From assembly GCF_000147355.1 (NCBI RefSeq), contig NC_014506.1, positions 496,001 to 560,000 of the forward strand: a stretch of DNA of 64,000 nucleotides, given 5' to 3'. Under the pieces are notes generated by a model. It was given only the letters and a program-made list of their open reading frames with translations, did not search any database and had not been told where the DNA came from. This document shows, one piece after another, positions 1 to 64,000 of the stretch. Position numbers and translations under genes: made by a program. Every line of letters begins with the position of its first letter. The stretch's first letter is position 1. This DNA is from Sulfurimonas autotrophica DSM 16294 (GTDB lineage Bacteria; Campylobacterota; Campylobacteria; Campylobacterales; Sulfurimonadaceae).

Positions 1-74
1 AACTTATCAAAAGCGATTATCACTCTTGTAATAATTGCAGAGCTTTAGTCGCCTCAGCGGCGCAAGCGAAGTAA
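1..74 (+). CDS. 3' end of an unidentified gene, possibly DUF177/YceD family
   Basis: The third frame is open from the window edge to a TAA at 72-74. It encodes a short tail containing DYHSCNNC. The gene immediately before rpmF in Helicobacter and Campylobacter is usually a DUF177 (YceD-like) protein, and a C-terminal Cys-x-x-Cys fits that family as I remember it. Only about 23 residues are visible, and frame 1 is also open to position 48, so both frame and family are tentative. The call rests mainly on synteny. Confidence 0.33.
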   Translation, partial: LIKSDYHSCNNCRALVASAAQAK

Positions 75-102
75 AAGGGACTTTGTTTCTTTTACGGACT
101 AA
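45..102 (+). promoter_or_regulatory. Nested inverted repeat upstream of rpmF
   Basis: TTAGTC at 45-50 pairs with GACTAA at 97-102, and inside it GTAAAAG at 71-77 pairs with CTTTTAC at 89-95. The structure would form in RNA across the end of the upstream gene and the leader of L32. It has no clean T-tract, so it is not an obvious terminator; a processing or leader structure is possible. Function is unknown. Confidence 0.28.
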
Positions 103-162
103 TAAGATGAGGGGTCTCCTTCATTTTATTTTTGAAAAAAATTAAATTAAGGAAGTATTACT

Positions 163-312
163 ATGGCAGTACCTAAGAGAAGAGTCTCTCATTCACGTTC
201 AGCGAAGAGAAGAACTCATTATAAAATTTCTTTAGCTCGTCCGGTTAAAGATAAAGACGGAACTTACAGATTACCACACCACATTAATCCAACTACTGGT
301 GAGTACAAGTAG
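163..312 (+). CDS. rpmF: Large-subunit ribosomal protein L32
   Basis: A 49-residue basic protein starting [17 protein letters not shown], the classic L32 N-terminus, and ending in TGEYK. It is a structural protein of the 50S subunit. It has no cysteines, so it is the zinc-independent form. The ATG at 163 is preceded by AAGGAAG about 9 nt upstream. plsX begins three bases after its stop, the conserved rpmF-plsX-fabH arrangement that links ribosome and membrane lipid synthesis. Identity is clear despite the short length. Confidence 0.97.
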
Positions 313-315
313 TCA

Positions 316-1314
316 ATGGTAAAAATTGCTATTGACGCAATGGGCGGGGACTTTGGTCCTGAGCCGATTGTAAACGGATGCATCAAAGCACTCAAAAAGA
401 AAAAATTTACACCTATACTCGTAGGAAACAAATCAGAAATTTTACCTCTGTTACCAAAACGTTATAGAGATAAGATTTTAATCATCGACTGTGATGATGT
501 TATTGCAATGAGTGATGCTGCAACAGATGCTGTTAAACGCAAAGAAAGTAGTATTTATAAAGCTGTAGATTTAGTAAGGGATGGTGTAGCTGATGGTATA
601 GTATCGGCTGGACACAGTGGTGCAACTATGACCCTGGCTACTCTAAGACTGGGGCGCTTAAAAGGTGTTTCCCGTCCTGCATTAGTAACACTTATGCCTA
701 CAAAAACAAGTCGCCGTTCTGTACTTTTGGATGTTGGCGCCAATGTTGATTCAAAACCTGAACATTTAGCCGAATTTGCTGTAATGGGTGGCTGTTATGC
801 TGAAGATGTTTTAGGCATCAAAGAACCGAGTATCGGTCTTTTAGCAAATGGTGAAGAAGCATCTAAGGGAAATGAAGTTACAAAAGCAGCTTTTAAACTT
901 TTAGAAGGTTATAAAGGTTTTAAGGGAAACGTAGAAGGTGGCGATATTTTCAACGGCAGTTGCGATGTAATCACTTGTGATGGTTTCGTAGGAAACTTAG
1001 TGCTTAAAACGGGGGAGGGTGTCGCTTCAACAATTTCACAACTTATAAAAGACTACATTAAAAAATCTCCTATTCGTATCACTGGTGCACTTTTAATGAG
1101 AAAAGTTTTTAAACTGCTGAAAAAAGAGATAGATTACGCTGAAATCGGTGGAGCTCCGCTTATCGGTATAAAAGGTTGTGCTATAGTCAGTCATGGTAAA
1201 AGTAATGCAAGAGCGATTGAAAATGCAATTTATCAGGCAATAAGTTATGTAGATACAGGTGTAAATGAACACATTATTACACGACTTCAAGAGTTAAAAC
1301 AAAAGGAAATCTAA
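316..1314 (+). CDS. plsX: Phosphate acyltransferase PlsX
   Basis: 332 residues, full length. PlsX is a peripheral membrane enzyme that converts acyl-ACP and phosphate to acyl-phosphate, the substrate of PlsY in phospholipid synthesis. The N-terminus [19 protein letters not shown] is the family signature, and a glycine-rich region ([10 protein letters not shown] onward) and [10 protein letters not shown] follow as expected. The ATG lies three bases after the rpmF stop and fabH follows one base after its own stop, so the three are almost certainly cotranscribed. Confidence 0.97.
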
Positions 1315-1315
1315 G

Positions 1316-2314
1316 ATGGCTTATGCTGCATTTCGTTCTATAGGTGCTTATGTACCTCAAAAAATACTTACTAATGAAGAACTTTCTCATATGGTTGACA
1401 CTTCAGATGAATGGATTACAAAAAGAACAGGAATAAAAGAGCGTCATATTGCTTCTAAAGATGAGTTTACAAGTGACTTAGGTGCAAAAGCTGCTCAAAA
1501 AGCATTAGATAGAAGTGGCATAGATAAATCTGAGATTGATATGGTTATAACGGCTACTATTTCACCGGATTATTTTTGTATGCCCTCAACGGCAACGGTT
1601 ATTTCTACAAAACTAGGTATTAAAAATGCGACTGCTTTTGATATTTCTGCTGCATGTACAGGTTTTATTTATATTTTGGCAATTGCAAAATCATTTATAG
1701 AATCAGGAATGAAAAAAAATATTTTAATTATTGGTGCTGAAAAACTCTCTGCCATTACAGATTATAGTGACCGTGGAACTTGTATACTCTTTGGTGACGG
1801 GGCAGGGGCTGCAGTGATAAGTGCTACTGATAATAAAAGTGAAGCTATTATAGATGTACATACCGGTGCTGATGGTGAATATGCAGACTTGCTTATGACA
1901 CCAAACGGTGGAAGCGGTTCTGCTCATGATGCCCTTGATGCAGAAGCAGGAACATGCTTTATGCAGATGAAAGGAAATGAAACTTTTAAAGTTGCCGTAC
2001 GTACATTGACAAAAGATGTCAAAGAAATACTCGAAGATAATAACATTAAAAGTGAAGATATTAAACACTTTATTCCGCATCAGGCAAACTTGAGAATCAT
2101 TAAAGCTGTCGGTGATGCCTTGAAAATGAGAGATGATCAGGTTGTTATTACTGTAGAAAAATATGGAAATACTTCCGGTGCCTCAATCCCGATGGCTATC
2201 AATGATTTATATGAAGCGGGTGAACTTGAAAAAGGTGAGTTGATGTTGCTTGACGCGTTTGGCGGAGGATTAACCTGGGGAAGCGCCCTAGTCCCATTTA
2301 GCCCGTTAAAATAA
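1316..2314 (+). CDS. fabH: Beta-ketoacyl-ACP synthase III
   Basis: 332 residues. FabH condenses acetyl-CoA with malonyl-ACP to start type II fatty-acid synthesis in the cytoplasm. The catalytic triad is visible: Cys114 in SAACTGF, His in [10 protein letters not shown] and Asn in YGNTSGAS. The C-terminus [11 protein letters not shown] is typical of FabH. It starts directly after plsX and is followed by an intrinsic terminator, so it closes the rpmF-plsX-fabH unit. Confidence 0.97.
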
Positions 2315-2321
2315 CACTTTT

Positions 2322-2352
2322 GTCCAACTTCTGCGTTGGACTTTAATTTTTC
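2322..2352 (+). terminator. Intrinsic terminator after fabH
   Basis: GTCCAAC (2322-2328) and GTTGGAC (2335-2341) form a perfect 7-bp stem with loop TTCTGC, followed by TTTAATTTTT. It starts 8 nt after the fabH stop. Confidence 0.8.
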
Positions 2353-2395
2353 TTCGTCACATACTAAAGTATGCTCCTCTTAAAAATAAAAATCC
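2338..2395. repeat. Long imperfect palindrome between fabH and the HIT gene
   Basis: GGACTTTAATTTTT (2338-2351) is matched at 12 of 14 positions by the reverse complement of AAAAATAAAAATCC (2382-2395). A central perfect hairpin, CATACT-AA-AGTATG, sits at 2360-2373. The palindrome overlaps the fabH terminator and lies between convergent genes. It could act as a bidirectional terminator or be a small palindromic repeat; no second copy was seen in this window. Confidence 0.45.
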
Positions 2396-2492
2396 GCCTT
2401 GAATTTAAACAAAATTGTGAATTTTAACAAGCTAAATTAAAAGAGTGTACTTATTCTATTTATTTTATTGTCTGTCTTTTTGAAACAAGACT

Positions 2493-2879
2493 TCAGTCTA
2501 GACTGAGCTGTTTTAAAGCCTCAACAACTCTTTTATGAAACTCTTCCTCATCAGGTAAATCCAAATCAGCATCTCTTAATTTTGCACCCCACATCGGGTT
2601 AGGAAAGTAGCTGTCATTTTCAAATCTTGCCATTACATGTAAATGTACACGTGGGAGCATATTTGCAAACGAAGCCATATTGATTTTTGTAGGTTTGTAG
2701 TATTTTTTCATTTCGTCTTCAATGATATCAAAGACTTCAAAGAGCTGCAGGCGCAACTCTTTTGGAACATCTCCCAACTCTTTGTAGGGCTCTTTTGTGA
2801 AGATTTTCAGCCAGGGAATTTCACTGGCTTCTTTTTCTACATATAAATGAGCATTTTCAAAGATGGGAACTTGAGTCAT
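2493..2879 (-). CDS. HIT family nucleotide hydrolase/transferase
   Basis: 128 residues. HIT proteins cleave nucleoside phosphate esters such as dinucleoside polyphosphates or AMP conjugates. The C-terminal core NMLPRVHLHVMARF carries the His-x-His of the HIT triad, with Arg where the first His of the classical HxHxH stands; many proteobacterial members of this subfamily replace that residue, usually with Gln. FPNPMWG follows. Its start overlaps the helicase stop by one base (TAATG), so it is translationally coupled to it. The physiological substrate cannot be told from sequence. Confidence 0.88.
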   Translation of the reverse strand: MTQVPIFENAHLYVEKEASEIPWLKIFTKEPYKELGDVPKELRLQLFEVFDIIEDEMKKYYKPTKINMASFANMLPRVHLHVMARFENDSYFPNPMWGAKLRDADLDLPDEEEFHKRVVEALKQLSLD

Positions 2880-4438
2880 TAGTCTCTGTTTCTATTTCTA
2901 TTAGAAGAACTTCTATTTCCGCGGTATCCACCACCGTCACGATTTCTTTCTCCACCAGAACGATTTCTATCACCGCCTGAACGGTTACGACTGTTACCAC
3001 GGAATCCACCACGGCTTCTTCCATTACGTCCACGACTGTCATTACGCTTAGAGGCACGTTCTAAAATAGCTGTAAGCTTATCAGCAGGAATACCAATATT
3101 ACTTGGTCCTTTAATGTCTTGTCTGTCTAAAATCATAGAGATAAGTTTGAACATAATTGTCTCTTCATCTATATCTTCTTTTAAACGGTCAAGAACTTTG
3201 TGCGCTTCATCGTAAATTTTTTGATCTTCAATGCTTTTTACCATTTTATCAACAGTAGAAGCTTTTAAATCATTTTTACTAGGCACAAAAGCATGGTTCA
3301 TGGAAGTGCCTACTTTTTGCTTAATACGCTGTAGTTCTTTAAATTCCAAAGGAGTTAAAAGTGTAATAGCTTTTCCTTTAGTACCTGCACGTCCTGTTCT
3401 ACCAATACGGTGAACATACGACTCAGGGTCAAATGGAATATGGTAGTTAAATACGTGTGAAATGTTGTTTACATGTATACCACGAGCTGCAACATCAGTT
3501 GCAACAAGAACTTTTACAGAGTCGTTTTTGAAACCTTTAATGACAGTTTCACGTTGACGCTGCTCCATATCTCCATGAAGTCCGTTTGCCAAATAACCTG
3601 CATTTGAGAGTACGTTACTGAGTCTGTCAACTTCAGATTTTGTTCTACAAAATACTACTGCTTTTTTTGTATCTTCTGCATCCATAAGACGAATAATTGC
3701 ATCATCTCTTTCATGCTCGTCAATTACATAATACTCTTGTTCAATATCTGTATTTGTCGTTTCACCTTTTGTGATTGAGACAAAAGCAGGATCTTTTAAA
3801 ATTCTGTTTGCAAGGTTTTTTATAGGCTGTGGCATAGTTGCTGAGAATAGCAATGTCTGTCTGTTTGTCGGAAGGTATGAAAAAATTTCATTAATATCAT
3901 CCAAAAATCCCATATCAAGCATTTCATCGGCTTCATCAAGCACAACCACGCTTGGTGCAAAGTTATTAAGCATATTTCTTTTTAAAAGATCTAACATTCT
4001 TCCCGGCGTTGCTACGACAACACTAGCACCGCGTCCGATAAGGTCAAGTTGACGCTTGTATGAGCTTCCGCCGTATACTGTAACGGTTTTTACGCCTAAG
4101 TTGCGTCCGTATTTGAAGATTTCATCACTGACCTGTGTTGCAAGCTCGCGTGTAGGTGTGATGACAAGCATCTCTACACTGCCGTCTAGTTTCATGTTTG
4201 AGAGAACCGGCAGTGAAAAAGCTGCTGTTTTTCCTGTACCTGTATGTGCCTGACCGACCATGTCACGGCCTTCTAGTATTATTGGAATAGCTTGTGCCTG
4301 AATAGGTGAAGGTATTGTAAATCCTGCAAATTTAACACTCTTAAGTATTTCCGGTTTTAAGCCTAAAGAATCAAAAGTGATTGTAGGTTCTTCATTTGTT
4401 GTTTGTTTGTTTGTTTGTTGTGCATTTTCTTGCATCAT
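2879..4438 (-). CDS. DEAD-box ATP-dependent RNA helicase
   Basis: 519 residues with all helicase motifs in order: Q motif PSPIQAQAIP, Walker A AHTGTGKT (about 64-71), PTRELA, TPGR, DEAD (168-171), SAT, ATDVAARGIH and HRIGRTGRAG. The last ~60 residues are an Arg/Gly/Ser/Asn-rich tail of the kind that binds RNA. This fits a CsdA/DeaD- or RhlE-like helicase acting in ribosome assembly or mRNA turnover in the cold. Codons about 7-13 contain a tetranucleotide tract. A hairpin (4451-4466) sits just upstream of the AAAGGA Shine-Dalgarno in the leader. The HIT gene follows in an overlapping arrangement. Confidence 0.95.
   Translation of the reverse strand: MMQENAQQTNKQTTNEEPTITFDSLGLKPEILKSVKFAGFTIPSPIQAQAIPIILEGRDMVGQAHTGTGKTAAFSLPVLSNMKLDGSVEMLVITPTRELATQVSDEIFKYGRNLGVKTVTVYGGSSYKRQLDLIGRGASVVVATPGRMLDLLKRNMLNNFAPSVVVLDEADEMLDMGFLDDINEIFSYLPTNRQTLLFSATMPQPIKNLANRILKDPAFVSITKGETTNTDIEQEYYVIDEHERDDAIIRLMDAEDTKKAVVFCRTKSEVDRLSNVLSNAGYLANGLHGDMEQRQRETVIKGFKNDSVKVLVATDVAARGIHVNNISHVFNYHIPFDPESYVHRIGRTGRAGTKGKAITLLTPLEFKELQRIKQKVGTSMNHAFVPSKNDLKASTVDKMVKSIEDQKIYDEAHKVLDRLKEDIDEETIMFKLISMILDRQDIKGPSNIGIPADKLTAILERASKRNDSRGRNGRSRGGFRGNSRNRSGGDRNRSGGERNRDGGGYRGNRSSSNRNRNRD
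4401..4417 (-). repeat. Tetranucleotide tract near the start of the helicase gene
   Basis: Four perfect GTTT units (AAAC on the coding strand) with partial units on both sides, inside the codons for the QTNKQ region of the DEAD-box protein. Gain or loss of one unit would shift the reading frame close to the start codon. Four units is short for a phase-variable tract. Confidence 0.6.
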
Positions 4439-4450
4439 TATCCTTTAATG

Positions 4451-4466
4451 AGACTTCTAAAAGTCT
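4451..4466. promoter_or_regulatory. Hairpin in the helicase 5' leader
   Basis: AGACTT (4451-4456) and AAGTCT (4461-4466) pair with loop CTAA. On the minus strand it ends just before the AAAGGA ribosome-binding site of the DEAD-box gene, so it could influence its translation. On the plus strand it is followed by TTTT and could act as a weak terminator. Confidence 0.4.
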
Positions 4467-4650
4467 TTTTATACATAAGGAGATGACGCAAGTTCTACTA
4501 AAATTTCCACTTAAGTCTATCAGGGCATCTTCCCCTTAAAATATTTGTGGAATTATACCCAAATTTTACTAAGTTTAGATTAAAGTAATGAATATTTTAA
4601 ATTACTTAAGTTTATAATGCTACAAATTATCATTACATGTAAAAATTCAG

Positions 4651-4656
4651 TATAAT
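4651..4656 (+). promoter_or_regulatory. Predicted -10 box of the rmuC transcript
   Basis: TATAAT preceded by CAG. The palindrome TTACATGTAA (4633-4642) lies 8 nt upstream, in the -30 region. The leader to the ATG at 4686 carries AAGG as ribosome-binding site. This is the typical epsilonproteobacterial promoter with a good -10 and no recognisable -35. Confidence 0.6.
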
Positions 4657-4685
4657 ACATAAATTAAAATTACATAAGGTTTTGT

Positions 4686-5975
4686 ATGAATGAAAATATA
4701 TATTTTGCAGTAATTGCTTTTTTAGTTTTGTCTTTTTTGATTGTTTTGTTTTTTTATTTCAAAGAAAAAAACATGAATCAAAGATTACATGTAAAGGCAG
4801 AAGAGTTACAAAATTCTTATTTTACGATTAGTAATTCATATGAGCAGTTAAAAGAAGATTATAATGCCTTAGAAATTGAATATGCAGTATTAAGTGCTAG
4901 ATATACAGATGAAATGAAAGCATCAAGTGAGAAATTAGAAGTACTCAAAAATGCAAAAGACGAGCTTTCTCAGGAGTTTAAACTTTTGGCAAACAAAATT
5001 TTTGAAGACAAATCAAAACAGTTCACATCATCCAATAAAGAGCAGTTAGAACTGCTTTTAAAACCGTTTCGAGAACAGATAACAAATTTTTCCAAAGAGG
5101 CTCGCTCACAATTTGAAGTAGAGTTAAAAGAGAGACATCTGCTAAAAGATGAACTCGGGCGTTTGAAACTTATGAATGAGACTCTTGCGCAAGAAGCACT
5201 GAATCTGACTAATGCGCTCAAAGGTGAGAATAAAACGCAAGGCAACTGGGGAGAATTGGTTTTAGAAAACATTTTGGAGCAGTCCGGGCTTCGCGAAGGT
5301 GTTGAGTATGAACTCCAGGCAACATTAAAATCAAACGAAGGGAAAGCTTACAGGCCCGATGTCATAATTCATATGCCGCAAAACAGAGATATTATAGTGG
5401 ATTCTAAAGTATCTTTAACAGCGTACGAAAGATTTGTCAATGTCGAAGAGCCGGAGCAAAAGGCAAAAGCATTAAAAGAGCATATAGCAAGTATATCTTC
5501 TCATATCAAAGAGCTGAGTGCAAAAAATTATGAAAAGCTTGAAGGCGTAAACACACTTGATTTTGTCTTGCTTTTTATGCCGATTGAGGGGGCTTTTTTG
5601 CTTGCCCTGGAGCAAGATGGAGAGTTTTTTAAACGTGCTTATGAGAACAATATTTTAGTCGTATCACCCTCGACTCTGCTTGTAACACTTAGAACTATTG
5701 AGCATATCTGGCGAACACAAAGACAAGAAGAACATGCAAAAAAAATAGCTGCCGAAGCCGAGGCTATGTATGACAAACTTGTACTTTTTGTTGATGAGAT
5801 GAAGCATATAGGAACGCATTTGCAAAAAACACAAGACTCTTATGATAAAGCCATGAACAGGCTTAGCACTGGACGCGGTAATGTTATAAAAAGAGCGCAA
5901 AATATGAAAGCGCTTGGGTTAAAACCTAAAAAAGAGCTGCCGCTGCAGAGTGAAAATGATATGGAAGAAGTATGA
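4686..5975 (+). CDS. rmuC: RmuC family DNA recombination protein
   Basis: 429 residues: an N-terminal membrane anchor (about 5-25), a long coiled coil (about 30-170), then the RmuC nuclease-like domain with QGNWGELVLENILEQSGL, YRPDVIIHMP and DSKVSL. RmuC limits inversions at short inverted repeats and is thought to be a membrane-tethered nuclease. The following 63-aa ORF overlaps the stop by 4 nt, so the two are cotranscribed. Confidence 0.94.
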   Translation: MNENIYFAVIAFLVLSFLIVLFFYFKEKNMNQRLHVKAEELQNSYFTISNSYEQLKEDYNALEIEYAVLSARYTDEMKASSEKLEVLKNAKDELSQEFKLLANKIFEDKSKQFTSSNKEQLELLLKPFREQITNFSKEARSQFEVELKERHLLKDELGRLKLMNETLAQEALNLTNALKGENKTQGNWGELVLENILEQSGLREGVEYELQATLKSNEGKAYRPDVIIHMPQNRDIIVDSKVSLTAYERFVNVEEPEQKAKALKEHIASISSHIKELSAKNYEKLEGVNTLDFVLLFMPIEGAFLLALEQDGEFFKRAYENNILVVSPSTLLVTLRTIEHIWRTQRQEEHAKKIAAEAEAMYDKLVLFVDEMKHIGTHLQKTQDSYDKAMNRLSTGRGNVIKRAQNMKALGLKPKKELPLQSENDMEEV

Positions 5976-6163
5976 AAATAGAGACGCGCTACAATTATGA
6001 AAAAGTATGGACGCTGACACAGGAGAAAGATTTGCTTAAAATTATAGAAGAAGAAGTGGGCAGCAGTGATGGTGCGCAGGGTACGCTTGTCTATATAAAA
6101 GAAGCTATTAAAAATGGAAAAGAAATCAGTGTCGGTACATGTAAGTTTCGACTGCAAAAATAA
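5972..6163 (+). CDS. Small conserved-looking protein of unknown function
   Basis: 63 residues, mixed charge, no membrane segment or signal peptide. The ATG overlaps the rmuC stop (ATGA), which argues for translational coupling and a real gene. Its C-terminus GTCKFRLQK is encoded across a copy of the TACATGTA palindrome. I do not recognise a family. The gene next to it, DoxX, starts 11 nt after its stop. Confidence 0.7.
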   Translation: MKIETRYNYEKVWTLTQEKDLLKIIEEEVGSSDGAQGTLVYIKEAIKNGKEISVGTCKFRLQK

Positions 6164-6174
6164 AAGGACAAAAA

Positions 6175-6561
6175 ATGTTTATAAATCCGGATATAGCAAA
6201 ATTATTGCTCAGAGTCAGTTTAGGTGTTTTGATTCTTTTTCACGGTATTCATAAGGTGATACATGGAATCGGCGGAGTGAAGAGTATGGTTGTGAGTGCA
6301 GGATTGCCGGAGTTTTTTGCCTATGGTGTTTATGTTGGAGAATTAATTGCTCCAATATTTATTATACTAGGATTGTATGCGAGAGTTGCTTCTACAGTTC
6401 TGGCACTGAATATGTTTGTTGCCATATATTTGGCCTATGGGTTTTCTCTGACGCTTTCAAAATTCGGAGGGCTTGCATGGGAAACTCCATTGTTTTACTT
6501 TATAATGTCTTTACTTGTTGTGTTGTTAGGTAGTGGGAAATATGCAGTAAATTCTAAATAG
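6175..6561 (+). CDS. DoxX family membrane protein
   Basis: 128 residues with four predicted membrane helices. LLRVSLGVLILFHGIHKVIHG at the N-terminus and the central GELIAPIFIILGL are typical of the DoxX/SURF4-like family. DoxX relatives are linked to thiosulfate:quinone oxidoreductase or to redox homeostasis, but most small members have no assigned reaction. An AAAAGGA ribosome-binding site precedes the ATG. It ends the rmuC unit and is followed by a palindromic repeat. Confidence 0.88.
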   Translation: MFINPDIAKLLLRVSLGVLILFHGIHKVIHGIGGVKSMVVSAGLPEFFAYGVYVGELIAPIFIILGLYARVASTVLALNMFVAIYLAYGFSLTLSKFGGLAWETPLFYFIMSLLVVLLGSGKYAVNSK

Positions 6562-6592
6562 GTATTATCTTTTACATGTAGGCTCGTAAACT

Positions 6593-6634
6593 TTTTCGGA
6601 AGCAAGGTTTCAACCTTGCTTCCGAAGAGCAAAC
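6593..6634. repeat. Modular palindromic intergenic repeat, copy 1 (short form)
   Basis: TTCGGAAGCAAGGTT (6595-6609) and its perfect reverse complement (6612-6626) are separated by TC, a 15-bp stem, followed by GAGCAAAC. This equals copy 3 (50388-50471) with a 41-nt internal module absent. It lies between the convergent doxX and phosphatidyltransferase genes and could serve as a bidirectional terminator. Confidence 0.85.
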
Positions 6635-6645
6635 AGAGTTTTTAG

Positions 6646-7203
6646 TTACGGATGTCGTACTTTAATAGTAGAATTTAGACTCCATCCAATCACCAACATA
6701 CAAAACATAACTCCGTATGCCGGTAAAATATTATACGCATTTAACAAATATACAAGCCAAAGAAGAATCGCTCCAAGCGGAGTAGGCACTCCTGTAAAAT
6801 ACTTCTCAATCGCACCGGCATCTGCATTTAAATTAAAATGTATAAGACGGCGAAGTCCTGATATTACATAGTATATACTTACAATTGCTGCTACAATAAG
6901 CCAAAATCCATGCAAAGACGGTGCATAAGAAGCTTGAAATATTAAAAACACAGGTACAAGCACAAAACTTAAAAAATCTGCAAAACTGTCAAGTTGTACA
7001 CCAAACTCATTTGAAAGTTTATATTTTCTGGCAATCTTACCGTCAAAGATATCAAAAGCACCGCCAATCCATGCTAAAATTATTGCTAAAGTAAAATTGT
7101 TTTGTGTTATAAAATAGGTTGCCATAAGACCGGCTGTAATGTTGACAAATGTAAACATATTTGCAAGATTAAAGTGTGAAGAGGGTGTCCATAAGAATTT
7201 CAT
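6646..7203 (-). CDS. pssA: CDP-alcohol phosphatidyltransferase, probably phosphatidylserine synthase
   Basis: About 185 residues, polytopic. The CDP-alcohol phosphotransferase signature DG-x2-AR-x8-G-x3-D-x3-D is complete in FDGKIARKYKLSNEFG followed by LDSFAD. The family transfers a phosphatidyl group from CDP-diacylglycerol to an alcohol; the overall sequence resembles PssA (serine) more than PgsA. I chose the ATG at 7203 over the one at 7221 because GAAGGT lies 10 nt before it and the -10 box TATAAT at 7241-7236 would place the transcript start close to 7228. Confidence 0.85.
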   Translation of the reverse strand: MKFLWTPSSHFNLANMFTFVNITAGLMATYFITQNNFTLAIILAWIGGAFDIFDGKIARKYKLSNEFGVQLDSFADFLSFVLVPVFLIFQASYAPSLHGFWLIVAAIVSIYYVISGLRRLIHFNLNADAGAIEKYFTGVPTPLGAILLWLVYLLNAYNILPAYGVMFCMLVIGWSLNSTIKVRHP

Positions 7204-7274
7204 ATAAATATTTACCTTCATAATTGATAACTGAAATTATAGCAAAATCATATTAAACAGAGTGAAGATACAAA

Positions 7275-7327
7275 TGATAAATATTATCAATATTATTAAG
7301 CTGTATCTAAGTTGATATAGATTATCA
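7275..7327. promoter_or_regulatory. Two Fur-box-like operators before the porin-feo operon
   Basis: 7275-7289 reads TGATAAATATTATCA, matching the 7-1-7 Fur pattern TGATAATnATTATCA at 13 of 14 defined positions. 7313-7327 reads TGATATAGATTATCA, matching at 12 of 14. They lie directly upstream of the porin, feoA and feoB genes, so iron-dependent repression by Fur is a strong inference. Confidence 0.75.
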
Positions 7328-7358
7328 TTTGCAAATCAAAAATAAAATAGGAAATTTT

Positions 7359-8630
7359 ATGAGCAATATCATTAAAGTAAGTATATTCTGTTTGTCCCTT
7401 TTTACAGCGCTTGCTGCTGCAGAACAAGAAATAGGAGAAGATAAACGTCTTCACTCTGTAAGAGAAAATATAGATAAAGAAGCAGTAATGGAAGTCAAAG
7501 AGGTTTCTGTAACAGACAATTTGAAACATATGTTTAAAGATGCTAAAGTCTCAGGGCAAATCAGAGCTATGTATGCAGGGTATGAACAAAAAGAACAAAA
7601 TGTAGATAATAATTATGCAACGGCTCTTGGGGGCAAGTTAAAGTACGAGTTGGCGCAACTGCAGGGTTTTAATGCAGGTGTTGCTTTTTATACATCACAT
7701 GATTTGAATTTTGCAAGCGGAGATAATACATATCACAATAATGAACTTTCCTCAAGCGACGGCAGTTATACGCAAACGGCTGAGGCATACTTAAACTATA
7801 AGTATCAGGACTTTAATTTCAGAGCAGGACGTCAGGTTTTAGATACGCCGCTTGCAGATAGCGACGATATTAGAATGATAAGCAATAGTTTTGAAGCATA
7901 TGTGGCAACATATAACTACAACGGTTTTGAATTTATGGCGGGAAATATTCAGTCTTGGCAGGGATATGATGCCGGTTTAGATACACCCTGGGAAAAAACA
8001 GGTAAAAACGGTACGAATTTTGGCGGTGTTGCGTATAATAATGTATGGGAACTTAATCTTTGGTATTATAATATTACAGATGTCGTTAATGCTTTTTATT
8101 TTGACGGTGGTATTGAATATAACATAAATAAAGATATATTGATACACGCTATGGTACAGTATTTAGATGAAAATGAATTAGCTTTAAGCGGGTATGAAAG
8201 TACAATATACGGTGCGATGGCTGAATTTGTATCGCATGGTGTCAGTGTAGGCATTGCTTATAACAAATCTTTTGGCACTCAATCAAAAATGAGTTTCAGC
8301 GGTTTTGGAGGCGGAACACTTTTTACAAGTATGGATACACTCATCTTGGATGATATAGCCGATGACAGAGATACACACTCGCTGGTACCGAGTATAGGGT
8401 ATGAGATACAGAATTTTAGTTTTTTGTATGCATATGGAGATTTTAAAGGAGATGCCGACAGTTTAGGCAAGAAAGCCCATATAATAGAACAAGATGTAAG
8501 TTTAGAGTATAATGTGAATGATGAGTTTTTAGTTGCTTGTGTATATGCTATGCAAGAGGACAAAGCAAACTCTGTAAAAACAGACCATGATTGGAATCGT
8601 TTTCAACTCATGGTAAATTATAATTTTTAA
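7359..8630 (+). CDS. OprD-like outer-membrane porin, probably iron-regulated
   Basis: 423 residues. A signal peptide (MSNIIKVSIFCLSLF...AAAE), a short N-terminal linker and then alternating beta-strand sequence ending in the terminal Phe typical of outer-membrane barrels (QLMVNYNF). The motif FRAGRQVLDTPLADSDDIRM is characteristic of epsilonproteobacterial OprD-type porins. I prefer the ATG at 7359 (AGGAAA 6 nt upstream) to a TTG at 7329. It follows two Fur-like boxes and precedes feoAB by 12 nt, so it may let iron or an iron ligand into the periplasm. The solute is not known. Confidence 0.85.
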   Translation: MSNIIKVSIFCLSLFTALAAAEQEIGEDKRLHSVRENIDKEAVMEVKEVSVTDNLKHMFKDAKVSGQIRAMYAGYEQKEQNVDNNYATALGGKLKYELAQLQGFNAGVAFYTSHDLNFASGDNTYHNNELSSSDGSYTQTAEAYLNYKYQDFNFRAGRQVLDTPLADSDDIRMISNSFEAYVATYNYNGFEFMAGNIQSWQGYDAGLDTPWEKTGKNGTNFGGVAYNNVWELNLWYYNITDVVNAFYFDGGIEYNINKDILIHAMVQYLDENELALSGYESTIYGAMAEFVSHGVSVGIAYNKSFGTQSKMSFSGFGGGTLFTSMDTLILDDIADDRDTHSLVPSIGYEIQNFSFLYAYGDFKGDADSLGKKAHIIEQDVSLEYNVNDEFLVACVYAMQEDKANSVKTDHDWNRFQLMVNYNF

Positions 8631-8642
8631 AAAGAATAAAAT

Positions 8643-8870
8643 ATGAAAAGATTAATAGATTGTGAAAAAGGCGAGAAAGTAAAAGTTTTAAAATTAGATG
8701 CAAATTATGATTTAAAACAGAGACTAATTTCGTTTGGTGTTATGAAAGATGCACAGATTCAAGTGCTGGAACATGCGCCAAGAAAAAAAACAATAGAAGT
8801 CAAAGTCGGTAAAATGCGTATAGCGTTACGCGCCGAAGAAGCAGAATTGATTGAGGTTGAAGAAGTATGA
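8643..8870 (+). CDS. feoA: Ferrous iron transport protein A
   Basis: 75 residues with the SH3-like FeoA fold pattern: LDANYDLKQRLISFGVMKDA, then ...EVKVGKMRIALRAEEAELIEV. FeoA is a small cytoplasmic partner of FeoB in Fe(II) uptake. It starts 12 nt after the porin and overlaps feoB by 4 nt (ATGA). Confidence 0.93.
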   Translation: MKRLIDCEKGEKVKVLKLDANYDLKQRLISFGVMKDAQIQVLEHAPRKKTIEVKVGKMRIALRAEEAELIEVEEV

Positions 8871-11008
8871 ATGAAGATGTTAAAACATGTCCTATAATAG
8901 CGAATCATATAAAAGTAGCACTAGTCGGACAGCCAAATGTCGGTAAAAGTATGCTTATTAATTCTGTGTCAAATGCGCACTTACATGTAGGTAATTTTTC
9001 CGGAGTGACAGTTGATAAAACTGAAGTATTGTTTGATTATAAAAACTATCATTTTACGGTCGTCGATTTACCGGGAACCTATGCTTTTACAGATTATACT
9101 ATAGAAGAGAGAGTGACAAGAGATTATCTTTGTGCAGAAGATTATGACATAATTATTAATGTTGTGGATTCTACGAATCTGGAGAAAAACCTTCAACTCA
9201 CGGCAGAACTTTTTACTATGAGTAAAAAAATGGTCATTGCGTTAAATATGAGTGATGAGGCCGAAAAAGAAGGCATAGAAGTTAATGCCGAGTATATGTC
9301 TGAACTACTCAATATCCCCTGTGTAAAAGTTTCAGCAGCACAAAAAACAGGTATAGAAGAGTTAATTAATACAGTAGTAAAAGTACATGAAAAACCAAAA
9401 GCAGAGCCTAAGCTTGTTTTTAGTGAGGCTGTAGAAGAGGAAACAGAAAATATAGTTACATATTTACAAAAACATAAATACGAAGCAACAAACAGTTATA
9501 GAAATATTGCAACAAACCTTTTAAAAGAAAATAAAAAAACCTATGAAAAACTGCATGATAATCCAATTTGGACAGAGTTGCAACCTATCTTAATAGAAGC
9601 ATCAAAACATATAGAACTGCATCATAATACAGATGATATTAAAGAAGCATTTGCTGAAGAGTATGCATCTTTTAACAGAGGTATTGTGGCCGAAGTTGTT
9701 AAAGTGAAAAAGCAGGAAAAAGAGGAAAAAACGCTTACAGAAAAGATAGATTCGATTTTAATCCATCCTGTATATGGTATTCCTATATTTTTATTTTTAA
9801 TGTGGGGACTTTTTCAGCTTACTTTTGTGTTGGGTGCTGTCCCTATGGACTGGATTGATGCATTTTTTGGCTGGTTCGGTGATGCTGTAGGCGCTACAAT
9901 TACCAATGATGATATGCGTTCTTTAATTGTTGACGGGCTTATAGCCGGTGTCGGTGCGGTAATTCTTTTTACACCCAATATTATTATTTTATTTATTGGA
10001 ATTGCTTTGCTGGAGAGTACCGGTTACATGTCAAGGGTTGCTTTTTTACTTGATGGATTTTTTCATAAATTTGGTCTGCACGGGCAGAGCTTTATTCCTT
10101 TGGTAACCGGTTTTGGATGTTCTATTCCGGCTTATATGAGTGCTAGAATTCTTAAAAATGACCGAGACAGACTCTTAACGCTTTTTATTATAAGTTTTAT
10201 GTCCTGCGGAGCGAGACTTCCTGTATATGTGCTTTTTGCAGGAGCGTTTTTCAGTGAATCAATTGCGGGAAATGTTCTTTTTGCGATTTATATAACAGGA
10301 GCAATGCTCGGTCTTATAGCTGCTAAAGTTTTGAAAATGACAGCATTTAAGGGTGAGGATGAGCCTTTTGTCATGGAAATGCCAAAATATCGTCTGCCTT
10401 CAGCAAAGCTGATTTGGCACACAGTACTTTCAAAAACTTTGATGTATTTGAAAAAAGCGGGAACATTCATCGCCGGTGCTACGGTGCTTATATGGTTTTT
10501 GAGTAACTATCCACATGATACCCAATTGGAAAAAAGTTATGAAGCTAAAATAGCACAGGTGCAATCAAAAGAAGAAAAAAACAAGTTGACAAATGAACTT
10601 GCAAGTAAAAATTTAGAACAGAGTTATTTAGGACGTATAGGAGCCTTTTCAGAACCGGTCTTTAGACCTTTAGGCTTAGATTGGAAAATGGCAGTAGCAC
10701 TTGAAGCAGGACTTTCGGCAAAAGAAGTGGTCGTATCAACATTGGGTGTACTCTATGCACTGGGTGAGAATGTAGATGAAACGACTTACTCTCTTAAAGA
10801 TGCCATCAGTAAAAATATCTCTTTTGCCTCAGCTGTGGCATTTATAGTGATTATTATGGTGTATCTGCCGTGTTTTGCAGCTTCGATTGTCTTTACCCGT
10901 GAAGCAGGAGGGATTAAATATTTCTTCTATTTACTGGCATTTACTACCATAACGGCATATGTTCTTGCATTTTTGGCATATCATATAACATTACTGCTGG
11001 GTTATTAA
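8867..11008 (+). CDS. feoB: Ferrous iron transporter FeoB
   Basis: 713 residues. An N-terminal G-domain with GQPNVGKS (21-28), NFSGVTVDKTEV (switch I), DLPGTYAF and NMSD, a helical spacer, then a polytopic domain with two Gate-like repeats (VTGFGCSIPAYMSARIL and AGLSAKEVVVSTLGVLY). It takes up Fe(II) across the inner membrane. No FeoC is visible. The two-component system follows 33 nt downstream. Length is normal for Campylobacterota. Confidence 0.96.
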   Translation: MNEDVKTCPIIANHIKVALVGQPNVGKSMLINSVSNAHLHVGNFSGVTVDKTEVLFDYKNYHFTVVDLPGTYAFTDYTIEERVTRDYLCAEDYDIIINVVDSTNLEKNLQLTAELFTMSKKMVIALNMSDEAEKEGIEVNAEYMSELLNIPCVKVSAAQKTGIEELINTVVKVHEKPKAEPKLVFSEAVEEETENIVTYLQKHKYEATNSYRNIATNLLKENKKTYEKLHDNPIWTELQPILIEASKHIELHHNTDDIKEAFAEEYASFNRGIVAEVVKVKKQEKEEKTLTEKIDSILIHPVYGIPIFLFLMWGLFQLTFVLGAVPMDWIDAFFGWFGDAVGATITNDDMRSLIVDGLIAGVGAVILFTPNIIILFIGIALLESTGYMSRVAFLLDGFFHKFGLHGQSFIPLVTGFGCSIPAYMSARILKNDRDRLLTLFIISFMSCGARLPVYVLFAGAFFSESIAGNVLFAIYITGAMLGLIAAKVLKMTAFKGEDEPFVMEMPKYRLPSAKLIWHTVLSKTLMYLKKAGTFIAGATVLIWFLSNYPHDTQLEKSYEAKIAQVQSKEEKNKLTNELASKNLEQSYLGRIGAFSEPVFRPLGLDWKMAVALEAGLSAKEVVVSTLGVLYALGENVDETTYSLKDAISKNISFASAVAFIVIIMVYLPCFAASIVFTREAGGIKYFFYLLAFTTITAYVLAFLAYHITLLLGY

Positions 11009-11041
11009 CTCAATATTAGATTATATTAGTTAAAATAAATT

Positions 11042-11704
11042 ATGCAAAAAATATTAATGATTGAAGATGACTTGGAACTGGCGGAGATACTTACAGAGTA
11101 TCTTGAACAATTTGAGTTTGAGGTTATCACCGAAGATGACCCTTTTAAAGCAGTAAGTATATTAAAATTAGAACCTTTTGACTTGGTTATATTGGATCTT
11201 ACTTTGCCGGGTATGGACGGGCTGGAAGTATGCGAGGCTATTCGCGAGCGTCAGGATATTCCTATAATTATATCAAGTGCGAGAAGTGATGTAACTGATA
11301 AAATAAAAGCACTTGAACTCGGTGCAGATGATTATCTGCCAAAGCCGTATGACCCGAGAGAACTTGAAGCACGAATTCACTCCGTACTGCGTCGTTATGA
11401 AGCAAAAAGTGAAGAAAAAGCCGAGTCTAAAAGTGATTTTAAATGCGATAAATCAACGATGACTATTAGCTATAAAGGTCGTAATATAGATCTTACTAAT
11501 GCAGAGTTCGGCATATTATCCTATATGATTAGCAAACAGGGCTTAGTCGTTTCACGTGAAGATTTGATTCATAACGTCAATGCCATCAATGAAGACTCAT
11601 CCAACAAAAGTATAGATGTTATGGTGGGACGTATTAGAAATAAACTCGGAGACAAATCTCTTATAGAATCCGTCCGCGGAGTAGGGTACAAACTTCTCAA
11701 ATGA
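11042..11704 (+). CDS. OmpR-family response regulator, ArsR-like
   Basis: 220 residues: receiver domain (1-118) with acidic pocket EDD, phospho-acceptor Asp52 in LVILDLTLPGMDGLEV, Thr/Ser switch (ISSARSD) and Lys in LPKPYDP; then a winged-helix DNA-binding domain ending RGVGYKLL. The sequence closely follows H. pylori ArsR, the acid-responsive regulator (SARSDxxDKIKALxLGADDYLPKPYDP). It sits 33 nt after feoB and overlaps the kinase gene by 4 nt. The signal here is unknown; linkage to feoB suggests iron or pH. Confidence 0.92.
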   Translation: MQKILMIEDDLELAEILTEYLEQFEFEVITEDDPFKAVSILKLEPFDLVILDLTLPGMDGLEVCEAIRERQDIPIIISSARSDVTDKIKALELGADDYLPKPYDPRELEARIHSVLRRYEAKSEEKAESKSDFKCDKSTMTISYKGRNIDLTNAEFGILSYMISKQGLVVSREDLIHNVNAINEDSSNKSIDVMVGRIRNKLGDKSLIESVRGVGYKLLK

Positions 11705-12981
11705 TAAAACGCCACGCTGTTTTACTTACTGTTCTTTTTGCACTGACAGTCTCTCTCGTGAGTTTGAGTGCAATCTTTTGGGAGTTTTACAAACTCAATA
11801 AAGAGCAGTACATCAACCATATTTTTACAAAATATTCAGTTATTACCCAAATTTATCGTGAGCATCAGCAGCGTCAAAGTTCTGAGATTATGCTTGAAGC
11901 CAATTTGGCTGTGTATAATTTAGAAGTAACAAAAGATGAAAAACTTAAAAAAGAGATATTTGAAAAAGGCAAAATCCTCAAGAGGGAAGGTTTTAAAAGT
12001 TTTAACACTTCATTGCTTATAAACGACAAAGGTTTATATACAAAAAATGTCGTGACAAACCTCCGGGCGACAATGATTCAGTATAAAAGAAATATATATT
12101 TTCATATAGAGACGCCAAACGGCGATATTTTGATTAAAGACAATGAACTAAAGCCATACAGTTATATTAATTTGCTTTACTCATATATTACAATATTTAT
12201 GATTATCAGCCTTTCTTTTATTTTGATACTGCAAAGATTACGCCCATTAATCAGATTGAGAAAAAAGATTGAACTTTACGGTAATGGAAATATGGACATA
12301 TCTTTTAAAACAAACAGAGATGATGAAATTGGGGCCGTTGCCAATGAACTTGAACATGCACGACAAAAAATAAACACTATTTTAGAATCCCGTACGCTCT
12401 TTTTGAGAAATCTGATGCATGAGCTTAAAACGCCGATTGCCAAGGGTACAATTGCTACTCAGATGCTCGATTCTCAAAAACAAAGAGACAGGTTCAGCTC
12501 TATTTTTAAACGTTTAGAAACGCTAGTTACTGAATTTGCCATGATAGAAGAGGTGACAAGTCTGGATGATAAAAAGGATTTTTCTGAGTATAGGCTGCTT
12601 GATGTGATAGACGGCGCCATAGACATGGCTATGGTTGACAAAGAACATGTAACAATGAAAATCAGTGGAAAAATAAAAGTACATGTAAACTACAGACTCT
12701 ATACAACAGCTATTAAGAACATGATAGATAATGCTATGAAGTATTCAACTGATTCGCATATAACAATTCTTATGAATGACAAAAATGAACTTTGTTTTGA
12801 AAGTAAAGGCGAGTGTCTGGCACATCCTTTGCAGTATTATATAGAGCCTTTTACAAAAGAAAACCCATCAAAAAACAGCTTTGGGTTAGGACTCTATCTT
12901 GTTGATTCTATATTAAAAGCACATGGAGAAGTCTTAGCACATGAGTATGAAAATGGAGTCAATCGTTTTATATTCGCATAA
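11701..12981 (+). CDS. Sensor histidine kinase, ArsS-like
   Basis: 426 residues. Membrane helix 6-28, periplasmic sensor about 29-156, membrane helix 157-178, HAMP-like region, then a dimerisation domain with His240 in NLMHELKTPIAKG. The ATPase domain has the N box NMIDNAMKYS and a late glycine box SFGLGLYLV, but the G1 box (DxGxG) is not recognisable and reads ECLAHPLQYYIEPF. Short, divergent ATPase domains also occur in ArsS-like kinases. Cognate partner of the regulator directly upstream. Confidence 0.88.
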   Translation: MIKRHAVLLTVLFALTVSLVSLSAIFWEFYKLNKEQYINHIFTKYSVITQIYREHQQRQSSEIMLEANLAVYNLEVTKDEKLKKEIFEKGKILKREGFKSFNTSLLINDKGLYTKNVVTNLRATMIQYKRNIYFHIETPNGDILIKDNELKPYSYINLLYSYITIFMIISLSFILILQRLRPLIRLRKKIELYGNGNMDISFKTNRDDEIGAVANELEHARQKINTILESRTLFLRNLMHELKTPIAKGTIATQMLDSQKQRDRFSSIFKRLETLVTEFAMIEEVTSLDDKKDFSEYRLLDVIDGAIDMAMVDKEHVTMKISGKIKVHVNYRLYTTAIKNMIDNAMKYSTDSHITILMNDKNELCFESKGECLAHPLQYYIEPFTKENPSKNSFGLGLYLVDSILKAHGEVLAHEYENGVNRFIFA

Positions 12982-13004
12982 GTTTAAAAATGTAAACTAA
13001 TGCA

Positions 13005-14414
13005 ATGAATAAATACCTTGACAGCTTTTTACTCCTCTTTTTTGCACTTTCTTTTTTTGCATTTGGCTGGTTGAGCCATACTGCGTATGTGCCATATATA
13101 AAAAAAGAAGAGCTTTCTACTTTAGATAGAATCAAACAAGCAAAGAACTTGAATGTAGTGCTTTTAAATGCTCCTTCAACTTATTATATCGGAACAGAAG
13201 GACCACAGGGGTTTGAATATGATTTACTTCAATCATATGCAGACCATTTAGGTGTAGATTTAAATATTACGGCTGCTCATACTATTAAAGAAGCTATAGA
13301 ATTATCTAAAAATCCCAATATTCATATAACATCGGCATCTTTGGCAAAAACACCACAAAGAGAGCAGAAGTTTCATTTTGGTCCTTCTTATTTTGAAGTA
13401 CAAGAACAGGTGATATGTAACCGGGGAATGCTGCGCAGTTCAAAGTTTCCAAGAGATGTTGAAGATTTGGCAGGACTGAGCATCATGGTAGGCGATGACA
13501 CAAGTTACAGCGAAACAATCAAATCACTTCAAGCAGACGGCTTTGAAATAAATGCTACAACAACCTCAGAATACTCCACAGAAGAACTGCTTGAAAAAGT
13601 TGCCAACCATGAAATAGACTGTACAATAGCCGACTCAAATATTTATGCGTTGAATTTACGATACTTCCCCGAAATTGCCCTTGCATTTTCTGTCAGCGGC
13701 AGAGAACAACTGGCATGGTTATTACCAAAAAATGAAAAGAAACTTGAAGCAGATATGTATGCCTGGCTGAACGATTATAATCAAAAAGGAATGATGACAC
13801 AGTTAAAAGACCACTACTACAGCTATATACTCTTTTTTGATTATTATAATACAAAAATGTTTTATAAAAGGATGAAAAGCAGACTGCCAAAATATGAAAA
13901 ATATTTTCAAAGTGCCGCTAAAAAATTTAAAATTCCATGGACGCTTTTAGCCTCTGTTGCGTATCAGGAATCACACTGGAATCCGCGGGCGAAAAGTTTT
14001 ACAGGCGTGCGCGGTTTGATGATGCTGACAAAACGTACAGCAAAAATTTTAGGCGTTAAAAACAGACTTAATCCCAAACAGAGTGTTATTGGCGGCACAA
14101 GACATCTCAAACAGATGATAAAATTTGTTCCAAAAGAGGTAGAGGGCGAAAACAGATTAAAATTTGCACTAGCCGCTTACAACATAGGAATGGGACATAT
14201 AAAAGATGCGCAAAGATTGGCAAAAAAACTTGGGTTAAATCAGAATGTTTGGAGTGATTTGAAAATAGTCCTGCCGCTGCTTTCACAAAAAAAGTATTAC
14301 AGAAATCTGAAATACGGATATGCAAGAGGAGCAGAACCTGTAAAATATGTTGAATCTATATACAACTATAAAGATATTTTAGATAAACAAAAAAAGGCTT
14401 TAGTGATTCCCTAA
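13005..14414 (+). CDS. Membrane-bound lytic murein transglycosylase, MltF-like
   Basis: 469 residues. An N-terminal membrane segment (7-27), an ABC-type substrate-binding (SBP_bac_3) domain from about 40 to 265, then a C-terminal lysozyme-like SLT domain with [14 protein letters not shown] (catalytic Glu), [14 protein letters not shown] and [10 protein letters not shown]. MltF-type enzymes cleave peptidoglycan glycans and form anhydro-muropeptides. The usual G-L-M-Q is replaced here by GLMMLT, as in other MltF proteins. Its end overlaps the convergent rsfS gene by 15 nt. Confidence 0.92.
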
Positions 14415-14717
14415 TTCACCTAAAAATGTTTCCATATCGTATTTGATTCTGTATTCTGGAGTCATAATATGAATAAGTATATCGCCTAAGTCAACGACAA
14501 CCCAGTCACCGCTCTCATCAACATTATTAAAATGTTCTTCTGGCTTCAAGTCATTTTTTAAATGGTCTAAAAGTGCAGTTGTATGCTTTTGTCCAAGTGA
14601 AGAAGCTATAATGGCATAATCTACAAAGTAGTTTTTATCACGGAGGTCAAAAACCTCTATAGATTCGGCCTTGTTCTTATCGAGTGTATCTGCTATTTTT
14701 TGTATTCTGTTTTGCAT
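14400..14717 (-). CDS. rsfS: Ribosomal silencing factor RsfS
   Basis: 105 residues of the RsfS/Iojap family: [20 protein letters not shown], then [20 protein letters not shown]. It binds L14 and blocks subunit joining when nutrients are limited. The start lies 41 nt inside the end of nadD, the conserved nadD-rsfS pairing, so translation is probably coupled. Confidence 0.93.
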
Positions 14718-15249
14718 TGTGTTCCTTGTAATATTGTGTTATTTTATCTCTAACTTTTTTTGGTATTTTTAAGCTGTCAAAATTTTTTCTTAAATCTGAT
14801 GAAGAAATATCTTCATGTAAATCAAGTCGAATGAAATTTTTTGGTATAGCAATTTCATCTCTTGTTACAACTATAAATGTTACCACTCTTTTTAGTGCAT
14901 CAAATTTATACCATTGATGCAGTGACTTTAAATTATCAGCGCCAATAATCAAATAAACTTTGTCGTAACTATTGAGTAAATATTTTACCGTCTCAATAGT
15001 CGGTACTTTTTTTTTCAAATCGACTTCATACGAGCTGACTTGGACATCTTCATAAGATGAAAAAATATCTTTGAGCCATTGTAATCGCAGCTCAGCCGGA
15101 GCTGTAAAAGTTTCTTTAAACGGATTTAAAAAAGTAGGCATCACTACCACTTTATCTATAAAATCCAGTTCTCTTAAAGCCTTGACTATTGCCTCATGCG
15201 CGAGGTGTGGAGGGTCAAATGAACCTCCGTAAAGTGCTATTGTTTTCAT
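14677..15249 (-). CDS. nadD: Nicotinate-nucleotide adenylyltransferase
   Basis: 190 residues. NadD joins NaMN and ATP to give deamido-NAD. Signatures: YGGSFDPPHLAHE at the N-terminus (nucleotidyltransferase GxFDPxHxxH), LIIGADNLKSLHQW and ISSSDLRKN near the C-terminus. A -10 box TATAAT on the minus strand (15264-15259) lies only 9 nt before the ATG, so the mRNA would have a leader of two or three bases. The divergent gapA gene starts 61 nt away. Confidence 0.94.
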   Translation of the reverse strand: MKTIALYGGSFDPPHLAHEAIVKALRELDFIDKVVVMPTFLNPFKETFTAPAELRLQWLKDIFSSYEDVQVSSYEVDLKKKVPTIETVKYLLNSYDKVYLIIGADNLKSLHQWYKFDALKRVVTFIVVTRDEIAIPKNFIRLDLHEDISSSDLRKNFDSLKIPKKVRDKITQYYKEHNAKQNTKNSRYTR

Positions 15250-15310
15250 TTAATGCGAATTATAACTAATTTTGGATAAAATTACCCAATTATTTTATAT
15301 AGGATATATA

Positions 15311-16312
15311 ATGGCACTAAAAATAGCAATTAATGGATTTGGTAGAATAGGTCGTTGTGTAGCACGTATTGCACACAAAAGAGATGATGTGGAAGTTGTA
15401 GCTATAAACGACACTGCAAGTATAGATATGATGATGTATCTGTTGAAAAATGATTCTGTTCACGGAACATTTGAGAGCGAAGTTGTGCAGCTTGATGATG
15501 AAAATATTGCAATTGACGGTAAAAAAATAAGAGTTTTTTCTGACCGTGACCCTAAAAATCTGAAGTTTGCTGATTGCGGCGCTGATATGGTTTTAGAGTG
15601 TACAGGCGTGTTTTTAACACAAGAGTCTGCACAGGTGCATATTGACAATGGTATTCAAAAAGTTCTTTTCTCTGCTCCGGCAAAAGATAAAGCGACACCG
15701 ACATTTGTAATGGGCGTAAATGAAGAAAAATATGCAGGACAAAAAATAGTATCAAACGCTTCATGTACTACAAACTGTCTTGGTCCTGTTGCCCGTGTGC
15801 TTGACGATGCTTTTGGCATTGAAAAAGGTTTGATGACGACTATTCACTCTTACACAAATGATCAAAATATTTTAGATGTAAAGCATACAAAAGACAAACG
15901 TCGTGCACGTGCCGGTGCTATAAATATGATTCCTACAACGACAGGTGCCGCAAAAGCCATCAGTCTTGTTATGCCTCAGCTTGAAGGCAAGCTTCATGGC
16001 CAGTCAGTACGTGTTCCAACGCCTGACGTTTCCATGGTTGATTTAAATGTTGTTGTTTCAAAAAACACTACAAAAGAAGAAGTGACTGCTGTATTTAATG
16101 AAATGGCAAATACGAGACTTAAAGGTCTTTTACTGATGGACAAAGAGATGAGAGTTTCTCAGGATTTTGTAGGGTGTAACTATAGCTCAATCGTCGCAGA
16201 AGATTTGACACAGGTTATCGGCGGCAATATGATAAAAGTTATGGCATGGTATGACAATGAGTGGGGATATTCATCAAGACTCTTAGATATGGCACTCCAT
16301 ATTTCAAAATAG
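15311..16312 (+). CDS. gapA: Glyceraldehyde-3-phosphate dehydrogenase
   Basis: 333 residues. NAD-binding N-terminus [10 protein letters not shown], catalytic Cys in [12 protein letters not shown], base His in HSYTNDQ, and C-terminal [11 protein letters not shown]. It interconverts GAP and 1,3-bisphosphoglycerate. The ATG at 15311 gives the canonical [11 protein letters not shown] start, with AGGA 6 nt upstream. First gene of a gap-pgk-tpi-fabI series. Confidence 0.97.
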
Positions 16313-16320
16313 GAAACAAT

Positions 16321-17532
16321 TTGGAACTACTACAACTGAAAAAATTAAATTTAAAAGATAAAAAAGTTTTTATAAGATGTGATTTTAATGTACCGATGGA
16401 TGAATTTGGCAATATCGCGGATGACCGTCGGATTCGTTCTGCTATTTCTACTATAAATTATTGTCTTGACCAGGATTGTGCTGTTATTTTAGCATCACAT
16501 TTTGGACGTCCAAAAAGTGAGGTTGTAGAAAAATACTCTATGGCACCGATAGCAAGAAGACTGCAGCAGCTTTTAAAACGTCATGTTGAATTAGCACCGG
16601 GTGTAGTAGATGATGTGACAATGCAAATAGCACGCAAACTTCCGCGCCATGAAGTGCTGTTGCTTGAAAATTTACGTTTTGAACCGGGTGAAACAAAAGA
16701 TGATGAAGAGTTGTCAAAAAAACTTGCCTCAATGGCAGAGTTTTATGTGAATGATGCTTTTGGTGTAAGTCATCGCGCGCATGCTTCTGTTCATGGTATT
16801 ACAAAGTTTTTTGATAATGAGCATAAAGCTGCAGGCTTTTTACTCGAGAGAGAAATAAATTTTTTCTCTAAATTGATGAATAACCCTGTACGCCCTTTTG
16901 CAGCCATAGTAGGCGGGAGTAAAGTTTCTGGAAAACTTGAAGCTCTCGTTAATTTACTTCCAAAAGTAGATAAGATTTTTATCGGCGGCGGTATGGCTTT
17001 TACATTTTTAAAGCAGATGGGCTATGAGATCGGAGCTTCTTTGGTAGAAGATGATTTGCTTGAAGAAGCACAGCATATAATGGATGAAGCTAAAAAACTC
17101 GGTGTGAAGTTTTATCTGCCGGTTGATGTTGTTGCAGCACAAAAGTTCTCAGAAGATTCGGTAAGTAAAATTGTAACCGCACAGGAAATTCCGCATGAAT
17201 GGATGGGACTGGATATCGGTCCGGCCACTGTGAGACTTTACAGAGAAGGGCTCAATGATGTGCAGACTATTTTATGGAATGGACCTATGGGTGTCTATGA
17301 AATGGATAAATTTGCAAGAGGTTCATCTAAGATAGCGCATTTTGTGGCAGACAGCTACTCTACAACTGTTGTCGGCGGCGGAGATACGGCTGACTTGGTG
17401 CAAAGAGTCGGTGTTGATGAAGATATTAGCTTTATCTCAACAGGAGGCGGTGCTTCGCTGGAACTTTTAGAAGGTAAAACGCTTCCCGGTGTTGAACCGC
17501 TAATGATTAAAATGACTCAAACAAAGGACTAA
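16321..17532 (+). CDS. pgk: Phosphoglycerate kinase
   Basis: 403 residues from a TTG start at 16321, with AGGAAA about 7 nt upstream. The sequence runs ...[18 protein letters not shown], then [32 protein letters not shown] and a C-terminal GGGDTADL ... [13 protein letters not shown], all diagnostic of Pgk. It transfers phosphate between 1,3-bisphosphoglycerate and ADP. It starts 8 nt after gapA and ends 3 nt before tpiA. Confidence 0.97.
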
Positions 17533-17535
17533 AAG

Positions 17536-18240
17536 ATGATAATTGCAGCGAATTTGAAAACAAACCTTACAAGAAGTGCGACACATGAGTATATAAAACA
17601 ATTGCAAACATGTGTACAAAACAGTTCACAAGAGGTTCTGGTTTTTCCTGCAACATCATCACTTGACGGTTATGACACAAAGATAACTATCGGAGCGCAA
17701 AATGCCTACCCTGTAGAGCATGGTGCTTTTACCGGGGAAATAGGACTTGATCATTTAAACGAGTTTGGAATTAAAACTATACTTATAGGACATAGTGAAC
17801 GTCGTCATATTTTAGGTGAGAGTCAAGAATTTATAGCAAAAAAGTTCGATTATTTTAAAGAACAGGGTTTTAAAATCGTTTATTGTGTGGGTGAGCCTCT
17901 TGCAGTGAGGGAGTCCTCAAAAGAAGAAATGCTTACATATATATATAATCAATATGAAGGTATCGACACGGAGTATGAAAACCTAGTTATTGCGTATGAA
18001 CCTGTATGGGCAATAGGCACGGGAAAAGTACCGACACTAGAAGATATACAAGACATACATAAAGAGCTGAAGAAAAAATCATCCGCACCGCTTTTATATG
18101 GAGGAAGTGTCAAAGTAAACAATGTCAAAGATATTTTGAAAGTAGAAAATGTTGATGGTGTTTTAGTAGGAAGTGCGGCTCTGTATGCAGACCACTTTTG
18201 CTCCATGATACAAGCAGCAGAGGAATTAGGAAAAAACTAA
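17536..18240 (+). CDS. tpiA: Triosephosphate isomerase
   Basis: 234 residues, a little short, as in other Campylobacterota. Catalytic residues: Lys in ANLKTN, His in LIGHSERRH and Glu in AYEPVWAIGTG; the phosphate loop is LLYGGSVKVNN. It interconverts DHAP and GAP. It lies directly behind pgk and upstream of fabI, the tpi-fabI order known from H. pylori. Confidence 0.96.
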   Translation: MIIAANLKTNLTRSATHEYIKQLQTCVQNSSQEVLVFPATSSLDGYDTKITIGAQNAYPVEHGAFTGEIGLDHLNEFGIKTILIGHSERRHILGESQEFIAKKFDYFKEQGFKIVYCVGEPLAVRESSKEEMLTYIYNQYEGIDTEYENLVIAYEPVWAIGTGKVPTLEDIQDIHKELKKKSSAPLLYGGSVKVNNVKDILKVENVDGVLVGSAALYADHFCSMIQAAEELGKN

Positions 18241-18274
18241 ATTTTTTCTGTAACCTTGCCTCTTGAGTCTTTAA

Positions 18275-19126
<852 letters not shown>

Positions 19127-19129
<3 letters not shown>

Positions 19130-19150
19130 GCTTACATGTAAGTAAGCTTA
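19127..19150. terminator. Hairpin between fabI and a convergent lipoprotein gene
   Basis: TAAGCTTAC (19127-19135) pairs with GTAAGCTTA (19142-19150) around loop ATGTAA, overlapping both stop codons. There is no long T-tract, so efficiency as a terminator is uncertain. The left arm and loop contain the palindrome TTACATGTAA (19132-19141). Confidence 0.55.
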
Positions 19151-19588
19151 CTTCCCAATAACAGGCATACTCTCCAATTTTTGAACATTAGAATCTTTAT
19201 CATCAGACGGATGTACTTTCATATACGCTGATGCTTTATCAATATACTCTTGAAGTGTAAAGTTTCTGTCCTCTTTCTCTACATATTTTACTTCAGTATC
19301 GTTGTCTATTTTTTCAGTGCTATTGTTCGTGTCTTTACTAAGACTTCCATCTGCTTTTTTAAGATACTTCTTTTGTACCTTTTTGTCTTTATTTACAGTA
19401 AGTGTCCACTCATTTTTGAGCCAACTATCGAGACTTTTTTGTATTAAACCCGGTTTTTCTTTGCCGTTTGAATTAGTTATCTTATTTAAATCACTATTTT
19501 GTGATGGTGCCACAGGAGCGTCAGTAGCGCAACCACTCAGTAAAATAAATAGAGATGCTGTTAGTGATGTTGTAATTAATTGTTTCAT
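19148..19588 (-). CDS. Putative lipoprotein of unknown function
   Basis: 146 residues with a lipoprotein signal peptide and lipobox LLSGC, so Cys20 would be lipidated. The mature part is hydrophilic and lysine-rich, without a recognised domain. It contains WLKNEWTLTVNKDKK and a C-terminal VQKLESMPVIGK. It lies alone between fabI and the major porin. A small periplasmic or outer-membrane lipoprotein is the most that can be said. Confidence 0.78.
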   Translation of the reverse strand: MKQLITTSLTASLFILLSGCATDAPVAPSQNSDLNKITNSNGKEKPGLIQKSLDSWLKNEWTLTVNKDKKVQKKYLKKADGSLSKDTNNSTEKIDNDTEVKYVEKEDRNFTLQEYIDKASAYMKVHPSDDKDSNVQKLESMPVIGK

Positions 19589-19655
19589 ATGGTAATTATA
19601 TCTTATTTTGTATAATAATTAATCATTTTAATCGAAAGTTAAGAAAGACTTATGC

Positions 19656-19690
19656 TATACTACCCGTGAAATTTGTAAAAAGATAAGGAG
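19656..19690 (+). promoter_or_regulatory. Promoter and ribosome-binding site of the major porin
   Basis: An extended -10 (TATGCTATACT, -10 hexamer at 19656-19661) lies 35 nt upstream of the ATG, and a perfect AAGGAG ribosome-binding site is at 19685-19690. The combination suggests high expression. Confidence 0.7.
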
Positions 19691-19695
19691 AAAAT

Positions 19696-20973
19696 ATGAA
19701 ATTTACAAAAATGAGTTTGGTGGCTGCGCTACTAATAGGTTCAAGTGCATTTGCAATTGAAAACACAAAAGTTAGTGGTGATGCTAACTTATTCTACAAC
19801 ACAACTGATGCAGGAAGTAATTCTTTATTTGATAAAGATAATAGTGCAGCAGATACTGCTATTAACTTAAATGTTACAACAGACTTAATTAAAAACAGTA
19901 CTGTTGCAGTGAGTGCAGGTGCTGGTTATACAGTACTTTCTACTCTTGGATTAGAGCAAAACCTTGTTAGCTCTGTATGGGGTGGAGCTCATGGTATTAA
20001 GGGAAACTCATCAAGCCGTGGTGCACATGTAAGTACTCCTAACTGGATGACTGAAGCGTGGTTGGCAGCAACTGCTGGTAAAACTACTGCAAAAATCGGT
20101 CGTATGGAATTAGACACTCCATTAGCATTTACAGAAACTTGGACAATTGAGAAAAATACTTTTGAAGCGGCAGTAGTTATAAATCAAGATGTCCCTGATA
20201 CTACTTTAGTTGGTGCTTATGTAGGGAATGGAAATGGTACAGAAAGTCTTGGTGGTTCAACTATGCCTCAAGGTCCTGTTGCAATGGGTGCAGTAGTAAA
20301 CCAAGATGGTGCATTTGACACTTATGGTAAATCAGGTGCTTATGCTATCGGTGTAGTTAATAACTCATTTAAACCATTAACTGCTCAAGCATGGTATTAT
20401 AACGTAACTGCTGTTGCAGATGCATATTGGTTACAAGCTGATTTAGATGCTGGTTCTTTAGGCGCTGAAGGTCTTACTGCTGGCGTTCAATATACTTCTG
20501 TAAAATCTGTTGCTTCTGGTGCTAAAGCAGATAATGTATATGCAGTAAAATTAGGTTATGAAATGAAAGATTTATTTGCTGCAAGCATAGCTTATTCTTC
20601 AGTGAATGATAATGGTACAATTGGTTATGCTGGTTTCAATACTGCAACAGCAGCTGGTACAGCACAATCAAAATTATATACTGAAGCATGGTGGAACTAT
20701 GGGAAAATAACTCAAACTGATACTGATGCATATAACATTACTATTACATCTCCGGTTCAAGGTTTATTTGACTTAGGTCTTTACTATACTGATGCAGATC
20801 AAACTGCAGCTGCAGGTGATAATGATATGACTGAATTTACTTTAACTGCTGGTAAATCATTTGGACCATTAGATGCAACTTTAGCTTATATCTATTCAGA
20901 TGTTAAAACTGCAACTGTTGGTGATGATGAAACAACAAATGCAATTCAAGCTTATTTAACATTAAACTTCTAG
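19696..20973 (+). CDS. Major outer-membrane porin, epsilonproteobacterial type
   Basis: 425 residues: a signal peptide ending at SSAFA, then beta-strand repeats and a C-terminal LTLNF for barrel assembly. The segment AKIGRMELDTPLAFTETW resembles the RQxLDTPL motif of the porin at 7359-8630, so the two are distant paralogues. The coding sequence favours the same A/T-ending codons throughout, has a strong promoter and an intrinsic terminator, and stands alone, all consistent with an abundant porin. Confidence 0.88.
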   Translation: MKFTKMSLVAALLIGSSAFAIENTKVSGDANLFYNTTDAGSNSLFDKDNSAADTAINLNVTTDLIKNSTVAVSAGAGYTVLSTLGLEQNLVSSVWGGAHGIKGNSSSRGAHVSTPNWMTEAWLAATAGKTTAKIGRMELDTPLAFTETWTIEKNTFEAAVVINQDVPDTTLVGAYVGNGNGTESLGGSTMPQGPVAMGAVVNQDGAFDTYGKSGAYAIGVVNNSFKPLTAQAWYYNVTAVADAYWLQADLDAGSLGAEGLTAGVQYTSVKSVASGAKADNVYAVKLGYEMKDLFAASIAYSSVNDNGTIGYAGFNTATAAGTAQSKLYTEAWWNYGKITQTDTDAYNITITSPVQGLFDLGLYYTDADQTAAAGDNDMTEFTLTAGKSFGPLDATLAYIYSDVKTATVGDDETTNAIQAYLTLNF

Positions 20974-20996
20974 TCTAACCCCTAAACTCGAAGTAC

Positions 20997-21032
20997 AACT
21001 AATTCCCTGACGGGAGTTAGTTCCCCTCTTTT
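20997..21032 (+). terminator. Intrinsic terminator of the major porin gene
   Basis: AACTAATTCCC (20997-21007) pairs with GGGAGTTAGTT (21012-21022), one G-T pair, loop TGAC, followed by CCCCTCTTTT. Confidence 0.85.
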
Positions 21033-21075
21033 AAAACTTTCAAAGACAAGTTCATAATCATCTTTTCTTTTATGT

Positions 21076-21081
21076 TATAAT
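21076..21081 (+). promoter_or_regulatory. -10 box placing the transcript start at the permease ATG
   Basis: Extended -10 TATGTTATAAT with hexamer 21076-21081. The ATG at 21087 is 5 nt further on, where transcription would be expected to begin. No Shine-Dalgarno can be fitted, so a leaderless mRNA is likely. Confidence 0.55.
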
Positions 21082-21086
21082 TTTTT

Positions 21087-22046
21087 ATGCAAACACTTAT
21101 AAAAAAACTCTCTTACATTATTTTTATGTTATTACTCATTTCCATCATCTCCTTTCTAGCAATACACGCAGCACCAAACAGCTTTTTTGGAGCAGGGGAA
21201 CTGAATCCAAATATGACAAAAGAGGCAATAGAAAAACTTAAAGCCGTGTACGGGCTTGATAAACCTCTTTTTGCTCAGTATATTGACTGGATAAAAAATC
21301 TTTTAACACTGAACTTCGGTATCTCTTTTGTCAGCGGGCAGGATGTAAGCAGTGAAATACTCAAACGGCTGCCTATTACACTGTGGATGAACATCATCTC
21401 TCTTGTCGTTGTTTTTGTTTTGTCTTTGTATTTGGGCATAAAAGCGGCACTTTCGTTTGAAAAAAAAAGTGATTATATTATACGTCAAATCTCTTTGGTC
21501 TCTTTTTCCATGCCTTCATTTTATCTTGCACTGCTGTTGATTATTGTGTTTTCTATTAAACTGGAGTGGTTTCCTATAGCAGGGCTGCACGCCATTGAGC
21601 CAAAAGAAGGCTTTGCAAACTATATAGATATGGCATGGCATGTGACTCTTCCTATAGCTGTGATGATATTTACAGGGCTTGGAAGCATGATTATTTATGT
21701 GCGTTCGCTGACTTTGGAAATACTCAAAAGTGATTATTACTTTTTTGCTTTGTCGCGAGGATTACAAGAAAAAGAGCTGCTGCGGTATTATATACTGCCG
21801 AATTTAATGCCGCCGATTATAACTCTGTTAGGACTCTCATTACCTGGGCTTATCGGCGGAAGTGTTATTTTGGAGTCAATTTTCGGTATAGAGGGAATGG
21901 GGCAGTTATTTTATATATCAGCACTTTCGCGTGATTATCCTATAATTATGGGAATACTAATGATAACGGCATTACTGACATTACTGGGGAATATGATAGC
22001 GGATTTGATACTTGTGAAATTGAATCCGTATATGAGTAGAGGGTAG
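21087..22046 (+). CDS. DppB/OppB-type ABC transporter permease, orphan
   Basis: 319 residues with about six membrane helices. It carries the family N-terminus followed by LKAVYGLDKPLFAQYIDW, and an EAA-type loop (SRGLQEKELLRYYILPNLMPP) that contacts the ATPase. Such permeases import peptides or nickel together with DppC, DppD/F and a binding protein, but none of these is encoded next to it. It is flanked by the porin and, convergently, nusA. Substrate unknown. Confidence 0.9.
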   Translation: MQTLIKKLSYIIFMLLLISIISFLAIHAAPNSFFGAGELNPNMTKEAIEKLKAVYGLDKPLFAQYIDWIKNLLTLNFGISFVSGQDVSSEILKRLPITLWMNIISLVVVFVLSLYLGIKAALSFEKKSDYIIRQISLVSFSMPSFYLALLLIIVFSIKLEWFPIAGLHAIEPKEGFANYIDMAWHVTLPIAVMIFTGLGSMIIYVRSLTLEILKSDYYFFALSRGLQEKELLRYYILPNLMPPIITLLGLSLPGLIGGSVILESIFGIEGMGQLFYISALSRDYPIIMGILMITALLTLLGNMIADLILVKLNPYMSRG

Positions 22047-22055
22047 GGAACTCGG

Positions 22056-22156
22056 GGGCTGTGTTGCTTGAAAGACGTACAGTCCTAGGTTCCGAAAAAC
22101 ATTCTCTTCGGAAGCAAGGTTTTAACCTTGCCTTTTAGGCTTTAGAGACACACAAC
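22056..22156. repeat. Modular palindromic intergenic repeat, copy 2 (rearranged)
   Basis: The right half contains TTCGGAAGCAAGGTT (22107-22121) and AACCTTGC (22124-22131), followed by a version of the module seen in copy 3 (...TTTTAGGCTTTAGAGACACAC). The left half carries GGCTGTGTTGCTTGAAAG, which resembles that module in reverse orientation, then CCTAGGTTCCGAA. The element lies between the convergent permease and nusA genes. Confidence 0.75.
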
Positions 22157-22179
22157 TCCATTTTTACATGTAAACGTTA

Positions 22180-23316
22180 TTAACTAAAAAGTGCCTCTAA
22201 CGCGTCAACATTTTCTTTTTTCTCTTCGACTGTACCATCTTCATTTGTAGTGACAGCATCATTTTCAAGAAGTTCTATCTGCATGCCTGTGAGCATTGAA
22301 GCCAGACGGATATTGATACCGCTTTTTCCGATTGCTTTGCTTTTTTGATCTGCAGGCAGAGTGATGATGGCTTTTTCGTTTTCGCCTTCTTCATTTTTGA
22401 CAATCTCTACATGAGAGATGATAGCAGGACTCATAGTACGAGATACAAAAAGTTCAGGAATAGTTGTGTACTCTATACAGTCAATGTTTTCACCGATAAG
22501 TTCTTGGCTTACCGCATTTATACGTACACCTTTTACACCGACAGTCGCACCGACAGCATCTACTTGAGGATGTGTACTTAAAAGAGCGATTTTTGCACGC
22601 TCACCTGGAATACGTGCAGCTTTTTCTATAATTACAGAACCTTCTGCTATTTCAGGTACTTCAAGCTCTAACAGTGCTTCTAAAAATTTTGGGCTTGTTC
22701 GTGAAAGCTCGATTTGCATACCGTTTTCTTTGTCCATATTTACACGTCTTACAACAGCTTTTATATGGTCGCCTACATCGAATATTTCACCTTTTATACG
22801 ACTTTTCATCGGCAGCACTGCACGAATTTCATCTACTTCTATATATGTGTTGTTTTGTGCATCGACACGTGTGACACGACCGCTGACAAGGGTACCGACT
22901 TTTGATTTGTATTTGTTGTAAATTTCATCTTCTACAAGTCTCTGTATATGGTATTCTATTTCGCGGTGCAGTTGTGAGGCTGCAGTTCTTCCGTAGTCTT
23001 CTAAATCATGGTCAATTTGCAGCTGGTCGCCGAGTTCTACCTGGTCATCATATTCTCTGGCTTCTGTAAGCGAAATGTATGCAGGAGCAACTTCCTCATC
23101 TTGTAGTTTTTCATCATCATCTGCAACAACTGTAATTGTTTGGACAATTTTTATATTTTTTGTGTCTTCATCAATTTGTGCCTCAAAAGCAAAGTTTTGT
23201 CCGATAACTCTTTTTGCAGTTTGCACGAAAGCTGTTTTGAGCGCTTCCATTACTTTTTCAGGCTGTAAACCCTTTTCATGTCCGATAGCTTCGGCTATAT
23301 CTAAAATTTTTTCCAT
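22180..23316 (-). CDS. nusA: Transcription termination/antitermination protein NusA
   Basis: 378 residues: N-terminal RNA polymerase-binding domain (about 1-130), S1 domain (VGTLVSGRVTRVDAQNNTYIE), and two KH domains (ERAKIALLSTHPQVDAVGATVG; ADQKSKAIGKSGINIRLAS). The C-terminal acidic repeats of the E. coli protein are absent, as is usual in this phylum. NusA modulates pausing and termination. Confidence 0.96.
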   Translation of the reverse strand: MEKILDIAEAIGHEKGLQPEKVMEALKTAFVQTAKRVIGQNFAFEAQIDEDTKNIKIVQTITVVADDDEKLQDEEVAPAYISLTEAREYDDQVELGDQLQIDHDLEDYGRTAASQLHREIEYHIQRLVEDEIYNKYKSKVGTLVSGRVTRVDAQNNTYIEVDEIRAVLPMKSRIKGEIFDVGDHIKAVVRRVNMDKENGMQIELSRTSPKFLEALLELEVPEIAEGSVIIEKAARIPGERAKIALLSTHPQVDAVGATVGVKGVRINAVSQELIGENIDCIEYTTIPELFVSRTMSPAIISHVEIVKNEEGENEKAIITLPADQKSKAIGKSGINIRLASMLTGMQIELLENDAVTTNEDGTVEEKKENVDALEALFS

Positions 23317-23470
23317 AGTTAATTCCTTGGTATTTTTAAGAAATCTGACATTGATAATTGTTATGTGGGGGATTTCTTATTGAAGTGCATAATTATACCA
23401 AAGATCTACTAAAAACATCTTTAACCCAGTTTTTAGTAGATATAAAGTATAATCCAAAACTTTTTAGAGT

Positions 23471-23614
23471 GATATAAAATAGCCACAAGGTGGCGTGGGC
23501 TTTCTGCCGAAGAAAACCTAGTGTTAACGTAGTCAAAGGAATTACTTCCTTTGGCGTATAAATAGGGAATAAAAGGTTCCCTTGAATTTATTTATAAATT
23601 AAAGGAAAAGAAAA
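23471..23614 (+). ncRNA. Structured leader or small RNA upstream of the HP0268-like gene
   Basis: A -10 like sequence (TATAAAAT, 23473-23480) is followed by three hairpins: GCCAC-AAG-GTGGC (23482-23494), an 8-bp stem CAAAGGAA/TTCCTTTG with loop TTAC (23534-23553), and GGGAA/TTCCC (23565-23581). An AAAGGAAAAG ribosome-binding site follows before the ATG at 23615. The segment is unusually G+C-rich for an intergenic region here. I could not match it to a known riboswitch, 6S RNA or SRP RNA. Confidence 0.45.
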
Positions 23615-23860
23615 ATGGATTTGAAATTCGCAAGAACTGATTTAGATGCAAAACCTAAGAAAGCTGATTTGGCTAAGTTGGATGCAGAAGTAGCAAAAAA
23701 TGACAGTATTATATTTTATTTTGACAGAGAAAATTCGCATAAAGATTTGCTGGAGCTTCAAGATCATTATGAGGCAATGGGAAAAAGTTTTTATATGAGT
23801 GAAGTGAAGTACGGGTTGTCAGACAATGACTACATGTACCAAGTTCACATAATGAGTTAG
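23615..23860 (+). CDS. HP0268-family small protein
   Basis: 81 residues resembling H. pylori HP0268, a small protein reported to have a Smr-like fold with nicking endonuclease and ribonuclease activity. Recognisable features are a charged N-terminal segment [18 protein letters not shown] and a central [17 protein letters not shown]. Synteny supports this: HP0268 also lies next to miaB (HP0269). miaB starts 10 nt after its stop. Confidence 0.8.
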
Positions 23861-23870
23861 AGAGCAGTTT

Positions 23871-25175
23871 ATGAGTAAAAAGTTATTTATTGAAACTTTG
23901 GGTTGTGCTATGAATAGTCGTGATTCTGAGCATATGATAGCTCAATTACGTGAAAAAGAGGGCTATGAAACAACACAAAACCTCGAAGATGCCGACCTTA
24001 TTTTAATAAATACCTGTTCAGTAAGAGAACGCCCGGTGCATAAGCTTTTTTCTGAACTCGGCGGTTTTAAAAAAAGAAAAAAGCCATCCGCAAAAATCGG
24101 TGTTTGCGGATGTACAGCTTCTCATCTTGGTGAAGAGATTATTAAGCGTGCTCCTTATGTGAACTTTGTTCTGGGTGCGAGAAATGTTTCTAAAATTGGT
24201 GAAGTTTTGCATAAAGACAAAGCGGTTGAGATTGACATCAATTATGATGAAAGCGAATTCGCTTTTGATGACTTTAGAACCTCTTCTTATAAGGCATACA
24301 TTAACATCTCCATCGGCTGTGACAAGCAGTGTACCTATTGCATTGTCCCAAAAACACGTGGTGATGAAATTTCTATTCCTGATGATTTGATTATTAATGA
24401 AGCCAAACGGGCTGTAGATAATGGCGCTAAAGAGATATTTTTACTTGGTCAAAATGTCAATAATTACGGTCGCCGTTTTTCATCAAGTGAACACGAAAAG
24501 GTGAATTTTACAGAGCTTTTACGCAGACTTTCAAAAATAGAAGGACTCGAACGCATCCGTTTTACATCTCCGCACCCTTTTCATATGGACGATGAATTTA
24601 TAGAAGAATTTGCCAAAAACCCTAAAATCTGTAAATCTATGCATATGCCTCTGCAAAGCGGTTCAAGCAAAGTGCTTAAAGAGATGAAACGCGGATATAC
24701 AAAAGAGTGGTTTTTAAACCGTGTGCAAAAACTTCGTTCAGTCTGTCCTGATGTGAGTATTTCTACAGATATCATTGTGGCATTTCCGGGTGAGAGCGAT
24801 GAAGATTTTGCTGATACCATTGATGTTATGAAGCAGGTCAAATTTGATCAGATTTTTTCATTTAAGTATTCGCCTCGTCCTGAGACTGAAGCAGAACACT
24901 TTACAAATGTAGTCGATGAAGATGTGGCGTCAGACAGACTTGCATACCTGCAGTCACTACATAATGAACTTTTGGATGAGATAAATACTAAGTATTTGGG
25001 AGAGACTTTCAGAGTATATTTTGAAAACTTGAACAAAGATAATTTTGTCTCAGGCAGAAGCGACAACAACCTTGTTATTAAAGTAAAGGGTTCAGAAGAA
25101 CTGTTAGGAGAGTTTAGAGATGTTAAAATTACTTCAATCGGCAGAACAATTTTAACAGGCGAAATCGTTGCTTAA
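23871..25175 (+). CDS. miaB: tRNA-2-methylthio-N6-dimethylallyladenosine synthase
   Basis: 434 residues. N-terminal MTTase domain with three cysteines ([31 protein letters not shown]), radical-SAM motif CDKQCTYC, and a C-terminal TRAM domain. MiaB adds a methylthio group to i6A37 of tRNAs. The N-terminal Cys pattern and LGQNVNNYG distinguish it from RimO, which is encoded separately at 30062-31387. Confidence 0.96.
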
Positions 25176-25791
25176 AAAAATCAGCAGAAAGCTAGCTCTT
25201 TATCTTCTCCCTTTTATAGGCTCTGTGCTTATAAAAATACTCTACAAAACAAATAAAAAAGTTTTTCATGCGCCTCAAGAGCTCTCAGATGAAAATTTCA
25301 TTATGGCTTGCTGGCACGGAGAACTTTTGATGATTCCCTATGCTTATTTAAAATACAGAAAAACTCCGCATGTCAAACTTATAATCTCAGACCATTTTGA
25401 CGGTACACTTATAGCAAAAACACTCAGCTATTTTGGTTTTGGAACCATTAGAGGTTCAAGCAGACGTAATGCTGCAAGAGCACTGCTGCAGGCTATAAAG
25501 GCTTTAAAAGAGGGTTGTGATTTGGGTATTACGCCTGACGGTCCCAAAGGTCCCAGGCATGAAGTTGCTGACGGCATCATTGTCATGGCACAAAAAGCAG
25601 ATGTAAAAATCACGCTTGTAGAGATTAAGCCGAGCAGTTTTTGGCAGCTAAATTCATGGGATAAGTTTGTTATTCCCAAACCTTTTGGTACAATTACCTA
25701 TTACATCAGTGATTTAATAGATATTGGAGGGCTTGAACTTGAAGAAGCCAGGACCTTAATAAAAGAGGGGTTACTCAAACATGAACAATAA
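25168..25791 (+). CDS. DUF374 lysophospholipid acyltransferase-like protein
   Basis: 207 residues starting at a TTG that overlaps the miaB stop by 8 nt. An N-terminal hydrophobic helix is followed by [42 protein letters not shown] and [14 protein letters not shown], the diagnostic DUF374 motifs related to the LpxL/PlsC acyltransferase superfamily. Probably a membrane acyltransferase on lipid A or phospholipid; the substrate is undefined. The HP0268-miaB-DUF374 order matches H. pylori HP0268-HP0270. Confidence 0.9.
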
Positions 25792-26236
25792 ATTTCTTTT
25801 TCCGGGTTTAGCCGCTCTTTTTTTAGCAATTATGGGTATTTATTTTTTAGTCAATCCATCCTATGAAAAATCTATAGAAGCACAGTATTATTATAAGATA
25901 GGTGATTATGAAGAAGCGTATAAAGTGGCAAACGAAGCCTTTAGCATAGATGTTTATAACCGCATGGCGTCAACCATAATGGCACAATCAAAGACCTCTA
26001 TAAAATATAAAAAGTATATAGACCAGGCAAAACAATATATGACTGAGATTAATCAAATAGCAGCAAAAGATACAATAAGTGATGCCGATAGAGCCAGAAT
26101 AAAACTTATGAGCGAAATAATGGTTGATTCTTATAAAAAACTTGCTCCGAGTGTTATCACAGACAACAAGCTGGTGCGTGAAGCAGCAAAGTATTATAGT
26201 GATTTTGAGAAGCTTCTTGAGAAAGTCAATAAATAA
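25781..26236 (+). CDS. Membrane-anchored protein with a TPR-like helical region
   Basis: 151 residues. One N-terminal membrane helix (about 5-24) and a predominantly helical soluble part, with YYYKIGDYEEAYKVANEAF resembling one tetratricopeptide unit. The ATG overlaps the DUF374 gene by 11 nt, and xerH starts within its last codons. Function unknown; the position within the operon suggests a conserved gene. Confidence 0.7.
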   Translation: MNNKFLFPGLAALFLAIMGIYFLVNPSYEKSIEAQYYYKIGDYEEAYKVANEAFSIDVYNRMASTIMAQSKTSIKYKKYIDQAKQYMTEINQIAAKDTISDADRARIKLMSEIMVDSYKKLAPSVITDNKLVREAAKYYSDFEKLLEKVNK

Positions 26237-27053
26237 ATATAAAAAAGAGTTCCTCGTCTCTTTAGAAGAGTATAGAGGGTATTCCGAATTGACTGTAAAA
26301 ACTTACGCCGATGTTCTTGGTGAAGCATTTCAATATATAGAGATAGTGCAAGAAGACGGGCACACTGTTTTTAATTTGATGCCTTACCGCATTTATATAG
26401 CCGGCTTAAATGCAAAAACAATCAGTAAAAAGTTAAGTGCTATTAGAAGTTTTGTCGAGTTTTTAAATGAACAGGGTTTACATGTAGCACTGCAGGCAGA
26501 TGAGAGCATAAAGGTTGCAAAAACACTACCCAAGCCTGTGTCACATGCACATATTTTAGAAGCTCTTTCTCAGTCTGATTTGCAGGAAAAGCTGCTTGCA
26601 GTCATGTTATATACATTAGGGTTACGTATCTCTGAGCTTGCATCTTTAGAACTTCATAATATTACCAATGAATGGATACGAGTTATAGGAAAAGGTAATA
26701 AACAAAGAGATATACCGCTTTTGGGAACTACAAGAGCATTAATTGATGAATATTTATCGACTTTTGTGGTAAAAAAATTCCTTTTTGAGAAAAATGGCGA
26801 AAGATTAAGCGAAAATAGTCTAAGATATATGATAACTAAAATATTTAAGCGTGTAGCTTTGAAAGTAACGCCCCACCAGCTTCGTCACTCTTATGCATCT
26901 TCTTTGTTAAATGGGGGAGCACCCATAGTCGATGTAAGTGAGCTGTTAGGACATTCATCGATGGCAACAACGCAGATATATACAAAATTAGGCAGTGCAT
27001 TGAAACAACAAAATTACAACAAAGCACACCCGTTAGGGGATAGTGAGTGCTGA
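26217..27053 (+). CDS. xerH: Tyrosine recombinase XerH-like
   Basis: 278 residues from a TTG at 26217 that overlaps the previous gene by 20 nt. A SAM-like N-terminal domain (SELTVKTYADVL) is followed by the catalytic domain with Arg in LGLRISELASL, Lys in GKGNKQRDIP, HQLRHSYAS, LGHSSMATTQ and the nucleophile Tyr in IYTKL. Campylobacterota use a single Xer protein (XerH) to resolve chromosome dimers at difH near the terminus. It is a housekeeping recombinase, not a phage integrase. A start further upstream is possible but would lie inside the preceding gene. Confidence 0.87.
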   Translation: MRKSINKYKKEFLVSLEEYRGYSELTVKTYADVLGEAFQYIEIVQEDGHTVFNLMPYRIYIAGLNAKTISKKLSAIRSFVEFLNEQGLHVALQADESIKVAKTLPKPVSHAHILEALSQSDLQEKLLAVMLYTLGLRISELASLELHNITNEWIRVIGKGNKQRDIPLLGTTRALIDEYLSTFVVKKFLFEKNGERLSENSLRYMITKIFKRVALKVTPHQLRHSYASSLLNGGAPIVDVSELLGHSSMATTQIYTKLGSALKQQNYNKAHPLGDSEC

Positions 27054-28066
27054 GTACAATACTGGAATCTTTATACCTTAAAGTCCTTGTTAATATTGTT
27101 GTCCAAAGAGAGAGCACATTAGTTCATATAGAATTATGCTCAAAAAAAGGTATTGTCGATGAAGTAAGCACAGAGTTTAATACAACTTTACTTAACAATC
27201 AAATGTATGACTTCATATCTGAGTACATAAAAGAATCTCCATATTTTTACATATCTATTTTAGACACTTCCATAGTTCAGGGAGCCATACCTACATGTGA
27301 AAAGAATAAGTTGAGTTATTATTATGACTTGTCGATGTCTGAGTACAAATGTTTTGATAATAAATGGAACTTTTATACTGCAAAAAATGATATTCACCAG
27401 ATAGAACGCGAGTATGAAGATATCGGAATTGATATGATATTTTCTCCTTTTGTTATTTTGGCAAATTTCTTTCAAGATAAAATCAACAATAATTTGGCTA
27501 TGTATGCTCTCGTTCAAGACGGTTTTATCTCTGTAGCAGTTTTTGAAAATTCACAACTTTTATACGCGGAGCATTTAGATATGCTCACGGGGGATGAAAA
27601 TGAAGATATTTTACTAAATGAAAATATTGAAGAAGATTTGGACTTGGACAGTGGCATTGACTTAGAAGATATAGACGTTGATGAGGGTGATATAAACTCT
27701 TTAGATGAATTCGGCGATATTGAAGATTTAGATTCTCTTGAAGATATTGATGAGTTTTCAGATAATAAAGATGTAGAAGAAGAACTGTATGAGAGTGATA
27801 AGATTTTGCCAGAAGATGAAGAGAATGAAGCTTTTAATGAAGATTATCAAAGATTTTCTTTGATGCAGTCGGCAGTTGCAAATTTTTATAGAGATGACAA
27901 ATATGAAAGCAGATTTATAGAAAACGTTTATATTGCTGATTGTGCAGGTGTGACAAATGATTTGAAAAAGTATCTTGAAGAAGAGATGTTTTTCAATGTC
28001 TATGTAAGACGCGCTGACCTTGGGGTAGAAGTATGTGAACTTGCAAAAATGGAGCTTGGTTTATGA
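27047..28066 (+). CDS. PilM/GspL-like actin-fold protein with an acidic insert
   Basis: 339 residues from a GTG overlapping xerH by 7 nt. YALVQDGFISVAVFENSQLL (about 154-173) resembles the second phosphate-loop strand pair of PilM, and ENVYIADCAGVTNDLKKYLEE (about 292-312) the late helix-strand unit. Between them residues ~182-266 are extremely acidic, with LEDIDVDEGDI-like repeats. No Walker motif or membrane segment. It would be the cytoplasmic partner of the membrane proteins encoded next. The assignment rests on pattern and gene order, not on a search. Confidence 0.62.
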   Translation: MLSTILESLYLKVLVNIVVQRESTLVHIELCSKKGIVDEVSTEFNTTLLNNQMYDFISEYIKESPYFYISILDTSIVQGAIPTCEKNKLSYYYDLSMSEYKCFDNKWNFYTAKNDIHQIEREYEDIGIDMIFSPFVILANFFQDKINNNLAMYALVQDGFISVAVFENSQLLYAEHLDMLTGDENEDILLNENIEEDLDLDSGIDLEDIDVDEGDINSLDEFGDIEDLDSLEDIDEFSDNKDVEEELYESDKILPEDEENEAFNEDYQRFSLMQSAVANFYRDDKYESRFIENVYIADCAGVTNDLKKYLEEEMFFNVYVRRADLGVEVCELAKMELGL

Positions 28067-28596
28067 AATACAGCTATATAAAACCAAGAAAGAAAACGCC
28101 TATTACGCCGGAGCTACAAATAATTTTCACTTTTTTTGCTATTACGCTTATTATGCTTTTTACAACATATGCATTTTTACTGTATAAAGATTATACATTT
28201 GAAAAAGACAAGCGGACGATAATAGAGAATAAAAAGGAATTAAAAGCCAATACAGAACACATGCAAAAGCAAATAAGTTTTATTCAAAAGCAAAAAGCCT
28301 TGGCAGAAAAAGTATTTACACAAAATATGGTTTTAAAAGATTCTATTGCAAACCTATTTGATTTAGTGCCACAGCGTATCACTTTATCACGTGTAAAACT
28401 TTTAAAAAATGGTTTGATCCTTTATGGCATTACACCAAATAAAGATGTTTATAATTTTATGTTGCAAGCACCTTTACGCTCAATATTTCATAAAACATAC
28501 AGCAGTTTCTATCCTGCGAAAAATGGCTGGCTTATGTTTGTATCTACAAATTATATGGATGAATCACAAATAGAGGAGTTAGACAGTGAAAATTAA
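28063..28596 (+). CDS. PilN-like inner-membrane protein
   Basis: 177 residues. A short cytoplasmic N-terminus, one membrane helix (about 20-43), a coiled coil (about 48-90), then a ferredoxin-like domain: LFDLVPQRITLSRVKLLK and LILYGITPNKDVYNFML match the pattern of PilN. PilN joins PilM and PilO in the inner-membrane alignment complex of type IV pili and related type II secretion or competence machines. It overlaps the preceding gene by 4 nt and the next by 11. Confidence 0.7.
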   Translation: MKYSYIKPRKKTPITPELQIIFTFFAITLIMLFTTYAFLLYKDYTFEKDKRTIIENKKELKANTEHMQKQISFIQKQKALAEKVFTQNMVLKDSIANLFDLVPQRITLSRVKLLKNGLILYGITPNKDVYNFMLQAPLRSIFHKTYSSFYPAKNGWLMFVSTNYMDESQIEELDSEN

Positions 28597-29143
28597 AATT
28601 TCTCGTCATTATTTATATATTTTACTCATATCTATTTTTCTTTTTTTATTTGTGATTATCTTTTCTTTTGGCATTTTAATTCCTAAGGGAAAACAATATC
28701 GTGAATCTAGACTAGAGCTGCGTAAAGAAAATTCGGAGTTGCGCAAGTATCAGAATTTTCATGATGATACTCTTACAACATTCAAAGATTTACAAAGTAA
28801 AAACAGACATATTATAACTGCTTTTGACACGGCTTTTAATCCAGATAGGTTTGAAAAACAGCATAAAATCTTTTTCTCATCATTACGTGTTTCCAAGATT
28901 ACGCGTTCCAAAGATGAAGAAGGTTTTGCGACATACGAAGTCAATACAACATCACAAATAAGTTCACCGACAAATTTTTATGACTTTTTGGATGCACTCA
29001 ACAAAAGTGACTGGATAATCGGTGTGAATTTTCCTATTGATTTTAAACGTGACGGAGAGATGATAAAATCATCTTTTACTATGAAAGTTTATACCAATAA
29101 CAAAGATAAAAACTCAACTGCTTCAGAGTCCGTAGCCAAATAA
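28586..29143 (+). CDS. PilO-like inner-membrane protein
   Basis: 185 residues from a GTG start. Membrane helix at about 9-32, coiled-coil region (about 38-70), and a C-terminal alpha/beta part with TNFYDFLDALNKSDWIIGV. Architecture and order after a PilN-like gene point to PilO. The last 55 nt overlap the 3' end of tilS on the other strand. No secretin, ATPase or prepilin gene is nearby. Confidence 0.65.
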   Translation: MKIKISRHYLYILLISIFLFLFVIIFSFGILIPKGKQYRESRLELRKENSELRKYQNFHDDTLTTFKDLQSKNRHIITAFDTAFNPDRFEKQHKIFFSSLRVSKITRSKDEEGFATYEVNTTSQISSPTNFYDFLDALNKSDWIIGVNFPIDFKRDGEMIKSSFTMKVYTNNKDKNSTASESVAK

Positions 29144-30081
29144 CCTCTTAATTTCGGCTCTACATGTAAGAGACGCATCTTCTCTTTAAAATTTTTTGGC
29201 ATATTTTCAGCTTTGATGTAGGGTGCTATACAAATATAATCCCGCAGAGTTGTTGCAATGTATTTTCTGCCTATTACTACTGTCTGCTTTTCTTGAAGCT
29301 GTTTTTTTTCATCACCACTCATGAGATGATTGAGCGATTTTAAATATTTATCAATCAGATATATATCATTTCTTGACGTAGGTGTTTTTTTAAAGCAGAC
29401 TAGCTCATTTATCTTTTTTAAGGGGGAGTCTTGTATTAAATCTTGCACATCTGCATCTATATACTTAAAACTTTTTTTAATGCCCTGCAGATATTTCTCT
29501 AAGAGAGGCTTTGTATAGTTGTGTCTAAAAGTATTGCGTGTATACTTTTCATCACTATTGCTTTTATCCTCAAAGTATTTTATATTGTTACCATGTAAGT
29601 ACTCCAGCAGCTCTTGTTTGTCTACATGTAAAAGCGGTCTGTAAAGTATATAACCATTGCGCAGCGCCTTTTCCTGCATACCCGCAAGCTCTGCACAGCC
29701 TGCACCTTTGCAAAACTGCATAAGCATCCACTCAAATCTGTCTCCCAAATGATGGGCTGTTAGAAGGGTGTCGTAATCATGTTCTTGTATAAGTGTTTCA
29801 AAAAAGTCATAGCGTATTTTTCTGGCATTGGCTTCAAAATTACTTTCAATCTCTTTTGCCTGATGTACGTTACATGTAAAGTTATATTGTTTTGCAAGTG
29901 CTTTTGCATAGGCAACTTCTTCTTTGCTTTGCTCTCTTGTGCCGTAATCAACAATGGCGATATCAAAGGGAATGTTATTTTCTAAGAGCATAAAAAGCAG
30001 GGCAGTGGAGTCGCCTCCGGCAGAAAATGCCAGAAGATTTTTACTTTTACGCAGATCTTCTTTAGTCTTGTTGTGCAGCAT
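29089..30081 (-). CDS. tilS: tRNA(Ile)-lysidine synthase
   Basis: 330 residues. The PP-loop motif reads FSAGGDSTALLF (Ala in place of the first Gly of SGGxDS). LLTAHHLGDRFEWMLMQFCKG, FRHN and a short C-terminal part follow. TilS converts C34 of the AUA-reading tRNA-Ile to lysidine and is essential. It lacks the long C-terminal domains of the E. coli enzyme, as in other Campylobacterota. The gene carries three copies of TACATGTA, overlaps rimO by 20 nt at its start and the PilO-like gene by 55 nt at its end. Confidence 0.93.
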   Translation of the reverse strand: MLHNKTKEDLRKSKNLLAFSAGGDSTALLFMLLENNIPFDIAIVDYGTREQSKEEVAYAKALAKQYNFTCNVHQAKEIESNFEANARKIRYDFFETLIQEHDYDTLLTAHHLGDRFEWMLMQFCKGAGCAELAGMQEKALRNGYILYRPLLHVDKQELLEYLHGNNIKYFEDKSNSDEKYTRNTFRHNYTKPLLEKYLQGIKKSFKYIDADVQDLIQDSPLKKINELVCFKKTPTSRNDIYLIDKYLKSLNHLMSGDEKKQLQEKQTVVIGRKYIATTLRDYICIAPYIKAENMPKNFKEKMRLLHVEPKLRGYLATDSEAVEFLSLLLV

Positions 30082-31387
30082 TGTCTACGGTTGCCGTGAG
30101 AACATTACCGACAAGTTCTGTGATTTTTGCCGGGTAAATTTTACCAAATTCCAGTTCTTCATCAACAGTTCTGTCATTGACATAAAGTTCACCGTCAATT
30201 TCCGGTGCCCAGATGAGTTCTCTTGCACTTAAAAGGTACTCATGCTCATCACTTTCTCCATCTATTACAATTTGACGTGTTTTGCCGACTTCTTTTTGGA
30301 GTGATTTTTTTGTACACTCTGCCGCAATATCGCCAAGAATTTGTGCACGCTCGGCTTTGACTTCATCTGAAATTTTATCTTGCATATCATATGCTGAAGT
30401 TGTCTCTTCATCAGAATAAGAAAAAACATTGATGCGGTCAAAGCTGAAATTTTCAGCAAATTCGCACATTTCGTCAAACATTTCCTGTGTTTCATGTGGA
30501 TGCCCGACAATGAAACTTGTGCGCACAAAAGAGTTTGGCAGACTTTGCATATAGTTTAAAAGTTCAAGTGTTTTTTCTTTACCAAAACCACGTTTCATAA
30601 TACGAAGCATATCATCATTGATGTGCTGAATAGGCATATCAAAGTAGTTGTGAAAAATCTTGCTTTTGCCAATATTTTGTAAAAGTTTCATACTTGTAGT
30701 TGATGGGTAAAGGTAAAGAATTCTAGCAGATTTCACACCTTCTATAAGCTCTATTCTCTGCATCAGCAGTGAAAGTCCGTCTTTTACATTTTGGTCACGC
30801 AGGTATGAACTTGAGTCTTGTGACACAAAAGAGAAGTCCCAGTATCCTTTTGCTACAAGTCCTTCAACCTCTTTGGCTATAGAGTCCAAATCACGTGAAT
30901 GCAGCTTGCCTTTAAATGAAGGAATCGCACAAAAACTGCATGTTTGGTTACATCCTTCTGAGAGTTTAATGTAGGCATGATAGCTAGAACCCGTTACAAC
31001 ACGTTCGGCTCCGTCTATTAAAAAAACTTCATCAGAAAAACGGCTTTTTTTCGCAACCAAAAGCTCATCAATTTTGTCATAATCACCCACACCCGTAAAA
31101 ATATCCACTTCAGGAATCTGCTCCATCAGCTCATCCTGATAACGTTCACTCAAACATCCCGCCATCACAAGAACAGAGTCCTCTTTTCTTGCATCATGGA
31201 GTGAAAGTACTGTGTTGAGTGACTCCTCTTTCGCCGCGTCAATAAAACCGCAGGTATTGACAATGATGACATCAGCCTCTTCATTGTTGTCTGTGAGTTC
31301 AAAATTTTGTAGTTTTCCCATCATCACTTCTGTGTCAACCAGATTTTTGGTGCATCCAAGTGAAACTATGTGGAGTTTGTTACTCAT
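30062..31387 (-). CDS. rimO: Ribosomal protein S12 methylthiotransferase RimO
   Basis: 441 residues. N-terminal MTTase cysteines in VSLGCTKNLVDTE, VNTCGFIDAAKEES and VMAGCLSERY; radical-SAM motif CNQTCSFCAIP; TRAM domain at the C-terminus. GFIDAAKEES and SEGCNQTCSFC identify RimO rather than MiaB. It methylthiolates an aspartate of ribosomal protein S12. It forms an overlapping pair with tilS. Confidence 0.96.
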   Translation of the reverse strand: MSNKLHIVSLGCTKNLVDTEVMMGKLQNFELTDNNEEADVIIVNTCGFIDAAKEESLNTVLSLHDARKEDSVLVMAGCLSERYQDELMEQIPEVDIFTGVGDYDKIDELLVAKKSRFSDEVFLIDGAERVVTGSSYHAYIKLSEGCNQTCSFCAIPSFKGKLHSRDLDSIAKEVEGLVAKGYWDFSFVSQDSSSYLRDQNVKDGLSLLMQRIELIEGVKSARILYLYPSTTSMKLLQNIGKSKIFHNYFDMPIQHINDDMLRIMKRGFGKEKTLELLNYMQSLPNSFVRTSFIVGHPHETQEMFDEMCEFAENFSFDRINVFSYSDEETTSAYDMQDKISDEVKAERAQILGDIAAECTKKSLQKEVGKTRQIVIDGESDEHEYLLSARELIWAPEIDGELYVNDRTVDEELEFGKIYPAKITELVGNVLTATVDNAAQQD

Positions 31388-31479
31388 ATTTCTTCTTTAT
31401 AATTTATTTGTCCCATGGTAATTCAAAATTAATTTTTGAATTACCATATATTTGTGTAATTATAGCGTATAATTAGCCT

Positions 31480-32619
31480 ATGAAAAACTATGATGTGATA
31501 ATTCTTGGAGCCGGTGCAAGTGGATTGATGTGTGCAGCCAATCTGTCTAAAAAAATGCGTGTTGCTATAATTGACAGCAATGAAAAACCCGCCAAAAAAC
31601 TCAAAATATCCGGTGGAGGCAAATGTAATATAACAAATGTCAGTGTACAGATAGATAATTTTGACGGTGATAAAGGGCTGATAAGTTCAGCATTTAAAAA
31701 GTTTTCAAAAGATGATTTACTGGACTTTTTAGATAGAAACAGAGTAGAACTTGAACTCAGAAAAGGACGTTATTATTTTTGTAAAAACTCTTCTGATGAT
31801 ATTATCAATGTTTTGAAAAAAAATGTCAAAAAGAGTGAAATCATTTTAAATAATACTATCTTACATGTAACCAAGTCTGATGATATTTTTAGTGTCACAA
31901 CAGATAAAAATATATACAAAGCAAAAAAAGTTGTTGTAGCTACCGGTGGTAAGAGTTTTCAAACACTCGGTGCAAGTGATATAGGACTCAAAATCGCAAA
32001 AAGTTTTACTATATGTGTCAAAGAGTTTACGCCTGCACTTGTAGGATTGACTTTGCAAAAAGAGCAGTTTTGGATGAAAAACTTAAGCGGATTGAGCTGT
32101 TATGTACATGTAAAGGTCGCAGACAGAGTGCTGAAAGAAGAGATGCTTTTTGCCCATAAAGGCATCAGCGGACCTGCAATTTTATCGGCTTCACTTTATT
32201 GGAAAAAAGGCGATATCAGCATAGACTTCTTACCAAATAAAAATATTTTGGATTTGACACAAAAGAGCAAAAAACTTGTAAGTTCTGTTATTCCTTTGCC
32301 AAAAAGACTCTCAAAAGCTCTTTTGTCCGCCATAGATTTTAAAGACAAAGAGTGCTCCAAACTGAGTAAAAATGACAAAGAACTCTTAAAATCATTGCAC
32401 AATTATACCTTTGCTCCTGCGGGCAACTTTGGTTTTACCAAAGCCGAAGTAAGCAGAGGCGGTGTTTTGGCAGAAGAACTCGATAGCAATACATTAGAGT
32501 CTAAAAAAGTAAAAAACCTCTATTTTATAGGTGAAGTAGTAGATGTGACAGGAGAGCTTGGAGGCTACAACTTCCAATGGGCCTTTTCAAGTGCTTATTC
32601 CTGTGCAAAAGTATTTTAG
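31480..32619 (+). CDS. HI0933/BaiN-family flavoprotein
   Basis: 379 residues. N-terminal FAD-binding DVIILGAGASGLMCA, then SGGGKCNITN, VVATGGKSFQTLGASDIG and a C-terminal GGYNFQWAFSSA, all diagnostic of the HI0933 (YhiN/BaiN-like) family of NAD(P)/FAD-dependent oxidoreductases. Substrate unknown. A -10 box TATAAT at 31468-31473 ends 6 nt before the ATG, so the mRNA is probably leaderless. Two TACATGTA sites lie in the gene. Confidence 0.92.
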   Translation: MKNYDVIILGAGASGLMCAANLSKKMRVAIIDSNEKPAKKLKISGGGKCNITNVSVQIDNFDGDKGLISSAFKKFSKDDLLDFLDRNRVELELRKGRYYFCKNSSDDIINVLKKNVKKSEIILNNTILHVTKSDDIFSVTTDKNIYKAKKVVVATGGKSFQTLGASDIGLKIAKSFTICVKEFTPALVGLTLQKEQFWMKNLSGLSCYVHVKVADRVLKEEMLFAHKGISGPAILSASLYWKKGDISIDFLPNKNILDLTQKSKKLVSSVIPLPKRLSKALLSAIDFKDKECSKLSKNDKELLKSLHNYTFAPAGNFGFTKAEVSRGGVLAEELDSNTLESKKVKNLYFIGEVVDVTGELGGYNFQWAFSSAYSCAKVF

Positions 32620-33044
32620 TAGTCGTCACGAACTAGATTATGGCAACGAAAACACGCACCCTCTATGTAAGTATAAGCTACCTGTGAATTTTCTCTGCGA
32701 GTTCTGCCTGATTGCTGGTATTTGTTATTTATAGCATCTAATATTATTTGAACATTATGTTCTATAATTTGTGCAGCCATAACTGCTTCATTCACTTTGT
32801 ACTGCTTATTCTTAGGAAGCATAGTTTTAAACTTCTCTTTATTTCCAAGCAAATCTTGTGCATGTTTTGCAAATTTCAGTATTGATTTTTTTACGCCTTC
32901 TTGATCACTTATCATAAAGGTCCTTTGAACTTCACTAAGTTCTGAATTAAGCTGTAACATATTTGATTTTAAATCATATGCCGCGAGTGATGTAACTGAT
33001 AATAACAGTGCTGTTAAGCCTGTCAGTAGTAATTTTTTTGCCAT
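32616..33044 (-). CDS. Small periplasmic cytochrome c, c'-like
   Basis: 142 residues: a signal peptide (about 1-21, ending SLAA), a helical region, and a single haem-binding CFRCH (Cys131-His135) very near the C-terminus. A C-terminal CxxCH after four helices is the arrangement of class II (c'-type) cytochromes. It probably carries electrons or binds small ligands in the periplasm. It overlaps the convergent flavoprotein gene by 4 nt. Confidence 0.83.
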   Translation of the reverse strand: MAKKLLLTGLTALLLSVTSLAAYDLKSNMLQLNSELSEVQRTFMISDQEGVKKSILKFAKHAQDLLGNKEKFKTMLPKNKQYKVNEAVMAAQIIEHNVQIILDAINNKYQQSGRTRRENSQVAYTYIEGACFRCHNLVRDDY

Positions 33045-33205
33045 ATCGATACCCCTTTTTATTATGTATATTAATCATAGCATAAATTTTTAAAATAATA
33101 TCTTATAGTAATTTTTTATTTATACTATGTTCTGAACATAAGTAAAAATGAATAATGTCAATAGTTTTTTAGCAAAAGCTCTTAAAACTACTCAGATAAT
33201 AATGC

Positions 33206-33211
33206 TATAAT
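33206..33211 (+). promoter_or_regulatory. -10 box of uvrB
   Basis: Extended -10 AATGCTATAAT, hexamer 33206-33211, with the uvrB ATG at 33219. Seven bases separate the hexamer from the start codon, which predicts a leaderless transcript. Confidence 0.55.
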
Positions 33212-33218
33212 TCCATTA

Positions 33219-35201
33219 ATGAAAAATAAAGTAAATTTTGAGGTCGTTTCACCTTATCAACCTGCAGGTGACCAACCTAAAGCCATAGAACTATTAACAG
33301 ACTCTATACTTAAAGGGAATCGTTACCAGACACTTGAGGGTGTGACGGGATCAGGTAAAACACATACTATGGCACGTGTCATAGAGAATGTGAAGATGCC
33401 GACTATTATAATGACGCATAACAAAACTTTGGCCGCGCAGTTGTACTCAGAGTTTCGTCAATTTTTTCCAAACAATCATGTTGAGTATTTTGTGTCCTAT
33501 TATGATTATTATCAGCCTGAGGCTTACATACCTCGTCAGGATTTGTTTATAGAAAAAGATTCTGCTATTAACGATGAACTGGAACGCTTACGTCTTAGTG
33601 CGACTGCAAATCTGCTCTCTTATGATGATGTAATCGTTATTGCTTCAGTATCTGCCAATTATGGGCTTGGTGACCCCGAAGAGTACCAAAATATGGTGCA
33701 GTCTTTGGCAGTCGGTGATGAAATAGCACAAAAAAAACTCTTACTTCGTTTAGTTGAAATGGGGTATTCTAGAAATGACACCTATTTTGACAGCGGTCAT
33801 ATTCGAGTCAACGGGGAAAGCATAGATATATATCCGCCTTATTTTGAACAAGAAGCTATACGTGTTGAATTTTTCGGTGATGAGATAGAAGCCATTTACA
33901 CTTTTGATGTCATTGACAATAAAAAGCTTGAAGAGCATAAAAGCGTTACCATCTATGCCACTTCACAGTTTAGTGTAAGTCAGGAAAAAATGTCCGTGGC
34001 GATTAAACGCATAGAAGAAGAACTTGACGAGCGACTAGCCTACTTTCAAAAAGAGGGTAAACTATTAGAGTATCAAAGACTCAAACAGCGTGTGGAATTT
34101 GACTTGGAGATGCTGCAAACGACGGGGATGTGCAAGGGAATTGAAAACTATTCAAGACTTTTGACAAATAAAAAACCAGGAGAAGCGCCTTTCACACTGC
34201 TTGATTATTTTGAACAAAACCATAAGGAGTATCTTGTTATTGTCGACGAATCACATGTTTCTCTACCTCAATATCGTGGTATGTATGCAGGGGACAGAGC
34301 GAGAAAAGAGGTGCTTGTCGATTACGGTTTTCGTCTGCCCTCAGCACTCGATAATCGCCCCTTAAAGGCAGATGAGTACATAAACAAAGCACCGCATTAT
34401 CTTTTTGTATCAGCTACCCCTGCAGAGTATGAGCTGGAGATGTCAGTTGCAAAGGCTGAGCAGATTATTCGTCCAACAGGACTCCTTGACCCTGTTATAG
34501 AGATAAAACCCTCAGACAATCAGGTAGAAGATATACATGATGAAATAAAAAAGACTGTAGTAAAAGATGAGAGAGTTTTAATAACGGTACTAACAAAAAA
34601 GATGGCAGAAGCGTTGACGAAGTATCTGGCAGATTTAGGCATAAAAGTACAGTATATGCACTCAGATATTGATACAATAGAACGTAACCAAATTATTCGT
34701 TCTTTGCGTTTGGGTGAGTTTGACGTTCTTATTGGGATTAATCTTCTACGTGAAGGGCTGGATTTACCAGAAGTCTCTTTGGTTGCAATTTTGGATGCCG
34801 ATAAAGAGGGTTTTTTAAGAAGTGAGACAGCACTTGTTCAGACAATTGGGCGTGGTGCAAGAAATGAAAACGGTCGGGTGATTTTATATGCAAATAAAAT
34901 GACGGGCTCTATGCAAAGAGCTATAGACAAAACGACTGCAAGAAGAGAAATTCAAGAAGCTTACAACAAAGAACACGGCATTACTCCAAAAACGACAAAA
35001 AGAACATTAGATGAAAACTTAAAACTCGAAGATCACGGAGATATTTACCAAAAGTATAAAAAACAAGATAAAATACCTCCAAGTGAAAGAAAAGCTATGG
35101 TGAAAGAACTTTCATTAAAGATGAAACAAGCAGCGAAAGAACTTAATTTTGAAGAAGCAGCAAGACTTCGAGATGAAATAACAAAAATAAAAAAACTATA
35201 A
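33219..35201 (+). CDS. uvrB: Excinuclease ABC subunit B
   Basis: 660 residues. [13 protein letters not shown] at the N-terminus, Walker A GVTGSGKT, beta-hairpin region [23 protein letters not shown], and the helicase motif QTIGRGARN. The UVR domain that binds UvrC is at the C-terminus ([24 protein letters not shown]). It verifies damage in nucleotide excision repair. The start matches the family N-terminus despite the absence of a leader. Confidence 0.97.
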
Positions 35202-35276
35202 GTTTTTAAAAGAAATAATATAATTTACTTTGCTCTATAAAAAAAGAAACTAACAAATATAAGGAAACAATAAAAT

Positions 35277-35837
35277 ATGGAAGATACATTTAGTAATTTA
35301 GCAACATACGGATATATAGGACTCTTTATATACTCTTTAGGCGGTGGATTTATTGGGCTTGTTGCGGCAAGTGTTTTGAGCTTTATGGGTAAGATGGACT
35401 TGACATTGTCAATCAGTATAGCATTTTTAGGAAATGCTCTTGGCGATGTTTTACTCTTTTGGCTGACAAGATACCAGAAATCTATGATGGTTGAGGGTTT
35501 GCGTAAACATAGAAGAAAATTGGCACTTGCTCATATTTTGATTAAAAAGCATGGTGATTGGGTTATTTTTATTCAAAAGTTTATTTATGGATTAAAAACT
35601 GTCGTACCTATTGCCATTGCACTCACTAAATACGATTTTAAAAAGTTTGCTGTATTAAATGTTTTTGCAGCTGCTGTGTGGGCTTTGGCATTTGGTTTAA
35701 GCAGTTACTATTTTGGTGCGGTTTTAAGCAAATTTGCAGTTTTTATCGGTGATAACAAATGGATAGCACCTGTGATACTTATAGTTATCGGCGGATCTGT
35801 TTGGTTGTATCTGGAAAAGGCGACAAAGAAGAAGTAG
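35277..35837 (+). CDS. DedA/VTT family membrane protein
   Basis: 186 residues with four to five membrane segments. GNALGDVLLFWLTRY and FIQKFIYGLKTVVPIAIAL are typical of the DedA family, which is linked to lipid-carrier flipping and membrane homeostasis. The usual FGRFIPxxR motif reads IQKFIYGLKT here. It stands 75 nt behind uvrB and is followed by a bidirectional terminator. Confidence 0.87.
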   Translation: MEDTFSNLATYGYIGLFIYSLGGGFIGLVAASVLSFMGKMDLTLSISIAFLGNALGDVLLFWLTRYQKSMMVEGLRKHRRKLALAHILIKKHGDWVIFIQKFIYGLKTVVPIAIALTKYDFKKFAVLNVFAAAVWALAFGLSSYYFGAVLSKFAVFIGDNKWIAPVILIVIGGSVWLYLEKATKKK

Positions 35838-35840
35838 CAA

Positions 35841-35872
35841 AAAAGTAAAAAGCTTTGAAGCTTTTTACTTTT
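35841..35872. terminator. Bidirectional terminator between dedA and pckA
   Basis: AAAAGTAAAAAGCTT (35841-35855) and its perfect reverse complement (35858-35872) flank TG. T-runs follow the stem on both strands. The right arm overlaps the last codons and stop of pckA. Confidence 0.88.
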
Positions 35873-37454
35873 CTACTTTAGGACCAGCTGCAGAGAAGTC
35901 AAATTCACTCTCAGCATCTTGGTATCTTTTAAAGTTTTTAACAAACATTTCTGCAAGTTTATCGCGAGTTTTATCAAACGCTTCTTTATCTTCCCACGCA
36001 TTTCTAGGGTTTAAAAGTTCAGGATTAATATCTCCTAATGTTTTAGGTACTTGAAGTCTAAATGTTTTTGTTGTGTCAAATTCACTATTATTAATAGAAC
36101 CATCAAGAATTGCATTGATACATGCACGCGTGTCTTTTAAGCTCATACGTTTTCCAACACCATACTCTCCGCCTGTCCATCCAGTGTTAACAAGGTAAAC
36201 ATTAACATTGTGCTTGTCAATTTTTTCACCGAGAAGTTTTGCATAAATTGTAGGATGAAGAGTCATAAATGCCTCACCAAAACACGCAGAAAAAGTTGCA
36301 ACAGGCTCAGTAATACCACGTTCGGTTCCGGCAACTTTTGCAGTGTAACCACTCAAGAAGTAGTACATTGCCTGTTCACGAGTCAGTTTTGATACCGGAG
36401 GTAATACACCAAAAGCATCAGCAGACAAGAAGATAATATTTTCAGGATGTCCGGCCATTAAATCAGGTTTATGGTTCTCTATATGCTCGATTGGGTATGA
36501 GACACGAGTGTTTTCAGTTTTAGAATCATCTTCATAATCCACTTCACCTTCGTCATACATGACAACATTTTCTAAAAGTGCATCTTTTTTGATAGCACCA
36601 TAGATTTCAGGTTCACTTTTCGCATCAAGGTTGATGACTTTTGCATAACATCCGCCTTCAAAGTTAAATACACCGTAATCATCCCAACCATGCTCATCAT
36701 CACCGATTAGTGCGCGTTTAGGGTCAGTAGAAAGAGTTGTTTTTCCTGTTCCGCTCAAACCGAAGAAAAGAGCAGTGTCTCCACGCTCTCCTACATTTGC
36801 AGAACAGTGCATTGAAAGTTTTCCATCAAGTGGCAACCAATAGTTCATCATTGAAAAAATACCTTTTTTCAATTCACCACCATACCATGTACCGCCGATT
36901 ATAGCCATGTTCCTTTCAACATCAAAGAGAACAAAAACTTCAGAGTTCATACCATGTTCTTTCCACTTGTCATTTACAGCTTTACAAGCATTTAAAACAG
37001 TGAAATCTGATTTGAATACTTCTAATTCTGAGGGAGTAGGGCGGATGAACATATTTTTAACAAAGTGTGACTGCCATGCAATCTCTGTCACAAAACGAAT
37101 AGATTTTTTTGAAGCGGGACTCGCACCACTGTACACATCAGTAACATAAAGGTCGTTTCCTGAGAGCTGTTCACGTGAGAGTTCTAATAATTCGTTGAAA
37201 ATTTCTTCACTAATTTTCTGATTTACATCACCCCAAGCAATGTACTGATTTGAAGGCGCACGGTCAACGAAGTATTTGTCTTTTGGTGAACGCCCTGTGA
37301 ATATACCGGTATCAACAGCGGTCGCGCCTGTTTTGGTTTCTCTGACTTCACCGTTTTGGAGTTCATGTTTAATTAACTCATCATAGTCGAGATTATGATA
37401 AACCTCACCTACATTTTTAAGTCCTAAATCTTCTAATTCTTTTGTTAAGTTCAT
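35865..37454 (-). CDS. pckA: Phosphoenolpyruvate carboxykinase (ATP)
   Basis: 529 residues. P-loop [36 protein letters not shown] near the N-terminus, and [14 protein letters not shown]. It interconverts oxaloacetate and PEP with ATP. In autotrophic Campylobacterota using the reverse TCA cycle it links the cycle to gluconeogenesis, the direction also suggested by the nearby gap-pgk-tpi operon. Confidence 0.97.
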
Positions 37455-37661
37455 ACTTTACCTTGTGGTACATAATATAATTGATACTTTTTAGCAGTGT
37501 ATCTTCTCTAGAGTGAAATTATACTACTTCTAAACCTAAATTAAAAGTAAAATACTTAGTTTTTTAAAATATTATAGAAAAGAAAAAGATATTAAAAAAA
37601 AGTTTAAAAAAGAAAATTAGTTTAAGGATTTTTTGATAGAATTTTACTCTTCATTAACAAA

Positions 37662-37736
37662 GCTCGATTAACTCAGTGGTAGAGTGTCACCTCGACAAGG
37701 TGAAAGTCACTGGTTCAAGTCCAGTATCGAGCACCA
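37662..37736 (+). tRNA. tRNA-Val (GAC) with C at position 33
   Basis: 75 nt including encoded CCA. Acceptor GCTCGAT/ATCGAGC, D-stem ACTC/GAGT, anticodon stem TCACC/GGTGA around loop TCGACAA, T-stem ACTGG/CCAGT with loop TTCAAGT. The 7-nt loop places GAC at 34-36 (37694-37696), a Val anticodon. Position 33 is then C (37693) instead of the near-universal U. Confidence 0.9.
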
Positions 37737-37765
37737 TCATTTTTTAATTTTGATTGTTCAACTAA

Positions 37766-39103
37766 TTAATACCGTATTATTTCTGATACACTGGGGTGTA
37801 TATGAATAATTTCTTCAACTTCTTTCATTGTAAGCTGCTCCTCAACAGCGACAACTATTTCATGAATAATTTCCGTTGCTTCAACACCGATAATGGAAGC
37901 ACCTAATATAACTCCGTTTTTGGCATTTGTGATTATTTTAATAAATCCGGCATCATCTCCATGAATTTTTGCCTTCGCATTTACTTTAAAGTATACTTTT
38001 TTGACATTGGTGTCTATTCCTTTCTCTTTTGCTTTCGTTTGATTAAGACCGCAACTTGCAATGGGGGGATTACTAAAAACAGCCATCGGTGTGATATGCG
38101 AATTTGTTGTTTTAGTGTTGTTGAGAATATTATGCGCCGTAATTCTGGCTTCAGCATAAGCTATATGCGCAAGAGCCGGTGTGTTTATGCAGTCACCTAT
38201 CGCATAAATATTTTCCTGTGAAGTTTCAAATGATGCAGAAACTTTTATAAAACCTTTCTCATCTAAGGTAATATCGGCATTTTCAAGGTTGAGTTTATTG
38301 GTATTTGGGATGCGGCCTGATGCATTGAGCACTATTTCAGATTCTATGTTTTCTTGTGAACCCAGTAAAAGTTTTATACTTTTGTTACCCACTTCACTTT
38401 TTAATACGGTTGTAGAGAGCAAAACATTAATATTGCGTTTTTTAAAAGCTCTAAGCAGTGCCTTGGATATGTCTTCATCCTCTTTGCTAAGAAGTTGTGT
38501 TCCTCTTACAATCATAGTGACTTCTACTCCTAATGCATTGAAAAAAGTGGCAAATTCACAAGCTATAGGACCGCCGCCGACGATGGCAATGGATTTTGGC
38601 AGCTTTTGAAGTTTGAAAATATCCGTACTTGATAAAATGTGCTTCGAATCAAAGGAAAGATTTGACAGTTCTCTTGCATATGAACCGGTGGCGATGACAC
38701 ATTTGTTAAAAGAAACTTTTTCACCTGAAACTTCAATAGTGTCTGCATTTATGAAAGTCGCATTTCCATATAAGAGCTCAACTTTTGCCTGGTCAAGCAT
38801 CCAGACGACACCGGAACGGATCTCTTTTACAAGTGCCAGAGTTTTTTCTCGAAGTTTTTGTATGTCGAATCCATTATTTTGCAATAAAGCTCCACACTCT
38901 TGAAAATAGGGAACTCTTGATAAAAAAACAGCACTTTCAAGATAATTTTTAGTCGGAATACAACCAACATTCAGACAAATACCGCCAATATTTTCTTTGG
39001 CTCTGTCGATAAGCAGCGTTTTTTTGCCGCTAGCTGCAACTTTTAGTGCTGTTTCATATCCGCCGGGCCCTGCACCTATGATAACTACATCATACTCTTT
39101 CAT
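37766..39103 (-). CDS. lpd: Dihydrolipoamide dehydrogenase (E3)
   Basis: 445 residues. FAD-binding VVIIGAGPGGYETALK, redox-active disulfide in GGICLNVGCIPTK, NAD-binding IAIVGGGPIACEFATF, and the C-terminal His-Glu pair in IHIHPSVSEII. It reoxidises lipoyl groups of 2-oxoacid dehydrogenases. With lplA downstream and the E1/E2 genes divergent, it is the E3 of the complex encoded at 41779-44878. Confidence 0.95.
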   Translation of the reverse strand: MKEYDVVIIGAGPGGYETALKVAASGKKTLLIDRAKENIGGICLNVGCIPTKNYLESAVFLSRVPYFQECGALLQNNGFDIQKLREKTLALVKEIRSGVVWMLDQAKVELLYGNATFINADTIEVSGEKVSFNKCVIATGSYARELSNLSFDSKHILSSTDIFKLQKLPKSIAIVGGGPIACEFATFFNALGVEVTMIVRGTQLLSKEDEDISKALLRAFKKRNINVLLSTTVLKSEVGNKSIKLLLGSQENIESEIVLNASGRIPNTNKLNLENADITLDEKGFIKVSASFETSQENIYAIGDCINTPALAHIAYAEARITAHNILNNTKTTNSHITPMAVFSNPPIASCGLNQTKAKEKGIDTNVKKVYFKVNAKAKIHGDDAGFIKIITNAKNGVILGASIIGVEATEIIHEIVVAVEEQLTMKEVEEIIHIHPSVSEIIRY

Positions 39104-39127
39104 CTTCTCTCCTTTATTTACAAAAGT

Positions 39128-39901
39128 TTATTTTCCATAGATATTCCAATCTTCTTGTGTATATTTGTCTCTTAAAAGATTTTCAGCATATTCTTGTTGA
39201 AATGGATTGAGTTGAGATATTGAAAACTTGACATTGAATGTTTCGCAAAAGGATTCAATAAGCAGGTTTGTTAAATCTTTGTACTCCATAGTGACATCCA
39301 ACTCTCTTAAAGATGCTGCATCTTTTAAACCTGAATCTTCTAGAAAAAGCGGCTCAAAATATTCTTTGTCAAAATGCACCGGAATAGTACCGTGTTGAAG
39401 CAGAGTATTTTTGATATAACGTTGTGCATTACCGCCCATCTTTTTTTCATCTATAATAATATCATATGCCTCATGTCCTGCTAAGCAAATATCTGAACTT
39501 TGTATGTCCAAATCCAAATCAGATGCAAATTCAGCTTTGAGTTTAAGTTTTTCATAAAATTTTATAAGAAATTTGCATAAATAATTATAACTCTCTTTTA
39601 TGCCATAACTCTTTAGCATTTTTCGCGGCATGATAATTGAATATGATATGTCGCCACCGTGAACCAGTATTCCGCCTCCGCTGGGACGACGGACATAAGA
39701 GACTCTTTGAACTGATAATTCGTTCATATCCAGGCTTTTGTGTGGTTTTGAAAATCTTCCGAAACTCAAACTTTTATTCCAGCCATATATTCTGAATATA
39801 GGTCTGTCACCCTCTGACAAAGTATACAGCAAAGCTTCATCTACCGCCATATTCCAATCGGGAGAGCCGATGCCGGTATCAATTACATTCCATATCTGCA
39901 A
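39128..39901 (-). CDS. lplA: Lipoate-protein ligase A family
   Basis: 257 residues of the LplA/LipB/BirA fold: WNMAVDEALL, RPSGGGILVHGGDISYSII and GGNAQRYIKNTLLQHGTIP (ligand Lys expected in KKMGGNAQ). It attaches lipoyl or octanoyl groups to lipoyl domains. It is encoded upstream of lpd on the same strand and divergent from the E1/E2 operon, so its likely target is Lys42 of the E2 at 43721-44878. It may be a LipM-like octanoyltransferase instead; sequence alone does not decide. Confidence 0.87.
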   Translation of the reverse strand: MQIWNVIDTGIGSPDWNMAVDEALLYTLSEGDRPIFRIYGWNKSLSFGRFSKPHKSLDMNELSVQRVSYVRRPSGGGILVHGGDISYSIIMPRKMLKSYGIKESYNYLCKFLIKFYEKLKLKAEFASDLDLDIQSSDICLAGHEAYDIIIDEKKMGGNAQRYIKNTLLQHGTIPVHFDKEYFEPLFLEDSGLKDAASLRELDVTMEYKDLTNLLIESFCETFNVKFSISQLNPFQQEYAENLLRDKYTQEDWNIYGK

Positions 39902-39945
39902 GTAATTTTCCTTCTGTGTAAAATGACTATATGTAAAGTCTAGCC

Positions 39946-40001
39946 AAAGAGTCTTTAAGGACTCTTTAACATAATCTGCAATAACATTAATAATATTATT
40001 G
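39946..40001. promoter_or_regulatory. Hairpin and AT-rich near-palindrome between divergent lplA and acs
   Basis: AAAGAGTC (39946-39953) pairs with GACTCTTT (39960-39967) around TTTAAG. At 39979-40001 a 23-bp sequence starting CAATAA and ending TTATTG is a palindrome at 20 of 23 positions. The second lies 16 nt before the acyl-CoA synthetase ATG and looks like an operator covering the promoter. Confidence 0.5.
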
Positions 40002-40017
40002 TGTTAAAAGGACTCAT

Positions 40018-41769
40018 ATGCAAAATAATTGGATTGTGAAAAAGAAAAGTGATTTTTTAGTTGAACCGAATCTTTTAGATTATGAAAAAGTCTATAACTC
40101 TTTTAAATGGGAAGATGTAGCAAAAGAGTTTGACGGTTTGCCCTCAGGTGGATTAAACATCGCTCATGAAGCAATTGACCGGCATGCTGATTCTGATAAA
40201 GCCGATAAAGTGGCTTTATTATGGCTTGGAGAGAAAGGGCAGAAAGTAAGCTATACATATATGCAGATGAAAAAAGAGACGGCGAAGTTTGCCAATGTAT
40301 TAAAATCATTAGGCATTAAAAAAGGGGAAAGAATTTATACACTTTCTCCGAGATTGCCGGAGCTTTACATCGGAGCTATAGGTATACTTAAAAACCTGAG
40401 CGTGATGTGTCCTCTTTTCTCACAGTTTGGTCCCGGTCCTATACTGCAGCGTATGCAAAGCGGTGATGCGACGGCTCTTCTAACAACCCAAAAACTTTTT
40501 AATAAAAAAATCCGTCCGATGCTCAATGAACTTAAAGGGTTGAAATATATACTTTTAATAGATGCCGAGGAAGATGAAAATGAGATAATACGTTCACTTC
40601 CAAAACTTATGCAAGAGGCTTCGGACGAATTTGAAATTCCTCCAACTGATCCTGAGGATATGTCACTGCTGCACTTTACAAGCGGAACGACAGGTATGCC
40701 AAAAGGTGTAGTTCACGTGCATAAAGCAATATATACACACTGGATGACAGGCAAATATGTTCTTGATTTTCATGAGCATGATAACTACTGGTGTACTGCC
40801 GATCCGGGTTGGGTAACGGGGACCTCATACGGAATTATTACTCCATGGGTGCATGGCGTGACTAATATTGTTGATGAATCTGAATTTAATGCAAACAGAT
40901 GGTATGAGATACTGCAAAATGAAAAAGTCAGTGTTTTTTATACGGCACCGACAGCCATACGACGTTTGATGAGAATCGATAATGAACCGACTGAGGAGTA
41001 TGACCTTTCTCATCTGCGCCTTATTCAAAGTGTTGGCGAACCGCTGAATCCTGAAGCTGTTATATGGGGTGTTGAAAAACTGAAAATGGCTATACATGAC
41101 AACTGGTGGCAGACTGAAACAGGCGGCATAATGATAGCAAACCTAATATCTCAAACAGTAAGACCAGGCTCGATGGGACGGCCTCTTCCCGGAATAACTG
41201 CGGCAATCGTTCGTCAAAATGGGGATGGAACGGTAACGGAGGTAACAGAGCCTGGAAAAGATGGAGATTTGGCTCTTAGACCCGGCTGGCCGTCTATGTT
41301 TAGAGCGTATCTGCATAATGAAGAAAAATATAAAAAATCTTTTGTCGGTGGATGGTATATCTCAGGAGACTTGGCTTATAAAGATGAAGACGGGTATTAT
41401 TGGTTTGTCGGCCGTGCAGATGATATTATAAAAACATCCGGACACATGGTAGGTCCTTTTGAGGTTGAAAGCGCCCTGATGGAGCACCCTGCGGTTGCCG
41501 AAGCTGGAGTTATCGGTAAACCGGATGAGCTTATCGGACAGCTTGTCAAGGCTTTTGTGTCTTTAAAACACGGGTATGAGCCGACAGAAGAATTAAAACG
41601 GGAACTTATTGGTTTTGCACGCAAAAAGCTAGGTGCAGCAGTAGCTCCAAAAGAGATAGAGTTTCAAGAAAAGCTTCCTAAAACCCGTAGCGGCAAGATT
41701 ATGAGAAGACTGTTAAAAGCAAGAGAAATGGGATTGCCTGAAGGTGATACTTCTACCTTGGAAGAGTAA
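40018..41769 (+). CDS. Acyl-CoA synthetase, acetate-CoA ligase-like
   Basis: 583 residues of the ANL superfamily: [19 protein letters not shown] (P-loop), [27 protein letters not shown], and the acetyltransferase-sensitive Lys in [22 protein letters not shown] and CTADPGW fit acetyl- or propionyl-CoA synthetases, though it is shorter than E. coli Acs (652). AMP-forming activation of acetate or a short acid is likely. It has an AAAAGGA ribosome-binding site and precedes pdhA by 9 nt. Confidence 0.88.
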
Positions 41770-41778
41770 GGAATTATT

Positions 41779-42747
41779 ATGAAATTAGACATAAATAAGG
41801 CAAAAGAGTTCTATTCTCAAATGCTTTTAATTAGACGATTTGAAGAAAAATGTGCACAAGAATACTCTCACCAGAAGATTCGTGGTTTTTTACACCTTTA
41901 CATAGGAGAAGAGGCCGTCGGAGTGGGTGTCATTGATGCTTTAAGTGATGAGGATGCAATAGTGGCAACATACAGAGAACATGGACAGGCGTTGGCAAGA
42001 GGCATACCGGCAAACAGTATTATGGCGGAACTTTATGGAAAAGCGGAAGGTGTGTCACATGGTCGTGGCGGTTCAATGCATTTATATAGTGCACAGAAAC
42101 GCTTTTATGGAGGAAATGCAATTGTTGCGGCAGGGCTTCCTTTTGCCGTCGGTATGGCACTTGCCGATAAAATGGCGAAACGTAATCGTGTTACGTTATG
42201 CCTTTTTGGTGACGGTGCCGTGGCTGAGGGTGAATTTCATGAATCGTTAAACCTTGCAGCATTATGGAATCTTCCTGTTTTGTTTGTATGTGAAAATAAT
42301 CAATACGGCATGGGAACAGCTTTGAAGTATGCTGAGTCCGAGACAAATATTTCCAAAAAAGCGGCTGCTTATAAAATAAGTTCACATCAGGTAGATGGAA
42401 TGGATGTGCTTGAAGTTTCAAAAATGGCACAAAAAGCTATTAAAAGCATAAAAGCCGGTAAAGGGCCTCAGTTTATAGAAGCTATTACCTACCGTTTTCG
42501 TGCGCATTCCATGTTTGATGCAGAACTTTACCGGGATAAATCTGAAGTTCAAGAATGGAAAAAAAGAGATCCTTTACTTGTTTTTAAAGATAGGCTAAAA
42601 GAAATGGATATCGTAATAAATACTCAAGAGATTGAAAAAGAGATAAGTAAAACAGTTGAGGATGCAGTAGCATTTGCTGAAGCCGGTACACTTGAACCTG
42701 TAGAAGATCTTGAAAAATTTGTTTATTCCCAAGGAGCTGTAAAATGA
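41779..42747 (+). CDS. 2-oxoacid (pyruvate or acetoin) dehydrogenase E1 alpha
   Basis: 322 residues. The thiamine diphosphate motif begins [12 protein letters not shown] and ends with [10 protein letters not shown], about 30 residues. [16 protein letters not shown] and [10 protein letters not shown] are typical of heterodimeric E1 alpha. It decarboxylates a 2-oxoacid and passes the acyl unit to lipoyl-E2. Pyruvate is the most likely substrate; AcoA (acetoin) is closely related and cannot be excluded. It overlaps the beta gene by 4 nt. Confidence 0.9.
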
Positions 42748-43724
42748 GTGAAAATATAACATACCGTGAAGCAGTCAAAAGGGCTATACATAAAGCATTA
42801 AAAGAAGATGAGAGAGTTTTTTTAATGGGTGAAGATGTAGGACGTTACGGCGGGTCATATGCTGTAAGCATGGGATTTTTAGAAGAGTTCGGCAAAGAAA
42901 GAATCATAGATACACCACTTTGCGAATCCGGATTTACAGGAGCAGGAATAGGCGCGGCGGTTAATGGTATGAGACCGATTGTTGAAATAATGACAGTCAA
43001 TTTTAGTTTTTTGGCGCTCGATCAGATTGTCAACAGTGCTTCAGCACTGTTTTATATGTCCGGAGGACAGTTTAATGTTCCTTTGGTTATTCGCATGGCG
43101 ACAGGAGGAGGGAATCAGCTTGGAGCACAGCATTCTCATTCGCTCGAAGGCTGGTACGCTCATATACCGGGCTTAAAAGTTTTAACTCCTGCAACAATAC
43201 AAGATGCATATGCAATGGTTGGATTAGCACTGGAGGATCCAAATCCTGTTTTAATCTTTGAAAATGCAACTCTTTATAATAAAAAAGGTGATTTTGATGA
43301 GAAAGCACCTGTACTTGCAATAGGGAAGGCTTTTGTTCACAGAGAAGGGAAAGACATAACATTTCTTGCGTATGGTGTCAATTTACTAAAAGCACTCGAG
43401 GCAGCTGACATATTGGCAAAAGACGGGATAGATGCTGAAGTTATTGATCTGCGTTCCCTTCGTCCTTTAGATAATGAAACCATTATGGCTTCAATTAAAA
43501 AGACACATAGAGCATTGATAGTAGATGAAGATTGGAAATCAGGCAGTATTTCTGCTGAAATAATGGCTCGTATCAATGAAGATGCTTTTTATGAACTTGA
43601 TGCTCCGATGGCAAGAGTCTGCAGCAGAGAAGTTCCATTTCCCTATGCAGCACATCTGGAACAGGCTGCTATGCCTCAGGTAGATAAAATTGTGCAGACG
43701 GCACATGAGGTGATGGAGTCATGA
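42744..43724 (+). CDS. 2-oxoacid (pyruvate or acetoin) dehydrogenase E1 beta
   Basis: 326 residues. [52 protein letters not shown] and [13 protein letters not shown] are canonical for the transketolase-like beta chain. It overlaps E1 alpha and E2 by 4 nt each, so the three are translated as a coupled set. Confidence 0.92.
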
Positions 43725-44878
43725 GTACTTTTGTAATGCCGAGTCTCGGGGCAGATATGGAATCTGCCGTTTTGATGGAGTGGAAAGTTAAAGAAGGAGA
43801 CAAAGTAAAAAAAGGCGATATTATTGCCGAGGTTGAAACAAGCAAGGGTGTTATAGAGATAGAGGTTTTTGAAGACGGAATTGTTGAAAAGCTTTTGGTT
43901 GAACCCGAAACCGAGTGTAAGGTTGGTGATCCGATTGCTTTGATTCATTCTGATAATGAGAATTCATCTGAGAAAACAGAACAAAAAGTATCTCAGAAAA
44001 TACCTAAAATAAAAGAAGAAATAAAAAAAGAGATTTCCCAAGTTAAAGAAGATTCAGCAGAGGAAAAACGCATAAAAATCTCACCGGCAGCAAGAAAAAA
44101 AGCTAAAGAATTGGGTGTTAATTTAGAGGAACTTTCTTCTCATATAAAAGGTAAAATTCAGTTAAGTGATATTGAAAAGGCCGTGAAGAAAACCCAAAAT
44201 ACAAGTTTTTCATCAGACGGCATGCGTCAGGCTATTGCCAAGGCAATGAGTCGTTCAAATGCAGAGATACCGCATTACTATCTCTCAACTTCCATAAATA
44301 TGACACCGGCACTTCAATGGCTTAAAGAGTTAAATGCCAAACGCAGCATAAATGAGCGTATTTTACCGGCTGCATTGATGATAAGAGCTGTAGTATCGGC
44401 ACTAAAAAAAGTTCCGGAGCTCAATGGTTTTTGGAAAGATAATGCTCCGCAAATATCCGATGCGATAAATCCAGGTATTGCCATAGCACTTCGCAAAAGC
44501 GGTTTGATTACACCTGCTATTTTAAATACACAGCAAATGAATCTGGATGACGTTATGAAATCTTTAAGTGATTTAATCACCCGTACACGCTCAGGTAAAT
44601 TAAAAGGCAGTGAAATGACGCAACAGACAGTCACTATAACCAATCTTGGAGATTTGGGTGTAGAGAGCGTACTCGGTGTTATTTATCCCCCTCAAGTCGC
44701 TATAGTAGGCATTGGCCGTATAATAGATAAGCCTTGGGCAGAGAATGATATGTTAAGTGTTCGCAAGGTTGTTCAAGTTACGCTTGCAGGTGATCATCGT
44801 GCAACAGATGGCCGTACCGGAGCACAATTCTTAGACAAGCTGGATAAAATTTTACAAAAACCGGAGGAGTTGTTATGA
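43721..44878 (+). CDS. Dihydrolipoamide acyltransferase (E2)
   Basis: 385 residues. Lipoyl domain 1-78 with Lys42 in ETSKGVIEI, a charged linker (about 85-120), a peripheral subunit-binding domain ([20 protein letters not shown]), then the catalytic core ending with His359 and Asp363 in [14 protein letters not shown]. One lipoyl domain only. It transfers the acyl group to Co[17 protein letters not shown] is closer to acetoin/pyruvate E2 of other phyla than to gammaproteobacterial AceF. Confidence 0.92.
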
Positions 44879-45117
44879 ATATAGAAGATATAAAAAAAGT
44901 CATAATAAAAGAGATATTGAATATAGCACCTGATGTGGAAGAAGATGAGATAGAAGGGGATGAAAATATTCAAGAGTCATTGGAGATTGATTCGTTTGAT
45001 TTTTTAAAAATTCTTACCGCATTAAATGAAGATTTGGGTGTAGAAGTTCCAGAGTCTGATTATGATAAAGTAGAAACTTTAAATAAGATGGCAGAATATT
45101 TTGCACAAAGAGTATAA
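44875..45117 (+). CDS. Acyl carrier protein of the dehydrogenase operon
   Basis: 80 residues. The phosphopantetheine attachment site is Ser40 in LEIDSFDFLKIL; acidic, helical, with the DSxxxxxL core conserved. It is a second ACP besides AcpP (51310-51537). It overlaps the E2 gene by 4 nt, so it belongs to the same transcript. A carrier protein is not a component of the standard PDH complex; it may accept an acyl group activated by the synthetase or serve octanoate/lipoate supply. Confidence 0.85.
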   Translation: MNIEDIKKVIIKEILNIAPDVEEDEIEGDENIQESLEIDSFDFLKILTALNEDLGVEVPESDYDKVETLNKMAEYFAQRV

Positions 45118-45124
45118 AAGATTA

Positions 45125-45140
45125 GTGGAGCTGTGCAGAA
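45125..45140. repeat. Direct repeat of the tmRNA 3' end (candidate attachment site)
   Basis: GTGGAGCTGTGCAGAA matches 15 of 16 bases with 45907-45922, the 3' end of ssrA. The 782-bp interval holds one orphan gene. Integrative elements often use the 3' end of ssrA, and duplications of it mark their outer ends. Confidence 0.5.
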
Positions 45141-45212
45141 CAATTGCTACTAAAGTTTCATTGTTTTTTACTCCAAAAACTGTATAATCATAAAAACACA
45201 CAGGAGTATAAG

Positions 45213-45896
45213 ATGGAACGAAAAATTATAATTGAAGGTAATATTTCTATAGTAAATTTGAGTAATGTCGGCACATTAGAGGAATATAATGTAGACAGTG
45301 AAGACATTAATGAAGAATCAGAAATTAAAAGTATCATGGAAGAGGTAGATGCTTATGCCCAAAGCGGTGAGCTTGACGTCATGACCGATGTTTGCACTTT
45401 TAAAGTAATGAACGGTGAAAATATAGAATATTTAGCGATAGCAGATGAAGAGAGTGATGAGAAAAAAGTTTCGATTGATTCTTTTAAGTTAATTAATCAA
45501 AGTGTTGAACCTATTAAAAGTCTTTTGGCACGTGCAAGTGTCGGTGATATTATATACCTAAGAAAAGAACAGGGAAAAGCAAACATTACTTTAAGTCTTG
45601 AAATGCAAAACAGTGATGAGGTAATGAACCTTTCTTATTTTGATTGCAGTACTGATATGGATTCATATGATTTATTGCGTGAGAGCTATTATGATACAGT
45701 TTGTGATACATTCTTGCCTGAAACATTGTCTGTTCAAGAAAATAAATCAACTGTAGAAAATTTTCTTTTTGAACCGCAAATTGTTTATGGTGAATTGTAT
45801 AAAATGGTAGAAAATGAAGAGGGCATAAAATCTTTAGAAAAAGTAGAAATTCCGGGATATTATTTTCAAGATGCTCAAAGAGGGATTGACGAGTAG
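45213..45896 (+). CDS. Acidic orphan protein of unknown function
   Basis: 227 residues, strongly acidic, no membrane segment, signal peptide or recognised motif. The ATG at 45213 follows AGGAG (45203-45207) and a -10 box TATAAT at 45183-45188, so it has its own promoter; longer in-frame starts upstream would begin before the transcript. It lies between a copy of the ssrA 3' end and ssrA itself. I do not recognise a family. Composition does not differ obviously from its neighbours. Confidence 0.72.
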   Translation: MERKIIIEGNISIVNLSNVGTLEEYNVDSEDINEESEIKSIMEEVDAYAQSGELDVMTDVCTFKVMNGENIEYLAIADEESDEKKVSIDSFKLINQSVEPIKSLLARASVGDIIYLRKEQGKANITLSLEMQNSDEVMNLSYFDCSTDMDSYDLLRESYYDTVCDTFLPETLSVQENKSTVENFLFEPQIVYGELYKMVENEEGIKSLEKVEIPGYYFQDAQRGIDE

Positions 45897-45904
45897 TTAA
45901 AGTT

Positions 45905-46279
45905 TGGTGGAGCTGTGCGGAATCGAACCGCAGTCCGAAACCTGGCTACTCCCAACGTCTACATGCTTAGAAAGGTTGTTTAATCTTGTCTTGCTTCACA
46001 CAACCTGCAAAGCTACGCAAGACCAGCCTCAAGGATTCATCTTGAGCTAAGGCGTACTCAAGATATATCTAAATGAAGGTTTATACTTCGAGTCCTGCTT
46101 ATTTAGAATCCACAGGTGAAGCAGCCCGCCTCTTGCGAGGGGTTAAAACTTAAGCTACTGCTAAAGCTGGGCGATAATTTGTATTGTTTGCGTTTAAGCA
46201 ATTGTGAGCCGTCTAACGGAATGCTCAGTCCGACATGCAGTTGAGAGCCACCAGATCCCGTCGAAACCAGGTCAGCCCC
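45905..46279 (-). ncRNA. ssrA: Transfer-messenger RNA (tmRNA)
   Basis: About 375 nt. The 5' end GGGGCTGACCTGGTTTCGAC and the 3' end GGTTCGATTCCGCACAGCTC plus CACCA form the tRNA-Ala-like part. The tag reading frame (46191-46150, minus strand) encodes ANNTNYRPALAVA followed by TAA. tmRNA with SmpB rescues stalled ribosomes and tags the nascent chain for proteolysis. Confidence 0.96.
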
Positions 46280-46367
46280 ATTTTTTACCTATTTAAAAGT
46301 AATTATATATTATATCAAATTATTGTGTTTAATTGTAAATAAAGTTTGGGAATATGATATAAAAAAG

Positions 46368-46443
46368 TGGTGGCCTGTCTCGGAATCGAACCAAGGACAC
46401 AGTGATTTTCAGTCACTTGCTCTACCGACTGAGCTAACAGGCC
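46368..46443 (-). tRNA. tRNA-Phe (GAA), copy 1
   Basis: 76 nt with encoded CCA. Acceptor GGCCTGT/ACAGGCC; anticodon loop CTGAAAA gives GAA. The anticodon stem is AGTGA/TCACT. It is nearly identical to the copy 21 nt away. Confidence 0.95.
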
Positions 46444-46464
46444 ATAATATAAGTTTCTTAAAAG

Positions 46465-46540
46465 TGGTGGCCTGTCTCGGAATCGAACCAAGGACACAAT
46501 GATTTTCAGTCATTTGCTCTACCGACTGAGCTAACAGGCC
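46465..46540 (-). tRNA. tRNA-Phe (GAA), copy 2
   Basis: 76 nt, same as copy 1 except that the anticodon stem is AATGA/TCATT, a compensatory G-C to A-T change of one base pair. The spacer between the copies is short, so they are probably cotranscribed, with this copy first. Confidence 0.95.
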
Positions 46541-46604
46541 ATCTTTTAAAGAGCGAAAGTATAGCCCATGGGTACTGAAAGTTAGCTTATATTGAGAAAA
46601 GGAT

Positions 46605-47204
46605 TTATTTTAACGGAATAGACCATTTTGCATAATAAGCAATAAGTCTCAGTGTCAGCGCTGCAAAAAAGAGGATGGAAATATTTGTGTATGTGGTTAC
46701 ATGTAAGGTGTGTAGAGCATATAAAATAATAGCAATAAGTATGGAAACGGTGCCGTAAAATCCTGTTTTTAAAACAAAAGGAACTTCGTTTATAATGACA
46801 TCACGGGCTATTCCTCCTCCCACTGCGGTAAGCAAAGACATGGTTATGATTCCCGTTAGATTAAAATTGCTTTCAATGGCAATGAGTGCACCTGAGATGC
46901 TAAAAGAAACCAAGCCGATAGAATCACTTAAAATAAAAAGTGCTTTGTTCTCAATGGAGTTACGTTTATGAAATTTAAAGATGATTAAAAGTAGTAAAAC
47001 AAAAATAACAATAAGTGCTGGATAATTATGGGAAAAGGTAAAAGGTACTTTGTTAATGGTGACATCTCTCATTATCCCACCGCCCAGAGCTGTTAAAAAT
47101 GTGGCTATGAGCACTCCGAGCAAGTCAAGTTTATTTTTTGCTGCAACAAAGAATCCACTCATTGAAAAAGCAATAATGCCTATATATTCTGCTATTTCAA
47201 ACAC
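46605..47204 (-). CDS. UPF0126/TRIC-like membrane protein
   Basis: 199 residues with about seven membrane helices in two homologous halves. GGGIMRDVTINKVPF and GGGIARDVIINEVPF are the repeated signature of the YadS/UPF0126 family, bacterial relatives of trimeric intracellular cation channels. Probable monovalent cation channel; glycine transport has been reported for some relatives. It overlaps purN by 13 nt. Confidence 0.9.
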   Translation of the reverse strand: MFEIAEYIGIIAFSMSGFFVAAKNKLDLLGVLIATFLTALGGGIMRDVTINKVPFTFSHNYPALIVIFVLLLLIIFKFHKRNSIENKALFILSDSIGLVSFSISGALIAIESNFNLTGIITMSLLTAVGGGIARDVIINEVPFVLKTGFYGTVSILIAIILYALHTLHVTTYTNISILFFAALTLRLIAYYAKWSIPLK

Positions 47205-47755
47205 AAGGCAAGACCTTCAACGATTGCAGTTTTTTCCAAGTTTTTGATTTTTTTTTCAAGGGTGTCAACAGTATCCTCAGGTGAAATTTGTAATGATTTT
47301 TGCAAAATAATTTTTCCATCATCATAGTGCTCGTTTACTTCATGTATGGTTACACCGCTTTTGCTTTCATTATTTTTGATGACAGCTTCATGGACAAATC
47401 TCCCATACATACCGGCTCCGCCATATTTTGGCAGTAATGAAGGATGTGAATTGATGATTTTGAAGTTACATGTAAGTATAGAAGGAATTTTTTTCATATA
47501 GCCGGATAAAAAAATATATTCGCAATCGTGTTCTTTGAGTAGTTCATAAAGCGCATCATCGGGATTATTATGTGTTTTTGCATTGATGAGTTTACATGTA
47601 AGGTTGTAATCTTCTGCTTTTTGCAGTACTTTCGCCTCTGTATTGTTTGAGACGACAAGTGCAATGTTAAGAGGCAGAATTTTTTCATGTACAGCCTGCA
47701 TAATGGCATCAAGTCCGCTGCCGTTATGGGATGCAAGAACTGCTATACTTTTCAT
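47192..47755 (-). CDS. purN: Phosphoribosylglycinamide formyltransferase
   Basis: 187 residues. N-terminal IAVLASHNGSGLDAI, LSGYMKKIP, INSHPSLLPKYGG (catalytic His after Asn) and Asp in HYDDGKII. It formylates GAR in purine synthesis using 10-formyl-THF. The usual Asn-x-His triad is intact. Two TACATGTA sites lie in the gene. Confidence 0.93.
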   Translation of the reverse strand: MKSIAVLASHNGSGLDAIMQAVHEKILPLNIALVVSNNTEAKVLQKAEDYNLTCKLINAKTHNNPDDALYELLKEHDCEYIFLSGYMKKIPSILTCNFKIINSHPSLLPKYGGAGMYGRFVHEAVIKNNESKSGVTIHEVNEHYDDGKIILQKSLQISPEDTVDTLEKKIKNLEKTAIVEGLALCLK

Positions 47756-47758
47756 ATT

Positions 47759-48820
47759 TTATCTGATTTTGAGTGTAATAAGAGCCAGGATATTTGAGAG
47801 AATGGCAATAATCCAAAACCTGACAATGATTTTATTTTCCGCCCATTTTTTCATTTCAAAATGGTGATGAATCGGCGCCATTAAAAATACCCGTTTTTTT
47901 CGCAGTTTATAACTGCCTACCTGTAAAATTACAGAGAGTGTTTCTATAACGAATATAGAACCAATAAGCAGTAAAAGAATCTCACTTTTACTGATGATTG
48001 CCAAATAACCTAAAAATGCTCCGATAGTCAAAGAACCGCTGTCTCCCATAAAAACCTCTGCTGGATGGCAGTTGTACCATAAAAAGCCTGTTAATGCACC
48101 GACAAGCGCACTGGCAATTATGGCAACTTCACTCACTTCAAAATGAGGCATAAGCAGGTAAGAACTTATTTTGACGTTTCCGATAATGTATATAATGATG
48201 CTGAATGTTGAGAGTGCAACAATGGAAGGCACGGTTGCAAGGCCGTCAAGCCCGTCTGTCAAATTGACCGCATTGGATGTGGAGACAATGACTAAAATCC
48301 AAAGTAGTATGGCAAATGCACCCATATCAAGCAGAGGTGTTTTTAAAAATGGCACATACAAATCTGTGTTAAAGTCGGCAAAATAACATAAAAAACAGGC
48401 AATAATCAAAGCTGAAATGATTTGTAATGCAAGTTTTGTTCTTGCTTTAAACCCTGCTAGGTTTTCATTTTTTTTGATTTTCGCGAAATCATCCTGAAAC
48501 CCAATAAGTGCAAAAAGCATGAGTGTTAACAATCCACCGAGAGCGTAGGTATTGTTTAATCTAATTGTTAAAAGCGAGGCAATGAGCGTTGCACCGATAA
48601 ATATTACGCCTCCCATTGTAGGGGTAGAAATTTTTTCTTGGTGCCTCTCGGGTGCCCATTCATTTATAGGCTGTACACTCGATGTTTTTTGTGCCCATCG
48701 AATAAATTTCGGCATTAAATATAATGTGAGTGTCAAGGCAATAAAAAAAGCAATACCTGCACGGATAGTGATGTACCCTAAGATGTTGATGTCGAAAAAT
48801 TCATGTATAAAATATAGCAA
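47759..48820 (-). CDS. mraY: Phospho-N-acetylmuramoyl-pentapeptide transferase
   Basis: 353 residues, ten membrane helices. TPTMGGVIF, QDDFAKI (Asp-Asp), NAVNLTDGLDGLA, WYNCHPAEVFMGDSGSL and APIHHHFE are diagnostic. It makes lipid I at the inner membrane. I chose the TTG at 48820: AGGA lies 9 nt upstream, homologues start at the equivalent residue, and a -10 box TATACT (48874-48869) would put the transcript start at about 48862, so the ATG at 48865 could not be translated. Confidence 0.93.
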   Translation of the reverse strand: MLYFIHEFFDINILGYITIRAGIAFFIALTLTLYLMPKFIRWAQKTSSVQPINEWAPERHQEKISTPTMGGVIFIGATLIASLLTIRLNNTYALGGLLTLMLFALIGFQDDFAKIKKNENLAGFKARTKLALQIISALIIACFLCYFADFNTDLYVPFLKTPLLDMGAFAILLWILVIVSTSNAVNLTDGLDGLATVPSIVALSTFSIIIYIIGNVKISSYLLMPHFEVSEVAIIASALVGALTGFLWYNCHPAEVFMGDSGSLTIGAFLGYLAIISKSEILLLLIGSIFVIETLSVILQVGSYKLRKKRVFLMAPIHHHFEMKKWAENKIIVRFWIIAILSNILALITLKIR

Positions 48821-48910
48821 ATATTTGTCCTGATTTGAGTCTTGTTTGTTATTTAAAAGTGACATTATAGTATAATCACATAAACAAAATTAATTACCAT
48901 AGGAATAAAA

Positions 48911-50386
48911 TTGAGTAAAAAAGCAATTTTAGTCATTACAGACGGAATAGGGTATTGCTCCAAAACAGAACATAATGCATTTTATAATGCGAATAAACCT
49001 ACTTATGACAAACTTTTTAGTGAAGTGCCTCATGCTCTTATAGATACTTTTGGACTCAGTGTCGGGCTTCCCGAGGGACAGATGGGCAACTCCGAAGTCG
49101 GCCATATGAGTATAGGCAGCGGGCGTGTTTTGTATCAAGACTTAGTGAAAATTTCATTGGCACTGCAAGACGGCTCTTTAGAGCAAAATGAAGTTTTGCA
49201 AGATTTGTTTAAAAAATCGGACAGACTTCATCTTATAGGACTCATGAGTGATGGCGGTGTGCATTCACATATAGATCATTTTATGGGTATAGCAGATATA
49301 GCGGCAAAAAATGGTAAAACTGTTTTTCTTCATCTTATTACAGACGGAAGAGATGTCTCGCCTACTTCGGCACAAAAATATCTTGAGGAAGTAAGAAAAC
49401 ATGTCAATGAAAATGTCAAAATTGCTTCAATATCAGGACGTTTTTATGCAATGGACAGAGATAACCGCTGGGAGAGAATCAAACGGGCATATGATGCGAT
49501 TGTAAATGCCGAGCCTAAAACAGATATGACACCTGAATCCTACATAGGGCACTCTTATTCACTTGGCGAAACTGACGAATTTGTAGAACCGACCGCATTT
49601 AAAGATTATAATGGAATGCAAGAAGGGGACAGTGTACTTACTATAAATTTCAGAAGTGACAGAATGCGAGAGATGGTTAGAGCCATAGCAGATGAAAATT
49701 TCACAGAGTTTGAAAGACGTGTACAAGACGTAAATTTGGCAACAATTACAGAGTATGACAAAAGTTTTCCTTATCCTGTGATGTTTAGAAAAGACGTGCC
49801 TAAAAATACTTTGGCTGAAGTGATTGCAAATGCGGGTTTGAGACAGTTGCACACGGCAGAGACGGAAAAATACGCGCATGTAACTTTCTTTTTAAACGGC
49901 GGAATTGATGAGCCGTATGAAAATGAAACACGGGTATTGATTCCTTCACCAAATGTTAAAACATATGACATGAAACCTGAAATGAGTGCAAATGAAGTCT
50001 GTGAAGCTGTTTTAGAAGCAATGGATGCCGATTATGATTTTGTTGTTGTCAATTTTGCCAACGGAGATATGGTTGGACATACCGGTGATTTTGAAGCGGC
50101 AAAAAAAGCTGTTGAGGCTGTTGATGAGCAGTTGGGCAAAATATATGAAAAAGCAAAAGAAAAAGAATACGCTTTTGTGTTGACCAGCGACCATGGAAAC
50201 TGTGAAGAGATGCGTGATGAATACGACAATGTACTGACAAACCATACGGTTGGAAAAGTATGGTGTTTTGTGGATGCCAAGGGTGTGAAAAAAGTAAAAA
50301 CAGGCGGACTCAACAACATAGCTCCAACTGTTTTAAAACTGATGGAATTAGAAATTCCGGTAGAAATGGACGAAAGTTTAGTTTAG
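48911..50386 (+). CDS. gpmI: 2,3-bisphosphoglycerate-independent phosphoglycerate mutase
   Basis: 491 residues from a TTG with AGGA 8 nt upstream. Phospho-acceptor Ser in GQMGNSEVGHMSIG, metal sites in ITDGIGY, DGGVHSHIDH, NFANGDMVGHTG, TSDHGNCEEM and NHTVGKV. It interconverts 3- and 2-phosphoglycerate using manganese. mraY-gpmI-fabG is a conserved order in Campylobacter. Confidence 0.96.
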   Translation: MSKKAILVITDGIGYCSKTEHNAFYNANKPTYDKLFSEVPHALIDTFGLSVGLPEGQMGNSEVGHMSIGSGRVLYQDLVKISLALQDGSLEQNEVLQDLFKKSDRLHLIGLMSDGGVHSHIDHFMGIADIAAKNGKTVFLHLITDGRDVSPTSAQKYLEEVRKHVNENVKIASISGRFYAMDRDNRWERIKRAYDAIVNAEPKTDMTPESYIGHSYSLGETDEFVEPTAFKDYNGMQEGDSVLTINFRSDRMREMVRAIADENFTEFERRVQDVNLATITEYDKSFPYPVMFRKDVPKNTLAEVIANAGLRQLHTAETEKYAHVTFFLNGGIDEPYENETRVLIPSPNVKTYDMKPEMSANEVCEAVLEAMDADYDFVVVNFANGDMVGHTGDFEAAKKAVEAVDEQLGKIYEKAKEKEYAFVLTSDHGNCEEMRDEYDNVLTNHTVGKVWCFVDAKGVKKVKTGGLNNIAPTVLKLMELEIPVEMDESLV

Positions 50387-50387
50387 G

Positions 50388-50471
50388 TTTTTCGGAAGCA
50401 AGGTTTCAACCTTGCCTTTAGGCTTTCAAGATACACAGCCTAGGTTAAAACCTAGGTTCCGAAGAGCAAGC
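50388..50471. repeat. Modular palindromic intergenic repeat, copy 3 (long form)
   Basis: TTCGGAAGCAAGGTT (50391-50405), TC, AACCTTGC (50408-50415), then a 41-nt module (50416-50456) ending in the perfect hairpin CCTAGGTT-AA-AACCTAGG, then TTCCGAAGAGCAAGC. The outer TTCGGAA/TTCCGAA pair closes the structure. It lies in the gpmI-fabG gap. Confidence 0.85.
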
Positions 50472-50501
50472 AAGGGTATGAAAAAATTAAAGGAAATAGC
50501 A

Positions 50502-51248
50502 ATGAAATTTAGTGGAAAAAATGTTTTAGTAACAGGTGCAAGTAGAGGAATTGGTGCAGAAATAGCAAAGACTTTGGCTGGTTTTGACCTCAAAGTATGG
50601 ATAAATTACAGAAGTGGTGCAGCAGAGGCTGATGCAGTGAAAGAGACAATAGAAGCAAACGGAGGCAGTGCGGCAGTTATCGGCTTTGATGTAACAGATG
50701 AAGCGGCATTTATTGACGGGATTAAAACAATAGTAGATGCAGACGGGGAACTTTCATATCTGGTAAATAATGCGGGAATTACAAAGGATAAATTAGCTCT
50801 TCGTATGAAAACCCAAGATTTTATGGATGTTATCAATGCCAACCTGACATCTGCTTTTATCGGTTGTCGTGAATCTATGAAAGTAATGCGAAAGAAAAAA
50901 TTTGGTTCGGTTGTGAACATCGCTTCAATCGTAGGTGAAACAGGTAACGGCGGACAGACAAACTATGCAGCAAGTAAAGGCGGCGTTATTGCAATGACAA
51001 AAAGTTTTGCCATAGAAGCAGCAACAAGCGGTATACGTTATAACACTGTTACACCGGGATTTATTGCAACTGAAATGACAGAAGTACTGAGTGATGAGGT
51101 GAAAAAAAGTTTTACAGACAAAATTCCTATGAATCGTTTTGGTAATCCAAGTGAAGTTGCCGAGGCGACAGCTTTTTTACTTTCAGACCACGCAAGTTAT
51201 ATTACAGGTGAAACTTTGAAAGTAAACGGCGGAATGAACATGGCATAA
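50502..51248 (+). CDS. fabG: 3-oxoacyl-ACP reductase
   Basis: 248 residues. NADPH-binding [20 protein letters not shown], catalytic Ser/Tyr/Lys with [16 protein letters not shown], and a C-terminal [15 protein letters not shown]. It reduces beta-ketoacyl-ACP. The ATG at 50502 follows AAAGGAAA and gives the usual 248-residue length; longer in-frame starts run back into the palindromic repeat. Confidence 0.96.
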
Positions 51249-51270
51249 ATGTTATCTAAGATATTTATGC

Positions 51271-51276
51271 TATAAT
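51271..51276 (+). promoter_or_regulatory. -10 box of acpP
   Basis: Extended -10 TTATGCTATAAT (hexamer 51271-51276) with about 27 nt of leader carrying AGGAG before the ATG at 51310. acpP therefore has its own promoter within the fatty-acid cluster. Confidence 0.65.
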
Positions 51277-51309
51277 TACAGGATTTTAAACTTAAAAACA
51301 GGAGCTATA

Positions 51310-51537
51310 ATGGCACTTTTAGATGATATTAAAGAAGTAGTAGTTGAGCAATTAAGCGTTAACCCAGATGAAGTAAAACCGGATTCAAAATTCGTAGAAG
51401 ATTTAGGTGCAGATAGCCTTGACGTTGTAGAATTAGTAATGGCTCTTGAAGAAAAATTCGACATCGAAATTCCTGATGATGAAGCTGAAAAGATTCAAAC
51501 AGTTCAAGATGTTGTAAACTATATCGAAAACAAATAG
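51310..51537 (+). CDS. acpP: Acyl carrier protein
   Basis: 75 residues, acidic. Phosphopantetheine site Ser36 in [16 protein letters not shown]. It carries the growing acyl chain for FabG, FabF, FabI and PlsX, all encoded in this window. It lies between fabG and fabF with its own promoter. Distinct from the ACP at 44875-45117, which has DSFDFL. Confidence 0.97.
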
Positions 51538-51652
51538 TCAGTTTTTAACTTGTAAAAGAGGAATTCTTGCCTCTTTTACAAGTAAATATTTTTAATAGTT
51601 AATTGCTGTATTGATTTTTAAAAGTATTTTATTATTTTATGGAGAATATTTA

Positions 51653-52870
51653 ATGAGAAGAGTAGTAGTAACAGGTCTAGGAATGATAAATTCAGTGGGT
51701 CATGATAAAGAGAGTTCTTTTAAAGCAATGTGTGATGGTGAGTGTGGAATAGATACTATTACTATATTTGACCCTGAAAAATTCAGCGTAAAAATTGCCG
51801 GAGAAGTAAAAGATTTTGATCCTGCAACGGTTATGCCTCCTAAAGAAGTGAAAAAAGCAGACAGATTTATTCATCTTGGACTTAAAGCTGCTGAGGAAGC
51901 AATGGCAGATGCTGCACTTCCTGAAGATACGGACATGGAAAGATTTGGAATTAGTGCAGGTTCAGGAATTGGTGGTCTTCCATCAATTGAGAAAAACTCT
52001 GTTATTTTAGACACACGTGGACCTAGAAGAATTTCTCCATTTTTTATTCCCGGAGCGCTTGTAAATATGCTAGGTGGATTTGTTTCAATCGCACATGGAA
52101 CAAAAGGTCCTAACCTTTCAAGTGTAACGGCATGTGCAGCAGGAACACATGCAATCAGTGAAGCAGTAAAAACTATTATATGTAATGGTGCAGATAAAAT
52201 GTTAGTTGTTTCTGCAGAATCTGCAATAACAGGTGTTGGTGTAGGTGGATTTGCTGCAATGAAAGCACTTTCTACAAGAAATGATGACCCTAAACATGCA
52301 TCTCGTCCTTTTGATGCTGACCGTGATGGTTTTGTTATGGGAGAAGGTGCTGGAGCATTGATACTTGAAGAGTATGAAGATGCAGTTGCACGTGGTGCGA
52401 AAATATATGGAGAAATAATCGGTTTTGGTGAAAGTGGCGATGCAAATCACATTACTACACCATCACTTGATGGTCCAGCGCGCGCTATGAAAGCTGCATA
52501 TAAAATGGCAGGCGAACCTAAGCTTGATTATGTAAATGCTCACGGAACTTCTACCCCTGTAAATGATAAGAATGAGACATTAGCGCTTAAAGAGCTTCTT
52601 GGCTCAAAAGAGAAATGCCCTCCAATGAGTTCTATAAAAGGTCAACTAGGACATTGTCTTGGTGCAGCAGGAAGTATAGAAGCTGTTACATGTTTAATGG
52701 CAATGAGAGATGGAATTATTCCTCCGACAATTAATTATGAGACACCTGATGAAAACTGTGATTTAGACTATGTAACAGAGGGTGCTAGAAAAGCAGACTT
52801 AAATATTGTTATGAGTAACTCATTTGGTTTTGGCGGAACAAACGGCGTTCTTATATTCAAAAAAATCTAA
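51653..52870 (+). CDS. fabF: Beta-ketoacyl-ACP synthase II
   Basis: 405 residues. Catalytic Cys in VTACAAGTH, His in NAHGTSTPVND and His in KGQLGHCLGAAG. It elongates acyl-ACP with malonyl-ACP. The ATG at 51653, after GGAGAATATTTA, gives the canonical MRRVVVTGLGM start. accA follows 16 nt later. Confidence 0.96.
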   Translation: MRRVVVTGLGMINSVGHDKESSFKAMCDGECGIDTITIFDPEKFSVKIAGEVKDFDPATVMPPKEVKKADRFIHLGLKAAEEAMADAALPEDTDMERFGISAGSGIGGLPSIEKNSVILDTRGPRRISPFFIPGALVNMLGGFVSIAHGTKGPNLSSVTACAAGTHAISEAVKTIICNGADKMLVVSAESAITGVGVGGFAAMKALSTRNDDPKHASRPFDADRDGFVMGEGAGALILEEYEDAVARGAKIYGEIIGFGESGDANHITTPSLDGPARAMKAAYKMAGEPKLDYVNAHGTSTPVNDKNETLALKELLGSKEKCPPMSSIKGQLGHCLGAAGSIEAVTCLMAMRDGIIPPTINYETPDENCDLDYVTEGARKADLNIVMSNSFGFGGTNGVLIFKKI

Positions 52871-52886
52871 TTGATAAGGATTTAAT

Positions 52887-53822
52887 TTGGCTACATACTT
52901 AGACTTTGAATATAAAATAAAATTTATTCAAGAAGACATAATTTCTGCACAAGTTCGCCATGATCAGGGCGCTGTTGAAGAGTTAAAAAAGAAGCTGGAT
53001 AAAGAAGTTGCAAAGATTTATAAAAATCTTTCTGATTTTCAAAAGCTTCAACTTGCACGTCATCTTGATCGTCCTTACGCACTTGATTATATTAATCTCA
53101 TTATGAGAGATAAGTATGAAATTCACGGAGACAGACACTTTCGTGATGATGCTGCCATTATCTGCTATATTGGCTATATCGGCGATGAAAAAGTTATGGT
53201 TATCGGCGAGCAAAAAGGGCGTGGAACTAAAAATAAGCTCAAGCGAAATTTTGGTATGCCGCATCCTGAAGGTTATAGAAAAGCATTACGTGCTGCAAAA
53301 TTAGCCGAGAAATTTAATTTGCCACTTTTGATGCTTATAGACACACCGGGTGCATACCCTGGAATAGGTGCAGAAGAGAGAAATCAAAGTGAGGCAATTG
53401 CAAGAAATCTACTGGAATTTGCAGAATTGAAAACACCTACTGTTTCTGTGGTTATTGGAGAAGGGGGTTCAGGTGGTGCACTTGCTATCGGTGTAGCTGA
53501 TAAATTTGCTATGATGCGATATTCTATATTTAGCGTTATTTCTCCTGAGGGCTGTGCAGCAATTCTTTGGAATAATCCTAAAAAAGTGGAAACTGCTACC
53601 AATGCGCTTAAGATCACCAGTGCAGATTTAAAAGAGCTTGATTTAATTGATGATATTATTGATGAGCCTTTGATCGGCGCACACAGAGAAAAAGAAAAAG
53701 CGGCAGAAGTTCTTAAAGACTACTTTTTAGAAGAAGTAAGCAAACTCAAAGCAATGAGTGATGAAGAAAGAATGGACACTCGTTATGCTAAACTGACAAA
53801 GCCAGGGGCTTTTAAAGAGTAG
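52887..53822 (+). CDS. accA: Acetyl-CoA carboxylase carboxyltransferase subunit alpha
   Basis: 311 residues from a TTG with AAGGA 7 nt upstream. [49 protein letters not shown] and [21 protein letters not shown] are diagnostic. With AccD it transfers CO2 from biotin to acetyl-CoA to make malonyl-CoA. Last gene of the fabG-acpP-fabF-accA series. Confidence 0.96.
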
Positions 53823-53824
53823 TT

Positions 53825-54634
53825 TTACTGCCCTTTTTCCTCTTGTTTCACCTCTAAAAGCGGGTCGAATTTTGGACGCTTCAGACGCGGTGCTTCTTTA
53901 GAAAACTTTATAAGATCCTCCACCGTTTTTATATTCTCATCCAAATTATCCAGACTCAACAAAAATAATCCATAGGTAGTGATAACATCGCTCATCGCTC
54001 TGTGATGTCGTGCTTTTGGATTTAGTTTAAGTGTTTCATTTAAATATGAAAGTGCATATCTGTAAGATACAACCGTGCGCTCAGCTAAAGCGAGAGAGCA
54101 GAGACTCCTGTTTAAAAGCGGCTCCAAACCGATTTTTTGCAGGCTTTTAGATATAAAACTATAATCAAACTTGACATCATGGGCAACAAATACGGCATTG
54201 CCTAAAAAGAGTTTAAAACGTATAAGTACATCTTTGAGCTGTGGAGCATTTGTTGTGTCATCAGCAGCTATACCGGTAATCTCAGTGATATGAGGATTAA
54301 TTTCTTTTGTATGGACTAACGATTCAAATCTATCGATGATCTGTCCGTTTTTTACTTTTACCGCAGCAAGCTCAATAATCTGGTGTTTTTCTATTTTTGA
54401 ACCGTTTGTCTCAATGTCGACTATGCAAAATTCTGCTTCCTGGATAGGAATGAATTTTGTATCAAAGTAATAATATCCCTGATGTCTGATTACATGTAAA
54501 CCTTGGGCTCTCCACAGTTCTATGGAGAGTTCCAACTCCTCAGTAAGTTGTTCTTTGAGTGTTTTTAAAGAGAGTCCGCGTGAAGAGAGACGTGAAATGC
54601 TCTTTGCATCGAGATTAAAATCATTAGCAAGCAT
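53825..54634 (-). CDS. DnaQ-family 3'-5' exonuclease
   Basis: 269 residues. About 60 N-terminal residues with helical character precede a DEDDh exonuclease domain: FCIVDIETNG (Exo I), HDVKFDYSFISKSL (Exo II) and HHRAMSD (Exo III, His-x4-Asp). Similar genes in Campylobacter and Helicobacter are named dnaQ (DNA polymerase III epsilon). The extra N-terminal domain means that proofreading versus another exonuclease role is not certain. It overlaps trpF by 11 nt and converges on accA. Confidence 0.87.
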   Translation of the reverse strand: MLANDFNLDAKSISRLSSRGLSLKTLKEQLTEELELSIELWRAQGLHVIRHQGYYYFDTKFIPIQEAEFCIVDIETNGSKIEKHQIIELAAVKVKNGQIIDRFESLVHTKEINPHITEITGIAADDTTNAPQLKDVLIRFKLFLGNAVFVAHDVKFDYSFISKSLQKIGLEPLLNRSLCSLALAERTVVSYRYALSYLNETLKLNPKARHHRAMSDVITTYGLFLLSLDNLDENIKTVEDLIKFSKEAPRLKRPKFDPLLEVKQEEKGQ

Positions 54635-55208
54635 TTTGTATAAACTCTTTTACTTTTTTTGCATCTTTTTTACCGTGTGATATTTCAACGCCGCTGCTGA
54701 CATCAAAAGCATAAAAACCGTACTTTTTTAATGCGGTAATATTTTGCGGATTGAGTCCGCCGGCAAGAATTATTTTGGAGCAGTTAATACCCTCAAACCA
54801 TTCTGTATTTATTTGCTTGCCTGCGCCGCCATAAGCTTCGCAGTAAGCATCAACAAGTCTGTATTCATCAGAGTATTTAAGTATATCTTCTTTTTTTTGT
54901 GCACGTATTACTTTGATGTGAGGAATTTCAAGCGCATCATAAAATGCTGTATCTGCATCAAAATGAATTTGGGCAAGTGTGGCACCGACATCTTTACATG
55001 TAGCATTGACCGTTTGTGCATCTACATTGACGAATAAAGCCACTTTTTCAATAAAGGGAGGCAGTTTTTGAATAATCTTTTTGGCCTGCAAAGGTGTTAG
55101 ATAGCGCGGTGATTTTTCATAAAATACAAATCCAAGAGCATCAGCTCCGGCATCTATTGCCATTATTGCATCTTCATAAGAGGTAATGCCGCAGATTTTT
55201 GTACGCAT
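54624..55208 (-). CDS. trpF: Phosphoribosylanthranilate isomerase
   Basis: 194 residues. KICGITSYEDAIMAIDAGADALGFVFYEKSPRY-type start, catalytic Cys in KICG and Asp in ...VDAYCEAYGG, ILAGGLNPQNI and FDVSSGVE. It carries out the third step of tryptophan synthesis. Its ATG shares a base with the rpe stop (TAATG). Confidence 0.94.
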   Translation of the reverse strand: MRTKICGITSYEDAIMAIDAGADALGFVFYEKSPRYLTPLQAKKIIQKLPPFIEKVALFVNVDAQTVNATCKDVGATLAQIHFDADTAFYDALEIPHIKVIRAQKKEDILKYSDEYRLVDAYCEAYGGAGKQINTEWFEGINCSKIILAGGLNPQNITALKKYGFYAFDVSSGVEISHGKKDAKKVKEFIQNAC

Positions 55209-55849
55209 TATATTTGCAGACTCTTTATAGCTTTAGCTCTGTCTTCATGTTTAAAAACATAACTGCCTGCAACTACAACATCAACACCGGCTTCTTTGAG
55301 TGCATGGATGTTTTTATCACTAACACCGCCGTCTACTTGAATAAGACACTCAGGATTGAGTCTTTTTCTCATCTCATTGAGTTTTTTTGCTTTTGGAAGT
55401 ACAGACTCAATAAATGTCTGTCCTCCAAAACCAGGATTGACACTCATAAGCAGAACCATATCCAAATCTTCAAGAATGTATTCAAGTTCTTCGGGAATTG
55501 TGTTAGGATTGAGAACAATACATGGTTTTATACCAAGTGAGCGGATTTTTTGAATCAGTCTGTGGGGATGTTTTTCTTCTTCTATATGAAAAGAGATATA
55601 TTGCGGTTTTAAAGGAGCAAACAGCTCTACAAAAAATGTGTTGTTCTCTACCATTAGGTGAATATCAAGCGGTTTTGTAGCAGCTTTGGCTATTGCGGAG
55701 ACAACAACGGGACCTATGGTAAGATTGGGTACAAAATGACCATCCATTATATCCACATGGACTAAATCACATCCCGCGTCACATATTTCTTGTACATCAC
55801 GTGCCAAATTTCCAAAGTCTGCTGAGAGAATACTAGGAGCTACTTGCAT
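55208..55849 (-). CDS. rpe: Ribulose-phosphate 3-epimerase
   Basis: 213 residues. APSILSADFGNLARDV, metal-binding HVDIMDGHFVPNLTIGP, DIHLMVEN, MSVNPGFGGQ and QVDGGVSDKN. It interconverts ribulose-5-P and xylulose-5-P in the pentose phosphate pathway. Coupled to trpF; the rpe/dnaQ neighbourhood is conserved in H. pylori. Confidence 0.96.
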   Translation of the reverse strand: MQVAPSILSADFGNLARDVQEICDAGCDLVHVDIMDGHFVPNLTIGPVVVSAIAKAATKPLDIHLMVENNTFFVELFAPLKPQYISFHIEEEKHPHRLIQKIRSLGIKPCIVLNPNTIPEELEYILEDLDMVLLMSVNPGFGGQTFIESVLPKAKKLNEMRKRLNPECLIQVDGGVSDKNIHALKEAGVDVVVAGSYVFKHEDRAKAIKSLQI

Positions 55850-55893
55850 TACATTCCTTTAAGTTATTGTGAAATTATAATCTAGAGTAGCTT

Positions 55894-57288
55894 TTATCTT
55901 GTTAAGAAAAATAAAAACTTATCATTGTCAAATGATAAATCAACTTGTACACCCTTTTTGTCCTCTGCTACTTCTAAGAGTCCGTCGACATCATGGTAGG
56001 TCCTAGGGAGTGTAATATCCACACGGATATGTTCGTCGGCCAAGAGTGTTTTGACCTTTCCTCCAACAATATTGACAAGTTCGGCAAGCGTATCAAGTAT
56101 CATCTCTTTATCATCAGTACTTTCGCCTATAAGCAGTTCACATGCTTTTTTTGCTATGCCAAGAGGAAAAACAAGCATTACCATACCGTCAATATCACCA
56201 TAAAAACCTATAGAACTTGCTATCTTGTCATTTTTATCGGCAATTTCAATTTTATCAACTTTTGCAGCATCTTTAGTCGCCTTTGAGTTAGTCATCATCT
56301 CTATGGTTGCTACAGTCGCGTCAATAAAGTTTGGTAACTCTGTTACAAGGACTTTATTCAGAGCCCGTTTATTTTTTCCTGAAGCGGCACTGCTGGCACC
56401 AAGTTCATCCAAAAGTTTTTTATTTTGCAAAATATCATCCATCTGGTCAAAAAACATCATACCGGCATCTTCAAGTGTTTCTTTAAAAGAGATAGGAGTT
56501 TTGCTAAATGACATACCTACAAAACAGATCGTTGCATTATACTCTGCAGAAGAAGATGCGAGTTTGGAGAAAAAGTTCAATGCATGAATATTCATACTGA
56601 CAACTTTATAGGCATCGAAAATAAAGAGTCTAAAACCTACATTTAATGAATTGTTATGATAAGCAATATTAAAAGTACTGCCTATTTCGGCATCTAAAAA
56701 AGAAGATACTGTATAAATAATGGCATTACCTGTTACTCTTGTTGCAACTTTTTGCCCCATTTGCCCAAGAAATGTATTTTCAATGATGACATCATAAGCA
56801 TCTTTTACTTCTGCTTTTTGCAAAAATTCTTCTTCGGTTTGCGCAACTATAGGATTGTGTCCATTATCATGCAGTTCTATTGCGAGTGCTGCTCTTTGTG
56901 ATTTGTCTTCACTGTAAAGCAGAACATTTTTATTTTTTTCTTTAAAACTTGAAGAAAAAAGAGATGCAATTTTTTGTGTTTGAAAAAGTGAAAAACTTAA
57001 ATCATCATCATAAAACTTTTTAAAAGCATCGTATTTTTTTTTGTCATAATCGCAAAAGCCTACGACAATATGGTTCGCAGTCCTTATTTTTTGAAACATT
57101 TTTACAAAGGTGTCAAGACCGTTTCTATTAAAGAAAATTACTTTTTTAAGTGAAACCAGAATCATAGAAGCATTACTTTTGACAGTTACATCAATATCTT
57201 CAATACTCAGGAGTGCAGCACTTGAAGTGCCGTCCAAAAATCCTTGAGGATGAAATACTCCGATACCGTCTTTAATTACCGCTCTCAT
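55894..57288 (-). CDS. Multi-domain protein with pseudo-receiver and CheX-like phosphatase domain
   Basis: 464 residues. About 1-100 resembles a STAS-like fold. About 120-200 looks like a receiver with acidic ED (127-128), but DVIIENTF puts Asn171 where the phospho-acceptor Asp stands. The last ~150 residues match CheC/CheX/FliY-type phosphatases, with the catalytic E-x2-N pattern at Glu403 and Asn406 in ELVNIVGGKVK. A role in dephosphorylating a CheY-like protein is inferred. It overlaps the upstream HDOD gene by 4 nt. Confidence 0.7.
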   Translation of the reverse strand: MRAVIKDGIGVFHPQGFLDGTSSAALLSIEDIDVTVKSNASMILVSLKKVIFFNRNGLDTFVKMFQKIRTANHIVVGFCDYDKKKYDAFKKFYDDDLSFSLFQTQKIASLFSSSFKEKNKNVLLYSEDKSQRAALAIELHDNGHNPIVAQTEEEFLQKAEVKDAYDVIIENTFLGQMGQKVATRVTGNAIIYTVSSFLDAEIGSTFNIAYHNNSLNVGFRLFIFDAYKVVSMNIHALNFFSKLASSSAEYNATICFVGMSFSKTPISFKETLEDAGMMFFDQMDDILQNKKLLDELGASSAASGKNKRALNKVLVTELPNFIDATVATIEMMTNSKATKDAAKVDKIEIADKNDKIASSIGFYGDIDGMVMLVFPLGIAKKACELLIGESTDDKEMILDTLAELVNIVGGKVKTLLADEHIRVDITLPRTYHDVDGLLEVAEDKKGVQVDLSFDNDKFLFFLTR

Positions 57289-58082
57289 GAAATCTTCATC
57301 ACTTTTGAAAAATCATCATATATATCAGCAACATAATCTATTTGAAAATCAATAAAGTCATTGAGCTGAGCTTCTATGAAAACAGGTTTTGACAGGGTAT
57401 AAAACAGGAGGAGATGCATCCATTTTCCCAGTGTGTTTATCGTCTCATCATTAGAAGGTTTTACGCCGGAAGAAGCTTGAATTATATCTGCAACATTTTG
57501 GGGCATCTCCCACTTTTGGGCAATTCTTTGACATATATCAAAAAGGTCCATATTGCATAATCTTTGTAAAATTGTGTTTAAATCAATTTCATCTATACTT
57601 CTTAAAAGCTTTACATCTTCTAATTTTTCACTAAAAAGTGCTTCTGACACTATGATACTGCCAGGCAGTAAAGCGGCGGCACTTTGTATATCTTTGTCAT
57701 TGATACCAAGGTGCGTTGTAATTTTTTGCCAATTTGCCGAGAGCTGTGCCTGCAGGTCATAAAAAGAGGATTTGTTGAGTTTAAAGAGTTTCCACTTTGA
57801 GGGTGAGAGAAGTGAAATCATATAGTTATAAGTTGCCTGCTGTGACTTTGAGACACCCAGTATTCCAAATATTTGCGAAATTTCATTGACCTCATTTCTA
57901 AATCCGTAAATAGGTTTATTAACAAGTTCTTTGAGGTAGGCATTGAGTGCAGGATCTTCTTTGCCTACTTTTGCTGCTTTTATTAAATCACCTTGGTTAA
58001 GTAAAGAGAGTGTCTCTCTTAAGACTTTTGGTGAGGGCGGTATCTTTTCTATAAATGAGTCTATTTGCTTTATTGTGATCAA
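57285..58082 (-). CDS. HDOD-domain signalling protein
   Basis: 265 residues. IPPSPKVLRETLSLLNQGDL, then DPALNAYLKELVN and a GILGVSKSQQATYNYMISLL region are typical of HDOD proteins, including the Cj0248-type proteins needed for motility in Campylobacter. There is no HD metal pair, as expected for HDOD. It is the first gene of a two-gene unit with the CheX-like protein. The function is probably regulatory; no enzyme activity is claimed. Confidence 0.82.
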   Translation of the reverse strand: MITIKQIDSFIEKIPPSPKVLRETLSLLNQGDLIKAAKVGKEDPALNAYLKELVNKPIYGFRNEVNEISQIFGILGVSKSQQATYNYMISLLSPSKWKLFKLNKSSFYDLQAQLSANWQKITTHLGINDKDIQSAAALLPGSIIVSEALFSEKLEDVKLLRSIDEIDLNTILQRLCNMDLFDICQRIAQKWEMPQNVADIIQASSGVKPSNDETINTLGKWMHLLLFYTLSKPVFIEAQLNDFIDFQIDYVADIYDDFSKVMKIS

Positions 58083-58244
58083 AGTGTTCCACTTTATGTT
58101 GAATATTGTATTTATTTTAGCTGGAAAAAGATAAAATACATATAAAAGGAAGTCGTTTAAACGAAAATATATTCGGCTTAAGTTGCAGTTTTGCTTTGAT
58201 TTGATACAATTCGCAACTTTAAAATATCATTCAAGGATACTCAA

Positions 58245-58433
58245 ATGGCAAGAAGATGTGCTATTAGCGGCAAAGGCCCTATGAGTGGGAACAACGTTTC
58301 TCATGCAAAAAACAGAACAAAGCGTCGTTTTTTATTAAACCTAAGAACAGTGCGTATCACATTAGAAGATGGTACAACGAAAAAGATTAAGATTTCTGCA
58401 AGAGAATTACGCACACTTAAGAAAAATTCGTAA
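58245..58433 (+). CDS. rpmB: Large-subunit ribosomal protein L28
   Basis: 62 residues starting [20 protein letters not shown], the L28 signature. An AAGGATACTCAA leader precedes the ATG. It lies directly upstream of kch, as in H. pylori (HP0491-HP0490). Confidence 0.97.
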
Positions 58434-58448
58434 ATTTAGGAATTAGCT

Positions 58449-59579
58449 TTGAATCTTTTACCAAGGATTCGCAAGTTCCTCAATTGGGAGAGTCCTCCCA
58501 AACCTGACCCTAAACTTCTTCCTGAAGTTTACCCCCATCTAAAAGCTTTTCGCTTACCTCTAATTTTAACTGTACTCGTAATGTTAATCGGAACATCCGG
58601 ATATGTTCTTATAGATAATTTTACAATCATGGATGCAATCTATCAGACAGCTGTAACTTTTACAACCGTCGGTTTTGGTGAAATTGCTCCTATTTCCAAC
58701 GCAGGTAGAATTTTTACTATTAACTTGATTATTGCAGGTTTTGCGGTATTTTCAAGTGCAATCGGTATTTTGGTAAATGAACTAAATAAGGGTCATATTG
58801 TTGCCATAATAAAGGAGAGAAGAATGCTGTATAAAATAGCAAGACTCAAAAAGCACTTTGTTGTATGTTACCACAATGATTATACAATAGAAGTAACAAA
58901 ACAGTTACGAAAAAATCACATCCCTTTTATTGTGATTGACCCAAGACCTGAAATTCATGAATGGGCTGTAGAGTATAAATATCCGCATTATTTACAGGCA
59001 CAGCCTCATGCTGAACTTTCAATGCTTAAAGCGCACCTCTCATCTGCAAAAGGTTTGATTACTTTGTCTGATTCTATTGCTGATAATATTGCTTTGATTG
59101 CTTCGGTACGACTTTTTGAAAAAGAACATTTTCTGCCTCGCCCTTATTATATTATATCTTCAGCTGAAACGATGAGTGATGTAGAAAAACTCAAAAAACT
59201 CGGAGCAGATACAGTAGTTTCACCTACAAAGCTTACAGCACAAAGAGTCTCAGCAATGGCAGCACGTCCTGATATGGAAAATCTGCTTGAAGAGTTTTTA
59301 TATAAAAGCGATAATCCTTTGGATATGCAGGAAATTACTGTACCGCGTTACAGCTGGGCGGTACTAAAGAAACTTAAAGAGACACACATCCGTGAGATTG
59401 CAAACACATCAGTAGTAGGAATCACCAGAAAAGACGGCAAGCTTATAGGCATGCCAAAGGGTGATACTTTGGTAACGAGTGAATCTAAACTTTTGGTTAT
59501 AGGTACACAAGAAGGAATTAAAATAACAAAAGATTTGATTTCTAAAAGAGTCAAACCTAAGGAGCTTAAATTTGTATAA
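58449..59579 (+). CDS. Potassium channel with cytoplasmic RCK (TrkA-N) domain
   Basis: 376 residues from a TTG with AGGA upstream. Two membrane helices surround a pore loop with selectivity filter TTVGFGE; then an RCK domain (HFVVCYHND..., IVIDPRPE) and a TrkA-C-like end (GTQEGIKI). Kch-type K+ channels set membrane potential; the H. pylori homologue is needed for colonisation. It overlaps argJ by 8 nt. Confidence 0.93.
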
Positions 59580-60750
59580 TTTAACAAAAATAGAGGGTGG
59601 CGTTTGTGCTGCAGAAGGTTTTTATGCGGATGGCATAAGTGCAGGATTAAAAGCAAAAATGGCTAAAGATATGGCATTTGTTTACAGTGATACTTTGTGT
59701 GAAATAGCCTCTACATTTACAACAAATAAGATGACGGCAGCACCTATAAGGCACTTTAAGGCAAAAGGTGAATTTCAAACAAATTTTGTACTTATAAATT
59801 CCAAAAATGCCAATGCTATGACAGGCAAAGCCGGCATAATAGACATCGACGAAATTTTAGCTACTTTGCCTAAGGAAATCACCAATCCTGTCATGAGTTC
59901 AACAGGTGTTATCGGTGTCAGACTTCCAAAAGAGAAAATTATAGCCGGTGCCAAACTTTTTGATTTGAAAAAACGAGACGGTGATGCTGCAGCTGCAGCT
60001 ATTATGACAACAGATACCTTTTCAAAACAGATTGCTTATAGAATAGAACTGGATGACGGAAGCAGTTTTCACATAGGCGCGATGGCAAAGGGAGCGGGTA
60101 TGATTAACCCGGCTATGGCTACGATGCTGTGCTTTATAACAACAGATGCAAAAGTCGATAAAGATGAGATGCAAAATATTTTAAGTGAAAATGTAAAAAC
60201 GACTTTTAATGCAGCAAGTGTAGATGGCGATACTTCAACAAATGACACGGTAATGCTTCTGAGTAATGCAAAAAGCGGAGCATATCATAAAGAAGCATTC
60301 AGTGAAGCTCTTTATGAAATAATGCGCTTTCTTGCACGCGAAATGGTAAGAGACGGTGAGGGCGCTACAAAACTTGTAACCTACGAAGTGAGCGGTGCAA
60401 AAAACAATAAAGAAGCAGAAATTGTGGCAAAAGCCCTTACAAATTCTTTGCTTGTAAAAACAGCCTTATATGGTGAAGACCCAAACTGGGGAAGAATCGC
60501 TTCAACAGTTGGTGCAAGCGGTGCTATGGCTGATGAAGAACTTTTAAGCATCTCTTTTGAAGATGTATGTGTTTATGATAGAGGTGAGCTTCATTTTGAT
60601 GAAGCTATGGAAAAACAAGCGAGTGAAATTATGAAACTTGATGCTTTTACTATTTATTGTGATTTAGGCATAGCCGATGGAAAATTCACAGCCTTTGGCT
60701 GTGATTTGGGTTATGAGTATGTAAAAATAAATGCGGATTACAGAACATAA
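59572..60750 (+). CDS. argJ: Glutamate N-acetyltransferase / amino-acid acetyltransferase
   Basis: 392 residues from a TTG after AAGGAG. ArgJ recycles acetyl from N-acetylornithine to glutamate. The autocleavage site ATML is present in [13 protein letters not shown], giving alpha and beta chains. GEDPNWGRI is the active-site region of the beta chain. Bifunctional or monofunctional status cannot be told from sequence. Confidence 0.95.
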
Positions 60751-60939
60751 AGCTTTATCTAAAAGAATAAATGTTATCCAACAGTAAGGAATTATGATAT
60801 CAAGCTACACCCCAGTGAATAAATTTCCACTTTTATGATGTATTAACAAAAAAAGATAAGTCTAGCTTTAAAAAAATTTAAACGCATTGTATTTATATTC
60901 TTATTATGTTAAAATGCACTTTAACAAAAGGATACTAAA
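60751..60939. other. Intergenic region after argJ
   Basis: A 189-nt A+T-rich gap. No hairpin terminator, RNA gene or ORF with a ribosome-binding site was seen. TATGTTAAAATG (60904-60915) could be an extended -10 for the ATPase gene at 60940. Confidence 0.4.
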
Positions 60940-62136
60940 ATGTTAGATGCACTTAAAGATAGACAACGAAGACTTCTTGCAAATGTTGAAAAAGTAACTT
61001 ATAGGCGCAAAGAGTTTAGCTTTATAAACAGTAATGAGAGACTTATAGCACTTATTGGTTCTCGTGGGGTGGGAAAAACAACACTTCTGTTGCAATATTT
61101 ACAACAATTTAGTCTTGATGAAGCGCTCTATTTTAGTGCAGATGATATCACTATTGCTAACTTTGGAATAGTATCCATTGTAGAAGAGTTTTATGCGCTT
61201 GGTGGCAGGGTGGTTGTTATTGATGAAGTACATATGTTTAAAGAGTGGGCGGCTCACATAAAAAATCTATATGATTTTATGCCGGATCTGACAATACGCG
61301 TCAGTGGCTCATCAATGCTAAATATCCTGATGCAGAGTTATGATCTAAGCAGACGAATGGTTGTCAAAGAGCTTAAAAAACTTACATTTCAAGAGTATTT
61401 GGAGATTAAAAACAACATTACACTGCAATCCTATTTGTTTGATGAGGTACTTGCCAACGCCTCAGATATTTCATTTGAACTCACACAAAAATATCCGACA
61501 CTCTTTAAGCAGTTTAAGGAGTATTTGCAGACGGGCTGTTATCCATATTTTAGTGAATCTGCAGATATTGAGAGTTATCAAAGTAAACTCTTGAATTCTT
61601 TAGAAAAAATCATCTATGAAGATATACCATCAACCAATAAGATGAAATTTGAAAACCTTGCTCTTTTTAAGCAGCTTATGTATAAAATAGTCGAATCAAA
61701 ACTGCCTTATCAGGTAAAGATTGATACTTTGGCGCGTGAACTAAAAATCAGTGAGCCAACGCTTTACACCTACCTTGAGATACTTGATAAGACAGGGATA
61801 TTTAAACCTATTCATAAATTTTTTGCAAAGCAGACCAAAAAACCTGCAAAGCTCTTTTTTAAAAATACAAATATACTCTATACTCTCAGCAGTTATCTGC
61901 ATATTCCAAGTGAAATTGGCACGGTAAGAGAAACTTACTTTGTTAATTGTTTTGACGAGATATACTACAGTGATGTAGGAGATTTTAAAGTGGGTGATAT
62001 GATATTTGAAGTTGGTGGAAAAAACAAAAGTTTTTCTCAAATAAAAGATATGGAAAATGGGTTTTTGGCATCAGATATTGATTTTACATCAAATAATAAA
62101 AAAATACCTCTTTGGCTTTTTTCCTTCATTAGATAA
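60940..62136 (+). CDS. AAA ATPase with DUF4143-like C-terminal domain
   Basis: 398 residues. Walker A GSRGVGKT, Walker B RVVVIDEVHMF, arginine-containing SGSSMLNIL region, a winged-helix segment (KIDTLARELKISEPTLYTYL), and a C-terminal EVGGKNKS that resembles a PD-(D/E)xK-like element. Such ATPases are widespread, patchily distributed and of unknown function. It has AAAGGA 8 nt before its ATG. Its end overlaps the SQR-like pseudogene by 8 nt. Confidence 0.85.
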   Translation: MLDALKDRQRRLLANVEKVTYRRKEFSFINSNERLIALIGSRGVGKTTLLLQYLQQFSLDEALYFSADDITIANFGIVSIVEEFYALGGRVVVIDEVHMFKEWAAHIKNLYDFMPDLTIRVSGSSMLNILMQSYDLSRRMVVKELKKLTFQEYLEIKNNITLQSYLFDEVLANASDISFELTQKYPTLFKQFKEYLQTGCYPYFSESADIESYQSKLLNSLEKIIYEDIPSTNKMKFENLALFKQLMYKIVESKLPYQVKIDTLARELKISEPTLYTYLEILDKTGIFKPIHKFFAKQTKKPAKLFFKNTNILYTLSSYLHIPSEIGTVRETYFVNCFDEIYYSDVGDFKVGDMIFEVGGKNKSFSQIKDMENGFLASDIDFTSNNKKIPLWLFSFIR

Positions 62137-62614
62137 AGAACCATACCTCTGTGAATGAATCTCCACCTTTTAAAATCTTATTCCAATAGTCACTTTTTGC
62201 TTCATATACATCAGATAACCACCATTTTTTTGCAGCATTTGGTGCGTTATTTATCGCGCTGTCTGTGAGGTCTTCATAATTGAATTTCGCCATAATCACT
62301 TCACTATAGCCGGTTTTAATAGGATATGCTGAAAAGCCGTCATAACTCTCTTGTTGTCGCTGTTGTGTTATGTCGGAGAGAAGATTTATATGAACAACTT
62401 TAGCTTGATGTGCAGCTGATGAAACAGTTTTTCCAAGTGGCGTACCGCAAATATCTCCTATACCGAAAACATTTTTAAAAACATTATGCTGCATAGTTTC
62501 TCTGTTGACATCGAGCCATCCTTTGTAGTGACCTCTGCTTTTGGTCAGTTTAGAGTCTGCAACAGCCTTGATTGGATACATCGGAGGTACTACATGTAAA
62601 AAATCATACTTTAT
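62129..62614 (-). pseudogene. 3' remnant of a sulfide:quinone oxidoreductase-like gene
   Basis: The frame is open from 62614 (after a TAA) to 62129. It encodes KYDFLHVVPPM, then GWLDVNRETMQHN, NVFGIGDICGTPLGKT and a C-terminal membrane-association region, the C-terminal half of SQR-type flavoproteins. The FAD-binding N-terminus and the first catalytic Cys are missing. The only ATG (62581) lies inside the conserved PPM motif and has no evidence of use. A truncated pseudogene is the best call. Confidence 0.78.
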
Positions 62615-62619
62615 TTAAA

Positions 62620-62812
62620 CAATCTCTCTTTTTTTCTCTATATTTTCCCACTCTTCAAACTCTTCATCCCAACCGCTATTTTATTCTTTGTATCTAGTAT
62701 TATTTTTCTGTCTGTTTTGAATTTTTTTGTGGGTTTGACATCTGCTAAAAACTGTGAAGCCACAAGAGAGAGTAGTCCAAGTGTTTTAAGGGCATATCTT
62801 CGTTGGGGGTTT
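62620..62812 (-). other. Decayed coding sequence upstream of the SQR remnant
   Basis: On the minus strand one frame without a start codon reads RRYALKTLGLLSLVASQFLA, a twin-arginine-type signal, and runs on to a stop near 62640. Another frame encodes GWDEEFEEWENIEKKREIV after an in-frame stop. The mixture of frames suggests remnants of one or two genes broken by indels. No intact ORF spans it. Confidence 0.45.
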
Positions 62813-62829
62813 TTCTAAATCTTTAGACT

Positions 62830-63354
62830 TCATTGGTAGTCATTTTTAAATTCTACATAACGTGATGCCGAGGCATAGAGTTCTTTTATTTCATCATCAC
62901 TGAGTTCTCTAACAACTTTGGCAGGTGTTCCCATAATGAGTGAACGCGGCGGAAATACCTTATTTTTTGTAACCAGTGAACCTGCGCCGACAATGCTCTC
63001 TTTACCGATGAGGGCACCGTCAAGAATGGTCGCACTCATACCGATAAGGCAGGCTTTTTCTATTGTACACCCGTGTAGCATTACACGATGTCCTATTGTG
63101 ACATCATCCTCAATAATTGTTGGATTTCCGTCACTTTTGTCCTCTTTTTTATAATGCGTTACATGTATCATACTCAGGTCTTGAATATTGACTCTGTTGC
63201 CGATTTTGATGTAATGCACATCGCCGCGAACGACACAGCCAAACCAGATAGAGCACTCCTCTCCACAGGTAACATCCCCGATAACATCCGCAGACGGTGC
63301 TATCCAGCTTTTTTGCCCGATAGTCGGGGTGGTATTTTTATATACATGTAACAT
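62830..63354 (-). CDS. Gamma-class carbonic anhydrase-like hexapeptide protein
   Basis: 174 residues of left-handed beta-helix repeats: IGDVTCGEECSIWFGCVVRGD, NIQDLSMIHVTH, IGHRVMLHGC. The His ligands of the trimer-interface metal site (IHVTH, IGHRVMLHGC) are conserved, as in YrdA/CaiE and gamma carbonic anhydrases. Catalytic activity is unproven for most of this family. Two TACATGTA sites lie in the gene. Confidence 0.9.
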   Translation of the reverse strand: MLHVYKNTTPTIGQKSWIAPSADVIGDVTCGEECSIWFGCVVRGDVHYIKIGNRVNIQDLSMIHVTHYKKEDKSDGNPTIIEDDVTIGHRVMLHGCTIEKACLIGMSATILDGALIGKESIVGAGSLVTKNKVFPPRSLIMGTPAKVVRELSDDEIKELYASASRYVEFKNDYQ

Positions 63355-63365
63355 AAGTTTGCTCC

Positions 63366-64000
63366 TTAACTTTCAATAAAAAGACGATTGACAAGCTGCT
63401 GCACATAAGTAGAAGTCTCTTTTCTTGTCGCCTTTGCAATACGGTTCACATAATCTTCAAGCAGTTTATGGTTATTTATAACTTTTTCTCCCTCTTTGGG
63501 CTTGACTTTTATGTAGGTCCCGTCACTTTGAAGTTCATGTGAAAGAGCATTATCCGAACACTGCAGTTTTAATATTTGTATAATTTTCTTTTTGGCATCT
63601 TCATCTTTTATGGCCGTTAAAAGTTCTATACGGCGTACAAGATTTCGAGGCATCCAGTCAGCACTTGAAATATAAATTTCTGAAGCATCATTTTTAAAAT
63701 AAAATGCTCTGGCATGTTCTAAATATTTTCCTAAAATTGAGATAACTCGAATGTTTTCACTGACACCTTTAATTCCCGGTTTCAAACAGCATATTCCACG
63801 AACGATTAAGTCGATTTTAACCCCTGCCATTGAGGCTTTATAAAGCGCTCTTATAACATCTTCATCAACAAGTGAATTTATTTTTGCAATAATCTGTCCA
63901 TTTTCTCCCTGTCTTGTTTCATTGTGAATAAGCGAAAGGAGTTTTGGCTTAATTTGTGAAGGGGCCATATAAAGCTCATTAAGTTTCCCTTTCTTGCTAA
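63366..64000 (-). CDS. ppk: Polyphosphate kinase, C-terminal part (runs off the window)
   Basis: About 211 residues are visible; the frame stays open to position 64000, so the 5' part lies outside. KPKLLSLIHNETRQGENGQI, KINSLVDEDVIRALYKAS, LIVRGICCLKPG, YLEHARAFYF and SADWMPRNLVRRIELL are the C-terminal PPK1 motifs, including the region of the second active-site His. PPK1 makes polyphosphate from ATP. Confidence 0.92.
   Translation of the reverse strand, partial: SKKGKLNELYMAPSQIKPKLLSLIHNETRQGENGQIIAKINSLVDEDVIRALYKASMAGVKIDLIVRGICCLKPGIKGVSENIRVISILGKYLEHARAFYFKNDASEIYISSADWMPRNLVRRIELLTAIKDEDAKKKIIQILKLQCSDNALSHELQSDGTYIKVKPKEGEKVINNHKLLEDYVNRIAKATRKETSTYVQQLVNRLFIES

Follow-up and report, generated by a model that had tools for sequence, protein, structure and literature searches.

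The palindromic repeats in the 64,000-nt window analysed here (positions 496001-560000 of the single 2,153,198-bp contig of Sulfurimonas autotrophica, a marine, sulfur-oxidising bacterium) belong to a small family of repetitive extragenic palindromes (REPs), whose spread is probably due to a single transposase gene at another place in the genome. The 41-nt module by which two of them differ comprises the spacer and one REP of a two-REP unit (REPIN), and its loss yields the already described double-foot form. We put the probability of the complete reading, a REP/REPIN family moved by a RAYT with copy 1 produced by central deletion of an inverted pair, at about 0.88.

In each REP an unpaired foot, here TTCGGAA, with GGAA as its last four bases, precedes a hairpin that has an 8-bp stem and a 2-nt loop, and two inverted REPs 23-24 nt apart constitute a REPIN, of which copy 3 is one (Table 1). 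The left part of copy 3 is that of copy 1, with the foot TTCGGAA 5' of an 18-nt hairpin A (GCAAGGTT-TC-AACCTTGC); the 41-nt module comes next, and then TTCCGAAGAGCAA. The module ends with the 18-nt hairpin B (CCTAGGTT-AA-AACCTAGG), after which the inverted foot TTCCGAA follows. Copy 1 reads TTCGGAA-GCAAGGTT-TC-AACCTTGC-TTCCGAA, a perfect inverted repeat with both feet included, and because it retains two feet and one hairpin, the module equates to a spacer and one hairpin. The first-pass annotation had described copies 1 and 3 as related and the module as exactly missing from copy 1, and both statements stand; its proposal that a module was gained or lost is best read as the loss of one REPIN hairpin with its spacer, and not as movement of a separate cassette. 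The genuine extra module of this REP family is a different sequence of 44-47 nt, inserted into the hairpin loop. Copy 2 (approximately 22050-22156) was fairly described as rearranged and partly inverted, since it combines an intact hairpin with a lone arm, CCTAGGTTCCGAA, which has oppositely oriented spacer-like sequence on its left. Two partial REPs meet in copy 2 as neighbouring units do in an array, with one unit truncated; the truncated REP and the whole REP stand foot to foot. A degraded fourth copy was overlooked when three were listed for the window. Single-strand folding did not give copy 3 a clear three-way junction, and Rfam had no match at the window repeats.

Table 1. Repeat features in the window (w) and elsewhere on the contig (c), with the transposase gene.
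Feature	Position	Strand	Parts and basis
Copy 1, double-foot REP	w 6595..6626	.	foot TTCGGAA 6595-6601; hairpin 6602-6619; inverted foot TTCCGAA 6620-6626; sequence and genome matches; classed double-foot
Copy 2, left: single arm with foot of truncated REP	w 22084..22096	-	sequence, pattern match
Copy 2, right: REP	w 22107..22156	+	foot 22107-22113; hairpin 22114-22131; spacer remnant; sequence; model match c 518109-518131
Copy 3, complete REPIN	w 50391..50463	.	foot 50391-50397; hairpin A 50398-50415; spacer 50416-50438; hairpin B 50439-50456; inverted foot 50457-50463; sequence; both hairpins matched by covariance model; REPIN class
41-nt module without counterpart in copy 1	w 50416..50456	.	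spacer 23 nt, hairpin B 18 nt
Degraded fourth REP copy	w ~18226..18275	+	right half of nested loop insert; right arm AACCTTGC 18252-18259; spacer-like tail
Nested insert	c 454189-454235, 1470502-1470548, 1494365-1494411, 1504868-1504914, 1898491-1898537, others		window remnant w 18226-18251
Perfect palindrome TTCGGAACCTAGGTTCCGAA	c 323517-323536		
RAYT gene, 168 aa	c 1499991-1500494	-	sole PF01797 gene of the genome
REPIN on one side of RAYT gene	c 1499893-1499966		
REPs on other side of RAYT gene	c 1500541-1500597		

Match counts rule out chance as the source of the repeats. Where 0.00 matches to TTCGGAAGCAAGGTTTCAACCTTGC with 3 mismatches or fewer would be expected in the window, there are 4, and the genome has 14 sites with GCAAGGTTNNAACCTTGC but none with its reversed pattern. 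The related stems CCTAGGTT, CCCAGGTT and CCCAGACT are attached to the same foot in their genome matches, and GCTC is a frequent 5' flank of TTCGGAA. A covariance model of foot plus hairpin returned 42 matches in the genome (counted at E up to 1; the weakest few may be chance), 34 of which lie outside reading frames of at least 120 aa, compared with about 8% of random positions; pair counts in this model lean toward the GGAA foot and the paired structure, because the training hairpins were chosen for both. Short palindromes in many copies at mainly intergenic positions are what is seen of a REP family, here at a copy number that is low for one. The REP/MITE-like identity first proposed for the repeats, which had been made to depend on further genomic copies and on conserved module boundaries, is supported by about 40 REPs, mostly intergenic, by a distance between the feet that stays at 59-60 nt in the two-hairpin units, and by a single RAYT gene with REPs on either side.

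That gene, which the first-pass annotation had suggested looking for, is the only Y1_Tnp/RAYT gene of the genome and matches PF01797 at 46 bits (cut-off 23); its best NCBIfam match is the equivalog REP_Tyr_transpos at 68.9 bits, under the cut-off of 80, which counts against the RAYT reading. The encoded protein carries the HUH and single catalytic-tyrosine motifs and a Y1_Tnp domain: N89, H90, H92, Y146, Y148 and N152 are invariant in an alignment of 23 homologs, NHIH is present, YIKNN is followed by A or P, and the conserved W lacks a following Q in most homologs. An AlphaFold model built with those 23 homologs has a pLDDT of 90.6, and the best PDB match of the predicted fold (E 3.8e-7) is 4er8, a complex of the E. 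coli RAYT with a REP hairpin. The gene is flanked by its own REPs rather than by IS ends, as it is in most relatives. The surrounding ~11 kb (L060, contig 1494243-1504927), which holds sugar-nucleotide/glycosylation-type genes, is unusually dense in REPs. Two of these (contig 1495966-1496074, L060:5966-6074) lie in frame within a 320-aa nucleotidyl-transferase frame that we read as galU-like, to which they apparently add residues.

A RAYT of the same clade is present in approximately 25 of 135 Sulfurimonas genomes, as well as in Sulfurovum, other Campylobacterales, Psychromonas and one Alcanivoracaceae MAG. These homologs, some of them gammaproteobacterial, have REPs of their own. Their surroundings were scanned for each of the 256 tetranucleotides standing before a hairpin with an 8-bp stem and a 2-nt loop. 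GGAA had 139 hairpin matches, against a mean of 1.8 over the 256 tetranucleotides and 0-1 in each of 20 shuffles; the 139 count some hairpins repeatedly because some scanned loci overlap or are duplicates, although the contrast is too large to hinge on that. GTAG and GTGG ranked outside the top twelve. Stems in the relatives are genome-specific and the base preceding GGAA varies, whereas the GGAA foot, the 8-bp stem and the 2-nt loop are constant. At least 4 REP matches were found in 19 of the 25 genomes with a RAYT and in 19 of the 110 without (Fisher p 3e-8), a comparison for which the threshold of 4 was set after the counts were known, at most 59 candidates were scored per genome, and genomes were treated as independent of kinship. 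A point against the model is that some complete genomes hold REPs without a RAYT of the clade; one of them, G009, has 48 REP matches, which we can explain only by an assumed loss of the gene. Longer AT-rich flanks, for example ATTCAAAACTAATTTTTATTTTATT preceding the foot, are common to several REPINs (L152, L153 and L161 in G092; L073 in G000, near 2143319), perhaps as parts of a larger repeat carrying the REPIN. Sequence like CAATGCCATTAAGTTAAG, possibly the terminus of a further inserted element, recurs beside or inside REP arms of several relatives (L152, L153, L157, L165, L195-L198, L236).

The sites themselves differ between genomes. At the site of copy 1 the REP is absent from two relatives (G011, G130); a different REPIN occupies it in G092, REPs of their own type in G018 and G010, and a tandem array in G069. 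The site of copy 2 is empty in G011 and holds REPs in G018, G010 and G069. These comparisons of filled and empty sites show differences and imply no direction of gain or loss on a tree. An 89-bp tandem REP array is also seen in G092. The site differences bear on the proposal that the hairpins are non-mobile, selected transcription terminators or mRNA 3'-end stabilisers at gene ends, effects that REPs elsewhere in bacteria can have on the side (PMC3733652). Such a role would suit the mostly intergenic positions and the placement of copies 1 and 2 between convergent genes (DoxX-family and CDP-alcohol phosphatidyltransferase; ABC permease and nusA). Here the earlier statement that all copies lie just behind genes needs a nuance, as copy 3 sits between the co-directional genes iPGM and a short-chain reductase. 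A search for an intrinsic terminator at copy 1 found neither a T-run nor a terminator-like site. With the same intergenic sites empty in G011 and G130, or filled by unrelated stems or arrays, and with genome-specific stems whose foot, which a terminator would not need, is kept around RAYT genes, we consider a purely regulatory role very improbable.

Still more improbable is the reading of the repeats as MITEs that derive from an ordinary insertion sequence with no relation to the RAYT. They are indeed short, palindromic and interspersed, and missing at orthologous sites in some relatives, but where an IS would have terminal inverted repeats they have an asymmetric foot and subterminal 8-bp/2-nt hairpins, and in many genomes matching genome-specific stems tie them directly to RAYT genes. 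Taken together, the flanking REPs, the RAYT fold, the foot conserved in relatives and the site differences identify the system as REP/RAYT with a GGAA foot in place of the described GTAG/GTGG.

REP, BIME and REPIN systems with a RAYT (TnpA-REP) in E. coli and Pseudomonas (PMC2817692, PMC3116915, PMC6006769) share with this one the footed hairpins, inverted pairs and tandem arrays, the intergenic location, the single RAYT gene flanked by REPs and the HUH-Y fold nearest 4er8. They differ in that the foot here is GGAA on an 8-bp stem with a 2-nt loop, present in tens rather than hundreds of copies; with TTCGGAA, the foot is outside the GTAG superfamily as defined by GTAG or GTGG. The residue after the conserved W, Q95 in the E. 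coli RAYT and a reported GTAG contact there, is A, S, Q, E, L, D or V in this clade. Subclass 2.4 of TnpA-REP, with the motifs NH[IFV]H, WQ and YIxNNP, is associated with GT[AG]G-footed long or double-foot REPs (PMC6006769); in the double-foot ones, as in copy 1, feet stand on both sides of a single hairpin, with the sequences GT[AG]G and C[TC]AC there in contrast to TTCGGAA and TTCCGAA here. We also considered CGTC-tagged REPs and class 3 TnpA-Y1 (PMC6006769), which likewise has a non-GTAG foot, of the form CnGA that CGGA fits, and rejected the assignment: class 3 proteins carry NHVH and YVxxEQ whereas this RAYT has NHIH and YIKNN, and in relatives the constant GGAA is preceded by varying bases. 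GGAA-footed REPs were nowhere described in the open-licence literature searched, in which the only paper to pair Sulfurimonas with REPs concerned a repeat-counting tool. REP/RAYT co-evolution is hereby extended to a clade with a shared non-GTAG foot, and foot recognition becomes directly testable, since the same fold meets another tetranucleotide and many stem variants in some 25 related genomes.

We infer that the RAYT recognises GGAA, that the REPs are mobilised in trans and that copy 1 arose by deletion. The hairpins would be recognised as single-stranded DNA by the sole Y1 HUH transposase, with the GGAA foot as a guide, and REPINs would be cut and rejoined by it and thereby spread in trans to intergenic sites. 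Because each hairpin is nearly its own reverse complement, an inverted pair of REPs is at the same time a pair of direct repeats; a deletion between them, whether by slippage, recombination or RAYT excision, would remove one hairpin and the spacer, approximately 41 nt, and leave a double-foot REP such as copy 1. A central deletion of an inverted dimer has already been proposed for the double-foot REPs of subclass 2.4 (PMC6006769).

The strongest competitor to this last step, though in our estimate still an unlikely one, is that copy 1 never had the module, and that fold-back (template-switch) repair turned a single REP into a perfect palindrome by copying one arm and foot to the other side. 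Copy 1 is a perfect inverted repeat down to both feet, TTCGGAACCTAGGTTCCGAA is a second perfect palindrome in this genome, and fold-back accounts directly for both arms of copy 1 being of type A. A deletion through the hairpin centres of an A-B REPIN like copy 3 would give unlike arms, so that copy 1 would descend from an A-A' pair, a type not found in this genome, unless fold-back repair made its arms match at a later stage. On the other side, the hexamer GAGCAA follows the right foot identically in copies 1 and 3, and, GCTC being a common 5' flank of REPs, this fits a right foot derived from a second REP. Moreover, G092 contains a hybrid double-foot REP, TTCGGAATCTAGGTTAAAACCTTGCTTCCGAA, as the deletion predicts, which shows that central deletion occurs, and G073 holds a copy-1-like form. 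Copy 1 is thus best read as a double-foot REP from central deletion of an inverted pair; this supplies a concrete origin for double-foot REPs, alongside natural empty and filled sites.

The genuine extra module is a 44-47-nt, two-hairpin insert with the core ACTTAGAAAAAAACTAAATTTTTTTCTG, located at a fixed place in the hairpin loops of REPs with about 10 different stems and present in several Sulfurimonas genomes. In 40 of 75 distinct contexts of this core the flanking arms pair at 7 or more of 8 positions, and several of the others are decayed REPs. At one orthologous site the insert is present in G000 but missing from G092. Copies of the core are found outside REPs as well, some of them in genomes that have no RAYT of the clade. 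Second elements within REPs are known from REP-targeting insertion sequences (ISPpu9, IS621, IS1397; PMC1525189, PMC8450116); unlike these, the nested insert is 44-47 nt long, gene-less and made of two hairpins. It had no match in Rfam, and neither the REP nor the nested core had an exact match in viral contigs. We tentatively suggest, with somewhat more doubt than conviction, that the insert is a hyperparasite of REPs that enters the 2-nt loop of GGAA-footed REPs with many stem types across Sulfurimonas, by means of another transposase or of the RAYT itself. If so, one tiny mobile element rides inside another, and the nested loop element may show how REPs themselves become parasitised. Outside REPs, the same A7-CTAAA-T7 core was seen after a variable stem with a TAAA loop (near position 1504 of L172, L176, L177, L183, L186, L187, L188 and L193), in genomes both with and without a RAYT of the clade.
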